From Pseudomonadota bacterium (lineage in GTDB: Bacteria > Pseudomonadota > Gammaproteobacteria > Steroidobacterales > Steroidobacteraceae): a stretch of DNA of 64,000 nucleotides. The notes beneath the pieces were generated by a model, which saw nothing but the letters and a program-made list of their open reading frames with translations, ran no database searches and was not told the DNA's origin. Position 1 is the first letter of the stretch. Each line of letters starts with the position of its first letter. Location of the stretch: positions 1 through 64,000 of the forward strand of contig JAJYFF010000001.1 of assembly GCA_021785405.1 (NCBI GenBank). Direction: 5' to 3'. The position numbers and the translations under genes were made by a program. Below are positions 1-64,000 of the stretch, piece by piece.

Positions 1-1
1 T

Positions 2-475
2 CCGCTGATCCGGATCGCGCACCGCTATCCCGACCGTCAGGTGTTGCTCGACGTGTGGGCGGTCACGCGTTATCGCGGCGAACCCGAGGGTCGCGACGGC
101 CAGGCGCTGCGCTGGTGCGCGGTCGGCGCGCTCGCGGCGGCGGGAGTGCTGCCCGCGGACCGACCGGTCGTCACGGCGTTGCGCTTGCCACCGCGGCTCA
201 CGGCGACGCGGACCGCGTGCTACCGGATCGATCGGTGGCCGGGGCCGGGCGGCGCGCGGCTGCGCGGCGCGCGGTGCGCGGATGCGCGCGCGGCGCGGCG
301 GGCGGCGGCCGGCGGCGCGGATTTCCTGGTGCTCGACACGCGGCTCGCGCCGCGCACCCTGCGGGCGCTGTGCGATGCAGTCGGGATCCCGGTCTACGCA
401 CGTGGTCTCGCGCTCGCACGCGCACAGGCGCTCGGCGCGAGCGGCGTGAACGCGATTCCTCGCGCCGGCGGCTGA
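2..475 (+). CDS. C-terminal part of Nudix (MutT-type) hydrolase with ThiE-like C-terminal domain (5' truncated by window)
   Basis: Open frame from window start (PLIRIAHRYPDRQVLLDVWAV...) followed by a TMP-synthase-like stretch (GADFLVLDTRLAPRTLRALCDAVGIPVYARGL...GASGVNAI); next to yacG as in many gammaproteobacteria. Confidence 0.7.
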   Translation, partial: PLIRIAHRYPDRQVLLDVWAVTRYRGEPEGRDGQALRWCAVGALAAAGVLPADRPVVTALRLPPRLTATRTACYRIDRWPGPGGARLRGARCADARAARRAAAGGADFLVLDTRLAPRTLRALCDAVGIPVYARGLALARAQALGASGVNAIPRAGG

Positions 476-505
476 GGTCCGGGCGCGCGCGACGGCCTGG
501 CGCCG

Positions 506-703
506 TCAGCGTTCGTCCGCCGCCGCGTCGTCCTCGGGGTGGGCGAGCTCGGGCGCGGACTCGTCGGGAATCGCGCGCGCGCCGCTGAACCATGCGCCGA
601 GATCGACGAGCCGGCAGCGCTCGCTGCAGAACGGGCGATAGGGATTCGCGGCCGTCCACGGCACCGCGCGATGGCAGGTCGGACACTCGACGCTCGGGAT
701 CAT
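506..703 (-). CDS. yacG: DNA gyrase inhibitor / zinc-binding protein YacG
   Basis: 65 aa; [12 protein letters not shown]...[19 protein letters not shown] Cys4 zinc motif. Confidence 0.93.
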
Positions 704-719
704 CGGGCGACGCGCCCCG

Positions 720-1526
720 CTACAGGCAGCAGGTCAACAGGAACGACACGTCGGTCTCGACGTGCACCGGCCGGTGCGCGGAATCGGTCCAGTTCAGGAA
801 TCGCACCGTGCAGCGATGCTGATTGCCGCTGATCTCCGGAAACAGGCCGATGTCGCCGGGCAGCGTGATCCGCACCAGCTGGCACGGCGTCTCGCGATCC
901 AGCGGCAGGTGGAACACGCCGCCGATCGCGGTCTCGGGCTTGCTGCGGGCGTTTTGCCGCGTGAGCCAGAGAATCTCGGCGATGCTGTCGCACAGCGGCC
1001 GGATCATCGCGAGCCATTGGCCGAACTCCGCCGCGCGCTCCTCTGGCGCCCGGCTCAACCAATGCGAATAATCCGGCAAGTCGAAGTCGCAGGTGCCGCC
1101 GGGAATCGCGCTGCGGTGCTTGATCGCGCACAGGAACTCCGAGTCCCGGAGCGGCGCCATGAAATTGCCGCCGACCGCCGACAGGTCGTTGCGCAGCCGC
1201 AGCAGGTTCGAGGTCAGCGCCTTCAAGCGTCCGGGATCGACGCCGCTCTTCGACTGGTAGTCCTTGAGGATGTTGATCTGCCGTTCGAGCTCCTTCAGCA
1301 CGTCGCTGCGCGCGTCGCCGCGCGCGGTGATCGCGAGGATCTCGAGCAGGCTCGCGACCGCGGCCCGCGTGCCCCAGGGGCTCGGCGACTCGCTGTGATA
1401 GATCGCCTGGGTGTACAGGAAGTCGAGCCGCAGGAACATGCGCATCCGCTCGTTCAGCGGCTGCTCATAGATCACCGGCGCCGGCTCGGGAGCGGATTCG
1501 GCCGTCGGGCCCAAATGCGAGTTCAT
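720..1526 (-). CDS. zapD: Cell division protein ZapD
   Basis: [21 protein letters not shown]...[12 protein letters not shown]; gene order yacG-zapD-coaE. Confidence 0.93.
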
Positions 1527-1568
1527 CTGCCTATTCTGAGCCAGACCGTGCCCCAGGGTAAACCTCGA

Positions 1569-2216
1569 TCAGGGGTCTGGGGGGGCAGCGGCCCCCGTCG
1601 GCCGCGCGGAGGGGTGCGCCGCGGCGAGCGCGAGATAGCGCCGATGGAGCGCGTCGACGCCCGCGCGCAGCGCCTCGGGGCCGCCGTCGTTCGGCAGCAC
1701 GTCGTCCGCGCGCGCGAGCCGTTCGGCGCGTCGCGCCTGCGCGGCGAGCATCGAGTCCGCGAGCTCGGCCGAGATGCGATCGCGCTCGAGCAAGCGCCGG
1801 CGCTGCGTGTCCTCGGTGACGTCGACGACCAGGATCCGGTCGATATCGTCCCGCGGCCCCCCCTCGATCAGCAGCGGGATCACCAGGATCGCGTAGGGGC
1901 CGGTCGCCGCGGCGGTGCGGCGGGCCATCTCGGCCCTGATCCGCGGATGCAGGATCGCCTCGAGATCGCGGCGTGCGCCGAGGTCGCGAAACACCCGTTC
2001 GCGCAGCGCCCGCCGGTCGAGGCGCCGCTCGGCGTCGAGGACGCCGTCGCCGAAGCGGGCGACGATCTCGGCGAGTGCGGGCGTGCCGGGCTCGACGAGG
2101 GCGCGGGCGACCTCGTCGGCGTCGATCACCGTCGCGCCGAGCTCGGCGAAGCGGCCCGCGGCGGTCGTCTTGCCGCTCGCGATGCCGCCGGTGAGCCCGA
2201 TCCGCAGCCCGGTCAT
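1569..2216 (-). CDS. coaE: Dephospho-CoA kinase
   Basis: LRIGLTGGIASGKTTAAGRFAELGATVIDADEVAR P-loop and family N-terminus. Confidence 0.96.
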   Translation of the reverse strand: MTGLRIGLTGGIASGKTTAAGRFAELGATVIDADEVARALVEPGTPALAEIVARFGDGVLDAERRLDRRALRERVFRDLGARRDLEAILHPRIRAEMARRTAAATGPYAILVIPLLIEGGPRDDIDRILVVDVTEDTQRRRLLERDRISAELADSMLAAQARRAERLARADDVLPNDGGPEALRAGVDALHRRYLALAAAHPSARPTGAAAPPDP

Positions 2217-2220
2217 CGTC

Positions 2221-3141
2221 TCAGTGGCCGAGTCCGGAGACCCGCAGGTAGTCGCCGAGCATCTCGGGGCCGTAGAGCATCGCGAGCCAGCCCGCGACCG
2301 CGAGGTAGGGGCCGAACGGGATCGGCGCGGCGCGGTCCCGTCCGCGGAAGACGATCATCGCGATGCCGAGCACCGCGCCGGCCGCCGCGGCGAGCACGAT
2401 CACCAGCGGGAGCATCCGCCAGCCGAGCCACGCGCCCAAGGCGGCGAACAGCTTGAAGTCCCCATACCCCATGCCCTCCTTGCCGGTCAGCAGGTGGTGC
2501 GCCTGATACACGAGCCACAGCGACAGATACCCCGCCACCGCGCCGAGGATCGCCGCATGCGGGCCGACCGGGATCCCGGTCGGCCCTGAACCCCACAACG
2601 CCGCCGCGGCAAGCCCGGTCCACAGCAGGGGCAGCGTGATTCCGTCGGGCAGCAACTGGTGATCGATGTCGATCCCGGTCAACGCGATCAGCAGCCAGGT
2701 CACGAGCAGCGCGCAGGCGGCCGGTATCCCGAAGCCGAAATGGGCCGCGACCATCGCCGAGGCCCAGCCGGTCGCGAGCTCGACGACGGGGTAGCGCACC
2801 GAGATGCGCGCGCCGCAGGCCGCGCAGCGGCCGCGCAGCATGAGCCAACCGAGCACCGGCACGTTGTGCCAGGCCTTGATCGGCGTCCGGCACGCGGGGC
2901 AGGCCGAGCGTGGGGTCCAGAGGTTGAACGTCGCCGCCGCCGGCGGTTCCGGGCGCGGGGCGGCCGCGGACTCCTCGCGCAGGAGGTCCTCGGCCTGGGC
3001 GCGCCAGTCGCGCTCCAGCATCCGCGGGACGCGGTAGATCACGACGTTCAGGAAACTGCCGACGACCAGGCCGATCACGAACACCGAGCCCGCGAACAGT
3101 CCCGGGTTCCCGGCGTAGACCGCCGCGAGTTCGCTCAGCAT
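2221..3141 (-). CDS. pilD: Type IV prepilin peptidase/methyltransferase
   Basis: VGSFLNVVIYRVPRMLE, CPACRTPIKAWHNVPVLGWLMLRGRCAACGARIS, TGIDIDHQLLPD. Confidence 0.96.
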   Translation of the reverse strand: MLSELAAVYAGNPGLFAGSVFVIGLVVGSFLNVVIYRVPRMLERDWRAQAEDLLREESAAAPRPEPPAAATFNLWTPRSACPACRTPIKAWHNVPVLGWLMLRGRCAACGARISVRYPVVELATGWASAMVAAHFGFGIPAACALLVTWLLIALTGIDIDHQLLPDGITLPLLWTGLAAAALWGSGPTGIPVGPHAAILGAVAGYLSLWLVYQAHHLLTGKEGMGYGDFKLFAALGAWLGWRMLPLVIVLAAAAGAVLGIAMIVFRGRDRAAPIPFGPYLAVAGWLAMLYGPEMLGDYLRVSGLGH

Positions 3142-3183
3142 CGGCGAATTCGAGGTGCTGCGAGCCGCGGCCCCGGCGGTCCG

Positions 3184-4416
3184 CTAGCCGACCACCTGGC
3201 CCAGCTTGAAGATCGGCAGGTACATCGCGATCACCATGCCGCCGACGAGCACGCCGAGCACGACCATGATCAGCGGCTCGAGCAGGCTCGACATCCCATC
3301 GACCGCCGCGTCGACTTCCGTTTCGTAGAACTCCGCGACCTTGCTCGACATCTGGTCGAGCGATCCGGATTCCTCGCCGACCGCGATCATCTGCACGACC
3401 ATGTTCGGAAACAGTCCCGTGTTCTCCATCGCGCGCTGCAGGCGCTGGCCGGTCGCGACTTCGTCCTTCATCCGGAGCGTCGCTTCCTCGTACACGATGT
3501 TGCCGGTCGCACCGGCGACCGATTGCATCGCCTCGACGAGCGGCACGCCCGCCGCGAACATCGTGGAGAGCGTGCGCGCGAAGCGGGCGATCGCCGCCTT
3601 CACCATGATCGGCCCGATCACCGGGATGTGCAGCAGCATCCGGTCGAGCGTCCGGCGCATGTTGCGCGAGCGCTTCTTGAAGTAGATGAACGTATAGACC
3701 GCCGCGCCGGCCGCGATCAGGATCAGCCAGCCGCGGCGTTGCACGAAGCGCGACAGGTTCACGACCATCTGCGTGAACGCGGGGAGCGCCGCTCCGAAGC
3801 CCTTGAACAGCGACTCGAACTGCGGGATCACGAAGATCAGCAGGATCGTCATCACCAGCACCGCGACGACCATCACCGCGGTCGGGTAGAACAGCGCCTT
3901 CTTGATCTTCTTCTTCAGCGCCTCGGTCTTTTCCTTGTAGGTCGCGATCTTGTCGAGGAGCGTTTCCAGCGCGCCGGCCTGCTCGCCCGCCTCCACGAGG
4001 TTCACGAACAGATCGTCGAAATACAGCGGGTGCTTCGCGAGCGCCTCGTGCAGGGTGCTGCCGCCCTCGATCGTCGACTTGATGTCGAGCACGAGCTTCT
4101 GCATCGCCGGCTTGTCGTGGCCGTTGCCGACGATCTCCAGCGACTGCACCATCGGGATCCCGGCCGCCATCATCGTCGCGAGCTGGCGGCTGAACACCGC
4201 GATGTCCTCGGCCTTGACCTTGCCGCCGCCGCTGAACGGCCGCGCGCGCTGGGTCTTCACCCGGGTCGGGGCGACGCCCTGGCGGCGCAGGTCGGCGCGC
4301 AGCGCCGCCTCGCTCGCCGCGAGCGCCTTGCCGCGCACGACGTTGCCGCGCTTGTCCTTGCCTACCCAGATGAACTGGGTGTCTTTCTTGGTGCTCGCGG
4401 CCGCCGTCATCGCCAT
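3184..4416 (-). CDS. pilC: Type IV pilus inner-membrane platform protein PilC
   Basis: T2SF family; start MAMTAAASTKKDTQFIW at 4416; ...MYLPIFKLGQVVG C-terminus. Confidence 0.95.
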   Translation of the reverse strand: MAMTAAASTKKDTQFIWVGKDKRGNVVRGKALAASEAALRADLRRQGVAPTRVKTQRARPFSGGGKVKAEDIAVFSRQLATMMAAGIPMVQSLEIVGNGHDKPAMQKLVLDIKSTIEGGSTLHEALAKHPLYFDDLFVNLVEAGEQAGALETLLDKIATYKEKTEALKKKIKKALFYPTAVMVVAVLVMTILLIFVIPQFESLFKGFGAALPAFTQMVVNLSRFVQRRGWLILIAAGAAVYTFIYFKKRSRNMRRTLDRMLLHIPVIGPIMVKAAIARFARTLSTMFAAGVPLVEAMQSVAGATGNIVYEEATLRMKDEVATGQRLQRAMENTGLFPNMVVQMIAVGEESGSLDQMSSKVAEFYETEVDAAVDGMSSLLEPLIMVVLGVLVGGMVIAMYLPIFKLGQVVG

Positions 4417-4445
4417 GGTTCGATTCCCGTCTTGCGCTGCAACGA

Positions 4446-6191
4446 TCAATCCAGCGTGACGCTGTTGACTTCCTCGAGGCTCGTCAAACCGTCCATCACC
4501 TTCTGCAAGCCCGCGCGGCGCAGGTTCCACACCCCGTCCTTCGCCGCCTGGTCCGCGATGTGCATCGCACCACCGCCTTCCATGATGATCCGGCCGACCG
4601 CATCGGTCACCGGCATCACTTGATAGATGCCGGTGCGGCCCTTGTAGCCGTCGATGCACTGGCCGCAGCCGACCGCCTTGTAGACGCGGATGCCGCGCGC
4701 GATGTCGGCCTCCTCGAAGCCTTCGCGCCGCAGCGCCTCCGCGGGCACGTCGATCGGCTGCTTGCAATGGATGCAGAGCTTGCGCGCGAGGCGTTGCGCG
4801 ATGATCAGGCTCACCGAGGTCGCGATCGCGTACGGCTTCACGCCCATGTCGACCAGCCGCGTCAGCGTCTGCGGCGCGTCGTTGGTGTGCAGGGTCGAGA
4901 GCACGAGGTGGCCGGTCTGCGCCGCTTTCAGCGCGATCTCCGCGGTCTCGAGGTCGCGGATCTCGCCGACCATGATCACGTCCGGATCCTGGCGCAGGAA
5001 CGCGCGCAGCGCGGCCGCGAAAGTGAGGCCGACCTTCGGGTTCACGTTGACCTGGTTGACGCCGGGCAGGTTGATCTCGGCCGGATCCTCGGCGGTCGAG
5101 ATGTTGCAATCCTCGGTGTTCAGGATGTTGAGGCCGGTGTACAGCGAGACGGTCTTGCCGCTCCCGGTCGGGCCGGTCACGAGGATCATGCCCTGCGGCT
5201 TCGCGAGGTACTTGAGGTACAGGTCGCGTTGCGGCTTCTCGTAGCCCAGCGCGTCGATCCCGAGCATCGCGCTGGACGGGTCGAGGATGCGGGCGACGAC
5301 CTTCTCGCCGAACAGGGTCGGGCAGGTGCTCACGCGAAAGTCGATCGCGCGGTTCTTCGACAGACGCATCTTGATGCGCCCGTCCTGCGGCACGCGCCGC
5401 TCGGCGATGTCGAGCCGCGACATCACCTTCAGGCGCGCGACGATCTTCGGCGCGAGCTGCACCGGCGGCAGCGCGACTTCCTTCAGCACGCCGTCGAGCC
5501 GGCTGCGGATCCGGAAGGTCTTCTCGTAGGGTTCGAAATGCACGTCGGACGCGCCCTTCTTGATCGCGTCCAGCAGGATCTTGTTCACGAAGCGGACGAT
5601 CGGCGCGTCCTCGACGTCGTCGCGCCCGAGCGCGTCGCCGTTGACCTCGTCATCGCCGCCGGTGACTTCGAGGTTCTCCAGGTCGAAGTCGTCGTCGGTG
5701 AGGTGCGGCATCACCGATTCGGCCTGCTCGATCGCCTTGTCGACCGCCTTCTGCAGCTTGTCGTCCTCGACGACGACGAACTCGATCACCATCGAGGTCT
5801 GGAAGCGGATCTCGTCGAGTGCGTGCAGGTTCGTCGGATCGGCGACCGCGAGGAACAGCCGCTTGCCGCGCTTCATCAGCGGCATCACACGGTGTTTCTG
5901 CAAGAGCTTGTCGCTGACCAGCCGGAACGCGTCCGGGTCCGGGACGACCGCGTCGAGGTCGAGCAGCGGGACGCCGAACTCGTTCGACGCCGAGATCGCG
6001 ATGTCGCGCGCGCTCGCGAGGCTCGTGGTGACGAGCTGGGTCACCAGGCTCACGCGCTTTTCCTTCGCGCGCGTGATCGCATCGTGCATCGCCGACTCCT
6101 CGAGGAGCCCGTCCTGCACCAGGCGTTGCGCGAGACCGCTGAAGGCGGAGCGCGAGCCGCTGCCCATCGATGCCAATGCGTTGTCGTTCAT
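4446..6191 (-). CDS. pilB: Type IV-A pilus assembly ATPase PilB
   Basis: GPTGSGKTVSLYTGL Walker A, GEIRDLETAEIALKAAQTGHLVLSTLHTNDA; start MNDNALASMGSG. Confidence 0.96.
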   Translation of the reverse strand: MNDNALASMGSGSRSAFSGLAQRLVQDGLLEESAMHDAITRAKEKRVSLVTQLVTTSLASARDIAISASNEFGVPLLDLDAVVPDPDAFRLVSDKLLQKHRVMPLMKRGKRLFLAVADPTNLHALDEIRFQTSMVIEFVVVEDDKLQKAVDKAIEQAESVMPHLTDDDFDLENLEVTGGDDEVNGDALGRDDVEDAPIVRFVNKILLDAIKKGASDVHFEPYEKTFRIRSRLDGVLKEVALPPVQLAPKIVARLKVMSRLDIAERRVPQDGRIKMRLSKNRAIDFRVSTCPTLFGEKVVARILDPSSAMLGIDALGYEKPQRDLYLKYLAKPQGMILVTGPTGSGKTVSLYTGLNILNTEDCNISTAEDPAEINLPGVNQVNVNPKVGLTFAAALRAFLRQDPDVIMVGEIRDLETAEIALKAAQTGHLVLSTLHTNDAPQTLTRLVDMGVKPYAIATSVSLIIAQRLARKLCIHCKQPIDVPAEALRREGFEEADIARGIRVYKAVGCGQCIDGYKGRTGIYQVMPVTDAVGRIIMEGGGAMHIADQAAKDGVWNLRRAGLQKVMDGLTSLEEVNSVTLD

Positions 6192-6470
6192 GGATTGACG
6201 TCGAACCGAGCGTTGCTCCAAACCCTTAGTCTACTACCGGAAGGCCGGCGAGCAATTGTCAAATTCGCGAGGATCCTCGCACAAGCCCGCGGCCGGCTTC
6301 GTGACTCGGTTCCCAGTATTCGTCGGTCGTGCGGAGCGCCTGGATCCGACCGACCGCGGCCGGGCCGGCCGGGTGGCGAGTGGGTCCGCGGATGATCGAG
6401 TCGACAGGGGCGGAGGTCCGTTCGCATCGGGCTGTCCATTGCTCGTGAAACCGGTCTGCTCAAATATAAA

Positions 6471-6492
6471 GAGCCCCTCTTGCGAGGGGCTC
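6471..6492 (-). terminator. Rho-independent terminator of pilA
   Basis: Perfect 9-bp inverted repeat GAGCCCCTC-N4-GAGGGGCTC; on the minus strand followed by TTTATATTT. Confidence 0.85.
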
Positions 6493-6545
6493 CGGGTTGG
6501 GCCGTCAGGCCCGTTCCAATCGAACGGCTTGGACGCCGTCAGCCA

Positions 6546-7067
6546 TTACGAGTTGCAGGCGGTCGGGAGGTACTGACCGGCGACGACACCGCTAGTCGGT
6601 GCAGCGGAAGCGCCGCTAGCCAAAACGGCACCGGTAGGCGCAGCCGCCAAGCCGCAAACCCAAGTGACGTCCTTGCTCGTGTCCACATACGGAACCAGGT
6701 AGAGTGAGGACCCCGAAATCGCAGCATTCGTCGAAGGCTGGGCATATGCAATTGCGATATCGCCGTTCGATATCGTGACGGCCGAAACATATTTACCTGA
6801 GATCGTGCCGCCACCCATCTGGACGCAGTTAGTCGACACACCGCCAGTGCCGCTGGTGCAAATCGCCGTCGGCATTGAGCCGTAATTGGCATAGTACTCC
6901 TGCATCGCGGTTTTCAGGCCATCGGCGAGGCTCAAGCCTTCCGTGACCTGCGCGCGGATCGTGTAATTCTGATACGCCGGAATCGCGATCGCGGCCAAGA
7001 TGCCGATGATCGCGACGACGATCATCAACTCGATCAGCGTGAAACCTTTCTGGACTTGCTTCGTCAT
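6546..7067 (-). CDS. pilA: Type IV major pilin PilA
   Basis: [39 protein letters not shown] prepilin signal and N-terminal helix; C-terminal Cys pair. Confidence 0.96.
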
Positions 7068-7140
7068 TTGCGCTCCTTGAGATGGTAAAGATCCTGAATA
7101 TCGGTACTAAGACCACGGCTTGCGCCTGTGCCGAGAATTA

Positions 7141-7157
7141 AGCAAGGGGCGTGCCAA
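7141..7157 (-). promoter_or_regulatory. Sigma54 (-24/-12) promoter of pilA
   Basis: Minus strand TTGGCACGCCCCTTGCT matches TGGCACG-N4-TTGC exactly; 74 nt upstream of the pilA start. Confidence 0.9.
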
Positions 7158-7334
7158 TCGGAAAAAAAAGCGAGTAACCGAATGATTTTCATTGAATTAT
7201 TGTTTTTCGCCGGATACCCGCTGCGATCCGCGTCTCATTTGGCGGATCGGCTGGGATGCTCCGCTGCGTCACCGACTGACAAAAATTGTCAGCGTGTGTC
7301 GCGCCCCGATACGGCGGGCGTGGGTACGAAACGC

Positions 7335-8930
7335 TCAGCGGGGGGATGAGCGCTCTTCGTGGTAGTCGTCCTCGGCGTTGATCTGCCAAATCGCGGTCTT
7401 GTCGCCAAGTGTCAAGATCGCGTCGACCGCGGCGTTTGCCGCGAGCATTGAGTGGTCTTGATTGTTGTAGCGGTGCATGCCGTTGCGGCCGATCGGATAC
7501 AGATTCGAGACGGTGTCGAGGAACGCGCGGACCCGCGCGAATTCCCGGTATTCGCCGAAGTATGCGGGATACGCCTTCGGCACCCGCACGACCGTGCCGT
7601 CGAGCACGTCGGCGCGGTCGATCATCCCGATCTTCTCGAGCTCCGCGGCCGCGAAGTCGAGGAACGCGGCGTTCGGCATCGACCAGAGCGCATCGCCTTC
7701 GTCGCAGAAATACTCGAGGCCCAGCCAGATCGTCGCGGGATCCGCGACCATCGCCGGGCTCCAGTTGTTGAACACCTGCAGGCGCCCGATCTTCACGTCG
7801 GGCTCTTGGATGTAGATCCAGTTGTCCGGCGGCATCCCGTTCGCCGCGCGTCGGTCGCTGGACCGGCCGGTCGTGCGCATCCGCCGGAGCAAGAGCCCGG
7901 CGGTCATGAAGTCGCGATACGGCAAATGCGCGGCGACCCGGCGCAGCGACTCGTCCGACGGCTCGAGCATCGCGACGAGATCGCGAACCGGCATCGTCGA
8001 GATGAAATGCGCGCAGGGAAAGCGCTCGACCGAGCCGTCGGCGTCATTGCGCACGTCCACCGCGGTGATCCGCGCGCCGTCGCGCTGCAACCCGACGACG
8101 CGGTGGCGCAAGAGCACGCGTCCCCCCTGCGCCGCGATCTGGCGCGCGACCTCTTCCCACATTTGACCCGGTCCGAATTTCGGGTACAGGAAGCGTTCGA
8201 TCAGACTGGTCTCGGTATCCTTTTGTGCGGTGCCGGCGCGATGCCGGAACGGTTGGCGCAGTGCGTGCGCAACCGCCTTGCCGATCGACAGACCCTTCAC
8301 GCGCTGTGCGCCCCACTCCGCCGAGATCTCGCGGCAGGACACGCCCCAGACCTTCTCGGTGTAATCCTTGAAGAACGTCCGATAGAGCCGATCGCCGAAG
8401 CGGTTCACGAAGAAATCTTCGAGCGAGCGCTCGTCCCGGCGCGGGAACGCTTGGGCTTGCGCGTAGCTCACGCCGACGCGCAGCGTCTCCGCCAGCCCTA
8501 AGCTGCGCAAGGTGTTCGCGTTCAGCTTCAACGGGTAGTCGAAGAACCGCCGCCGGTAGAAGATCCGCGACAGCCGCTCACGAACCAGCAGCACCCGATC
8601 CTCGGCGCCCGGCGCGGTGCGGTCCGGCGTGAATTCGCGGGCGGCGCTTTGATAGGCGATCCGCAGGGGCTCGCCGGGGTCGCTCGCGACCGGCAGGATC
8701 GACTGCCACCAACGCATCACCCAGTCGGATTTCGAGAAGAACCGATGGCCACCGAGATCCATCCGATTCCCGCGATACTCGATTGTTTTCGAGATCCCAC
8801 CGACCTGTGAGTCGTAGTCCAGCACGATCGGCTGCAGATCAGAGCGGCGCAGCAACTCGAGCGCCGCGGTGAGGCCCGCCGGTCCCGCGCCGGCGATCAC
8901 GACAATTTCTCTTTCGTGCGGTCGATTCAT
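7335..8930 (-). CDS. FAD/NAD(P)-binding oxidoreductase, protoporphyrinogen oxidase/UDP-galactopyranose mutase-like
   Basis: [19 protein letters not shown] dinucleotide-binding motif, [25 protein letters not shown]. Confidence 0.85.
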
Positions 8931-10954
8931 GTCGGCGTATGCGGAGCGTTCATTCGGTACGGATCTCGTCTGCTGACTTCAGCGCAGTCATAGAGGCTCC
9001 AGTGTCGATAGAGGCCCGGCCCTTCGTGCACGATTCCTGGAACTCCGCGGATCCTTGGTGCGATCACGTAGTTGAGTCGTGGGTCGGAACAGAGTTCGAT
9101 CAGCGACCGGCTGGTTATCGGCTGAGTGCGGAAGCGATCGTGTCGTGAAGCATCAGCCGACGAGTCGTGTCGACTGTAATCGAGCAGACGCCAGTCCGCC
9201 GACATGTAGGGCCGCAGGACCTTCGAGCGGCGCCGAACCGCCAGCGCGATCGAACGCGAAAAAACTACGCCCGCCGATTGCGTCGTCGACAGGTAATCTG
9301 GGCGCTGCAGGGTGAACCAGGTGAACATCGGCACGTCATGGCCGTCGGCCACATACACGTTCGCGCTTGGTGGAATGTGTCGCAGCCAATCCGAGTATTC
9401 GCTGTGCAATCCTGGCCAGTCGGTGCCCGTATCAGAAAAAACGGCGAACGGCAGTAAGTATGCCGCCAGTACGGTCAATGGGAGTGCGCCGATGACCACC
9501 GCCCGGGTCGAACGCGAACGCGTCAGCCAGCGGTCGAGCAGAAGTACGCATAACAACCCCGGAAGCCCGAGTCCCACGATGGCGCGGGCAGCTTGTACCC
9601 ACATCGGCCCATCATCCATGTTCGTTGGATGAATGAGGTACTCGAGCGTCGTTCCCACGACCCAGAGGAGCACGATCGCCGCGACGCCGAACGCGGCCTG
9701 ACGTGCCCGGCGTCCATGACGTGTCTCGACGCGTGAGTTCAGAGCCGCCAGCAACAGTGCTGCCGCCGCCGACTTCGTACCATCGATGGGCGGGAAGGTC
9801 CAGGCAGCCACCAGCAGCACGGCGCACAGAGGTCCCAGCCGAGCGTCGCGCCACAGCTGGATCACGGTCTCGGGCAGCAGCAAAACCGCAAACAGGCTGG
9901 TGATCCAGACCCACCGCCAGGCTTGACCCTGCAGGAGCAGCGCCGACGGACCAATGAGACTGGCGATCGCAGCGATCGCAAGACCGGTCGCGCCAACCAA
10001 GAGCGCCGCGAGGCTGACCTGCCTCATGCGTGGTTCCGTGATTGCCCAAGCACTCAATGACAGGCACAAAAACGGCCGCGCATTCAACAGCCAGTCCGAG
10101 GGTCTCCAGAGTTGCAAGAAAAGGAACTGGGATCGCTCTCTGACCACCTCGAGCCAAGTGGGATCGATGACTGCCAGTATGCGCAGTGGTGGTGTGCCGT
10201 GTGCTGCCCACAACGACAATGCGAGCGCGGCGAGGATACCCGCGATCGCGGCGACGGCGCCGTTGCGCAACCCACCCCAGAGGCACAGCAGCAGCAACAG
10301 CCCGGGGAATGCCATCAGCGGATGCATGACCAATGCCACGCACGCGGTCAGCAGCGCGCCCTTGCGGTGTCCGGCGAAGTGTAGCGCGAGCGCTACCAGG
10401 GTCAGCGCCTCGCCTGCGGAACGCGCGGTGAGGAATTCCTCAGAAAACCGGAAAATGCCGCCGGCGCCGTATGCGCCAACTGTCAGGATCAGGAACGCGG
10501 TCGCGAACCATGCACTGCGCCGCGAACCGAGCGAGCGTGCCAAATTCCAGGCGGCGATCAGGAACGTCGCCGCGCAGCTCGCGAGCAGGATCTCCCCGGC
10601 ACGTGTGAGTCCGAACGACCGCGCGAATTCAGCGTATACCGGCGAAAATATGGTGAATTTATCTGGCGATCCATATTTGAGGTATAGGTCGGCGTCTAAC
10701 GACGGTCGCAGACGCGCCAATGCTTGGAAAGCGTAGAGGATGCCGTCTTGGCCGTAGCCGAAATCCCGGTGAGTCAAGGACCAGAGCACGATGAGCAGCG
10801 CCGTCATCGCGGCCGTTTGGCCGACGAGCATCAGCCTCGACTGGTTCGGCGGGTTCCTGACCTCTAAATTCGCTGAATTAGATAGACGGCGTTTCGTATG
10901 CAAGCTGATGATTCCGCCGTCCCCTGACGCTAAACCCCGGTGCATTGAGAGCAT
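8927..10954 (-). CDS. Large polytopic membrane protein, paralogue of 11385..13334
   Basis: Start MLSMHRG at 10954 overlaps the GtrA stop (TAATG); many hydrophobic segments; shares LTHRxxGxxQDxxxYAFQAxARxRPxLxADxYL...FTIFSP and QSAGVVFSR...KVLRP with neighbour. Confidence 0.8.
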
Positions 10955-11388
10955 TATGCCTTGCGTCGGGACGCAAATTCCAAAACGGCCGCTTCGGCGC
11001 TGGATCGGGAGAAGAGAACGTGGCGCCGAAGCCAGAAATTGCACAGGAACGTTCCACCGGCGGCAGCAAATTTTCCGATCATATAGTTCCACCGGAGGAT
11101 GCTCACCGCGGCAAACATGATTGCGAGATTGACGCCCAGGCCAATTACACCAATCAACACGAACGCCAGGAATTCGCGATGTCGGCTTTGGATGCGACGA
11201 TTCGTGAACACCAAGCGCACGGAAATCACGTAGGTGACGATCACTCCCGCCGAAAACGAGACGGTCGCCGCCGCGAGATACCACCAACCGAGGAAATGCA
11301 CGAGCACGAACAGCAGCCCCGCGTCGGCCGCGAGTGCGATCGCCGATGCGAGCCCGTAACCGACGGCTTCCTTGAACAGCCTCTTCAT
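10954..11388 (-). CDS. GtrA family membrane protein
   Basis: 144 aa, four hydrophobic segments, FVLVHFLGWWYLAAATVSFSAGVIVTYVISVRLVF. Confidence 0.85.
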   Translation of the reverse strand: MKRLFKEAVGYGLASAIALAADAGLLFVLVHFLGWWYLAAATVSFSAGVIVTYVISVRLVFTNRRIQSRHREFLAFVLIGVIGLGVNLAIMFAAVSILRWNYMIGKFAAAGGTFLCNFWLRRHVLFSRSSAEAAVLEFASRRKA

Positions 11389-13334
11389 GCGCCGCGCATC
11401 CTAGCGCGAACGCGCGCGCAGTCGTAGAGGGACCAGCCATTCCAGGCGTCTCTCGCCGTGTGCGAGATCGCATCGAACCCCAGGTGCTGATGCGCGATCA
11501 CGAACCCAAGCGACGGGTCGCGGCAGACGCGCTCCAGCAGGGGAATCGTCAGAGGCTTCGGCCACGGCTTCTTGGGGCGGGCGGCTTGGTGCAGCCTGGC
11601 CGCGCGGCGCTTGTCGAGCACCCGGTAGTCAGGGAACATCAAGGGCCGCAGCACCTTGGCGCGGCGCGCGATCTCGAGTGCCGTCTTGCGCGAGAACACG
11701 ACGCCGGCGGACTGATCGATCGACAGATAGCTCGGCCGGCGCAAGGTGAACCACGCGAATAGGGGGGAATCGCTCCCGTCGTCCACGAACACGTTGGCCG
11801 CGGGCGGAATCGCTCGTCGCCAGTTGCTGAACGGGTCCGGTCGTGGTGCGAGACTCGGAATCGCTGGTGAGTCGAATGCGAACGGGACCGTGACGACGAG
11901 CGCGGCGGCGAAGGCCACGGTCAGCGCGGCCGGCATCGCCAGGGTTCGCGTGCGTCGCAGCCACTGCGCGAGGCCGAGCAGGAGCAGCAAGGCCGGAACT
12001 TTGAGTCCGAGAATGTCGCTGAGGCGCTGCACCAATAACGAGCCGCGATTCCAATTGAAATTCGTGGCGAGATACATCCAGGAGTTACCCATCCCCCAGA
12101 TGAGTGCGAGCACGACGATCGCGATCGCACTCCAGCGAAAGTAGGCGTCCAGCGTCCGTCCCAGGCGCCCGCGCAGGCTCCAGAGCAGGAGCGCGCCCGC
12201 GAGCGCCGCTGTTCCGTCGATGGGCTCGAACGTCCACGCGAGCACCGCGATGATCGCGCAGACCGGGCCGACCGACTCGGCGCGCCAGCAACGGAGGAAC
12301 ACCCCGGGTAACAGGATCACGCCGGCGAGGGTCGTGACCCAGTCCCACCGCCAGGCCTGGCCTTGCAGCAGGATCGCAACCGGCCCCAGCGAGCTGGCGA
12401 TCGCGGCGACCGCAAGGCCCGACGCGCCAACCCATGTGGCCGCGATGCACAGCTTGCGGATCCGCGGGTCGTCGCCCAGCGTGAGCACCGCGAGGGCGAC
12501 GGTCAGGAACGGGCGTACGTTCAGATCCCAGTCGTGCGCATGCCAGAGGGCGAGAAACAGGAACTGCGAACGCTCGCGCACGACGTCGAGCCATGTCGGA
12601 TCGAGCACGGCGAACGGACCGGAGGTGACGTGCGCGGCAATCGCGCCGATCGAAATCAGCGCCGCCGCAGCGACCCCGCCGATTGCGCCGATCGCATTCC
12701 AGCGCGGACTCGTCCACAGCGCGAGGAGCAATAGCAGCCCCGGGAACGCCATCAACGGGTGCAGCAGCATCGCGATCAGAACGGCGCCGGCCGCAAGCCG
12801 GTGTCGCCGCGTGAGTGCGAGCGCGAGCGCGGTGACGACGAGTGCCTCGGCCGGCGAGCGCGCGGTCAGATAATCCTGTGCGTACGTAAAGATCCCGTAT
12901 GCGCCGTAGACGCCCGCCGTCAGGATCAGCAGCGCGACTGAGAACACCGCGAGTTCGCGACCGAGGAGCGCGCGCGCGGCGAACCATCCGGCGACGAGGA
13001 AGCCTGTCAGGCAGACGCCGAGCAGCAGTTCGCCCGCGACCTTCAGCCCCAGCGTACGAATGAACAACGCAAAGATCGGAGAGAAGATCGTGAAGCGATC
13101 TTGTGAGGTGTTGCTCAGGTAGATGTCCGCATGCAGCGCCGGACGGATGCGCGCGAACGCCTGGAAAGCGTAGATATGCGCGTCCTGCGTGATGCCGCCG
13201 TAGCGATGCGTCAGGGTCCAGAGCACCGCGAGCGCGGCCACACTGGCCGATCCCGTGAGCAGGTCGCGGGTACGGCGCCTTTCAGGCGATGGGTGTGCGG
13301 TTGCCGCCGACGGTCCCGGGTCGATCGCACTCAT
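11385..13334 (-). CDS. Large polytopic membrane protein, paralogue of 8927..10954
   Basis: Start MSAIDPGPS; many hydrophobic segments; ATGA overlap with gtrA-like gene. Confidence 0.8.
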   Translation of the reverse strand: MSAIDPGPSAATAHPSPERRRTRDLLTGSASVAALAVLWTLTHRYGGITQDAHIYAFQAFARIRPALHADIYLSNTSQDRFTIFSPIFALFIRTLGLKVAGELLLGVCLTGFLVAGWFAARALLGRELAVFSVALLILTAGVYGAYGIFTYAQDYLTARSPAEALVVTALALALTRRHRLAAGAVLIAMLLHPLMAFPGLLLLLALWTSPRWNAIGAIGGVAAAALISIGAIAAHVTSGPFAVLDPTWLDVVRERSQFLFLALWHAHDWDLNVRPFLTVALAVLTLGDDPRIRKLCIAATWVGASGLAVAAIASSLGPVAILLQGQAWRWDWVTTLAGVILLPGVFLRCWRAESVGPVCAIIAVLAWTFEPIDGTAALAGALLLWSLRGRLGRTLDAYFRWSAIAIVVLALIWGMGNSWMYLATNFNWNRGSLLVQRLSDILGLKVPALLLLLGLAQWLRRTRTLAMPAALTVAFAAALVVTVPFAFDSPAIPSLAPRPDPFSNWRRAIPPAANVFVDDGSDSPLFAWFTLRRPSYLSIDQSAGVVFSRKTALEIARRAKVLRPLMFPDYRVLDKRRAARLHQAARPKKPWPKPLTIPLLERVCRDPSLGFVIAHQHLGFDAISHTARDAWNGWSLYDCARVRARMRGA

Positions 13335-13383
13335 CCTCGTGTCCACCTTGCGTGCTTGCACCGATTCATCGAGCGCGCGAATT

Positions 13384-14589
13384 CTACGCGAACTTCGCGG
13401 TGCCGCCATCGGGGCGCTGCACGGCGATCCGGCGCAAGATCGCATCGTATTCGGCGGCGCACCGGGTCCTGGACCAGAGGCCTCGGGCGCGCTCGGCGCG
13501 GCGCGTTCGATCGGGCTCGCCGATGCTCTCGGTCAGCAACCGCTCGAGCGTGCGGATCCAGGGTTGGGCATCGTCGCGCTCCGGGATCGGGCAGTGCGCG
13601 ATCGATTCCGCGACTGGCGGGCAGGCGGCGGCGACTTCCGCCGTGCTCAAGACCGCGGTCCCGCGCACGAGCGCCTCCTGCACGACGAGCGGAAAGCCTT
13701 CGGCGTAGCTCGGTAACAGCAAGACGTCGGCAAGCTCGTAGAGTTCCCCAACGCGCTCCGAGGCGACGTATCCCAGCGTGCGAACGTTTGGCAGGGCCCA
13801 GACCTCCGGGTCGATCGGGCCCTGGCCCGCGATCAGGAAGGTGACCTGCGGCATCGCGCGGGCGACGCCGTGCACGATCTCGATGCCTTTCTTGCGAATC
13901 CGTCGTCCGACGAACAGGACGATCGGTCGGTCGTCGCGGACGCCCCACGCGGCACGCCAGCGGCCGCGTTCGCGATCGTCCACGCGGATCGTGTCGTCGA
14001 AATCCAGACCGTTCCAGACGGTCTGCAGTTTCGTGGCGTCGCGCACGATCGGACGCCAGTGCGCGCGCGTCGTCTCCGACACGCAGGTGACGGCGGCGGC
14101 CGTCGCGAACAGCCAGCGTCCGATCGTGCGCTCCCCGACGCCGTAGAGCGTCGCGAACGCACGACTCCCGGTGCGTACCGCGCCGGTGTGCTGGGTCAGG
14201 AGTAGCGGCACGCCACGCGAACGCGCGATCCGCGCAGCGGCGAGGCTGCCGAAGTAGGAGAAGTCGTGCACGTGCACGGCATCCGATTGCTCGATCGCAC
14301 GCGCGAGCGCCCGGAGCCCGGCCACGCTCCACAGCGGATACGGTAAGCCGGTCGACCGCTCGATTCCGTTCCAGTTGGGCACCGCGACCCTTTCCACGAC
14401 CGACGCGATCCGTTCGACGGGCGATTCGGAGTCCGAGGTCAAGGAGTCAGTGTGACTCGCGAACCACCGCACGGTGTGGCCGTGCCGCGTCGTCAGATCC
14501 TCGCACAGTCGCCCCGCGACGCGCTCGATCCCGCCGCCGTGTTCCGCGAAGTAGTGCGTCACGACGGTGAGTCGCAAGCGAGCGCTCAC
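13384..14589 (-). CDS. Glycosyltransferase family 4
   Basis: GTG start; THYFAEHGGGIERVAGRL N-terminus, VLFVGRRIRKKGIE, LLPSYAEGFPLVVQEAL. Confidence 0.88.
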   Translation of the reverse strand: MSARLRLTVVTHYFAEHGGGIERVAGRLCEDLTTRHGHTVRWFASHTDSLTSDSESPVERIASVVERVAVPNWNGIERSTGLPYPLWSVAGLRALARAIEQSDAVHVHDFSYFGSLAAARIARSRGVPLLLTQHTGAVRTGSRAFATLYGVGERTIGRWLFATAAAVTCVSETTRAHWRPIVRDATKLQTVWNGLDFDDTIRVDDRERGRWRAAWGVRDDRPIVLFVGRRIRKKGIEIVHGVARAMPQVTFLIAGQGPIDPEVWALPNVRTLGYVASERVGELYELADVLLLPSYAEGFPLVVQEALVRGTAVLSTAEVAAACPPVAESIAHCPIPERDDAQPWIRTLERLLTESIGEPDRTRRAERARGLWSRTRCAAEYDAILRRIAVQRPDGGTAKFA

Positions 14590-15005
14590 GAGGCCGTGCC
14601 GCGGTCGCGCCAGTCGATGCCGAAGGTCAGGCGTCGGTGCAGCAGGAAATTGATCGGCGCATTCAGCGCGGACAGCAGGATCGCGGCGACGAGATAATTG
14701 AAATGCGCCCATTCGACGAGCGCGGCGAGTGCGAGGCCGTTGCCGACCAGGCTCGCGAGGTTGATCGCGTAGTAGCGGACCAGTCCGCGCCGATTCGCGT
14801 CGCGGCCACCGAACGCATAGGCGCCGGCGGCGAGGTACGACGCCGCATTGATCGCGAGGAACGACGTCGCGTAGGCGACGAGATAGTTCCACCCGAGGAA
14901 GTGCACGAGCACGTACAACAGGACCCATCCCGAGACCGCCGCCGCGCCGCCGACGACCATGAACCGCAAGAACTGCTTGAGTCGTGCGCCACGCGCCGTG
15001 CTCAT
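14586..15005 (-). CDS. GtrA family membrane protein (second copy)
   Basis: 139 aa; KQFLRFMVVGGAAAVSGWVLLYVLVHFLGWNYLVAYATSF; overlaps neighbours by 4 nt on both sides. Confidence 0.85.
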   Translation of the reverse strand: MSTARGARLKQFLRFMVVGGAAAVSGWVLLYVLVHFLGWNYLVAYATSFLAINAASYLAAGAYAFGGRDANRRGLVRYYAINLASLVGNGLALAALVEWAHFNYLVAAILLSALNAPINFLLHRRLTFGIDWRDRGTAS

Positions 15006-15772
15006 CGCGCGCTCTCCGGCAACCGCGCCCGCGCGATCAACTGGAACCCGGACTTCGTGGGCCACAGATCGTCGAGATGCAGCGCGTACTTCGCGAGGCG
15101 GGCGGCGATGCGGCCGACGCGCGAGTCGCCCGCATGCGCGGCGTTGCTCGGTCCGACGCGATTGAGCAACGCGTTGTAGAGCCGCCCGATCGGTCCTCCC
15201 CAGGTCAAGAGTTCGTCGACGCGCAGACCCGCCGCGGCGAGCAACCCGCGGAATTCCTCGGCGTCGAATCGGCGCAGGTGCCCGGCGGCTTCGTCCTGAA
15301 CCGACCAATGCGCCATGCCGGCCGGAACGGAGAACAGCAACGTCGCGCCGGGCTTCGCGAGCGTCGTGAGGGCCCGGACGACCGCGGCGGGATCCGGCAC
15401 GTGTTCCAGCACTTCGCTGCAGACGATCACGTCGAACGCGCGAGGCGGGAGCGTCGGCGCCACGGCGAGGATGTCGCCGACCAGGATTCGTCCGCGCAGC
15501 CTTTCGGGTGCATGGCGAGCCGCGGCCGGGGAGAACTCGATCCCTTGCAGATCCGCGGACGGCAGTCGCTGACCGATGCGCTCGAGGAGCGCACCCGGGC
15601 CGCAGCCGGCGTCGAGCACGCGGCATTCCGCCGGTAGCCCGCGGGGCAAGCGCGCGAGCAACAGCCGGTAGCGGGTATCCGTCAAGGGCCCGATCGATTG
15701 CAGCGGGAGCCAGTAGGTCTCCCAGTGCTCATCGAATTCCTTGCGTTGCGCGTCTGCTGAGCGATCGGTCAT
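15002..15772 (-). CDS. Class I SAM-dependent methyltransferase
   Basis: CRVLDAGCGPGALLERIG motif I, FDVIVCSEVLEHVPDP. Confidence 0.88.
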   Translation of the reverse strand: MTDRSADAQRKEFDEHWETYWLPLQSIGPLTDTRYRLLLARLPRGLPAECRVLDAGCGPGALLERIGQRLPSADLQGIEFSPAAARHAPERLRGRILVGDILAVAPTLPPRAFDVIVCSEVLEHVPDPAAVVRALTTLAKPGATLLFSVPAGMAHWSVQDEAAGHLRRFDAEEFRGLLAAAGLRVDELLTWGGPIGRLYNALLNRVGPSNAAHAGDSRVGRIAARLAKYALHLDDLWPTKSGFQLIARARLPESAR

Positions 15773-15837
15773 GACGGACTTCTGTCAGGTAGCGCGACGC
15801 ATCGCGTGCTCGAAAGCCGACGGGGCGGTGATGCGCA

Positions 15838-15862
15838 GATTCAAATTTTCAAATTATACGCG
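15838..15862 (-). promoter_or_regulatory. Candidate promoter region of the glycosylation operon (divergent intergenic)
   Basis: AT-rich patch in a GC-rich context; minus strand contains TATAAT (15858-15853); no clear -35. Confidence 0.35.
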
Positions 15863-15956
15863 TTCTATCCACTAAACGGCCGCCCGTCGCGATCGAGCGC
15901 GGTAACATGCGTACTCCAGTGGCCTCGCGGCTGCGAGCGATATTGGGTGTACGAGG

Positions 15957-17714
15957 ATGAATCCAACGGCGGGTGGACTCGGCGTGTCGGACCCCAAGCG
16001 TGCGGTGTACTGGCGCGATCGTTTGGTCGTGATGCTCGGGCTCGGTCTTTCGGGCGCCGTCCTCACGTATTTCCTGCTCGTGAACCGGTGGGGGTTCTCG
16101 ACCCTGGGCTTCACGCCGATCTTCGAGCGTTTATTGCTTCTATATGATGCGCATGCGGCGTGGTTTTGCACGGCAATCGCCATCATGGCTGCATTCGGTT
16201 CACGAGCTGCACCTTATCAGTCGATTGCGCGATTCATCGATCAGTACCTCGTGCGAACGCTGGCCGCTTTCGTCGTCGCGTTCGCGCTCGGCGCGGTGTT
16301 CGTCTACCACGATTACCCGCTCGCAATCGACGAATACGCGGCCGTTTTCCAGGCGAAGATCTTCGCGAGCGGCCATCTGGTCGGACACTTGCCGCCGTAC
16401 CTCGTCGACTGGCTGATCGCCCCCGGCTTCAACCGGGTGTTCTTGTTCGCCTCACCGATCACCGGCCGCGTCGTCGAGGCGTACTGGCCGGGGTTCGCGT
16501 TGCTGCTCGCGCCGTTCGAGCGACTGGGCGCGCCGTGGCTGTGCAATCCGTTGCTCGCGGGTGTGGGGCTGTATCTCATACACCGGATCACGCTCGAGAT
16601 CACTCGCGATCGGGTCGCCGCGGGCTTCGCGGTCCTGTTCTCGGTCGCCTCGGGTGCGTACGTCGCGAACGCGATCTCGTTCTACTCGATGCAGGCGCAC
16701 CTGACCGCGAACCTCTTGTACGCGTGGCTGTTGATGACGCCGACTCGCGGACGGGCGCTCGCGGCGGGATTCGTCGGATCCCTCGCGCTGATCCTGCACA
16801 ACCCGTTCCCGCACATGTTGTTCGCGCTGCCGTGGCTGATCGCGTTCCTCGTCGACCGCGACCGGCGCCGGGTTCTCCTGCCGTTGATCGCCGGCTATGT
16901 GCCGCTGTCGCTCGTCGGCGGGGTGGGCTGGCTCTGGGTGCGGGGGCGGATTGGTGCCGACATTCACCGTACCCATCTGGCGGGCGTCAAAGCGTTCTTC
17001 CGTTGGCCCGACGCGGTGATGTGGAATGCGCGGGCTGCCGGTCTCGCGAAGCTCTGGGTCTGGGCGGTGCCGTGCTTGCTGCTGTTCGCGGTGCTGGGAT
17101 TCGTGCGCTGGCGCCGCGACTGGCGCGTGCGCTTGCTGGCGTGGTCGGCCGTCACGACCTTCCTCGGTTACTTCTTCGTCGTGTTCGACCAGGGTCATGG
17201 CTGGGGGAATCGCTACTTCCATTCCGCGTGGGGCGTGCTGCCGATCCTCGCCGCGGGCGCGTTCGCCGGCGGTTCGGGACAGCGGGAAAAGCTCACGGCG
17301 TTCGCCGGCGCGGCGGCGGTGTTGAGTCTGCTGCTGCTCGTGCCCTATCAGCTCTACCAGATCGACGGCTTCATCGGGCGTCACCTCGCGCAGCTTCCCG
17401 CGCCGCGGCGCCCCGGGAACGACGTGATCTTCGTGAATCCTGACGGCGGCTTCTATATCGGCGACATGATCCAGAACGACCCCGAGCTCCGCGATCCGGA
17501 TCTGCGGATGTTCAGTTACGGTCCGCGACGCGATGCGGCGCTCGTCCGACGATTCTGGCCGCACGCGGTCGAGGTCGATTGGGGTCCGTACGGCGAGGAG
17601 TGGAACCTCGGTCCCGTCGATCGGCGGATCGTTCCACCGGGCGGGAGCTCGCCGCGATTCGTGTTTCCCGCTGCGCCGCCCGCACGGCCTGCGGGCGTCA
17701 CTCCGCCTCGATGA
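15957..17714 (+). CDS. Polytopic membrane protein, GT-C/PMT-like putative glycosyltransferase
   Basis: Multiple hydrophobic segments; acidic first-loop motif YHDYPLAIDEYAAVFQAKIF typical of GT-C enzymes; ends 17 bp into the convergent GT2 gene. Confidence 0.65.
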   Translation: MNPTAGGLGVSDPKRAVYWRDRLVVMLGLGLSGAVLTYFLLVNRWGFSTLGFTPIFERLLLLYDAHAAWFCTAIAIMAAFGSRAAPYQSIARFIDQYLVRTLAAFVVAFALGAVFVYHDYPLAIDEYAAVFQAKIFASGHLVGHLPPYLVDWLIAPGFNRVFLFASPITGRVVEAYWPGFALLLAPFERLGAPWLCNPLLAGVGLYLIHRITLEITRDRVAAGFAVLFSVASGAYVANAISFYSMQAHLTANLLYAWLLMTPTRGRALAAGFVGSLALILHNPFPHMLFALPWLIAFLVDRDRRRVLLPLIAGYVPLSLVGGVGWLWVRGRIGADIHRTHLAGVKAFFRWPDAVMWNARAAGLAKLWVWAVPCLLLFAVLGFVRWRRDWRVRLLAWSAVTTFLGYFFVVFDQGHGWGNRYFHSAWGVLPILAAGAFAGGSGQREKLTAFAGAAAVLSLLLLVPYQLYQIDGFIGRHLAQLPAPRRPGNDVIFVNPDGGFYIGDMIQNDPELRDPDLRMFSYGPRRDAALVRRFWPHAVEVDWGPYGEEWNLGPVDRRIVPPGGSSPRFVFPAAPPARPAGVTPPR

Positions 17715-18864
17715 AGCCGAGCAGGAAGCCGCCGAACAGGATCTGCGTGCCGATCGCGAGCGTCGTCACCGAGGGGATAGTGATCCGCATCATCTGGCTC
17801 GGAATCAGCGGGCCGAACGACTGCTCGCCCCAGCGCACCACCGCGTAGGCCGCGCCCGCGAGCCCGGCGAGCACCAGCGCGGCGCCGAGCGCGATCGAGC
17901 CCTCCAGCGACGCGAGGCGCAACAGCGTCTCCGGCAAGCCGTGGTCGACCCGCAGGTTCAGCTTGCGCGCGAGCGCTTCGGCGAACAGGCCGAAGAACGC
18001 GACCTGCACGCCGACGACCGCGGCGATCGCGAAATACAGCAAGCCGTTGATGTCGAGCGTGAACACGCCGGGGATCGGGATCGAGCGGAACGTGAGCACC
18101 GACGCGAGGACGAGTCCGATCCCCGTGAGCGCGAGGCCGGGGTACAGGAACAGCCAGCGCGGGCTGCGCAGCAGCATGAAGCGCAAGTGCCGCCAGCCGT
18201 CGCGCCAGGGCCGTAGGTGCGGTGGCCGGCCGCGACCGTCGGGGCTCAACGTGGTCGGTACCTCGGTGATCCGCAGTCCCGCGAGCGTCGCCTTCACGAC
18301 CATCTCGCTCGCGAACTCCATCCCTGAGGCACGCAGGTCCAGATCGAGGATCGCGCGTCGCTCGAAGCCGCGAATCCCGCAGTGGAAGTCGCCGACCGGC
18401 GCCGCGAACAGCCAGCGACCGACGAACGAGAGCACGGGATTGCCGAGATACCGATTCAGCGTCGGCATCGCGCCCGGGCGGATCCCGCCGGTGAATCGAT
18501 TGCCCATCACCAGCGCGTACCCATCGCGCAACCGGGCGACGAACGCCCCGAGATTCGTGAAGTCGTACGAGTCGTCGGCATCGCCCATGATCACGTAACG
18601 GCCGCGTGCCGCGTGGATCCCGCCGCTCAGCGCCGCACCATAGCCCTTGCGACCGACGGGCACGACGCGGGCGCCGGCCGCCACCGCGAGCTCGCGCGAA
18701 CCGTCGGTCGAGCCGTTGTCGGCGATCAGCACTTCGCCCGCGATCCCCGCGCGTTCGAGGTACGCGCGCGCCTTCGCGACGCAGCGCCCGACCGTCTGCG
18801 CCTCGTTGAGGCAGGGCATCAGCACGGTGAGCTCGAGGTCTTGGGTCTGGGGATCGTCGGTCAT
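17698..18864 (-). CDS. Glycosyltransferase family 2 (polyprenyl-phosphate glycosyltransferase type)
   Basis: TVLMPCLNEAQTVGRCVAKAR...IADNGSTDGSRELAVAAGARVV...GRYVIMGDADDSYDF plus C-terminal TM segments. Confidence 0.9.
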   Translation of the reverse strand: MTDDPQTQDLELTVLMPCLNEAQTVGRCVAKARAYLERAGIAGEVLIADNGSTDGSRELAVAAGARVVPVGRKGYGAALSGGIHAARGRYVIMGDADDSYDFTNLGAFVARLRDGYALVMGNRFTGGIRPGAMPTLNRYLGNPVLSFVGRWLFAAPVGDFHCGIRGFERRAILDLDLRASGMEFASEMVVKATLAGLRITEVPTTLSPDGRGRPPHLRPWRDGWRHLRFMLLRSPRWLFLYPGLALTGIGLVLASVLTFRSIPIPGVFTLDINGLLYFAIAAVVGVQVAFFGLFAEALARKLNLRVDHGLPETLLRLASLEGSIALGAALVLAGLAGAAYAVVRWGEQSFGPLIPSQMMRITIPSVTTLAIGTQILFGGFLLGFIEAE

Positions 18865-20183
18865 TCGATGCCGAGCTTCTTGATCCGGTAGCGCAACGCG
18901 CGGAAGGACATCCCGAGCAGCTTCGCCGCCGCGGTCTTGTTGTAGCGGGTCTGCTCGAGCGCCGCGAGGATCGCCTCGCGCTCGATGTCCTCGAGGTGAT
19001 CGCCGAGCGGGGCGGTGCCGGTCGTGGTCGCCGCCGCGCCGTTCGGGCGCAACTGGATGTCCTCGGCGCCGATCTCGCCCGAGGTCGACAAGGTGAGCGC
19101 GCGCTCGAGGATGTTCTCGAGCTCGCGCACGTTCCCCGGGAACGCGTACGTTTCGAGCGCTTGGCGCGCCGCGTCGGTGAGCTGCGGCGGCTCGATCTTC
19201 ATCCGCCGGCCGAGCCGCCGCAGGATCGCCTCGGCGAGTTCGAGTACGTCCTCGGGCCGCTCGCGCAAGCTCGGCACCCGCAGTTCGATCACGTTGACGC
19301 GGTAGAACAGGTCCTCGCGAAAGCGGCCTTCCGCGACCGCCTGCGCGAGGTTCTTGTGGGTCGCGGACAGGACCCGGACGTCGACCGGAACCTCGCGCGA
19401 TTCGCCGACCGGACGCACGGCCTTCTCCTGGATCACGCGCAGGAGCTTCACCTGCATGTGCAGCGGCAGGTCCGCGATCTCGTCGAGGAACAGCGTCCCG
19501 CCCTCGGCGGACGGTATGAGCCCCTGCTTGTCCGCGACCGCGCCGGTGAAGCTGCCGCGCTTGTGACCGAACAGCTCGCTCTCCATCAACTCGGCGGGTA
19601 TCGCGCCGCAGTTCACCGGGACGAACGGGCCGTCACGGCGCGGGCCGGAATCGTGGATCAGCTTCGCGACGAGTTCCTTGCCGGTGCCGGACTCGCCGTA
19701 GATGTGCACCGGCGCCTGACTGCGCGCGACGCGCGCGATCATCTCGCGCAGCGTCTGGATCGAGCGCGATGCCCCGAGGAGCCGCGGTCCGTAGACGCCG
19801 GTGTCGCCGTCCTCGCCCGAGAGCTTGAGCGCGCTGCCGACGAGCTTGCGCAGCACCGCGAGGTCGACGGGTTTCGACACGAAGTCGAATGCGCCGAGCT
19901 TCAGGGCCTTGACCGCGGTTTCCATGTTGCCGTGGGCGGTGATCACCGCGACCGGGACGCTCGGGGCCTGCGTCTGGATCCACTCGACGAGTTCGAGGCC
20001 GTCGCCGTCGGGCAGGCGCATGTCGGTCAGGCACAGCGCGAAGCGCTCCGCGGCGAGGAGCTTGCGCGCGGTGGCGAGGTTCGGCGCGCTGCGGGTCGCA
20101 AGGTTCATCCGCTGCAGCGTGATCGCGAGCAGCTCGCACAGGTCCGGCTCGTCGTCGACGATCAGGATCGGGAGTGAAGTCAT
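18861..20183 (-). CDS. pilR: NtrC-family response regulator PilR (sigma54 activator)
   Basis: Receiver (LIVDDEPDLC), AAA+ (GESGTGKELVAKLIH, ELFGHKRGSFTGA) and C-terminal HTH; adjacent to pilS. Confidence 0.92.
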   Translation of the reverse strand: MTSLPILIVDDEPDLCELLAITLQRMNLATRSAPNLATARKLLAAERFALCLTDMRLPDGDGLELVEWIQTQAPSVPVAVITAHGNMETAVKALKLGAFDFVSKPVDLAVLRKLVGSALKLSGEDGDTGVYGPRLLGASRSIQTLREMIARVARSQAPVHIYGESGTGKELVAKLIHDSGPRRDGPFVPVNCGAIPAELMESELFGHKRGSFTGAVADKQGLIPSAEGGTLFLDEIADLPLHMQVKLLRVIQEKAVRPVGESREVPVDVRVLSATHKNLAQAVAEGRFREDLFYRVNVIELRVPSLRERPEDVLELAEAILRRLGRRMKIEPPQLTDAARQALETYAFPGNVRELENILERALTLSTSGEIGAEDIQLRPNGAAATTTGTAPLGDHLEDIEREAILAALEQTRYNKTAAAKLLGMSFRALRYRIKKLGIE

Positions 20184-20213
20184 CGGTGCATTGTAGCCGG
20201 GCGCGTGCCGCCG

Positions 20214-21833
20214 CTACTCCTCCCAGCGTTGGGGATCGGCGAACACGATCCGGAACACGCTGCCGCCGCCCGAGCGCGCCTCGTACAGCAGCACCGCCCG
20301 GTTCAACTGGCTGAGTTCCCGGGCGATGAACAGGCCGAGCCCGGTGCCGCCCTGGCGGCCGGTGAAGAACGGCTCGAAGATCCGATCGACCGCTTGCGGG
20401 TCGATGCCGGGGCCGCGATCCGCGACCTCGAGGAACGGGCGGGCGTTCGGCGCGAGCCGGCCGTAGCGGAGCTCGACCTCCGCCACGCCGTACTTCAGCG
20501 CGTTGTCGCAGAGGTTCCAGACCACCTGGCGCAGGTGCCCCGGGTCGAAGCGCACCTCGAGCGTGGCGCCGTCGGTCGGGGGATCCGGCACGCCGACGCG
20601 CAGCGCGCCGGGCGCGACCTGCATCGTCTCGAGGAATTCGCGCAGGAAATCGTCGAGCCAGGCCGCGAGCGGCAGACGCTCCGGCTGGGTCGCCTCGCGG
20701 CGCGACAGCTGCAGCACGTTGTTGATGATCGTGCTGACCCGCTCCGCGTTGCTGCGGATGATCGTCGTCAAGCGCCGCTCCTCGGGACCGAGTTCGGCCG
20801 TTTCCGCGAGCAGCTGGCCGGCGTGGCTCATCGCGCCGACGGGGTTGCGGATCTCGTGCGCGATGCTCGCGGACAGCCGCCCGAGCGCTGCGAGCTTGCT
20901 CTGCTGCACACGCTCGGCCATCGCGCTGGTGTCCTCGAGGAACACCAGGGTCGGGCCGCCGGGTCCGCTGCCGAGCGGTGCGAAATGCGGCTGGACCATG
21001 CGCGCGCCGTCCGCGGCGACGAAGGTCGGCGGCGGCTCGCCGCCGAGCGCGTGCCGGCGCCAGGTGGCGAGCGCGTACAGCAGCCGCGGCGAGACCTCGC
21101 CGAGCAGCTCGTTCGGGCGCGCGCGCTCCTCGCCGAGGATCTGCGCGGCCGATTCGTTGATCAGGCGAATCCGGTCGTCGCCGTCGACGACCAGCAGGCT
21201 CTCGCGCAGGTGCTGCACGATGTACTGGGAGAGCTCCGCGAGGTTCGCCAGATCGATCTCCTTCTGCCGAACGAGATCCTCGCTCTCCTGCATCCGGTTC
21301 GCGACGAAGCTGGCGGCGGCGGCGACCAGGAACAGCACCGCGCCGAGCACCCCGGCGGTCGCGTACGCGGACGCGTCGGCGCGGCCGTTCAGTTGCTCGC
21401 CGATCGTCGAGCCGAGGAGCGCGATCGCGGCGATCGCCGCGAGGAACAGGCCGCGATTCATCGGCAGCAGGAACGCGAGCGCGCCGACCGGGACCAGGAA
21501 CAGCGACCCCAAGCCGCTGGTGACGCCGCCGCAGGCGTACAGGATCAGGATCAGCACCGCGAGGTCGACGCCCGCCTGCAGCACGAGCTGCGTCCGGGCG
21601 GTCGCGAGTCGCCGCCGGATCGCGAACACGTTCAGCACCCCGAACGCGAGGTAGGCGAGCGTCGCGCCGTAGAACACCGACGGCGAGACGACCGAGAGCG
21701 AGTGCAGCCCCGAAACCGTCACGACCGACAGGAGCGCCGCCGGCACGAGCACGCGATACAGATTCAGGAGCCCGAGGATCCGCCACGCGAACGCGGCACG
21801 GGGGCCGGAGTGCGGTTCGATCGCGTTCGCCAA
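20214..21833 (-). CDS. pilS: Sensor histidine kinase PilS
   Basis: N-terminal TM region, [24 protein letters not shown]-box, [34 protein letters not shown]; probable TTG start at 21833. Confidence 0.88.
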
Positions 21834-21926
21834 GAGCAGGTCCCTCGGATATCGGCTTTGCGCAGATGCAGAGCTTAATTCAGAATAGCCGGCCTTACGC
21901 GATCCGATCGACGGGAAGGGCCTTCC

Positions 21927-23096
21927 ATGAACCTGCACGAGTTCCAATCGAAGAAGCTGTTCGCCGAGTACGGCATCCCGGTGCCGAAAGGCGCGATCGC
22001 GGACTCCGCGGCGGGGGCGATCGCGGCCGCGCGCGAGCTCGGCGGCCGCGTCTGGGTCGTGAAGGCGCAGGTGCACGCCGGCGGCCGCGGCAAGGCGGGT
22101 GGGGTCAAGGTCGTCAAGGACCTCGACGCGGTCGGGGCGGCGGCGGCGAACATGCTCGGCACCCGGCTCGTGACCCACCAGACCGGCCCCGAGGGCCTGC
22201 CGGTGGAGCGGGTGTACGTCGAACAGGGCTCGAACATCGCCCGCGAGTACTACCTCAGCGTCGTACTGAACCGGGATGCGGGGCGTATCGCGTTCGTCGC
22301 CTCGGCCGCGGGCGGGATGGAGATCGAGGAGGTTGCCGAGCGCGAGCCGCACAAGATCCTGCGGGTCGACGTGCACCCGGCCGCGGGCCTGCAGGACTAT
22401 CAGTGCCGGCAACTCGCGTTCGGGCTCGGGCTCACCGGCGCGCAGATCGCGCAGTTCGGGCGGATCGCGCGTGCGCTCTACCGGCTCTACCTCGAGCGCG
22501 ACGCGAGCCTCGTCGAGGTGAACCCCTTGATCCTGACCGGCGAGGGGGATCTGGTCGCGCTGGACGCGAAGATCAACATCGAGGACAACGCGCTCTTCCG
22601 GCAGCAAGACCTCGCGGCGATGCGGGATCCGTCGCAGGAGGATCCGATGGAGCGCCGCGCCGCCGAGCACGAGCTCAACTACGTCTCGCTCGACGGCAAC
22701 ATCGCGTGCATGGTGAACGGCGCGGGACTCGCGATGGCGACGATGGATCTCATCCAGCTGCACGGCGGCGCCCCGGCGAACTTCCTCGACGTCGGCGGCG
22801 GCGCGACGAAGGACCGGGTCAGCGCGGCGTTCAAGCTGATCCTGTCGAATCCGAAGGTCTCGGCGATCCTGATCAACATCTTCGGTGGCATCGTCCGCTG
22901 CGACATGATCGCCGAGGGAATCATCGCCGCGGTGAAGGAGGTCGGCGTCACGATCCCCGTGGTCGTTCGCCTCGAGGGCACGAATGCGCCGCGCGCGCGC
23001 GAGTTGCTCGAGGGGAGCGGGCTCGGCGTGATTCCGGCGAGCGACTTGACCGACGCAGCCAACAAGGCCGTTCGCATGGCCGGAGCGCACGCATGA
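21927..23096 (+). CDS. sucC: Succinyl-CoA synthetase beta subunit
   Basis: [58 protein letters not shown]. Confidence 0.97.
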
Positions 23097-24226
23097 GCAT
23101 TCTCGTCGACCAGCATACGAAGGTGATCTGCCAGGGGTTCACCGGCAAGCAGGGCACGTTCCATTCCGAGCAGTGCCTCGCCTACGGCACGAAACTCGTC
23201 GGCGGGGTGACGCCGGGCCGGGGCGGTAGCCAGCATCTCGGGCTGCCGGTGTTCGATACCGCGCGCGACGCGGTCGCGAAGACCGGCGCAACGGTGAGCA
23301 TGATCTACGTGCCGGCGGCGTTTGCGGCCGATGCGATCCTCGAGGCCGCGGATGCGGGGATCGAGTTGATCGTCTGCATCACCGAGGGCATCCCGGTGAA
23401 CGACATGGTGCGGGTGAAGGCGGCGCTCGCGAGTTATTCGACGCGGCTGATCGGTCCGAACTGCCCCGGCATCATCACGCCGGAGGCTTGCAAGATCGGG
23501 ATCATGCCGGGCTTCATCCACAAGCGCGGCCGGGTCGGGATCGTGTCCCGATCGGGCACGCTCACCTACGAGGCGGTGTTCCAGACGACCCAGGCGGGGC
23601 TCGGCCAGAGCACCTGCGTCGGCATCGGCGGCGATCCGGTCCGCGGCATGAACTTCATCGACGTGCTCGAGCTGTTCGAACGGGATCCGCAGACCGAGGG
23701 CATCGTGATGGTCGGCGAGATCGGCGGCAGCGACGAGGAGGCGGCCGCGCAATTCATCGCGAAGCGCGTCACCAAGCCGGTCGTCGCGTACATCGCGGGT
23801 GTTGCCGCGCCTCCGGGCAAGCGGATGGGCCATGCCGGCGCGATCGTCGCGGGCGGCAAGGGTACCGCGGCGGCGAAATTCGCGGCGCTCGAGGCGGCCG
23901 GGATCACGACCGTGCGTTCGCCGGCGGAGCTCGGCGCGGCGATCGCCGCGCGCCTGCGTCGGCCGCTCGCGAAGGGGCGTAACGGCGGCGCGCAGGCCGG
24001 CCGGACGACGGGGCCGGCGAAGGTGGCGCCGCGGGGTCGGGCGGCGCCGGCAAAGGCACCAGCGAAGGCGCGGGCAAAGGCGCCGGCGAAGTCGCCGGGA
24101 CGCGCGCCGGCGGCGGCCGGCGGGCGGACGGTACGGCGCGCGCAGGCCACGGCCCGTGCGACGCCGCGGCCGGCCACGCGCGCGCGCAGCGCGCCGGGTC
24201 GCCGGACCGCGCGCCGCCCGAAGTAG
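23093..24226 (+). CDS. sucD: Succinyl-CoA synthetase alpha subunit with long basic Ala/Lys/Arg/Pro C-terminal extension
   Basis: [31 protein letters not shown] overlap with sucC; tail ...[25 protein letters not shown]...RRPK. Confidence 0.95.
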
Positions 24227-24236
24227 GAGAGGCGCG

Positions 24237-25883
24237 TTGGCGGACGTCTGGCGACTCCGCGGGGCGATGGCGCAGCTGAATCTCGGCGTCGGCGACGTCG
24301 ACGGGAACACCTCGCGCATCGTCGCCGCGGCCCTCGAGGCGCGCGATCGCGATCGCGCCGATCTGATCCTCTTCCCGGAGCTCGCGGTCTGCGGCTATCC
24401 GCCCGAGGATCTGCTGTTCCACGCGGGCATGCGCTGGAAGGTCGCGCGCGCGCTCGAGCGGCTGCGCCGCGAGGTAAGCGGCATCACGCTCGTCGTCGGG
24501 TACCCGGAGTACGACGCCGGGCGGATCTACAACGCCGCGGCGGTGATTCGCGACGGTCGCCTCGTCGCCAATCACCGCAAGAGCTGCCTGCCGAATTACC
24601 GGGTGTTCGACGAGAAGCGCTACTTCACGCCCGGCACCGAACCGACCGTGTTCGATCTCGGCGGCGTCACCGCGGGTGTGCTGATCTGCGAGGACGTGTG
24701 GGAGCAGGAGCCGGCGCGGCGCGCGCGCGAGGCGGGCGCGCAGTGGCTGCTCGTGATCAACGCCTCGCCGTACGAGGTCGGCAAGCAGCAGCAACGCGAG
24801 GAAACGGTCGTGCGCCGGCGCGCGCTCGAGACCGGGCTGCCGATCGTGTTCCTGAACCTCGTCGGCGGTCAGGACGAGCTGATCTTCGACGGGCAGTCGT
24901 TCGTCATCGACGCGCAGGGTCGCGTGACCCAGCGCGCGGCGGCGTACGCCGAAGGCGTGATCCCGTTCGAGGTGTCGACCGATGCGTCCGGGGTGCTCGC
25001 GCCGGCGGCGGGCGCGCTCGCGCCGATCCTCGGCGAGGAGGCGAGCGTCTACGGCGCGCTCGTGCTCGGTACACGCGACTACGTCGACAAGCACCGTTTC
25101 CCCGGCGTCGTGATGGGGCTTTCGGGCGGAATCGACTCGGCGCTCACCCTGTGCATCGCCGTCGATGCGCTCGGGGCCGCTCGCGTCCATTCGGTCGCGA
25201 TGCCGTCGCGCTACACCTCGGCGATGAGCCGCGAGGACGCGGCGCTGCAGGCGGCGTGGCTCGGCGTGAAGCACAGCGAGATCTCGATCGAGGGCATGTT
25301 CGAGGCGACGCTCGCGGCGCTGCGTGAGGAGTTCGCGGGATTCCCGCCGGATACCGCCGAGGAGAACATCCAGTCGCGGTGCCGGGGCGTGCTGCTGATG
25401 GGGATCTCGAACAAGACCGGCCGGATGCTGCTGACGACCGGCAACAAGAGCGAGATGTCGGTCGGCTACGCGACCTTGTACGGCGACATGGCGGGCGGCT
25501 TCGCGCCGATCAAGGACTGCAGCAAGCTGCTCGTCTATCGGCTCGCGCGCTGGCGCAACGGGTGCTCGCGCGCGATCCCCGAGCGCGTCCTCGAACGGGC
25601 GCCGTCGGCGGAACTGCGCGCGGACCAGAAGGACACCGACAGCTTGCCGCCGTACGAGATCCTCGATCCGATCCTCGAGGCATTCATCGAGGAGGATTTG
25701 TCGGTGGATCAGATCGCCGCCCGCGGCTTCGATCGGGCGACGGTCGGCCGCATCCTCGATCTCGTGAAGCGCAACGAGTACAAGCGCCGACAGGCGCCGC
25801 CCGGGGTGCGCGTGAGCGGCCGGGCGTTCGGGCGCGACTGGCGCTACCCGATCACGAGCGGCTACGAACCGCGCCGCAACTGA
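24237..25883 (+). CDS. nadE: Glutamine-dependent NAD+ synthetase
   Basis: N-terminal nitrilase domain (LILFPELAVCGYPPEDLL) and LSGGIDSALTLCIAVDALG; probable TTG start. Confidence 0.94.
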   Translation: MADVWRLRGAMAQLNLGVGDVDGNTSRIVAAALEARDRDRADLILFPELAVCGYPPEDLLFHAGMRWKVARALERLRREVSGITLVVGYPEYDAGRIYNAAAVIRDGRLVANHRKSCLPNYRVFDEKRYFTPGTEPTVFDLGGVTAGVLICEDVWEQEPARRAREAGAQWLLVINASPYEVGKQQQREETVVRRRALETGLPIVFLNLVGGQDELIFDGQSFVIDAQGRVTQRAAAYAEGVIPFEVSTDASGVLAPAAGALAPILGEEASVYGALVLGTRDYVDKHRFPGVVMGLSGGIDSALTLCIAVDALGAARVHSVAMPSRYTSAMSREDAALQAAWLGVKHSEISIEGMFEATLAALREEFAGFPPDTAEENIQSRCRGVLLMGISNKTGRMLLTTGNKSEMSVGYATLYGDMAGGFAPIKDCSKLLVYRLARWRNGCSRAIPERVLERAPSAELRADQKDTDSLPPYEILDPILEAFIEEDLSVDQIAARGFDRATVGRILDLVKRNEYKRRQAPPGVRVSGRAFGRDWRYPITSGYEPRRN

Positions 25884-25907
25884 GGGTTCCGGAGGCCGAC
25901 GCGCCGG

Positions 25908-26714
25908 CTACCAGAACTTCCACAGGCGCCAGTGCTTCTTCGCCCGCGGCAAGGGCGCCGGGTGGGTGCCCGCGAAGTTCAAGTCGTAGACCTTTTGCAC
26001 GCTCGCCGCGAGGTCCGGCATGTGCAGCTTCTTATAGGCGGCGATCATCACCAACAGCGCGTGCTGCACCGCAGGAGCACCGTCGTAGTGCGACACGCAA
26101 TACTTCGCGCGGTCGATCGCGGCGACGTAGGCACCGCGGCGCATGTAGTAATCGGCGACGTGGATCTCGAAGTTCGCGAGGCGGTTGCGCAGATAGATCA
26201 TCCGCTGCCGGGCGTCGGGCGCGTAGGGACTGCGCGGGAACTTCTGTAGCAGCAGCGCGAACGCTTCGAAGGACTTCTGCGAGTTCTCCGGCGGTCGTGC
26301 CGACAGATCGACCTTGAAATAGCGCTCGATGAAGTTGCGCTGCCGCGAGAAGTAGATCAGCCCCTTCATGTAATAGGCGTAGTCGACCCGGACGTTGGTC
26401 GGATTCTCGCGTATGAACGTGTTCGCGGCGTCGATCGCGGCGTGGGTCTGCCGGTTCTCGTAGTTCGCGTAGATCAGGTCGATCTGCGCCTGGTGCGCCT
26501 GGGCGCTGAACGGGAAGCGTGCCTCGATCGCGTCGAGCTGCTTGATCGCATTGGCGAAATCCCCATCGTGCATGCTCTTCTGGGCCTGCCGATAGATGAT
26601 CTCCGGACCGGCCTTGAAGTTCTCGCCGCGGTGATGGCAGCCGGTCGCGAACACGACGGCAACGGCAGCCAAGGCGAGCGCCCGGGCGGAAAATCTCCAA
26701 TCGCGCGATCTCAC
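25908..26714 (-). CDS. bamD: Outer membrane assembly lipoprotein BamD
   Basis: GTG start; lipobox FATGC; PEIIYRQAQKSMHDGDFANAIKQLDAIEARFPFS. Confidence 0.92.
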   Translation of the reverse strand: MRSRDWRFSARALALAAVAVVFATGCHHRGENFKAGPEIIYRQAQKSMHDGDFANAIKQLDAIEARFPFSAQAHQAQIDLIYANYENRQTHAAIDAANTFIRENPTNVRVDYAYYMKGLIYFSRQRNFIERYFKVDLSARPPENSQKSFEAFALLLQKFPRSPYAPDARQRMIYLRNRLANFEIHVADYYMRRGAYVAAIDRAKYCVSHYDGAPAVQHALLVMIAAYKKLHMPDLAASVQKVYDLNFAGTHPAPLPRAKKHWRLWKFW

Positions 26715-26795
26715 ATGCGATTCCTTACAATGGTCTCGAGCCGACAGGACGCGGCAGTATACCCGAAGCCCCTCGAGTACCCTTCGAACATCCCA

Positions 26796-27758
26796 ATGAG
26801 CGCGGAGTTCCAGACCTTGACCCTCGAGATCCCGCCGGAGCTGGCCGGCGAACGGCTCGATCGGGCGCTCGCGCGACTGCTCCCGCAGCACTCGCGCAGT
26901 CGGATCCGGGGCTGGATCGACGCGGGCGACGTCGAGCGGGAGGGGCGGCGCTGCCGGCCGAGCGAGGCCGTCGACGAGGGCGCGCGGATTCGGGTGCGCG
27001 TCGGGGGCGAGGAACCGACGGCAGGCGGCGTCGAGGCCGAATCGATCGCGCTCGTCGTCGTGCATCGCGACCGGGAGTGCTTCGTGATCGACAAGCCGGC
27101 GGGGCTCGTCGTGCATCCGGGGGCGGGCAATCCGCGGCATACCTTGCAGAACGCGTTGCTCGCGCTCGATCCCGAGCTCGCGCGGCTGCCGCGGGCCGGG
27201 ATCGTGCATCGGCTCGACAAGGACACCAGCGGGCTGCTCGTCGTCGCCCGCACGCCGACGGCCCATACCGCGCTCACCCGGCAGATCGCCGAGCGCAGCG
27301 TCGGGCGCGAATACCTGGCGATCTGCCGCGGGGTGCCGACCGCGGGCGGCACGATCGATCGGCCGATCGGCCGCGACCGCGCCGACCGCTTGCGCATGGC
27401 GGTGCGCGCCGACGGCCGCGCCGCGGTCACTCACTACCGGGTGCTCGAGCGGTTTCGCGCCCATGCGCTGCTCGGCGTGCGTCTCGAGACCGGGCGGACG
27501 CATCAGATCCGCCTGCACCTCGCGCACGCCCACCACCCGATCGTCGGCGATCCGCTGTACGGCGGTCGCTTCCAGCGCCCGCGCGGCGCGAGCGACGCGC
27601 TGGTCGCGGCGCTCGCCGGATTCGGCCGGCAGGCGTTGCACGCGACCCGCTTGAGCTTCGCGCAGCCGCGCACCGGGCGTGCGCTGCGCTTCGAGAGCGC
27701 GCCGCCGGCGGACTTCGCGCAGCTGCTGGATGCGCTGCGCCGGGACGTCGACGCGTGA
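26796..27758 (+). CDS. rluD: 23S rRNA pseudouridine synthase RluD
   Basis: S4 domain plus GIVHRLDKDTSGLLVVART; divergent from bamD. Confidence 0.94.
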   Translation: MSAEFQTLTLEIPPELAGERLDRALARLLPQHSRSRIRGWIDAGDVEREGRRCRPSEAVDEGARIRVRVGGEEPTAGGVEAESIALVVVHRDRECFVIDKPAGLVVHPGAGNPRHTLQNALLALDPELARLPRAGIVHRLDKDTSGLLVVARTPTAHTALTRQIAERSVGREYLAICRGVPTAGGTIDRPIGRDRADRLRMAVRADGRAAVTHYRVLERFRAHALLGVRLETGRTHQIRLHLAHAHHPIVGDPLYGGRFQRPRGASDALVAALAGFGRQALHATRLSFAQPRTGRALRFESAPPADFAQLLDALRRDVDA

Positions 27759-28489
27759 GCATCGAATGGATGACGCCGGATTGGCCCGTGCCGCCGACCG
27801 TGCGCGCGCTGTCGACCTGGCGCGGCGGCGGCGTGAGCCGCGGGCCCTACGCGAGCTTGAATCTCGGGGATCACGTCGGCGACGACCCGGACGCGGTCGC
27901 GAGCAACCGGCGCGCGGTCCGGGACGCGGCCGGATTGCCGGCGGAGCCGGTGTGGCTGCGCCAGGTGCACGGCTTGCGCGTCGCCGATCTCGACGCCGGC
28001 ACGCCGGATGCGCCGGCCGACGCGGCGATCACGCGCCGCCGGGGTCGGGTCGCCGCGATCCTGACCGCGGACTGCTTGCCGGTGCTGATCGCAGCCGAGG
28101 ACGGTACGGCGGTCGCGGCCGCGCATGCGGGCTGGCGGGGCCTCGCCGCCGGCGTGCTCGAGGCGACGGTGCGCGCACTCGGGGTGCCGCCGCCGCGGCT
28201 CCTCGCGTGGATCGGCCCAGGGATCGGCCGCAAGCACTACGAGGTGGGCCCGGAGGTCCGGGCGGCGTTCGCGAGCCAGGGCTCGGCGGCCGAGTGGGCG
28301 TTCCGCCCGAACGCCCGCGGACGGTACCTCGCGGACCTGCCGGCGCTCGCGCGCGACCGGCTCGAGGCGCTCGGGATCGAGCGGGTCGGCGCGACCGCGG
28401 ATTGCACCTACAGTGACGCGAACCGTTATTTTTCGCATCGTCGCGACGGCCACTGCGGGCGCCAGGCGACCCTGATCTGGCTCGACTGA
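27755..28489 (+). CDS. pgeF: YfiH/PgeF-family multicopper polyphenol oxidase (LACC1-like)
   Basis: GTG start overlapping rluD stop; LTADCLPVLIA, AAAHAGWRGLAAGVL, CTYSDANRYFSHRRDG. Confidence 0.92.
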   Translation: MSIEWMTPDWPVPPTVRALSTWRGGGVSRGPYASLNLGDHVGDDPDAVASNRRAVRDAAGLPAEPVWLRQVHGLRVADLDAGTPDAPADAAITRRRGRVAAILTADCLPVLIAAEDGTAVAAAHAGWRGLAAGVLEATVRALGVPPPRLLAWIGPGIGRKHYEVGPEVRAAFASQGSAAEWAFRPNARGRYLADLPALARDRLEALGIERVGATADCTYSDANRYFSHRRDGHCGRQATLIWLD

Positions 28490-28496
28490 ACGGGCC

Positions 28497-28513
28497 CCCG
28501 GGCGGCGCCCGGG
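28497..28513 (+). terminator. GC-rich hairpin after pgeF (possible terminator/attenuator)
   Basis: CCCGGGC-GGC-GCCCGGG immediately 3' of stop; no T-run. Confidence 0.35.
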
Positions 28514-28594
28514 CAGGGCGATCGCGGCGGTTGAATTGAGCCGATCTCGACCCCAGCTACGGGGCATCTCGAAGATTTTCGAACCGGTGCCCTC

Positions 28595-31180
<2,586 letters not shown>

Positions 31181-31278
31181 CGGGCGGCTCCGTTGGAGGA
31201 TGCGCCGCACCCGGCGCCGTCTCGCACGGCGTGCGCGGGTACGGCGGGTCTAGTTCATCGATCGGGAAGAGGACGTAC

Positions 31279-31734
31279 ATGCCTTTCTACGAATATCAAT
31301 GCAAACGCTGCGGCCACACCCTCGAAGCGATGCAGAAGGTCCACGATGCGCCGCTGAAGAAATGTCCGGCCTGCGGCAAGAGCGCGCTCGAGCGCCTGAT
31401 GTCGGCGCCGGTGTTCCGGCTCAAGGGCAGCGGGTGGTACGAGACCGACTTCAAGTCCGACAAGGAAGGCAAGCGCAATCTCGCCGACCGGCCCGACGCC
31501 GAGGCGAAGAAGGGGGATGAGGACAAGGCCGTCGCCAAGCCCGCGGAGGCCGCGGACGCCGCGAAGAAGCCAGCCGAGAAACCGACGGAAGCGAAGGCAC
31601 CCGCCGTGGCCCCGACCCCGGCGAAGCGGGCGGCGGTGAAGGCCCGTGCGCCGGTGAAGGCGCCGCCGCGACGCGCCGTGGCGAAGCGGCCGGCGAAGAA
31701 AGCGGCGGCCCGCAAGGCATCGAGCCGCCGCTGA
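31279..31734 (+). CDS. FmdB-family zinc ribbon protein with basic Lys/Ala/Pro-rich tail
   Basis: MPFYEYQCKRCGHTLEAMQKVHDAPLKKCPACGKSALERLMSAPVFRLKGSGWYETDF. Confidence 0.92.
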   Translation: MPFYEYQCKRCGHTLEAMQKVHDAPLKKCPACGKSALERLMSAPVFRLKGSGWYETDFKSDKEGKRNLADRPDAEAKKGDEDKAVAKPAEAADAAKKPAEKPTEAKAPAVAPTPAKRAAVKARAPVKAPPRRAVAKRPAKKAAARKASSRR

Positions 31735-31743
31735 CCGTTCTCG

Positions 31744-32301
31744 CTATTTCGACGGATGACGCCCGGGCGCTCCGGCGCCGGCGTGGCGATCGGGAGGCGA
31801 GGTCGTGGTCGCGCGCGCATCCGGATCGGTGCTCGGCTGCGCGTCGAGCGCGAGGCTAGACCCGGCGGACGCGGCGGCGGTCGCTTGCGGACCGTGCGTC
31901 CCGTCGCGCGTGTGCTCACCGCCGGTCGCGTGCGTCGCGCCGCGCGGGCGGGCGCCTGCGACGGCTTGAGCCGCGGTCGCCGTCGCCGCGAGTGCGTTCG
32001 CCGACCGGTTGGCCGCGGTCGCGGACCCGCGACCGCGGGCGTCGCTCGCGATGCGGCTGCCCAGGGCCCGGTCGGCGCCGACGCGGCTGCCGGTCGAGCC
32101 GGTGCCACTGAAACGGGCATCACCGAAGCCGGTGGCACCGAAACCGGCGTTACCGAAACCGGCGGCACCGGCGCCGGTGAGCGCGCCGGACAGCCCGCCC
32201 ATCGCACCGAGACCGCCGCCGAAGCCACGAGCGTGCGCCGCCGCGCTGCACGCGATCACGGTGACCGCGGTGGCGGAGGCGATCCAGAATTTCGTTTGCA
32301 T
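31744..32301 (-). CDS. Secreted Gly/Ala-rich low-complexity protein
   Basis: N-terminal signal MQTKFWIASATAVTVIACSAAAHA followed by 5-residue repeats AGFGN/AGFGA/TGFGD; own promoter-like motif upstream. Confidence 0.6.
   Translation of the reverse strand: MQTKFWIASATAVTVIACSAAAHARGFGGGLGAMGGLSGALTGAGAAGFGNAGFGATGFGDARFSGTGSTGSRVGADRALGSRIASDARGRGSATAANRSANALAATATAAQAVAGARPRGATHATGGEHTRDGTHGPQATAAASAGSSLALDAQPSTDPDARATTTSPPDRHAGAGAPGRHPSK
32101..32180. repeat. Degenerate 15-bp tandem repeat within Gly-rich gene
   Basis: Repeated (a)ccgaaaccggcg/ggyacc units encoding G-F-G-x-x. Confidence 0.7.
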
Positions 32302-32349
32302 GGTGTTGCTCCGATGTGACCGCGGACCTTCCGCGGGCTCCATCGGTCA

Positions 32350-32376
32350 TACGATCGGCGCGGCGGGTTTCTTCCC
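32350..32376 (-). promoter_or_regulatory. Candidate ECF sigma promoter of the Gly-rich protein gene
   Basis: Minus strand GGGAAGAAACCCGCCGCGCCGATCGTA: GGAA-N18-CGTA, same layout as motifs at 33839 and 35126. Confidence 0.65.
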
Positions 32377-32386
32377 GACCCGCTGC

Positions 32387-33694
32387 TCAGCGGGCGCCGA
32401 GCAGGCCGTAGCCGTAGATCGGATCCCAGCCCCGCGCGCCGAGGTCGACTGCGCGCGCGATCAACGCGGCGCGCGCCGTGGCCGCGGCGCGTGGGTTCGG
32501 CGCGTCCATCAACGCGCCGAACAGGGCGGCGACCGTCGGCGCCGCGAACGAGGTACCGCGAGCGACGCTCGTGCCACCGCCGACCGTGGCGACCGGTACG
32601 CCGGCACCCAGGGCGGCGAACGTGACCTGCGGACCGCGTTCCGCCTCGAGCAGCACGCGCCCCCGGGCGTCGACGCCGGTGACGCCGACGACCTGCGGAT
32701 AGGCGGCGGGGTACAGCGGCGGCGCCGCCGGTCCGTCGTTGCCGACGGCCGCGACGATCACGTAGCCTTTCGCGAGCAGCGCCGCGATCACCTGGGCGAG
32801 CAGTCGGTTCTTCGGGCCGACGAGGCTCACGTTGATCACCGGCACGCGATGGCGCGCGAGCCAGGCGAGCGCGGCGATCAGCGACTCGGCCGAACCACCG
32901 GTCGGCATGCCGCAATACACGTCGGCGACGTACAGGTCGGCCGGCGCACCGCGCACCAGCAGCGACGCGACCGCGGTGCCGTGCGCCGCGGGGCGGGTCG
33001 CCGCGCCAAAGCCCCGGGTGTGCACGATCGAGCGGCGGAACACCGGGGCGGACGCATCGATCCCGGTGTCGATGAGACCCAGTTTCGGCAAGCGACGCAC
33101 GGCGCGCGCGTTCGCGCTGGCGCCGCGCGCGGCGACGGCCCCGGCCGGCGTACCGCTGGTGAAATAGATCTGATCGTAGTCGTACGTGCCTTCCGGCACC
33201 GCGGCTCGCAGCGTTCGCAGGGATCTTCGCAGCGACCAATGCGGCGGGACCGCGAGCGCGACGACGTCCAACCCCAGGTCGGCCATCGGGTGGTCGCGAA
33301 TCACCGTGAATCCGAGCGCCGTTGCCCGCGCCCGCGCCGCGCTCGTTGGAAACGTCGCCACGATCTCGTGGCGCACGACGGGATCGCCGTCGGGATCGGC
33401 TTCGACGAGATCGCCGTGCGTGCGCAACAGCCGCCGGATCGCGGCTCGGCGCTGCCCCGTCAGTCGCCGCAGGGTGTCTTGATCGAGCGCATCGAGCAGG
33501 CCGGGGCCGCGGTGACCGAAGTCCGCTGGGACGTGATCGAGGCCGAGGCCGAGGCCGAGGCCGAGGCCTGGACCCCCGCCCATGCCGAGTCCGAAGCCCG
33601 CGCTGGGCATGCGCGCCGCCAGGCGACTCTGAGCGTGCGCCGGCAGGATCAATACCGACGAGAGCACCAGCGCCGCTGCCCGCCACCGTGTCAT
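32387..33694 (-). CDS. Secreted S8 (subtilisin) family serine peptidase
   Basis: Signal peptide MTRWRAAALVLSSVLILPAHAQ; catalytic triad motifs LIDTGID, AAHGTAVAS, RGTSFAAPTVAAL. Confidence 0.88.
   Translation of the reverse strand: MTRWRAAALVLSSVLILPAHAQSRLAARMPSAGFGLGMGGGPGLGLGLGLGLDHVPADFGHRGPGLLDALDQDTLRRLTGQRRAAIRRLLRTHGDLVEADPDGDPVVRHEIVATFPTSAARARATALGFTVIRDHPMADLGLDVVALAVPPHWSLRRSLRTLRAAVPEGTYDYDQIYFTSGTPAGAVAARGASANARAVRRLPKLGLIDTGIDASAPVFRRSIVHTRGFGAATRPAAHGTAVASLLVRGAPADLYVADVYCGMPTGGSAESLIAALAWLARHRVPVINVSLVGPKNRLLAQVIAALLAKGYVIVAAVGNDGPAAPPLYPAAYPQVVGVTGVDARGRVLLEAERGPQVTFAALGAGVPVATVGGGTSVARGTSFAAPTVAALFGALMDAPNPRAAATARAALIARAVDLGARGWDPIYGYGLLGAR
33541..33568. repeat. 6-bp tandem repeat (GGCCGA, about 4.7 copies) in the S8 peptidase prodomain
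   Basis: ggccga x4 + ggcc, encoding GLGLGLGLGL on the minus strand. Confidence 0.9.
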
Positions 33695-33838
33695 CCGTTC
33701 GATCCCTCCAGCCCGCCAGGGCATGGCCACCGCCGCCATGATAGCTCGCGGGTCCGGCCCGGTTCGCCGCCTACGTCACAGACCGGTTGCACCCGGCGTC
33801 GCGGCCGTGGGTAAATCGGCGGCGGTCGCGCAGGTGTC

Positions 33839-33865
33839 GGGAAGAAAATCTCCGGTGCAGACGTC
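33839..33865 (+). promoter_or_regulatory. Candidate autoregulated ECF sigma promoter
   Basis: GGGAAGAAAATCTCCGGTGCAGACGTC: GGAA-N18-CGTC immediately upstream of the ECF sigma gene. Confidence 0.65.
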
Positions 33866-33871
33866 TACACG

Positions 33872-34357
33872 ATGATGACGAACGGGACGACGGAAAACGT
33901 CCAGGGGGAGATCGCGTCGTTGTTGCCGCGGTTGCGGCGGTTCGCGCGTTCGTTGACACGCAACGTGCACGACGCCGACGACGTCGTGCAGATCGCGGTG
34001 GAGCGGGCGCTGACGCACATTGCGCAGCGGCGGTGCGACATGCGCCTGGACGGCTGGCTGTTCAAGATCGTGAGAAACGCCTGGATCGACGAGATTCGCT
34101 TCCGCAAGCGGCGCGACGAGGTCTTCCTCGCCGAGGACACCGCGTCCGCGGAGGCCGGCGGCCAGTTGGACGATGCGCTGTCGATTCGCGCGGCCCTGTC
34201 GCGACTCCCGCCAGAGCAGCGGCTCGCGGTGAGCCTGGTGCTCGTCGAGGGTCTGTCGTATCAGGAGGCTGCCGACGTGCTGGACGTGCCGATCGGCACG
34301 CTGACGAGCCGCCTCGCCCGCGCGCGGCAGGCGTTGCAGGCCGCATTGCAAGCCTAA
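33872..34357 (+). CDS. ECF-type RNA polymerase sigma factor
   Basis: DADDVVQIAVERAL...RLDGWLFKIVRNAWIDEIRFRKRR (region 2), LPPEQRLAVSLVLVEGLSYQEAADVLDVPIGTLTSRLARARQAL (region 4). Confidence 0.92.
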   Translation: MMTNGTTENVQGEIASLLPRLRRFARSLTRNVHDADDVVQIAVERALTHIAQRRCDMRLDGWLFKIVRNAWIDEIRFRKRRDEVFLAEDTASAEAGGQLDDALSIRAALSRLPPEQRLAVSLVLVEGLSYQEAADVLDVPIGTLTSRLARARQALQAALQA

Positions 34358-34369
34358 GGAGGGACCCGC

Positions 34370-35119
34370 ATGCAGATCACCGCCGAACTCTTGATGGCCT
34401 ATGCCGACGGCGAACTCGACGCGGCGGCGGCCGCGGCCGTCGAAGCGGCGATGCGTGACGATGCGGGCCTCGCCGCGCAAGTCGCCGAGCATCGCGCGCT
34501 GCGTGCCCGGCTGCAGGCCGCGTTCGCCGGGGACTTGCTCGAGCCGGTGCCCGGGCGACTCCTCGAGGCGGCGCGGCGCACGCCGGCGGCGGGCGTATCG
34601 CCCGCGGGGGCGGCTGCGCGGGCGCACCGCCGGTGGTGGCGCTCGCCGCTGCCCCTCGCGGCCGCGGCGAGCCTCGTGCTCAGCGTCGGGATCGGCCTGG
34701 TCGTGTGGCATGCCTCCGGCCGACTGCTGCACCGGACCGCGCACGGCACGCCGGTCGCCAGCGGTCGCCTGGCGCATGCGCTGTCGCATGACCTCTCGGG
34801 TCCGGGCGGGACCGGCGGCGTCGACGTGATCCTGAGTTTCGTCGACCGATCGGGCGAGTATTGCCGGGCGTTTCGCATCGCGGGTCGCGTGCCGCGGAGC
34901 GGGGTCGCGTGTCGGGGCGCTGCGCAGTGGCGCATCGCGGCCCTGGCGCGAGCGCCCGGCGAACCGGGCCGGGAGTCCGGTTATCGGACGGCCGGTTCGA
35001 GCCTGCCGCCCGCGGTGCTGCAGGCCATTCAGTCGCGTATCGTGGGTCAGCCGCTCGACCGTGCGGGCGAGCGGGCCGCCCGCGCACGGGACTGGGCGCC
35101 CCGTCACGCCGATCTGTGA
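34370..35119 (+). CDS. Membrane anti-sigma factor
   Basis: Follows sigma gene; N-terminal ELLMAYADGELDAAAAAAVEAAM (zinc-finger-like anti-sigma helix), single TM about residues 90-110, C-terminal exported domain. Confidence 0.8.
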   Translation: MQITAELLMAYADGELDAAAAAAVEAAMRDDAGLAAQVAEHRALRARLQAAFAGDLLEPVPGRLLEAARRTPAAGVSPAGAAARAHRRWWRSPLPLAAAASLVLSVGIGLVVWHASGRLLHRTAHGTPVASGRLAHALSHDLSGPGGTGGVDVILSFVDRSGEYCRAFRIAGRVPRSGVACRGAAQWRIAALARAPGEPGRESGYRTAGSSLPPAVLQAIQSRIVGQPLDRAGERAARARDWAPRHADL

Positions 35120-35125
35120 CCGAAT

Positions 35126-35152
35126 GGGAAGAAAATGCGCTGGCCGATCGTC
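35126..35152 (+). promoter_or_regulatory. Candidate ECF sigma promoter of the DUF4382 gene
   Basis: GGGAAGAAAATGCGCTGGCCGATCGTC: GGAA-N18-CGTC, 40 nt before the start codon. Confidence 0.65.
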
Positions 35153-35191
35153 TTAGCTACCGGGGGCTCTTGAACTCGGAGGTCAATCGCT

Positions 35192-36139
35192 ATGTTCAGC
35201 GCGTCAAAACGCATCTTCCGGCTCGGCCTGCTGATCGCGTCCAGTTGGACCTTGGCCGCCTGCGGTGGCTCGGGCAGCGGCAGCGGCCAGATGTCGCTAT
35301 CGGTCGCCGATGCGCCGGTCGACGGCGCGACCTCGGTCGTGGTCGAGTTCACCGGTGTCGAGCTGATGCAGAGCAACGGCAATCCGGTCGACATCAATTT
35401 CGCGCAACCCAAGTTCATCGATCTGCTCAACCAGAGCAACACCGCCTCGGCGCAGTTGTTCAACCAGCCGATCCCGGCCGGCTCCTACAGTTCGATCCGC
35501 CTGATCGTTCTCGCGGACGGCGACCCGAGCCACTCCTCGATCACGCTGCAGGGTGCTTCCGGCCCCACGGGGTTGCTGATCCCGAGCGGCGCGCAGACGG
35601 GCCTGAAGCTCGTCTCCGGCTTCGACGTGAGCTCGAGCGGCGTCGTCGACTACACGATCGATTTCGATCTGCGCAAGTCGATCACCTGTCCGAACGGCCA
35701 GACGAGCTGCTTCCTGCAGCCCGCGCTGCGCCTGGTCGACAACACCACCGTCGGCAACATCCAGGGAACGGTGTCCCCGGTGCTGCTCACCGGCACGACG
35801 ACGGTGCCGTGTCCGGCGCCGGCGGTCTACCTGTACAGCAGCGCATCGCCGACCGCGATGAGCCCGCTGCAGGGCAACTACAACCAGAACTCCGGCAATA
35901 CGCAGGCGAGTGTCAATTCGCCGGTGCCGGTGACCTCGAAGGCGCCCATCCTCGACACGACGAGCGCCAATTATGGGTATTACCAGTTCACTTTCCTGCC
36001 GCCGGGCACCTACACGGTCGCTTACACCTGCGACGCCGACCTCGACACGAGCACGGCCACGACGCCGATGACCTTCAGTCCGGTGACCGCCAACGTGAGC
36101 GTCGTGGCGACCCAGACCACGACCGTGAATTTCCCGTAG
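35192..36139 (+). CDS. DUF4382 domain-containing lipoprotein
   Basis: Lipobox LAAC; GQMSLSVADAPVDGATSVVVEFTGVEL typical of DUF4382. Confidence 0.82.
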   Translation: MFSASKRIFRLGLLIASSWTLAACGGSGSGSGQMSLSVADAPVDGATSVVVEFTGVELMQSNGNPVDINFAQPKFIDLLNQSNTASAQLFNQPIPAGSYSSIRLIVLADGDPSHSSITLQGASGPTGLLIPSGAQTGLKLVSGFDVSSSGVVDYTIDFDLRKSITCPNGQTSCFLQPALRLVDNTTVGNIQGTVSPVLLTGTTTVPCPAPAVYLYSSASPTAMSPLQGNYNQNSGNTQASVNSPVPVTSKAPILDTTSANYGYYQFTFLPPGTYTVAYTCDADLDTSTATTPMTFSPVTANVSVVATQTTTVNFP

Positions 36140-36294
36140 CACGACGGCTCCGTTGCCCTCGCCCCGATCGCCGGCGCGGCCTGCGCCGGCGATCGGCTGG
36201 CGCGGCCCGGACGGGCCTGCCGAAGGGGGTTGCCGCAGCGCCCGGCAGGCCGTAGGATCGCGCGTTTCCCCTTCGGCAACTCGTGCGTTAACTG

Positions 36295-38070
36295 ATGCGT
36301 ACCCATTATTGCGGCGACGTCGGCGAATCGCTGATCGGTCAGGTCATCACCGTGGCCGGCTGGGCGCAACGCCGGCGCGATCACGGCGGCGTGATCTTCG
36401 TGGACCTGCGGGATCGGGCCGGCATCCTGCAACTGGTGTTCGATCCGGATACGGCCGAGGTGTTCGCCCAGGCCGAGCGCGTGCGCAATGAATTCGTGCT
36501 CGAGGTCACCGGGCTCGTGCGCGCCAGGCCCGCCGGCACCGTGAACGCCCACCTGAAGTCCGGCGGGGTGGAGCTGCTCGCGCAACGGATCGAGATCCTG
36601 AACCGCTCGGAGCCGCTGCCGTTCCAGCTCGACGAGCCGGTCAACGAGGAAGTGCGGCTGCGCTATCGATACCTCGACCTGCGCCGCGAGGACATGCGCG
36701 AGCGGTTGTTGCTGCGCCACCGGGTCACGCGCGCGTTGCGCGCGTACCTGGACGAGGCCGGCTTCGTCGACATCGAGACGCCGATGCTCACCAAGGCGAC
36801 GCCGGAAGGCGCGCGCGACTATCTGGTACCGAGCCGTACGCACTTCGGCAAGTTCTTCGCGTTGCCGCAGTCGCCGCAGATCTTCAAGCAGCTGCTGATG
36901 GTCGCGGGCTTCGATCGCTACTACCAGATCGTGAGATGCTTCCGCGACGAGGACTTGCGCGCGGATCGCCAGCCCGAGTTCACGCAGCTCGACATCGAAA
37001 CCTCGTTCCTCGACCAAGACCAGATCATGGAGGCGATGGAGGGGCTGTTCGTCGACCTGTTCAAACGGGTGTTGAACGTCGAGCTGCCGCGGCCGCTGCC
37101 GCGCATGAGCTACGCGGAGGCGATGCGCCGCTACGGATCGGACAAGCCGGACCTGCGGATCGCGCTGGAACTCGTCGACGTCGCCGACCTCGTGCGGGAC
37201 TCGGACTTCAAGGTGTTCGCCGGACCCGCGGCCGACCCGGGCGGCCGGGTCACCGCGCTGCGCGTGCCCGCGGGCGGGAAGCTCACCCGCAAGGAGATCG
37301 ACGACTACACCGCGTACGTCGCTCGCTACGGCGCGAAGGGCCTCGCCTACGTGAAGGTCAACGACGTCGCGAAAGGGCGCGACGGCCTGCAGTCGCCGAT
37401 CCTGAAATTCCTGAGCGACGCGGCGATCGACGGCATCCTGCGGCGCACCGGCGCGGTCGACGGCGACCTGGTGTTCTTCGGCGCCGATCGCGCGAAGATC
37501 GTCGCGGATGCGCTCGGCGCGTTGCGCCTGAAGGTCGGGCACGATCTGCAGCTGGTCGCGCCGGGCTGGCGGCCGCTGTGGGTCGTCGACTTCCCGATGT
37601 TCGAATGGGATGCGGACGAGAAGCGCTGGGTCGCGATGCATCACCCGTTCACGAGCCCGGTGAACCTCGACTACGCGGCGCTCGCGGCGAGCCCGGGCGA
37701 AGCGCTCGCGAAGGCCTACGACCTGGTGCTGAACGGCTCCGAAGTCGGCGGCGGCTCGGTGCGTATCCACCGCCAGGAGCTGCAGTCGACCGTGTTCGAC
37801 CTGCTCGGGATCGGCCCGGAGGAGGCGCGCGAGAAGTTCGGCTTCCTGCTCGATGCGCTCAAGTTCGGCGCGCCGCCGCACGGCGGCATCGCGTTCGGGC
37901 TCGATCGGCTGTGCATGCTGATGGCGGGTGCGGAGAGCATCCGCGACGTGATCGCGTTCCCGAAGACGCAGACCGCCGCGTGTCCGCTCACCGACGCGCC
38001 GACCGAGGTCGCCGAGGCGCAACTGCGGGAGCTGCACATCCGGGTGCGCACGCCGCCGAAGGTCGAGTGA
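36295..38070 (+). CDS. aspS: Aspartyl-tRNA synthetase
   Basis: [41 protein letters not shown]; class II motifs. Confidence 0.97.
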
Positions 38071-38076
38071 GCGTCG

Positions 38077-38532
38077 ATGAGCGAGCCGCAGGCAACACCT
38101 CCGGCGCCGCACTACCGGCGGCCCGAGTCGGTGTTAGTCGTGATCCATGACGCGAACGACGAATTCCTGCTGATCGAGCGCTGCAAGCCGGCGGGGTTCT
38201 GGCAATCGGTCACCGGGAGCCTCGAGTGGGGCGAGTCGCCGGACGATGCGGCGCGGCGCGAGGTGATCGAGGAAACCGGCATCCGCGACGGCCTGTTGAC
38301 GAACCTGCAGTGGACGCAGATCTACGAGATCTGGCCGTCATTCGGTCGGACCTACGCCCCCGGGATCACCCACAATCGCGAGCATGCGTTCGCATTGCGA
38401 CTCCCCGGGCGCGTGCCGGTCACGCTGAATCCGCGGGAGCACCGGCGCTACGAGTGGCTGCCGGGAGCGGCGGCGGTCGAGCGCGCCTCCTCGTCCACCA
38501 ATCGGACGGTCATCCAGCACCTGCGGCGCTGA
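38077..38532 (+). CDS. nudB: Dihydroneopterin triphosphate diphosphatase (Nudix)
   Basis: RRPESVLVVIHDANDEFLLIERCKPAGFWQSVTGSLEWGESPDDAARREVIEETG; downstream of aspS. Confidence 0.9.
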   Translation: MSEPQATPPAPHYRRPESVLVVIHDANDEFLLIERCKPAGFWQSVTGSLEWGESPDDAARREVIEETGIRDGLLTNLQWTQIYEIWPSFGRTYAPGITHNREHAFALRLPGRVPVTLNPREHRRYEWLPGAAAVERASSSTNRTVIQHLRR

Positions 38533-38552
38533 GCGATGCCGGGCCCAGCGCG

Positions 38553-39224
38553 ATGACCGGCTCGAGGCGCAGCGTCGTCTTCGTGCATGGGCTCTGGATG
38601 ACGGGTTTCGAGGCGGCGTGGCTCGGTCATCGGATCGCGCGTCGGCGCGCGGCGACGCTGCACCGGTTCCACTATCGCTCGGTCGCGGCGAGTCTGAGCG
38701 AGAGCGCCGCCGCGCTCGCGCGCTTCGTCGATGCGCTCGGCGGGGAAACCATCGACCTGGTCGGTCACAGTCTCGGCGGCGTCGTGATCCTCAGGCTGCT
38801 CGAGCGAGCGACGCCGCGTGCGCCGGGCCGCGCGGTGCTGCTCGGCGCCCCGGTCCAAGGCAGTCGGGCGGCACGCGGGCTCGCCCGCTGGCCGGGCGGG
38901 CGCGGCATCCTCGGCCGCGCGATCGCCGAGGCGGTGCTCGAGGCGGGCCCGCGGACGCGACCCCTCGGGCGCGAAGTCGGCGTGATTGCCGGCACGGCGC
39001 CCTACGGCCTCGGTCGACTGGTCGCGCGGTTGCCCGAACCCAACGACGGCGTCGTGCTCGTCGAGGAGACCCGGCTCGCCGGCGCGCGCGACCACCTCGA
39101 GTTGCCGGTCAACCACTCCGGCATGCTGTTCTCGCGCGCGGTCGCCGACCAGGCGGCCGCGTTCCTCGAGCGCGGCCGCTTCGAGCGCGAGGGGGAAACG
39201 GCCCGATCGAGGCCGGCGGGCTGA
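38553..39224 (+). CDS. Alpha/beta hydrolase
   Basis: VVFVHGLWMTG, DLVGHSLGGVVILRLL nucleophile elbow. Confidence 0.82.
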   Translation: MTGSRRSVVFVHGLWMTGFEAAWLGHRIARRRAATLHRFHYRSVAASLSESAAALARFVDALGGETIDLVGHSLGGVVILRLLERATPRAPGRAVLLGAPVQGSRAARGLARWPGGRGILGRAIAEAVLEAGPRTRPLGREVGVIAGTAPYGLGRLVARLPEPNDGVVLVEETRLAGARDHLELPVNHSGMLFSRAVADQAAAFLERGRFEREGETARSRPAG

Positions 39225-39228
39225 GCCG

Positions 39229-41859
39229 TCAGGGCGCGTCGAGGCGCTTCAGCCGATACAGCAAGTCGAGCGCGTCGCGCGGACTGAGCGCATCGGGGTC
39301 GGTCGCGCGCAAGGTCGCGAGCGCCGCCGGCACCGGCGGCGTCGCGGCCGCGGCGGGGGGCTCGGGCAGCTCGAGCGGCCGCTGCGGCGAGGTCTGGCGC
39401 CGCAGCGCGTCGCGCTCGCGCTCGAGCTCGGCGAGATAGCCGCGCGCGGCCGCGACGACGCTGCGCGGTATTCCGGCGAGCGCGGCGACCTGCAGGCCGT
39501 AGCTGCGGTTCGCCGGACCTTCGCGCACGCTGTGCAGGAACACGAGCGCCTCGTCGTGCTCGACCGCCTCGACGTGCGCGTTGAACACCCCGTCGATCTC
39601 GCCCGCGAGGCTGGTGAGCTCGAAGTAGTGGGTCGCGAACAGGGTGAACGCGCGTATCTCGGTCGCGATGTGCGCCGCGCAGGCCCAGGCGAGCGATAGT
39701 CCGTCGAAGGTGCTCGTGCCGCGGCCGATCTCGTCCATCAGGACGAGGCTGCGGTCGGTGGCATGGCGCAGGATGTTCGCGGTCTCGGTCATCTCCAGCA
39801 TGAACGTCGAACGGCCGCCGGCGAGGTCGTCCGATGCGCCGATCCGGGTGAAGATCCGGTCGAGCGGGCCGAGCACCGCGCGGCTCGCGGGCACGAACGC
39901 GCCGATGTGCGCGAGGATCACGATCAGCGCGGTCTGGCGCATGTAGGTGCTCTTGCCGCCCATGTTCGGGCCGGTGAGGATCACCATCCGGCGCCGCTCG
40001 TCGAGCCGCAAGTCGTTCGGCACGAACGGCTCGCGACTCGCCTGCTCGACGACCGGATGCCGGCCGGCCTCGATCGTCAGGCGCGGCGCGTCGACGAGCT
40101 CCGGCCGCACGCAGCGCAGCGTCTGCGCTCGTTCGGCGAACGTCGCCAGCACGTCGAGCTCGGCGATCGCGGTCGCGGTCGCCTGCAGCGCGGGCAGCTC
40201 GCCGATCAGCGCGTCCAGCAGGCTCTCGAAGAGCTCGCGCTCGCGGGCGAGCGCGCGATCGCGCGCACCGAGCACCTTGTCCTCGAAGCTCTTCAGCTCC
40301 GGGGTCACGAAGCGCTCGGCGGACTTCACCGTCTGGCGGCGCTGGTAGTCCGGCGGCACGCGCTCGGCCTGGCTGCGGTTCACCTCGATGTAGAAGCCTT
40401 GCACGCGGTTGTAGCCGAGCTTCAAGCTCGACAGGCCGCTGCGCGTCCGTTCCTTCGCTTCGAGCTCGAGCAGGAACTTCTCGGTGTCGCCGCCGATCGC
40501 GCGCAGCTCGTCGAGCGTCGCGTCGTAGCCGGCGGCGATCACGCCGCCGTCGCGCAGCTGGTGCGGCGGCGCCTCGACCAGCGCGCGCGCGAGCAGGGCG
40601 TGCCGATCCGCGTGAGTGCCGATCGCGCGGGCGAGCTCGTCGAGCCGCGGCGTTTCCGGATCCCCGAGCGCGGCTTTCAGCCGGGGCAGTGCGCCGAGCG
40701 CATTGCGCAAGTTCGCGAGATCGCGTGGGCGCGCCGAGCGCAGCGCGACGCGCGCGAGGATGCGTTCCACGTCGCCGATCTCGGCGAGCGGTGCGGCGAG
40801 CGGCGCGGCCGCCGCGTCGCGCCGCAGCCGTTCGACCGCGTCGTAACGGGCGTTCAGGCGCGCGTGATCGCGCAGGGGCCGATGCAGCCAGCGGCGCAGC
40901 AGGCGGGCGCCCATCGCGGTCGCGGTGCGGTCGAGCACGCCCGCGAGGGTGAGCTCCGGCCGGCCGGCGAGGCTCTCGTCGAGTTCGAGGTTGCGACGGG
41001 TCGCGGGGTCCATCTGCAGCGCCCCGTCACGCGCCTCGGTCGCGATCCCCCGCAAGTGCGGCAGCGCCGATTTCTGCGTCTCGCGCACATAGGCGAGCAG
41101 CGCCCCCGCCGCCGCGACGCCGAGCGGCTCGTCCGCGCAGCCGAATCCGGCCAGATCGTGGGTCTGGAACTGCTCACACAGCGCGCGCGTGGCCGCATCG
41201 GCGTCGAAGTGCCAGGGCGGGCGTATCCGCACCGGCTTGCTGCAGCGCGCGAGCAGGCTCGCGAGCGCCGGCGGCGCGCCCTCGGCGATCAGGCACTCGG
41301 CCGGGCGGATGCGCTCGAGTTCGGCGTCGAGCGCGTCGAGATCGGGCAGCTCCATGATCGTGAAGCGCCCCGCCGACAGGTCGAGCCACGCGAGCGCGAA
41401 GCGCCCGGCGGCCGCATGCACGCTCGCGAGCGGACTGTCGCGCCGTTCCTCGAGCAGGGCCTCGTCGGTCAGGGTTCCGGGCGTCACGATCCGGACGACC
41501 TCGCGCTCCATCGGTCCGCGGGTCTGGCCGGGCTCGCCGCGCTGCTCGCAGATCGCGACCGACTCGCCCCGGCGCACGAGACGCGCGAGATAGGTGTCGA
41601 GTGTCGCGACCGGAACGCCGGCCATCGGAATCGGCGCACCGGCCGAGGCGCCGCGCTGCGTGAGTGCGATGTCGAGGAGCTTCGCGGCGCGGCGCGCATC
41701 CTCGTAGAACAGCTCGTAGAAGTCCCCCATCCGATAGAGCAGCAGCACGTCGGGGTACTGCGCCTTGATGCGCAGGTACTGCTGCATCATCGGGGTGTGC
41801 GCCGCGAACGCATCCGTGTCGGGCACGGCGGTGGCCGAGGGTCGGGAGCCGTCTCGCAT
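39229..41859 (-). CDS. mutS: DNA mismatch repair protein MutS
   Basis: [65 protein letters not shown]. Confidence 0.97.
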
Positions 41860-41901
41860 AAACCTTTCGGATCAGTGAGTTGACGAGGTGCCGCGGGAGC
41901 G
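41818..41901. repeat. 84-bp direct repeat, copy 1 (5' end of mutS)
   Basis: gtcgggcacggcggtggccgagggtcgggagccgtctcgcataaacctttcggatcagtgagttgacgaggtgccgcgggagcg; 82/84 identical to 57165..57248. Confidence 0.97.
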
Positions 41902-42198
41902 ACGCGTCGCGATGATACGCCAAGCGGGTGGCCGGGTGCCTGATCGCGATGGTCACCCGTCGGGCGCTGGGGGGCTCGGACCCCGGGGGGTCGTATTGGG
42001 TTGGGTCCTTGCGTGCGAGCCTTCAAAAAATACCGATCTCCGAAGAACTCCTGTGACTCAACGAAGCTTTCGGTGGACGGCGTCACCCTCGTGTCACATA
42101 TTTCCATCATCGACTCGCTCGCCGCTGCCGTGCGAGAGAAATAAGGGCTCGACGCGCGAATCATCGCGACATCCGGCTCCAACTGGGAGATCAATGAT

Positions 42199-44784
42199 AT
42201 GGGAACCCGTTTCATTCGACGTCGTGAGCGAACTCATCCGGCGCCTGGCAGCCGTTCGCCGACCTTGCCCCTGCGTACGGCGATCTGTCTCGCCTTGTAT
42301 GGCATTTCGCAGTTCGCGGTTGCTCAGGATCCCGCCGGTGCAGTGGCGCCGGCCGCCAAAACCGAAAACGTCAGCGAAGCGAATGGCGCGCAGTCGGCGG
42401 CCCCAGGGGAGCGAGCGAGCGGCGACCCTACTTCGGTATTGCAAGAAGTGACGGTGACCGCGACCCGTCGGCGAGAGACCTTGGAGTCGGTCCCCTACAG
42501 CCTTTCGGTGGTGAGCGCGTCGCAACTCGCGCAGGCGGGAGTCACCGATATTTCGTCGCTGGCGACCGCGGTACCAGGGCTCAGCATGTACGATTACGGT
42601 GCCCGTGATGCTGCGGCAACCGTGCCGATCATCCGCGGTATCAACGCCACCGGTGAGCCGACGCGCGGCTTTCGCTCGTTCGAGCAGGCGCCGGTAGGCA
42701 CCTACGTCGGCAACTCGCCGATCGACGGCTATTTTCAGCTGGTGGACGTGAAGCGCGTCGAGGTACTTCGAGGACCGCAGGGGACCTTGTACGGTGCCGG
42801 TGCGCTCGGCGGTGCGATTCGCTTCATTCCGAATTCACCTGAACTCGGCCGGTTTTCGGGGATGATCGAGGCGAGCGGGGGGCGGCTCGCCCATTCGAAC
42901 GGAACGCCCTATTCGGTGACCGGCATCGTCAATCTGCCGCTCGGAGAGCGGCTCGCGTTCCGTGTGGCGGCCAAGTACGACTACGAACCGGGCTTCATCG
43001 ACACCTACGGGCTCTTGGCTCGAACCAATAACGGGCTCTCGGGTATCCCGCTGCTCGCCAATCCGAGCGACCCGGTAAACAGCCCGCCGATTTACAACGA
43101 CAAGAAGGACTGGAACTACCAGAAGACGTTTACGGGTCGTGCGAGTCTGTTATGGCAGCCGACCGAAAACTTCCGAGCCGAAGCGGCCATTTTGCATTCG
43201 AACGCCATTGGTGACGGCGGTCCCCAGGTGAACCCGGATTTTCCCGGCGGCATATCGCCGCTCGACCCGGCTTCGCAGCTGCCCGGCGGCGGTCGCTATC
43301 GAGAATTCTCGCAGATCGACCAACCTTGGTCGCGCTATACGAATCTCGCAAGCCTCGACTTGAGCTACGACGCGGGATTCGCGACCGTTTCTTCGACGAG
43401 TTCGTATTATTCGACCACCGGCTCGACGCTGCAGGACAACACCTACAGCCTCGGGGGTCTCGCGAACGGGGGCTACCTGCCGTATTACGCCGGAGTCCCG
43501 ACCAATCCGCGATTCATCTATGACCAGCAATTCGCCGACGTGTCGCGGACTTTTTCGCAAGAGGTGCGGCTCGTATCGAAGGCCGGTCCGGATCATCCCT
43601 TGGACTACGTCATTGGCGTGTTCTATGAAAATCAGCGAAGCCAGGGCGCGTGGACGATCGCAGTGCCAGGCTCGCCGGAGCGCCAGGTTGCGCAAGGTTG
43701 CCTGCCGAATTGCTACTGGAACATCGGCGTTGCGCCTGGCGACGTGACGTTCCAGCAAATCGATACGCAGGACTTCATCGACAAGTCCATCTACGGTGAA
43801 CTCACCTGGCATTTCACGCCTCGAGCCCAGATCACGGTTGGGTTGCGACACTTCAAGCAGCAATTCACCGACGCGCAGTCTTACGACGATTACAATTTCC
43901 CGACGCATTTGCCCGCGACGCCGCACGCATCGCCCGCTTCGAAGACCGTGTGGAAAGTGGATCCATCGTACGAGTATGCGCGCGATCACTACGTCTACGC
44001 GCTGTGGTCGCAGGGCTTCCGTCGTGGCGGCGCGAACTCGGTACCGATGACCGGGCCCTTCCGCGAGAGCCCGCTGCTCGCTACCTACGCGCCGGATAGC
44101 ACCAATAACTACGAGGCAGGGCTGAAGGGGCGGTTCGAAAACGGTCTTTCCTATACGGCGGACGTTTTCTACATCAGGTGGGACAAACCGCAAATCTCAG
44201 CGAGCCTTCCATCGGGCAATCTCGCGGTCTACAACGCCGACACCGCGGTATCGAAGGGCTTCGAGTTCGAGACGAGCGGACCGCTGTTCCTGCCCCATCT
44301 GACCTACTCCGTGAGCTTTGCCTATGCCGATGCGTACCTCACGAGCGGCTTCTCGTTGCCCGCCAACGATGGAACCCAGACCGGCAACATCGTCCCGGGG
44401 TTGATCCACGGCAGCGCCGGGGAGCAGATGCCAGGCAGCCCCAAGACGAGCGTGAGCGCTGCGCTGATGTACGACATGCCGCTGACGCCGGGATACGACC
44501 TCGCATTGAGCGTCAACGGTACTTACCGGGGTACCGTGCCGATGCAGTTGACGCCGACGCTGGGTACGACGACGGTACAGCGATCCGGGTCGTACGAACT
44601 TGTGAACCTTTCGGCCGCGCTGAATCACCGACCGTGGCGGGCGACCGTCTACGTCACGAACGTCTTCGATCGACAAAACGTCCTCGTGCCGCCGACACAG
44701 GTGAACGAGCTCGGAAAGTTGACCAACGACTACATCGTCAACCCGCCGCGCGAGATCGGCCTCAGGCTCGCGTACCGTTTCTGA
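42199..44784 (+). CDS. TonB-dependent outer membrane receptor
   Basis: Plug domain EVTVTATRRRETLESVPYSLSVVSASQL...VEVLRGPQGTLYGAGALGGAIRF; C-terminal ...GLRLAYRF. Confidence 0.95.
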   Translation: MGTRFIRRRERTHPAPGSRSPTLPLRTAICLALYGISQFAVAQDPAGAVAPAAKTENVSEANGAQSAAPGERASGDPTSVLQEVTVTATRRRETLESVPYSLSVVSASQLAQAGVTDISSLATAVPGLSMYDYGARDAAATVPIIRGINATGEPTRGFRSFEQAPVGTYVGNSPIDGYFQLVDVKRVEVLRGPQGTLYGAGALGGAIRFIPNSPELGRFSGMIEASGGRLAHSNGTPYSVTGIVNLPLGERLAFRVAAKYDYEPGFIDTYGLLARTNNGLSGIPLLANPSDPVNSPPIYNDKKDWNYQKTFTGRASLLWQPTENFRAEAAILHSNAIGDGGPQVNPDFPGGISPLDPASQLPGGGRYREFSQIDQPWSRYTNLASLDLSYDAGFATVSSTSSYYSTTGSTLQDNTYSLGGLANGGYLPYYAGVPTNPRFIYDQQFADVSRTFSQEVRLVSKAGPDHPLDYVIGVFYENQRSQGAWTIAVPGSPERQVAQGCLPNCYWNIGVAPGDVTFQQIDTQDFIDKSIYGELTWHFTPRAQITVGLRHFKQQFTDAQSYDDYNFPTHLPATPHASPASKTVWKVDPSYEYARDHYVYALWSQGFRRGGANSVPMTGPFRESPLLATYAPDSTNNYEAGLKGRFENGLSYTADVFYIRWDKPQISASLPSGNLAVYNADTAVSKGFEFETSGPLFLPHLTYSVSFAYADAYLTSGFSLPANDGTQTGNIVPGLIHGSAGEQMPGSPKTSVSAALMYDMPLTPGYDLALSVNGTYRGTVPMQLTPTLGTTTVQRSGSYELVNLSAALNHRPWRATVYVTNVFDRQNVLVPPTQVNELGKLTNDYIVNPPREIGLRLAYRF

Positions 44785-44812
44785 GATCCGACGGATCGGC
44801 TGTGGATAAGCG

Positions 44813-45418
44813 ATGAGGATCTTGCGCGGTTGCAGCCGAATCGGGCAGGTGTTCGCGGCAGGTCTCGGGATCGCGGCGCTGGTGTCCGCGGTGTCCTGGG
44901 CTGCCGGGGGCGCGCGCTCGAGCGCCCCCGCGTTGGCCGCGAAACCAGCCTCCCCGTCGGCATCGACCTGTGATGGTCCCCCGTTTCACGAGTTCGACTT
45001 CTGGGTCGGGACGTGGCAGGTCTACGATCTCGATACCCATCGGCTGGTCGCATTCGATCGGGTCGAGAAGCGCGAGGCGGGTTGCGTGCTCGAGGAGCAC
45101 CTCCATTTTCTCTCGAATCTTTACCGTCGCCCGGGGGTCGTGCGTCGCCTTGCCGGAATCAGCATTAGTCGCTTCGACGGCGAACAGTGGCTGCAGATGT
45201 GGGCGGACAATCAGTGGGGCGCGATCGCGTTGCGCGGCGTTGCGACCGCACCGGGCGAGCTGACCTTCGAGACCATCATTCCGTCGCGCGGCCGAGACGT
45301 GCGGCTCGTCTATGAACGCCTCGCGGATGGGGACGTACGTATGCAGCAATACATCGCACCCAAGGGAAGCGGTCAGTGGGTGCGATACGGAAATCTGCTC
45401 TATCGGCGGAACCGATAA
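44813..45418 (+). CDS. Secreted DUF1579-like (lipocalin-type) protein
   Basis: Signal-like N-terminus; FHEFDFWVGTWQVYD motif. Confidence 0.6.
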   Translation: MRILRGCSRIGQVFAAGLGIAALVSAVSWAAGGARSSAPALAAKPASPSASTCDGPPFHEFDFWVGTWQVYDLDTHRLVAFDRVEKREAGCVLEEHLHFLSNLYRRPGVVRRLAGISISRFDGEQWLQMWADNQWGAIALRGVATAPGELTFETIIPSRGRDVRLVYERLADGDVRMQQYIAPKGSGQWVRYGNLLYRRNR

Positions 45419-45424
45419 CTACGG

Positions 45425-47431
45425 GTGCGTCGCGTGCAAGTCGAAGAAAATATTTGGATAACGCTGAGCGACGGGTGTCGTCTCAGCGCACGTCTCTGGC
45501 TCCCGGACGAGGCGCGGCAGTGTCCGGTACCGGCCATTCTCGAATACATTCCCTACCGCAAGCGCGACGGGACGCGTGCGCGAGATGAGCCGATGCACGG
45601 CTATTTCGCCGAGCATGGCTATGCCGCCGTCCGCGTGGACATGCGCGGATCCGGGGAGTCGGACGGACTGCTCTTCGACGAATATTTGCAACAGGAGCAG
45701 GATGACGCCCTCGAGATCATCGCCTGGATCGCGTCACAGCCTTGGTGCAGCGGCGCGGTCGGTCTGCAGGGAAAATCATGGGGCGGATTCAACGCCTTGC
45801 AGATCGCCGCGAGGCAACCGCCTGCGCTGAAGGCGATCATCACGACGTTCTCCACGGACAATCGGTATACCGACGATATCCACTACATGGGCGGGTGTCT
45901 GCTCAACGACAACCTGTGGTGGGGCAGCATCATGCTGGCCTATCAGAGCCGGCCGCTCGATCCGCAGATCGTCGGTGAGCAGTGGCGCGCGCGCTGGATC
46001 GAACGCCTCGAACGGCTGCCGTTCTTCCCGGCGTTGTGGATGGCGCATCCGCATTACGACGCCTATTGGAAACATGGTTCCGTTTGCGAGGATCTTGCCG
46101 CAATACGATGTCCGGTGCTCGCCATTGGCGGCTGGGCCGATGCCTACACGAATGCGGTCCCCCGCTTGCTCGAGGGGCTCCAGGTCCCCCGGTTAGGGAT
46201 CATTGGGCCGTGGGGACATGTCTACCCGCACGACGGTGTCCCGGGGCCGGCGATCGGTTACCTGCAGGAGGCAGTCCGTTGGTGGGATCACTGGCTCAAG
46301 GATCGCGACACCGGGATCATGCGCGAGCCGATGCTGCGGGCCTACATCGAGGAGTCGGTGGTGCCGGAGGGTACCCGCACGTTCATCCCGGGACGCTGGG
46401 TCGGCGAATTGGATTATCCGTCGCCGAACATCACGGCGCGGCACATGTATCTGGGTGCGGACCACGCGCTGAGCGAGCACGCGAGCGCTGTCGCCGAATT
46501 CACGATTTGCTCGCCGCAGAGCCACGGCAAGTCGGCGGGCGAGTGGATGGCGGCCGGCTGCCCGGGGGAGCATCCGACCGATCAACGGCTCGACGACGGC
46601 GGCGCGCTCGTCTTCGATTCGGCGCCGCTCACCGCGGCAATGGACCTGCTCGGTGCGCCGGCGCTGCGGCTGCAGCTCGCGGCCGACGCACCGGTCGCGC
46701 AACTGGCGGTTCGCCTCGGCGACGTCGCGCCCGACGGTCGAGTGACTCGGGTGAGCTACCAGGTGCTCAATCTGGCGCATCGCGATGGACACGAGCATCC
46801 GACGCCGCTCGAGCCGGGACGTTATTACGACGTGCCAGTCAAGATGAACGTCTGTGGGCATCGGTTCCGCCCGGGGCATCGGATTCGACTGTCCATCGCG
46901 ACCGCTTATTGGCCGATCGTCTGGCCAGCACCCTATCGGGCGACACTCACGATTCGTGCGGACGCGAGCGGTCTCGATCTGCCGGTTCGTGGCTCCGACC
47001 CGGGCTCCGCAGTCTCGTTCCCCCCGCCCGTCCATGGGCCGCGTACGCCGATTACGAAAATCGCACCAGGCCACGTTCATCGGTACACGGTCCAGGACCA
47101 CGTCAGCGGAGAGACGAGGTACATCACCGACGCCGTCGGTGGCGTGTTCGGCGAGGGAGTGCTGCGGCTCGACGCAATCGACGTCGAACTCGCGCATTCG
47201 CTGAAACGCGAGTTGACGATTCGCGACGACGACCCGCTGTCCGCGCGCTATCGGTTGACCCAGTCGTTCGAACTCGGTCGCGAGGGATGGCGGACCCGCG
47301 TCGACACGCAGGCCGAGATGCACGGCGACCGACAGAGTTTCTATGTGACGGGCACGCTGACGGCTCGGTTGGAGGGAGTCGTCGTAGCCGAGCGCCGATG
47401 GGATTTTACGATTCCACGCGATCTGGTATGA
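45425..47431 (+). CDS. CocE/NonD (S15, X-Pro dipeptidyl-peptidase-like) hydrolase
   Basis: LSDGCRLSARLWLPDEA...VPAILEYIPYRKRDGT; GLQGKSWGGFNALQIA nucleophile; C-terminal jelly-roll domain. Confidence 0.88.
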   Translation: MRRVQVEENIWITLSDGCRLSARLWLPDEARQCPVPAILEYIPYRKRDGTRARDEPMHGYFAEHGYAAVRVDMRGSGESDGLLFDEYLQQEQDDALEIIAWIASQPWCSGAVGLQGKSWGGFNALQIAARQPPALKAIITTFSTDNRYTDDIHYMGGCLLNDNLWWGSIMLAYQSRPLDPQIVGEQWRARWIERLERLPFFPALWMAHPHYDAYWKHGSVCEDLAAIRCPVLAIGGWADAYTNAVPRLLEGLQVPRLGIIGPWGHVYPHDGVPGPAIGYLQEAVRWWDHWLKDRDTGIMREPMLRAYIEESVVPEGTRTFIPGRWVGELDYPSPNITARHMYLGADHALSEHASAVAEFTICSPQSHGKSAGEWMAAGCPGEHPTDQRLDDGGALVFDSAPLTAAMDLLGAPALRLQLAADAPVAQLAVRLGDVAPDGRVTRVSYQVLNLAHRDGHEHPTPLEPGRYYDVPVKMNVCGHRFRPGHRIRLSIATAYWPIVWPAPYRATLTIRADASGLDLPVRGSDPGSAVSFPPPVHGPRTPITKIAPGHVHRYTVQDHVSGETRYITDAVGGVFGEGVLRLDAIDVELAHSLKRELTIRDDDPLSARYRLTQSFELGREGWRTRVDTQAEMHGDRQSFYVTGTLTARLEGVVVAERRWDFTIPRDLV

Positions 47432-48912
47432 GCGTCGCCGAACCAACGGCTGCCGCCGAAGGGGCTACGATCTTCGGCCAGCCGCGCGGACTCGCGACCT
47501 TGTTTCTCACCGAGATGTGGGAGCGATTTTCCTACTACGGGATGCGCTCGGTGCTGATCCTCTACGCCGTCGCCGCGGTGAGCCGCGGCGGCTTCGGAAT
47601 GGACGATCGCGTCGCGAGCGCCGTCTACGGACTCTACATCGCAGGCACGTACGTATTTGCGCCGATCGGGGGGTGGATCGCCGACCGGTTGCTCGGTGCG
47701 CAGCGCGCCGTGATCGCGGGAGGTGTGCTCATTCTCCTCGGCAACGCCGCGCTGGTGCTCGGGCGAATGCACGTCTTCTTCGTCGGGCTCGCGGTCATCG
47801 TGCTCGGCGTCGGCTTGCTCAAGCCGAATATCAGCGTCATGGTCGCCGAGTTGTACCCTGCGGGTGATTCGCGTCGGGATGCTGGCTTTTCGGTGTTCTA
47901 CGTGGGAATCAGCATTGGGGCTTTGCTCGGATCCTTGCTCGTGCCACTTTGCGCGGCTCGTTTCGGCTGGCGCTGGGGGTTCAGTCTTCCCGTCGTCGGC
48001 ATGTCACTCGGCTTGGGGCAGTTCTTTACCACTCGGCACTGGCTCGGCCATCGTGGTCGAACGGTTCATGGCTCCGGGGGGCGCCGAGCCTGGCTGGGCG
48101 TCGCGTTGGTCGCGACAGTGATCGGGACAGTCATCGCCCTTGCCGCCGGCGGCTGGCTCAAACTCGATCCGGTGCGCCTCGCCGCTGCGGCCTCGTGGGT
48201 GATCGTGTCGTTCGTCGGCGGATACTTCCTTTACCTGCTGTTTTTCGCCGGACTCACTGCCGCGGAACGCCGGCGGCTGTACGTCATGGGAGCGCTGTTC
48301 GCGGCCTATGCCGCCTTCTTCGCCGGCTTCGAGCAGGCCGGTGCATCGCTGAATTTGTTCGCGGAACGGTACACCGACCGAACCCTGTTCGGCTGGTCGA
48401 TGCCCGCCGGAATCCTGCAAGGCGCGACCGCGTTCTACACGATTCTGTTCGCGCCGGTGTTTGCCGCCCTGTGGATCGCGCTCGGACGCCGCGGGAAGGA
48501 CCCGGCCCCGACCGCGAAATTCTCGATCGGTCTCGTGCTGCTCGCACTCGGCTACCTCGTGATGTACTTCGCCGCACGCCACGTGGTGACCGGCACGAAG
48601 GTCCTGCCGACCTGGTTGTTGTTCAGCTACTTCTTGCAGGAGTGCGGCGACCTGTGTCTGTCGCCGGTCGGGTTGTCTGCGATGACCAAGCTCGCGCCGA
48701 GCCGCTTCGTCGGCCAGGTGATGGGTCTATGGTTCCTCGCACTCGCACTCGGCGACAATCTCGCGGGGCAGTTGTCCGGTGAGTACGATGCTCACAACTT
48801 GCTGACGCTGCCGGCGCTGTTCTCGAAGATATTCTGGTGGTCGCTCCTCGCGGCCGCCATCATGCTGTTGATCACGCCGGTTGCGAAACGTCTGACGCGT
48901 TCGCCCGGTTGA
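47428..48912 (+). CDS. POT/PTR2-family proton-coupled oligopeptide transporter
   Basis: FLTEMWERFSYYGMRSVLILYAV, GLYIAGTYVFAPIGGWIADRLLGAQRAVIAGGVLI, GVGLLKPNISVMVAELY; ATGA overlap with upstream gene. Confidence 0.93.
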   Translation: MSVAEPTAAAEGATIFGQPRGLATLFLTEMWERFSYYGMRSVLILYAVAAVSRGGFGMDDRVASAVYGLYIAGTYVFAPIGGWIADRLLGAQRAVIAGGVLILLGNAALVLGRMHVFFVGLAVIVLGVGLLKPNISVMVAELYPAGDSRRDAGFSVFYVGISIGALLGSLLVPLCAARFGWRWGFSLPVVGMSLGLGQFFTTRHWLGHRGRTVHGSGGRRAWLGVALVATVIGTVIALAAGGWLKLDPVRLAAAASWVIVSFVGGYFLYLLFFAGLTAAERRRLYVMGALFAAYAAFFAGFEQAGASLNLFAERYTDRTLFGWSMPAGILQGATAFYTILFAPVFAALWIALGRRGKDPAPTAKFSIGLVLLALGYLVMYFAARHVVTGTKVLPTWLLFSYFLQECGDLCLSPVGLSAMTKLAPSRFVGQVMGLWFLALALGDNLAGQLSGEYDAHNLLTLPALFSKIFWWSLLAAAIMLLITPVAKRLTRSPG

Positions 48913-50071
48913 GACGGTCGGCAACCCAGGTATGGAAATGATGCGTCACCGTATCCATCACGGGGGAAAATACGCCGCCGTCATAGCCTGGCGAGCCGCG
49001 GCCGATCTGCATTTTCTCGACCGCCGGTACGTCCTGTTCGAATACGACCCTCCAGGCTCGGAGTGTCGCCGCGCGGCACTCGCGATAGGCGTCGTCGTCG
49101 GCACCGGCGTCGACGTAGAAGATCCGCAATTCTTCGCGAGTACGGTCGATCGCCTCCGGGATCAGCAGGACCGCGAACGCGTGGTCGGCGTGAAAGCCGA
49201 GCAGTACGTTCGGGTACAGCGCCGGGTACTCGGCGACGTGGAGCCGTGCCCGTGGCCATGCCTCGAAGTACGGTAAATGGGCTCCGGCGATCTCGCTACC
49301 CCGATATGAATGGGACCCTTGCCCGGCGAAGTCCGACCCGAAGAAACAATAATGGTCCGCAAGCGTCGAGTACGCGTTCAGTTCCGGATGTACCCAGGGT
49401 AGGTGATAGGCTTCACAATAGTTCTCGACGGCGAGCTTCCAGTTGCAGCGCACCGACAGCGAGAGCTTCGCATCGCTGATCCCTGGCCTCAGGCGCGATG
49501 GGCCGTCAGCACCGATCAGGGTGGCGGTGCGTCGATCGAGTTCCGCGATGTGCCGCTCGAAGGGCGGCGCGTTGCCGCTCAAGTTGACGAATAGGATGCC
49601 GAGATAGACCGCGCTGCGGACCGTCTTCAGGCCATGCGCCGACGCGTCGAAGCCCGCGCACTGGTGATGGTCGACACCGCCTACGTGCGGCGTCGCTTTG
49701 AGTTCGCCGTTGGTCGTGTAGCTCCAGGAATGATAGGGACAGACGATCAATCCGGCGAGCGGCGTCGGTTCGCCGACGAGCTGCACGCCGCGATGGCTGC
49801 AGACGTTGTGGAACACGTTCAATTCGCCACGACGATCCCGGACGACGAGCAGGGGCAAACCGAGGAACTCGAGCGGCTGCGCGAACGGCCGAGCCGGTAT
49901 GGTATCGGTGAACGCGAGCCCCACCCATGTCCCTGCCAGCACCACGTCGCGTTCGTATTTCAAGAACCCGGCGTCCTCGTAGGCGAGGTTCGGCAGGCCC
50001 ACGGCCTCGGTGATCGGGCGTAATGTGCGCTGCAGCCTTTCGCTCGAGATCAGGCGTCTATCTTCGGACAT
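48872..50071 (-). CDS. Rieske non-heme iron oxygenase alpha subunit
   Basis: CSHRG...CPYHSW Rieske ligands; NWKLAVENYCEAYHLPWVHPEL mononuclear iron motif. Confidence 0.92.
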   Translation of the reverse strand: MSEDRRLISSERLQRTLRPITEAVGLPNLAYEDAGFLKYERDVVLAGTWVGLAFTDTIPARPFAQPLEFLGLPLLVVRDRRGELNVFHNVCSHRGVQLVGEPTPLAGLIVCPYHSWSYTTNGELKATPHVGGVDHHQCAGFDASAHGLKTVRSAVYLGILFVNLSGNAPPFERHIAELDRRTATLIGADGPSRLRPGISDAKLSLSVRCNWKLAVENYCEAYHLPWVHPELNAYSTLADHYCFFGSDFAGQGSHSYRGSEIAGAHLPYFEAWPRARLHVAEYPALYPNVLLGFHADHAFAVLLIPEAIDRTREELRIFYVDAGADDDAYRECRAATLRAWRVVFEQDVPAVEKMQIGRGSPGYDGGVFSPVMDTVTHHFHTWVADRLNRANASDVSQPA

Positions 50072-50336
50072 GCCAAACCGAGCCTCATGCGAGAAACTCG
50101 TTTCAGCCTACACCTTTCCGATGAGCGCAACATGCGCAGCGCGTATCGGGCCGAAGCGTCTCGTCGATCGCCGAATTAATTCCAACATCTGACGAAGAAT
50201 CGAATCCGCAAGCAAGCGATCGGCGCAGGAACATACACGAGATCCACCGGGCGGGCGGGCGACGGCTGCGGCCGGCAGGGAGACCGCCGAACCGCAGGGG
50301 GCGAGTCGTGTGTGACATACGGGCGAGGCGAATTCG

Positions 50337-52754
50337 ATGAAGGGGCACGTACAAGCGCTAGTGATCGGCGGCGGCGTCGTCGGCTGCAGCGTCCTCTACC
50401 ACTTGACCAAGCTGGGCTGGCGCGATGTCGCGCTCTGTGAGCGCAAGGAGCTCACCGCCGGATCGAGCTGGCACGCCGCCGGGGCGATTCATTCGCTCAA
50501 CGGCGATCCGGCGATGTCGCGCCTGCAGGCCTACACCGTCGAGCTATACCCGGAACTGGAGCGCCTGTCTGGCCAGAATATCGGCTTGCATTACCCCGGC
50601 GGACTGAACGTCGCCGCGACCCAGGAGCGCTGGGATCTGCTGCGGGCCGACGTCGCACGGCACAAGACGATGAACTTGCGAACGGAGCTCGTCGGGCCGG
50701 CCGAGATTCGTGCTTTGTGCCCGATCATGGATACCAGCGGCGTGTATGGAGCGATCTACGACCCCCACGAAGGGCATCTGGACCCCTCTGGCGCGACCCT
50801 CGCATTCGCGAAGGCGGCACGCCTCAATGGCGCCGAGATCTACCGACACACGCGCGTGCTGGCGTTGACGCCGACCGGGCGCGGCAGCTGGCGAGTCGAG
50901 ACCGATCGCGGATCGATCGAGGCCGACCACGTCGTCAATGCCGCTGGCCTGTGGGCGCGTGAGATCGGACGGATGGTCGGCGTCGATTTGCCGTTGTTGC
51001 CGATGGAACACCATTACTTGATCACCGAGGATCTGCCCGAACTGGCACAGGCGTCGCGGGAGCTGCCGGTTGTCGTCGATCTGGACGGCGAGATGTACAT
51101 GCGCCAGGAACGCCGCGGCGTATTGCTCGGCGTCTACGAAACGCCGGCCACGCCGTGGGCGGCCGGAGGGACACCGTGGGATTACGGCGAGACCGAACTC
51201 CTGCCGCCCGATCTGGACCGCCTGACCACAGCGCTGGAGAAGGGATTCACGCGGTTTCCGTCGCTCCAGACGGCTGGCATTCGTCGTATTGTCAATGGTC
51301 CCTTCACCTTCACGCCTGACGGCAACCCGCTCGTTGGCCCCGTACCGGGGGTGCCGAATTTTTGGTCTGCCTGCGGTGTCATGGCGGGGTTCTGTCAGGG
51401 GGGCGGCGTCGGCCTTGCACTCTCGACCTGGATGATTACGGGCGAACCGGACGGTGACGTCTACGCGCTCGACGTCGCGCGTTTCGGCGATTACGCGAGC
51501 AAAACTTACGTCGCGGAGAAGGCGAGCGAGTTCTACTCGCGTCGATTCCGAATCGCGTATCCAAACGAGTACTGGCCTGCGGGGCGGCCTTGCAAGACCT
51601 CAGCTTTGCACCAGCGGCTCATCGCGAGACGTGCGGTACACGGCGTGAGCTTTGGTCTCGAGTACCCGCTGTACTTCGCGCCTCCTGAGGATCCGGTCGC
51701 CGAGACTCCGACGCTGCGGCGATCGAACGCGTTCACGCCGGTCGGGCACGAGTGCCGTCACGTGCGCCGGAGCGGCGGTGTCCTCGACGCCAGCTCGTTC
51801 AGCAAGTTCGAGTTCCGCGGCCCCATGGCCGCACGCTGCCTCGACCGGTTGCTCGCCGGCCGGCTTCCCGGGGTCGGACGTGCGAAACTCACTCCGATGC
51901 TCGCCGACAGCGGCCGACTGATGGGAGATCTGACGACGGTCTGCCTGGCGCCGGACCGGTTTATCGTCTTCGGTTCCGGTTATTTACAATCATGGCACGA
52001 GCGCTGGTTCCGCGCGCAGCTTCCGACCAGCGGCGTCGAGCTGCGCAATCTTTCGAACGACTGGGGTGGCATCGCGCTGTTCGGTCCGCGGTCACGCGAA
52101 CTGCTATCGCAACTCGTCGGCGAAGACGTCGGCAACGCGGCGTTGCCGTTCATGGCGGCGCGGTGGGTCGACGTCGGCGTGGCGCCGGCGCTCCTGATGC
52201 GGATTTCGATCACCGGGGAATTGGGTTACGAAATCCACGCGCCGCAAGTGTACCTTGGACCGATCTACGACCGGCTGATGTCCGCTGCGGTCCCGCTCGG
52301 CGTCATCGACGTCGGGATGTACGCGTTGCTATCACTGAGGATGGAAAAGGGAATCGGCATTTGGAGTCGGGAATTCTCTCGCGACTACACACCAGCCGAA
52401 AGTGGTCTCGCGCGCTTCGTCGCCTACGACAAGTCGGACTTCGTCGGTCGCGATGCCGCGCTCGCCGATCGCGAACGGCCGCCGAGCCGCCGCCTGTCGC
52501 TGCTGGAGGTCGATGCTTGCGACGCCGAGGCGAACTATCTCGAACCGATCTGGGATGGGGAGCAGCGCGTCGGCTTCGTGACCTCGGCCGCCTATGGCCA
52601 CACCTGCGGCAAGAGCCTCGCGCTCGCGTATCTCTCGGCGGCCACCGCAGCGCCCGGAAAGCCCCTCGAAGTCACCGTGCTCGGTGAACGGCGCCGCTGC
52701 CGGGTGCTCGATGAAGTGCCCGTCGATCCGAGTGGCGCGCGGATGCGCGGCTGA
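50337..52754 (+). CDS. FAD-dependent oxidoreductase + GcvT-like domain (dimethylglycine/sarcosine dehydrogenase family)
   Basis: LVIGGGVVGCSVLYHLTKLGWRDVALCERKELTAGSSWHAAG; C-terminal aminomethyltransferase domain GELGYEIHAP. Confidence 0.92.
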   Translation: MKGHVQALVIGGGVVGCSVLYHLTKLGWRDVALCERKELTAGSSWHAAGAIHSLNGDPAMSRLQAYTVELYPELERLSGQNIGLHYPGGLNVAATQERWDLLRADVARHKTMNLRTELVGPAEIRALCPIMDTSGVYGAIYDPHEGHLDPSGATLAFAKAARLNGAEIYRHTRVLALTPTGRGSWRVETDRGSIEADHVVNAAGLWAREIGRMVGVDLPLLPMEHHYLITEDLPELAQASRELPVVVDLDGEMYMRQERRGVLLGVYETPATPWAAGGTPWDYGETELLPPDLDRLTTALEKGFTRFPSLQTAGIRRIVNGPFTFTPDGNPLVGPVPGVPNFWSACGVMAGFCQGGGVGLALSTWMITGEPDGDVYALDVARFGDYASKTYVAEKASEFYSRRFRIAYPNEYWPAGRPCKTSALHQRLIARRAVHGVSFGLEYPLYFAPPEDPVAETPTLRRSNAFTPVGHECRHVRRSGGVLDASSFSKFEFRGPMAARCLDRLLAGRLPGVGRAKLTPMLADSGRLMGDLTTVCLAPDRFIVFGSGYLQSWHERWFRAQLPTSGVELRNLSNDWGGIALFGPRSRELLSQLVGEDVGNAALPFMAARWVDVGVAPALLMRISITGELGYEIHAPQVYLGPIYDRLMSAAVPLGVIDVGMYALLSLRMEKGIGIWSREFSRDYTPAESGLARFVAYDKSDFVGRDAALADRERPPSRRLSLLEVDACDAEANYLEPIWDGEQRVGFVTSAAYGHTCGKSLALAYLSAATAAPGKPLEVTVLGERRRCRVLDEVPVDPSGARMRG

Positions 52755-52785
52755 TGCCGGGCGCAAGCGCCAACCGAGGTGTGCA

Positions 52786-54345
52786 ATGAACAGTGGGGAG
52801 CGGTCGGATGGTCCCGGAGATCGGCGCGCGAGTCGCCGACCGAATCGCGGCCCGAAAGCCCGCGCGTTGTATCCGGCAGCCGTTCCTTTCATCACGCGAG
52901 CGATTCCGCCCTACGAAATCCTGAGCGAGGAGATGCTGGTCCGCGTCGAAGATCACGCCGACCGGATCCTCGAGGAGATCGGGCTCGAGATCCGCGGTGA
53001 CGACGAGGCGATCCGGCTGTGGCGTGATGCCGGTGCCGAGATCGTCGCCGATTGTCGGGTTCGGGTTCCGCGAGGCCTCGCCCGCGCGATCATTCGTCGC
53101 TCGGCGCCGGCGACCTTCGTTCAGCATGCACGCAATCCCGCCCGCAGCGTCGTTATCGGCGGCCGGGCGACGGTGTTCGCGCCGGCCTATGGCTCGCCGT
53201 TCGTCAGCGATGCCGAGCGAGGGCGTCGCTACGGGACGCTCACCGACTTCGAGAATTTCGTCAAGCTCGCCTACCTTTCGCCGTGGTTGCACCACTCGGG
53301 CGGTACTGTTTGCGAGCCGACCGAGCTGCCGGTCAACAAGCGTCATCTCGACATGCTCTACGCCCACATGCGATGGTCGGACAAGCCGTTCATGGGGTCG
53401 GTCACCACGGCTTCCCGTGCGGCTGATTCGATCGAGTTGTGTCGCATCCTCTTCGGACGCGAGTTCGTCGACGAGCACTGCGTGATCCTCGGCAACGTCA
53501 ACGTGAACTCGCCGCTGGTGCTCGACGGCGAGGCAAGTCGCGTGATTCGAACCTATGCGGCGGCGAACCAAGCGCCCATCTGCGTGCCATTCATCCTCGG
53601 CGGTGCTATGGGACCGGTGACGACGGCTGGAGGCCTCGCGCAGTGCTTCGCCGAGGCGATGTTCTGCGTCGCTCTCGCGCAGCTCGAACGACCCGGATCG
53701 CCGGCGATTCTCGGCAATTTCCTCTCGTCCATGTCGTTGCGAAGCGGGTCGCCGACTTTCGGCACGCCAGAGCCCGCGCTCGCATACCTCGCGATTGGAC
53801 AGCTAGCGCGTCGCCTCGGGGTCCCGCTGCGCTGCGGCGGCAATCTCTGTGCTTCCAAGGTCCCCGACGCACAGTCCGCTACCGAGAGCGCGAACTCCCT
53901 ATGGCCGGCGTTCCTCGCCGGTGCCAACTTCGTCCTGCATGCCGCGGGTTGGCTCGAAGGTGGGCTCGTGATGTCCTACGAAAAATTCGTCCTCGATCTC
54001 GACCAATGCGGCGCGTTCCATGTGGTCGGCGCGGGATTGACCCTCGACGACAACGGGCTTGCGATGGATGCGCTCCGCGAGGTTGGCCCAGGCCGGCACT
54101 TTCTCGATTCAGCGCATACGTTCCGTAATTACGAAACGGCGTTCTTCGATGCGGCTCTTGCCGACAATAATTCATTCGAGCAGTGGACGCAGGACGGCGC
54201 GCGCGATGCGCTATCGCGCGCGAGCGATCGCTGGCGGTCGCTACTCGCGAGCTACGAAGCACCGCCCCTCGATCCCGGTATCGATGAGGCGCTGCGGGCC
54301 TTCATCGACGTCCGCAAGCGTTCGATGCCGGACATGATGTACTAG
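52786..54345 (+). CDS. Trimethylamine methyltransferase (MttB) superfamily protein, non-pyrrolysine
   Basis: ILEEIGLEIRGDDEAIRLWRDAGAEI; PVNKRHLDMLYAHMRWSDKPFMGSVT; continuous ORF without internal TAG. Confidence 0.88.
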   Translation: MNSGERSDGPGDRRASRRPNRGPKARALYPAAVPFITRAIPPYEILSEEMLVRVEDHADRILEEIGLEIRGDDEAIRLWRDAGAEIVADCRVRVPRGLARAIIRRSAPATFVQHARNPARSVVIGGRATVFAPAYGSPFVSDAERGRRYGTLTDFENFVKLAYLSPWLHHSGGTVCEPTELPVNKRHLDMLYAHMRWSDKPFMGSVTTASRAADSIELCRILFGREFVDEHCVILGNVNVNSPLVLDGEASRVIRTYAAANQAPICVPFILGGAMGPVTTAGGLAQCFAEAMFCVALAQLERPGSPAILGNFLSSMSLRSGSPTFGTPEPALAYLAIGQLARRLGVPLRCGGNLCASKVPDAQSATESANSLWPAFLAGANFVLHAAGWLEGGLVMSYEKFVLDLDQCGAFHVVGAGLTLDDNGLAMDALREVGPGRHFLDSAHTFRNYETAFFDAALADNNSFEQWTQDGARDALSRASDRWRSLLASYEAPPLDPGIDEALRAFIDVRKRSMPDMMY

Positions 54346-54453
54346 GCCGCCAGGCCATCGGGAGAGCATCGGGGCTCCGGCGTTGACAAAGACCGGCGGC
54401 CTCGTCATCGTCGATCGGGTGGCAACCACGCGGGCCCCGGGGGGGTTCGAGGA

Positions 54454-55569
54454 GTGCATATGGCATCCACGGCCGGCGCGGTCTTCGGTCGACGCTTCGC
54501 GATCGGCGAGCAGCGAGTCGTAGTACCGCCAGAAATACAGTGCCTGCAGGCTGCGGACGCTGCCGTGTCGCAATTTGCGATGCGTTATTTGGCCTATCGC
54601 CGCCCGTTGCAGTTCCTGTCGGATGACCCGGGAAATCGCTGCGACATCTACTACCTATCCCCTTGGATGGTGATGGCGGTCGTCGACGTCGCGGCGCTCG
54701 ATCAATTCGAGAGCCCGCTGTCGGGTCAGAATATCGTCGAATTTCACTATCGGATGTCGGGCGCGATTGAAATTGCGGGTTCGTGGGGGGAATGCAGCCT
54801 CACGGAACCGTCGTGCCTGCTGTGGTTCCAGCCCAACGGTTGCGACGACGCGAGCGAAAGGCTCGGAAGCGTTTCTCCCGGGCGGGAGACTTGGGTGAGT
54901 CTCTATTGTGATCGCGCCTGGCTCGAACAGTTCAACGATGGAGTGAGCGCAATTCTCGATTCGGCGCTGTCAATCGACGACGACACGATTCCGGTGCCGA
55001 GCTATCGCGTGGGTCCTCATGTTGGTGCGACGATTCCGGTGCTTCGGGAAATGGTCCGGGCGAATCGGGAAGATCCCCTGCATTGGCTATATACGAGCGC
55101 GAAGGCCAACGAACTGCTGTATGAGACGCTGAGCAATATCCGCTTGATTGCGCCAGCGGTAGAGTGCCGTCTGAAGCTTACGCAGCGCGATCGCAAGGAA
55201 TTGCGCGCAATTCGTGACAAGCTGGCGGCGGATTTCGTCGCGCCGCCGCGGCTGCCTGTGATCGCGAGACGTGCCGGTATGAATTATTCGAAGCTATGTT
55301 CCGGTTTTCGACAACTCTTTGGCGAGTCGATCGCGGAGTTCGTACGTCGGCAGCGGCTCGAGTTCGCGCACGACCTACTGCGCACGTCGGAGCTCCAGGT
55401 CCGCGAGATCGCCCGTCAGGCGGGCTATGCTCACCATGGCAGCTTTACGAGCGCTTTTTCGCGACAGTTCGGCTGCTCGCCGAAACAAGTTCGCCGCGCA
55501 GGCGATGTGGCGCCCGATGCGAAGCCGGTCAATCGGATGCCGCGATACCGCAATTCCGTAACATCGTGA
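54454..55569 (+). CDS. AraC-family transcriptional regulator
   Basis: C-terminal double HTH: LPVIARRAGMNYSKLCSGFRQLFGESIAEFVRRQRLEFAHDLL...AGYAHHGSFTSAFSRQFGCSPKQVR. Confidence 0.92.
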   Translation: MHMASTAGAVFGRRFAIGEQRVVVPPEIQCLQAADAAVSQFAMRYLAYRRPLQFLSDDPGNRCDIYYLSPWMVMAVVDVAALDQFESPLSGQNIVEFHYRMSGAIEIAGSWGECSLTEPSCLLWFQPNGCDDASERLGSVSPGRETWVSLYCDRAWLEQFNDGVSAILDSALSIDDDTIPVPSYRVGPHVGATIPVLREMVRANREDPLHWLYTSAKANELLYETLSNIRLIAPAVECRLKLTQRDRKELRAIRDKLAADFVAPPRLPVIARRAGMNYSKLCSGFRQLFGESIAEFVRRQRLEFAHDLLRTSELQVREIARQAGYAHHGSFTSAFSRQFGCSPKQVRRAGDVAPDAKPVNRMPRYRNSVTS

Positions 55570-57013
55570 TCAGCGGCTCGAGCTGGCGACGGTAATTGCG
55601 CCAACGCCCGACCGAACTCGAGTAGATCGGCCGCCGCACTTGTGCCGCACTCGCGGTCCACGAAGCCGTCGGATTGCGTTCGATTTCCGTGGCGGCGGCG
55701 TCCCAGGTGAGTTCGCAGTGAGTTGCGATCTCGGCGCCGACGGTTAGTGGATCTCGGACGAGGCGCTCGTAATCGATCTCCATGAGCTGTGAGCCGACGA
55801 GGCCGCGCCAGTGATCGATCAGACGGTCATAGGCTGAGTAATATCGGGCGAGATCGTGGAGATCGTAGGTAAAGGGATAGCCGGCCGCGAACAGCGTCCG
55901 GAACATCGCAAAGCAGCTGTCGATCGGCGAGCGTCGTAGCAGCAGGATCTTGGCTCGGGGCAACGCTCGGTGAATGGCCCCGAGGTAGAGGTAGTTCAAC
56001 GGCAACTTCTCAACGATACGTATGGCGGCGGCACCGGGTCGCGCAAGCCGGATGTATTCCGCAGCAACTTTCGCTGGCTCCGCGCGCGCTGCACGCGCAA
56101 ATACGTCGCCGTCACCGGTCGCCGCGCGGAGTAATGCGTTGGAGAAATTGTCGGTTTCGCCGTTCGAGCGAACTCCTGCCAACCCGGTCAGCACTCGTTC
56201 GACCAGCGTGGTGCCCGATCGCGGCAGTCCGACGACGAATACGAATTGCGCCGACACGTCGACCGCTTCGTCGCCGATCGTCGGTGCGACGTGCGCCCGG
56301 TCGTAGACCTCGATGATCCTGCGAATCTTGCGCTCGTCGGTCGCGACGTCGTAGTCGAGGTGCTCGCGTCGCGCGCGGGCTGCGAGGTCGAAGTAGACGA
56401 AGGCCTCGTCGAAGCGCCCTAGGTCATCGAGTTCCTTGCCCAGGGCGTAGCCGAGAAACATGCGTGCGCGATGGTCGGTGGGGCGCCGTTCGAGTGCTCG
56501 CTGCATTGCGTCGACGTGGTGGTTGTCCGGCGACTGCGAGCGTAGCTCGGCGCGTAGCAGGTAACTCGGGTAGTGGTCGGGATCACTGGCGAGCGCGCGA
56601 TCGCAAGCGGACTCCGCTGCCGCCAATCGACCCAGGCTGCGCTCGCTGCAGGCGAGGTTGTACGACAAGCCTGGATCTGCGGGAGCAATCTGCGTCGCGC
56701 GTTGGTAAAGACGATTGGCTCGTTCGTGTTCGCCCAACCGCATCGAGACGTATGCCAATCCGTCGTAGGTCTCTGCATCGCCGGCGGAATCCAGCGCTAG
56801 CGCCCGGGCGACGGTGCGATCGGCGTCTGCGGTGCGACCCAATTGCAGCAAAATCAACGCGAGGAGCGCGTGCTCCCTCCGGCAATTCCGCGCTCCCTCC
56901 ACCGCACGCTCAGTCTGCGCGAGGGCTTCGCCCAATCGATGCCCGTCGAGCGCCTGGACGCTTGCGGCTGACGAGGACGGGAAGACTCGGGTCACCTGGG
57001 TTCTCCGGCGCAT
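55529..57013 (-). CDS. TPR-repeat-containing sulfotransferase
   Basis: N-terminal TPRs; FVFVVGLPRSGTTLVERVLTGL PAPS-binding loop; start inferred at MRRRTQVTRVF (frame open to 57112). Confidence 0.87.
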   Translation of the reverse strand: MRRRTQVTRVFPSSSAASVQALDGHRLGEALAQTERAVEGARNCRREHALLALILLQLGRTADADRTVARALALDSAGDAETYDGLAYVSMRLGEHERANRLYQRATQIAPADPGLSYNLACSERSLGRLAAAESACDRALASDPDHYPSYLLRAELRSQSPDNHHVDAMQRALERRPTDHRARMFLGYALGKELDDLGRFDEAFVYFDLAARARREHLDYDVATDERKIRRIIEVYDRAHVAPTIGDEAVDVSAQFVFVVGLPRSGTTLVERVLTGLAGVRSNGETDNFSNALLRAATGDGDVFARAARAEPAKVAAEYIRLARPGAAAIRIVEKLPLNYLYLGAIHRALPRAKILLLRRSPIDSCFAMFRTLFAAGYPFTYDLHDLARYYSAYDRLIDHWRGLVGSQLMEIDYERLVRDPLTVGAEIATHCELTWDAAATEIERNPTASWTASAAQVRRPIYSSSVGRWRNYRRQLEPLITMLRNCGIAASD

Positions 57014-57164
57014 CCAGCAGGGGAGGGTCTGGTTTGCGGGCGAGGACGCGGTAAATCCATGCTGCCATGCTAGCTTAGACAGCAGACGACCGCCTGAATT
57101 GTGGCGGTGCAAAAAGTCGGTGGATGGGCCCGGGGCGAAGTCGGAGACGGCAGGGCATCGGCTG

Positions 57165-57248
57165 GTCGGGCACGGCGGTGGCCGACGGTCGGGAGCCGTC
57201 TCGCATAAGCCTTTCGGATCAGTGAGTTGACGAGGTGCCGCGGGAGCG
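57165..57248. repeat. 84-bp direct repeat, copy 2 (orphan duplicate of mutS 5' end)
   Basis: gtcgggcacggcggtggccgacggtcgggagccgtctcgcataagcctttcggatcagtgagttgacgaggtgccgcgggagcg; differs from copy 1 at two positions. Confidence 0.97.
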
Positions 57249-57289
57249 CGGTCGTGCTCAACCGCCCGCGCGACCGGTTACAATGCATT

Positions 57290-57817
57290 ATGCGCAATGA
57301 TCTGCCGTTACGCACGGCGGTGCACTCGGAACGCTGGCTGCTCGCGATCTTGTTGGCGGTGGCGGTCTTCATCCTCGCGACGATCGCGCGGATACCGCCG
57401 ATCACGGCGGCGCATTTCACCGGTTCCGGCGTTCCCAACGGCTTGATGTCGAAAGGCCGATACCTGACGTTCTTGCTGGTATTCGCGATCGGACTCCCGG
57501 CGTTCATCGGCTTCGTGCCGGCGCGCGGGCTGGGCGGCCCCGCGCCGAGAGTCAACCTGCCCAATCGGGAATACTGGTTCGCCCCCGAGCGTCGAGACCA
57601 GGCCGTCGCGATGTTAAGGCGCTATTTCGCGCACATCGGTGCGGGAGTGGCCGTGTTCATGGCGTTCATTCATTGGCTCATTCTCCGCGCGAATGCGCAG
57701 CGCCCGCCGCATCTCGAGGCGTCCGCGCTCGTCCTCGGGACCGCGCTGTTCGTGACGGCGATGCTGTTGCGCTCGATCGCGCTCGTGATCGCGTTTCGCG
57801 GCGGCGCCGAGCGCTGA
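57290..57817 (+). CDS. Small membrane protein, DUF1648-like
   Basis: PPITAAHFTGSGVPNGLMSKGRYLTFLLVF; four hydrophobic segments. Confidence 0.65.
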   Translation: MRNDLPLRTAVHSERWLLAILLAVAVFILATIARIPPITAAHFTGSGVPNGLMSKGRYLTFLLVFAIGLPAFIGFVPARGLGGPAPRVNLPNREYWFAPERRDQAVAMLRRYFAHIGAGVAVFMAFIHWLILRANAQRPPHLEASALVLGTALFVTAMLLRSIALVIAFRGGAER

Positions 57818-57835
57818 GCGGCTCGCTACCGTCGA

Positions 57836-58333
57836 ATGACCCTCCCCAGCGACGAAACCCTGGATCGACTCGCGGCCCGCGTCGGTCGGCACGCGCTCGC
57901 GCGGGGCCTCACGATCGCGACCGCCGAGTCCTGTACCGGCGGCTGGATCGGCAAGGCGCTGACCGACGTGTCGGGCAGTTCGGCATGGTTCATCGAGGGC
58001 TTCATCACGTACAGCGATGCGGCGAAGCGCCGACTCGGCGTGCCGGCGCGGGTGCTCGCGGCGCAGGGCGCGGTCAGCGAAGCGGTCGTCCGGGCGATGG
58101 CGCGGTCGGCGCTCGCGCGCAGCGGCGCCGATCGGGCGGTCGCGGTCAGCGGCATCGCCGGGCCGACGGGGGCGGTCCCGGGCAAGCCCGTCGGCACGGT
58201 GTGGATTGGTTGGGTTCGGCGCGGCCGGGGGCGCCCGCGGGTCATCGCCCGGGGGTATCACTTCCGCGGCGACCGGGACGCGGTGCGGCGCCAGAGCGTC
58301 GCGGCGGCGCTGCGCGGACTCCTCGACCGATGA
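57836..58333 (+). CDS. pncC: Nicotinamide-nucleotide amidase (CinA C-terminal domain family)
   Basis: IATAESCTGGWIGKALTDVSGSSAWFIEGFITYSDAAKRRLGVP. Confidence 0.95.
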   Translation: MTLPSDETLDRLAARVGRHALARGLTIATAESCTGGWIGKALTDVSGSSAWFIEGFITYSDAAKRRLGVPARVLAAQGAVSEAVVRAMARSALARSGADRAVAVSGIAGPTGAVPGKPVGTVWIGWVRRGRGRPRVIARGYHFRGDRDAVRRQSVAAALRGLLDR

Positions 58334-58878
58334 GTGCGGCAGCGGTCGATCGGCTGTTCTTCGCGGTGTGGCCGAGCGAGGCGGAGCGCGCCGCGATGGC
58401 GGCGGTCGCCGCGCGGCTCGAACTCGGGCCAGGCATCCGGCGCGTCGCGGCCGAGGACTACCACGTGACCGTCGCATTCGTCGGCGAGGTGCCGGTCGCG
58501 CGCATCGAGGCGCTGATCGGGATCGGTGCGGCGAGCGCCCGGGGACCTTGTGCGCTGGCGTTCGACGCCTACGAGTATTGGCCGAAGCCTGAAGTCGTGG
58601 TCGCCGCGGCGCGGCAGATCCCGGCGAACCTCGATCGCCTGTGGCGCGCACTGCACGAGCGGCTCGGCGCGATCGGGTGTGGCCTCGATCCGAAGCGACT
58701 GCGGCCGCACGTGACGCTCGCCCGCGGGGTGGCGGACGACCCAGCGCTGCCGTCGCCGCCGGCGTGCGCTTGGAACGTGACGGACCTGTGCCTGATGCGC
58801 TCCGCGCGCGGCCGTACGACGCCCGCTTATACAGTAGTCGCCCGGTGGCCACTACTGGATGAACCGGCGTCGGGCTGA
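58330..58878 (+). CDS. thpR: RNA 2',3'-cyclic phosphodiesterase
   Basis: RLFFAVWPSEAERAAM; two HxT motifs (YHVTVAFVGEV, RPHVTLARG). Confidence 0.92.
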   Translation: MSAAAVDRLFFAVWPSEAERAAMAAVAARLELGPGIRRVAAEDYHVTVAFVGEVPVARIEALIGIGAASARGPCALAFDAYEYWPKPEVVVAAARQIPANLDRLWRALHERLGAIGCGLDPKRLRPHVTLARGVADDPALPSPPACAWNVTDLCLMRSARGRTTPAYTVVARWPLLDEPASG

Positions 58879-58942
58879 GAAAACGGCGCGAATCGGCGAC
58901 TAATCGCCCGAGCGGGCGACGACGGATGTGAAATAATACGCA

Positions 58943-58957
58943 CTCGAATTTTTCGAG
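58943..58957 (+). promoter_or_regulatory. Inverted repeat overlapping recA ribosome binding site
   Basis: CTCGAA-TTT-TTCGAG directly upstream of recA; 3' arm includes the GAG of the GAGGTG SD-like sequence. Confidence 0.45.
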
Positions 58958-58967
58958 GTGTTTCCCC

Positions 58968-59999
<1,032 letters not shown>

Positions 60000-60002
60000 G
60001 GC

Positions 60003-60488
60003 CTGGGCCGCGAACCGGTCGACCCGCAGGATGGGCGCGCGGCGCGCAAAGCCGCGCTCGACGCGCTCGCACGACGCGACCATCCCTCGGGGGCGCTGCG
60101 CCGACGGCTCGTCGACCGGGGATTCGATCCCGCGCTCGCCGAGCGCGTGGTCGCCGCCCTCGTCGCCGAGAAGCTGGTCGATGACGACCGGTACGTCGAG
60201 AACCTGATCGCCTACCGGGCCGGCCGCGGCCAGGGCCCGGTGCGGGTCCGCGCGGATCTACGGCAGGCCGGCGTCGACGCGGAACTCGTCGACGAGGGGA
60301 TCGACCGCTACGGCGGCTGGCTCGCCGCCCTGGAAGCGGCCCGTCGCAAGAAATTCGGCGCCTCTCGGCCGCAGGCATACGCCGAGCGGATGCGGCAGGC
60401 GCGGTTCTTGAGTTACCGCGGTTTCACGAGCGCCCAGATCCATTCCGTTCTAGGATCGAGCGTGGACATCGAAGACTGGCCGACATGA
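60003..60488 (+). CDS. recX: Regulatory protein RecX, apparent CTG start
   Basis: [31 protein letters not shown]...[43 protein letters not shown] at 59988-59994, 8 nt before CTG 60003. Confidence 0.88.
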
Positions 60489-63118
60489 AACGAGAATCGC
60501 AGAAACTTCGCTACATGACGAGCGCGGAGATCCGCGCGAGCTTCCTGGAGTTCTTCCGCAAGAACGGGCACACGATCGTGCCGTCGAGTCCGCTCGTTCC
60601 CGGGAACGACCCGACCTTGCTGTTCACCAATGCCGGCATGGTCCAATTCAAGGACGTGTTCCTCGGCAAGGACCGTCGCGACTACACCCGCGCGGCGAGC
60701 GCGCAGCGCTGTGTCCGCGCCGGCGGCAAGCATAACGACCTCGAGAACGTCGGCTATACCGCGCGGCATCACACGTTCTTCGAGATGCTCGGCAATTTCA
60801 GCTTCGGCGACTACTTCAAGCGCGAGGCGATCCACTTTGCGTGGAATTTCGTGACCGGGACCCTCGGAATCCCGAAGGAGCGGCTCTGGGTCACGGTGTT
60901 CCGCGAAGACGACGAAGCCGAGCGCGTCTGGGTCGACGAGATCGGCGTGGATCCGACCCGCTGCGCACGGCTCGGCGAGCAATCGAATTTCTGGCAGATG
61001 GGCGACACCGGTCCCTGCGGCCCGTGCACCGAGATCTTCTACGATCACGGCCCGGACATACCGGGCGGCCCGCCGGGTTCGCCCGACGAGGACGGTGATC
61101 GCTACGTCGAGATCTGGAATCTCGTGTTCATGCAGTACGAGCGCTCGAGCGACGGCGTGCTCACGCCGCTGCCGAAGCCCTCGGTCGATACGGGCATGGG
61201 TCTCGAGCGCGTCGCCGCGGTGATGCAAGGCGTCCATAGCAACTACCAGATCGACCTGTTCGAGTCGCTGATCCGGGCGGCCGGCGCAGTGTGCGGCGTG
61301 ACCGATCTCGCCTCGCCGAGCCTGCGGGTGATCGCGGACCACATACGCGCGAGCACGTTCCTGATCGTCGACGGCGTCGTGCCGTCGAACGAGGGCCGAG
61401 GCTATGTCCTGCGCCGCATCGTGCGGCGTGCGATCCGCCACGGCTACAAGCTCGGCGTGACGCGGCCGTTCTTCCATCGCCTGGTCGGTGCGGTGGTCCG
61501 CGAAATGGGCGCGCAGTACCCGGAGCTCGTCGCCGGCGAGGCGCTCGCGACGAGCACCCTGGAGCACGAGGAAGCGCGGTTCGCCGAGACGCTCGCGACC
61601 GGGATGGCGCTGCTCGACGAAGTGACCGCGCATCTTGCCGGCAAGGTGATTCCCGGCGAGACCGTGTTCAAGCTCTACGACACCTTCGGGTTTCCGGTCG
61701 ACCTGACCGCGGACGTGGCCCGCGAACGCGGCCTCACGATCGACGAGGCGGGCTTCGAGGTGGCGATGGACGCGCAGCGGGATCGCGCGCGCGCGGCGAG
61801 CAAGTTCACCGCCGACCTGAGCGACTCGGTGAAGATCGACGAGAAGACGACGTTCAGCGGCTACGAGCAGCTCGCGGACTCCGGCCGCGTGACGGCACTG
61901 ATCGCGGACGGGGTGCTCGTCGACGCGCTCGCAGCCGGACAGCCGGGCCGAGTGATCCTCGATCACACGCCATTCTACGCCGAGAGCGGCGGGCAGATCG
62001 GCGACGCGGGCGTGCTCCGCGGCGGCGCGGGTGCCCGCTTCGAGGTGAGCGACACGCAGAAGCTCGGTGCGGCGTTCGCGCATGCCGGCGTGCTCACGCA
62101 CGGCGAGATCCGCGTCGGCGACCGTCTGCAGGCGCAGGTCGACGAGGATCGCCGCCGCGCGATCGCGCGCAATCACTCCGCGACCCATCTGCTGCACGCC
62201 GCGCTGCGCGAAGTGCTCGGCGCGCACGTCCAGCAGAAAGGCTCGCTCGTCGCCGCGGACCGGTTACGGTTCGATTTCTCCCATTCCCGGGCGATGACCG
62301 CGGAGGAGATCGGCCGCGTCGAGCGGCGCGTCAACGCCGTGATTCGCGCGAACGCCACCGCCGAGACTCGCGTGATGAGTTTCGATGCCGCGGTCGCCGC
62401 CGGCGCGATGGCGCTGTTCGGCGAGAAGTACGCGCAGGACGTGCGCGTGCTGAAGATCGGCGAATTCTCGATGGAGCTGTGTGGCGGTACCCACGTGGCG
62501 CGCGCCGGCGACATCGGGCTGTTCAAGATCGTCGCGGAAACCGGTGTCGCGGCGGGCGTGCGTCGCATCGAAGCGCTGACCGGCGAAGCGGCCTACGACT
62601 GGATCGCCGCCAGCGAACGGTTGTTGGCCGAGCTCGGCACGCTGGTGCGCGGTGGGCGCAGCGATGTCGAACAAAAAGTGCGCGACCTGCTCGAGCGATC
62701 GCGCAAGCTCGAGAAGGAAGTGACGCAACTCAAAGCGCGGCTGGCGAGTGGTGGGAGCAGCGATCTCGCAACTGCAGCAAAAGAAGTCAACGGCGTGAAG
62801 GTTTTGGCGATGCGCGTCGAGGAGACCGATCCGCAGAGTCTGCGCAGCGCGGTCGACCGCCTGAAGAGCAGCCTCGGCGACTCCGTCGTCGTGCTCGGCG
62901 CGGCGCATGAGGGAAAGGTGTCATTTGTCGTCGGGGTTTCCCCTAATGTGAGCACGCGCATCAAGGCGGGGGAGATCGCCAGCATGGTCGCCGGCGAGGT
63001 CGGTGGACGTGGCGGCGGCCGCGCCGATTTCGCGCAAGCCGGCGGAAATCAGCCACAAAATCTCTCGCAAGCGCTCGATCGCGTGGAACCCTGGGTCCGC
63101 AGTCGCCTCGCGGAATGA
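60485..63118 (+). CDS. alaS: Alanyl-tRNA synthetase
   Basis: [51 protein letters not shown]. Confidence 0.98.
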
Positions 63119-63374
63119 CCCTGCGTCGCAGTGCGTCGACCCCGTGCGCGGCCCGTCGGCGCGCGGCGACGGTCTAGGGTTTTTTGTCACACGCGTGATA
63201 AGTTACCGACTGCGGAAGACCGGCTCCGGTAGGCTTGCCGCAGGACGGTGACGCGGGGCAACTCTCACCGATCACGATGCACTCTCGGATCGAACGAATC
63301 AGGATTTGACTTGCCTATTGATATGACGGTGACCGTGATCGCGGAATGACCGCGCCCGGGGGCGCCAGGAGTCG

Positions 63375-63623
63375 ATGATGTTGATTTTGACGAGACGGAT
63401 CGGCGAGACCTTGATGATTGGTGAAGAAGTGACCGTCACGGTGCTCGGCGTCAAAGGAAATCAGGTGCGTATCGGCGTGAACGCGCCCAAGGACGTCGCG
63501 GTGCACCGCGAAGAGATCTTCGAGCGCATCAAGCGCGAGGAGCAAGGCGGGGCGTCGAGTCATCCGGACGGTCACGGAGACGACCAGTCGGCCCGACCGG
63601 CGCTCAAACTCGGCGGTCGTTGA
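63375..63623 (+). CDS. csrA: Carbon storage regulator CsrA with extended C-terminus
   Basis: [51 protein letters not shown]. Confidence 0.96.
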
Positions 63624-63728
63624 TCGACCGGCCGCGCCAGCCTCTCTCGACACGGCAGGGTTTTTGATTTGGCCCGCGCGGGCGGGTATCATCGCGCGCT
63701 CCGCCGAGGGTATCGTTCAGCGCCCGCC

Positions 63729-63819
63729 GGAGAGATGGCCGAGTGGTCGAAGGCGCACCCCTGCTAAGGGTGTATGGGTCAAAAGCCCATCGAGGGTTCG
63801 AATCCCTCTCTCTCCGCCA
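63729..63819 (+). tRNA. tRNA-Ser (anticodon GCT)
   Basis: GGAGAGA acceptor pairs with TCTCTCC; anticodon arm CACCC-CTGCTAA-GGGTG; GGTTCGAATCC T-loop; encoded CCA; long variable arm. Confidence 0.97.
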
Positions 63820-63863
63820 AATTCGTCGCGCAATATCCACCAGCCGCTCGGCATTCGCGCGGG

Positions 63864-64000
63864 TCAGGGGTCTCGGGGGACGCGGCGGCCCGCCGCGTCG
63901 ATCAGCGGTTCGCCATCTTCCTTGTAGAACGGACCCTTCTGGGGCAGCGGCAGGATGTCCAGCACCGCCTCCGACGGCCGGCAAAGCTTCGTGCCCCACG
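63864..64000 (-). CDS. C-terminal fragment of uncharacterised protein (truncated by window end)
   Basis: Open minus-strand frame ...GTKLCRPSEAVLDILPLPQKGPFYKEDGEPLIDAAGRRVPRDP* with protein-like composition. Confidence 0.5.
   Translation of the reverse strand, partial: WGTKLCRPSEAVLDILPLPQKGPFYKEDGEPLIDAAGRRVPRDP

Follow-up and report, generated by a model that had tools for sequence, protein, structure and literature searches.

Results

Genes and promoter-like sites of the locus

Within the 64,000-nt stretch of DNA analysed here (the window), an ECF sigma factor gene and its neighbours lie in the order glycine-rich (Gly-rich) secreted protein (-), P2, subtilase (-), P1, sigma factor (+), anti-sigma factor (+), P3 and DUF4382 lipoprotein (+), where P1, P2 and P3 are promoter-like sites that share one motif. 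The features are listed below with their supporting evidence in brackets.

31744..32301, - strand: Gly-rich secreted protein, 185 aa, predicted target of P2 (sequence; orthologues with the same layout)
32318..32338, - strand: stem-loop in the 5′ leader of the Gly-rich mRNA, GCCCGCGG-AAGGT-CCGCGGTC (covariation)
32350..32376, - strand: P2, predicted ECF promoter of the Gly-rich gene (GGGAAGAAA-N14-CGTA, 10 nt past the S8 stop codon)
32387..33739, - strand: secreted subtilase (peptidase S8), divergent from the sigma gene (Pfam Peptidase_S8, 3.9e-21)
33839..33865, + strand: P1, predicted ECF promoter of the sigma/anti-sigma operon (GGGAAGAAA-N14-CGTC, then TA)
33872..34357, + strand: ECF sigma factor, 161 aa (Pfam Sigma70_r2, 7e-14, and Sigma70_r4_2, 2e-15; NCBIfam; orthologues)
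34370..35119, + strand: anti-sigma factor, 249 aa (NF052375, 3.8e-12, below the curated cut-off; zf-HC2, 1.3e-4, weak)
35126..35152, + strand: P3, predicted ECF promoter of the DUF4382 lipoprotein gene (directly past the anti-sigma stop codon)
35192..36139, + strand: DUF4382 lipoprotein (Pfam DUF4382, 8.5e-28; orthologues)
63378-63533, + strand: csrA, near the right end of the window (PF02599, 6.2e-24)

The motif is confined to the sigma locus

A preliminary description of the window had given the three site sequences with the coordinates and strands listed here and had correctly counted 18 nt from GGAA to CGT at each; its headline pattern with a 15-nt spacer, GGGAAGAAA-N15-CGTM, does not occur anywhere in the window, the true spacer being N14. 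Written as GGGAAGAAA-N14-CGTM, the pattern has exactly three matches in the window compared to none in 100 dinucleotide shuffles. The genome scan proposed in that description (G000; 2,923,224 bases in 133 contigs, about 96% complete) returned the same three sites only, so that matches are not randomly placed and all lie at one locus, and the reversed control pattern gave none. The pattern GGAAGAAA-N14-CGTMT with one mismatch allowed likewise found only these three genomic sites (control, 0). No further regulon members were obtained at one mismatch in this genome, and matches in relatives stayed at background level. What had been termed a regulon thus holds for the sharing of one motif by three sites, with a scope of a single locus and not of a genome-wide set. 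The leading G of GGGAAG falls outside the conserved motif, and T stands there at most sites in relatives from the genus.

P1 and the sigma gene are conserved together within the genus

The sigma protein contains only σ2 and σ4 domains (Sigma70_r2 at residues 15-81 and Sigma70_r4_2 at 104-155) joined by a linker of under 50 residues, the architecture that defines group IV, and a GGAA -35/CGT -10 promoter before its own operon, likewise a property of this group, is present in sequence as P1. The gene occurs in nine other genomes of the genus, and in all ten (the window genome included) it is preceded by P1 in the form nGGAnnAAA-N14-CGTC with the same 18-nt spacing, usually as TGGAAGAAA-N14-CGTCTA. 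In the window the sigma ATG lies 6 nt past CGTC (4 nt past CGTCTA), and in the genus orthologues it lies 4-6 nt beyond the 6-nt -10 hexamer; given this proximity, and with transcription starting at the usual ECF distance, the sigma mRNA is predicted to be leaderless. Several genus genomes (L007-L013) also carry a TACAAT-like σ70 -10 hexamer ~10 nt upstream of the P1 GGAA, which suggests a housekeeping promoter for basal expression.

A motif scan of 23 genus genomes, with the reversed pattern as control, yielded 19 matches in 12 genomes (control, 0): 16 at sigma loci, two at remnants of such loci and one at an unrelated position (G010). In one remnant (G002, L074), the locus has lost its sigma gene and most of its anti-sigma gene and keeps P3, DUF4382 and part of S8. 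The other (G020, L069) is a decaying locus in which an intact P2 motif is followed by a frame-disrupted Gly-rich gene, in a genome with no sigma match. Judging from these two genomes, targets left without the sigma factor appear to decay or stand alone. The earlier reading of the sites as ECF promoters, and of the sigma factor as autoregulated, gains support from this comparison, in which motif, spacing and position before the sigma gene are all kept.

The sites could also be genuine ECF promoters that are read by a different ECF sigma factor, with the local one reading something else, and related proteobacterial genomes do encode several ECF sigma factors of similar general type. We consider this very improbable, since the presence and the decay of the site go along with those of the sigma gene, sigma-less genus genomes lack matches save for G010, G020 and G002, and ECF operons that include a cognate anti-sigma factor are as a rule autoregulated (PMC8103513). 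We infer that the local sigma factor transcribes from these sites.

Subtilase and predicted promoter targets

The catalytic residues of the subtilase (D224, H253 and S397) are invariant in an alignment of 10 orthologues. The reverse strand upstream of S8 was considered as the site of an ECF promoter for this gene, and none is present there in the genus.

The Gly-rich protein has a signal peptide followed by GLGGG-type repeats and has no match in Pfam or NCBIfam. Across the genus, P2 lies just past or overlapping the S8 stop codon, its -10 reads CGTATC/G, and downstream of it are a 45-50-nt leader with a Shine-Dalgarno (SD) sequence and a signal-peptide protein rich in GLGGG. This constant position of P2 before a secreted Gly-rich gene in orthologous loci argues for the Gly-rich gene as a target of the sigma factor, as first proposed.

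The proposal that the DUF4382 lipoprotein gene is a second target was borne out in part: P3 is kept before DUF4382 in the sigma-less G002, and the association is lineage-specific and not core, as DUF4382 stands beside the sigma locus only in the closest relatives of the window. A longer DUF4382 paralogue (G000:C11, about 4809-6053, - strand) is conserved in relatives, and the upstream regions of DUF4382 paralogues that were read carry no P3-like promoter. DUF4382 is nearly absent from the open-access literature searched, and the locus suggests a regulatory context for it.

A two-cysteine anti-sigma factor

The anti-sigma gene begins 12 nt downstream of the sigma gene in a conserved order, and its product is the predicted co-transcribed cognate, with an N-terminal helical sigma-binding region, a predicted transmembrane segment and a predicted periplasmic domain. 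The HxxxCxxC signature of ZAS proteins is absent: the window protein has no cysteine in its N-terminal domain, and the alignment shows none conserved there. Two cysteines of the C-terminal domain, C165 and C181, lie in adjacent predicted strands and are invariant in nine orthologues, and every sphingomonad or other family member that was inspected has a cysteine pair 13-16 residues apart. We infer a redox- or ligand-sensing role for this domain. The AlphaFold model of the protein is poor (mean pLDDT 65), and a PDB search with this low-confidence model gave no structural match.

A covarying hairpin in the P2 leader

In the window the hairpin of the P2 leader is located ~19 nt downstream of the P2 -10 and 27 nt upstream of the Gly-rich ATG. 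The hairpin shared by P2 leaders of the family has 8 bp in its stem and 5 nt in its loop, and its centre is ~19-24 nt downstream of the -10 and ~27 nt upstream of the ATG. Among 19 leaders, 89% of cells were paired compared to 81% in shuffles (0/500 as high), and 12 cells had changed on both sides compared to 3 in shuffles (0/500), with slid controls at 32-59% paired. Adding seven more sequences (26 leaders), each placed at its best-pairing position, which favours pairing somewhat, gave an observed pairing above all 20,000 permutations. The hairpin has no match in Rfam; it may protect the 5′ end or act in translational control. Furthermore, GGA stands at the top of the hairpin in most leaders and again at the SD sequence ~18 nt later; in the window copy the GGA of the loop is base-paired, and several genera lack it. 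Control of the P2 leader by CsrA, the gene for which lies in the window, is possible.

The locus recurs beyond the genus

A profile search with the sigma factor recovered orthologues across the family and order as well as in other classes of the phylum. Of 19 additional loci from the family and order, 18 have P1 with the same spacing together with a divergent S8 gene and an anti-sigma gene, and P2 follows S8 and precedes a secreted G/L-rich protein in the great majority of these loci and also in sphingomonads. The protein downstream of P2 is again a signal-peptide protein, with an 'AQ(L/I/V)LGG..GGLGG' sequence, sometimes as GGAAGAAT. Other genera of the family, and Sphingomonadaceae as well, therefore show the subtilase/sigma/anti-sigma/Gly-rich layout with P1 and P2, and named Sphingomonas and Novosphingobium strains carry the circuit. 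In Sphingomonas parapaucimobilis (NZ_CP155749) and Novosphingobium sp. EMRT-2 (NZ_CP039697), both P1 and P2 are present and the annotated order is hypothetical protein, S8 family serine peptidase, RNA polymerase sigma factor and anti-sigma or zf-HC2 protein; S. hankookensis has S8, sigma factor, anti-sigma factor and P1.

The separate conservation of P1 and P2 in distant genera also bears on whether the three window copies are a recent duplication of a single upstream region with no function. GGGAAGAAA is identical in all three, the non-conserved first G included, as such reuse of sequence would produce, but the flanks and the N14 spacers differ among the copies and each promoter has its own -10 preference within the genus (CGTCTA for P1 versus CGTATC/G for P2), which makes this explanation exceedingly improbable.

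Two variations on the layout were seen. An extra copy of the promoter motif lies near the locus in L165-L168, before a conserved secreted protein of ~113 residues (downstream of the anti-sigma gene in L166-L168 and beyond S8 in L165), and in L171 and L172, which have no recognised S8, a divergent ECF promoter precedes a secreted protein made largely of GNGGGNGN repeats.

A palindromic form of the predicted sigma promoter in sphingomonads

The most surprising element of the system is the form that P1 takes in a sphingomonad-like family (f61), whose anti-sigma factor matches Sphingomonas and Novosphingobium records. Here the sigma promoter is symmetric, with GGAnnAAA-N14-CGT on both strands of the same 32 bp, and takes the form GGATGAAACG-N12-CGTTTCATCC. 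The corresponding pattern GGAWKAAACG-N12-CGTTTMWTCC occurs in 36 of 151 f61 genomes (29 of 96 genera), once each and never twice (control, 0). Its position was examined at 20 loci and is in every case the interval between the divergent S8 and sigma genes, with an S8 ATG usually 29-36 nt beyond it. P1 of the window itself lacks this symmetry, the mark of a bidirectional promoter, which is seen in sphingomonads and also in G211 (L161), a member of the window's own family. Many sphingomonad sigma genes (L180-L199) have no ATG near the expected start, where CTG, TTG or GTG seem likely.

Use in two directions is the simplest reading of this symmetry, because a one-way promoter would not need TTTMWTCC beyond CG, and the reverse strand of the palindromic P1 is accordingly the predicted promoter of the sphingomonad subtilase. 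We therefore favour, with some reserve, a widespread ECF circuit in which the whole promoter (-35 and -10) is palindromic, such that a single 32-bp element per genome would fire towards sigma/anti-sigma one way and towards the subtilase the other, with mutually exclusive binding, and in which the window would hold an ancestral or alternative one-way form.

The main alternative to a two-way promoter is that the palindrome is the site of a dimeric repressor or activator, and GGGAAGAAA-N14-CGTM more generally an operator for another DNA-binding regulator. The sphingomonad arms GGATGAAACG and CGTTTCATCC are indeed inverted repeats with centres 22 bp, or about two helical turns, apart. The window site, however, is not palindromic, the 18-nt spacing is exact in palindromic and non-palindromic versions alike, and start codons lie at promoter-like distances; moreover, every exact copy in the genus adjoins an ECF sigma gene or a locus remnant, save that in G010, and the conserved core of the locus contains no other recognisable regulator gene. 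For the motif as a whole we judge an operator to be quite unlikely.

Bidirectional promoters in bacteria have been traced to symmetry of the -10 element (Warman and colleagues; PMC12825309), and the likeness is that a short symmetric DNA can engage RNA polymerase in two orientations. Whereas those promoters share a symmetric -10, the sphingomonad palindrome is a complete ECF promoter, -35 plus -10, in which each arm would serve as the -35 one way and as the -10 region the other way; the terms 'extracytoplasmic' and 'alternative sigma' are absent from the main text of that paper. Should the palindrome indeed fire in both directions, it would provide a clear example from nature of an entire ECF promoter that specifies two directions, and the production of a protease would be tied to that of its regulator.

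A probable self-contained sigma circuit and its relation to known systems

Taken together, the locus is very probably a self-contained, autoregulated ECF sigma circuit comprising hold by the anti-sigma factor, release by a signal, firing of P1, P2 and P3, and a subtilase within the module, as read from sequence comparison. The anti-sigma factor would keep the sigma factor at the inner membrane until a signal from outside the cytoplasm frees it, possibly via the two-cysteine periplasmic domain and/or proteolysis. RNA polymerase with the freed sigma factor would then start at P1, yielding sigma and anti-sigma factor and hence both positive feedback and reset; at P2, yielding the Gly-rich secreted protein; and at P3, yielding the DUF4382 lipoprotein. 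The subtilase would be the protease of the module, with the secreted product or the anti-sigma factor as its probable substrate. A motif first picked out by eye thereby leads to the prediction of an envelope or secretion circuit that is widely conserved and open to experimental test.

The circuit resembles group IV ECF systems with a membrane anti-sigma factor in having σ2 and σ4 only, a short linker, the anti-sigma gene directly downstream and a GGAA/CGT autopromoter. It differs from autoregulated systems of that group in a regulon confined to a single locus, in the constant presence of a divergent subtilase and a Gly-rich secreted protein, in an anti-sigma factor without obvious zinc ligands and, within the genus, in a sigma mRNA that is predicted to be leaderless. 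The sphingomonad copies are also similar in their GGA/CGTT style to promoters of the general stress sigma factor EcfG, the canonical form of which has AAC at -35 and CGTT at -10 (PMC8103513). EcfG, however, is characterised by a phyR/nepR neighbourhood and a NepR-type anti-sigma factor, whereas here a membrane anti-sigma factor and S8 adjoin the sigma gene, and the annotated neighbours on three sphingomonad plasmids include no recognisable phyR or nepR; furthermore, EcfG controls a large regulon, whereas the sphingomonad system has one palindromic promoter copy per genome. A literature search found no paper on the subtilase/sigma/anti-sigma/Gly-rich gene set. The NaCl-induced ECF sigma and anti-sigma pair Swit_3836/3837 of Sphingomonas wittichii (PMC3238334) could be the same system as the window locus.
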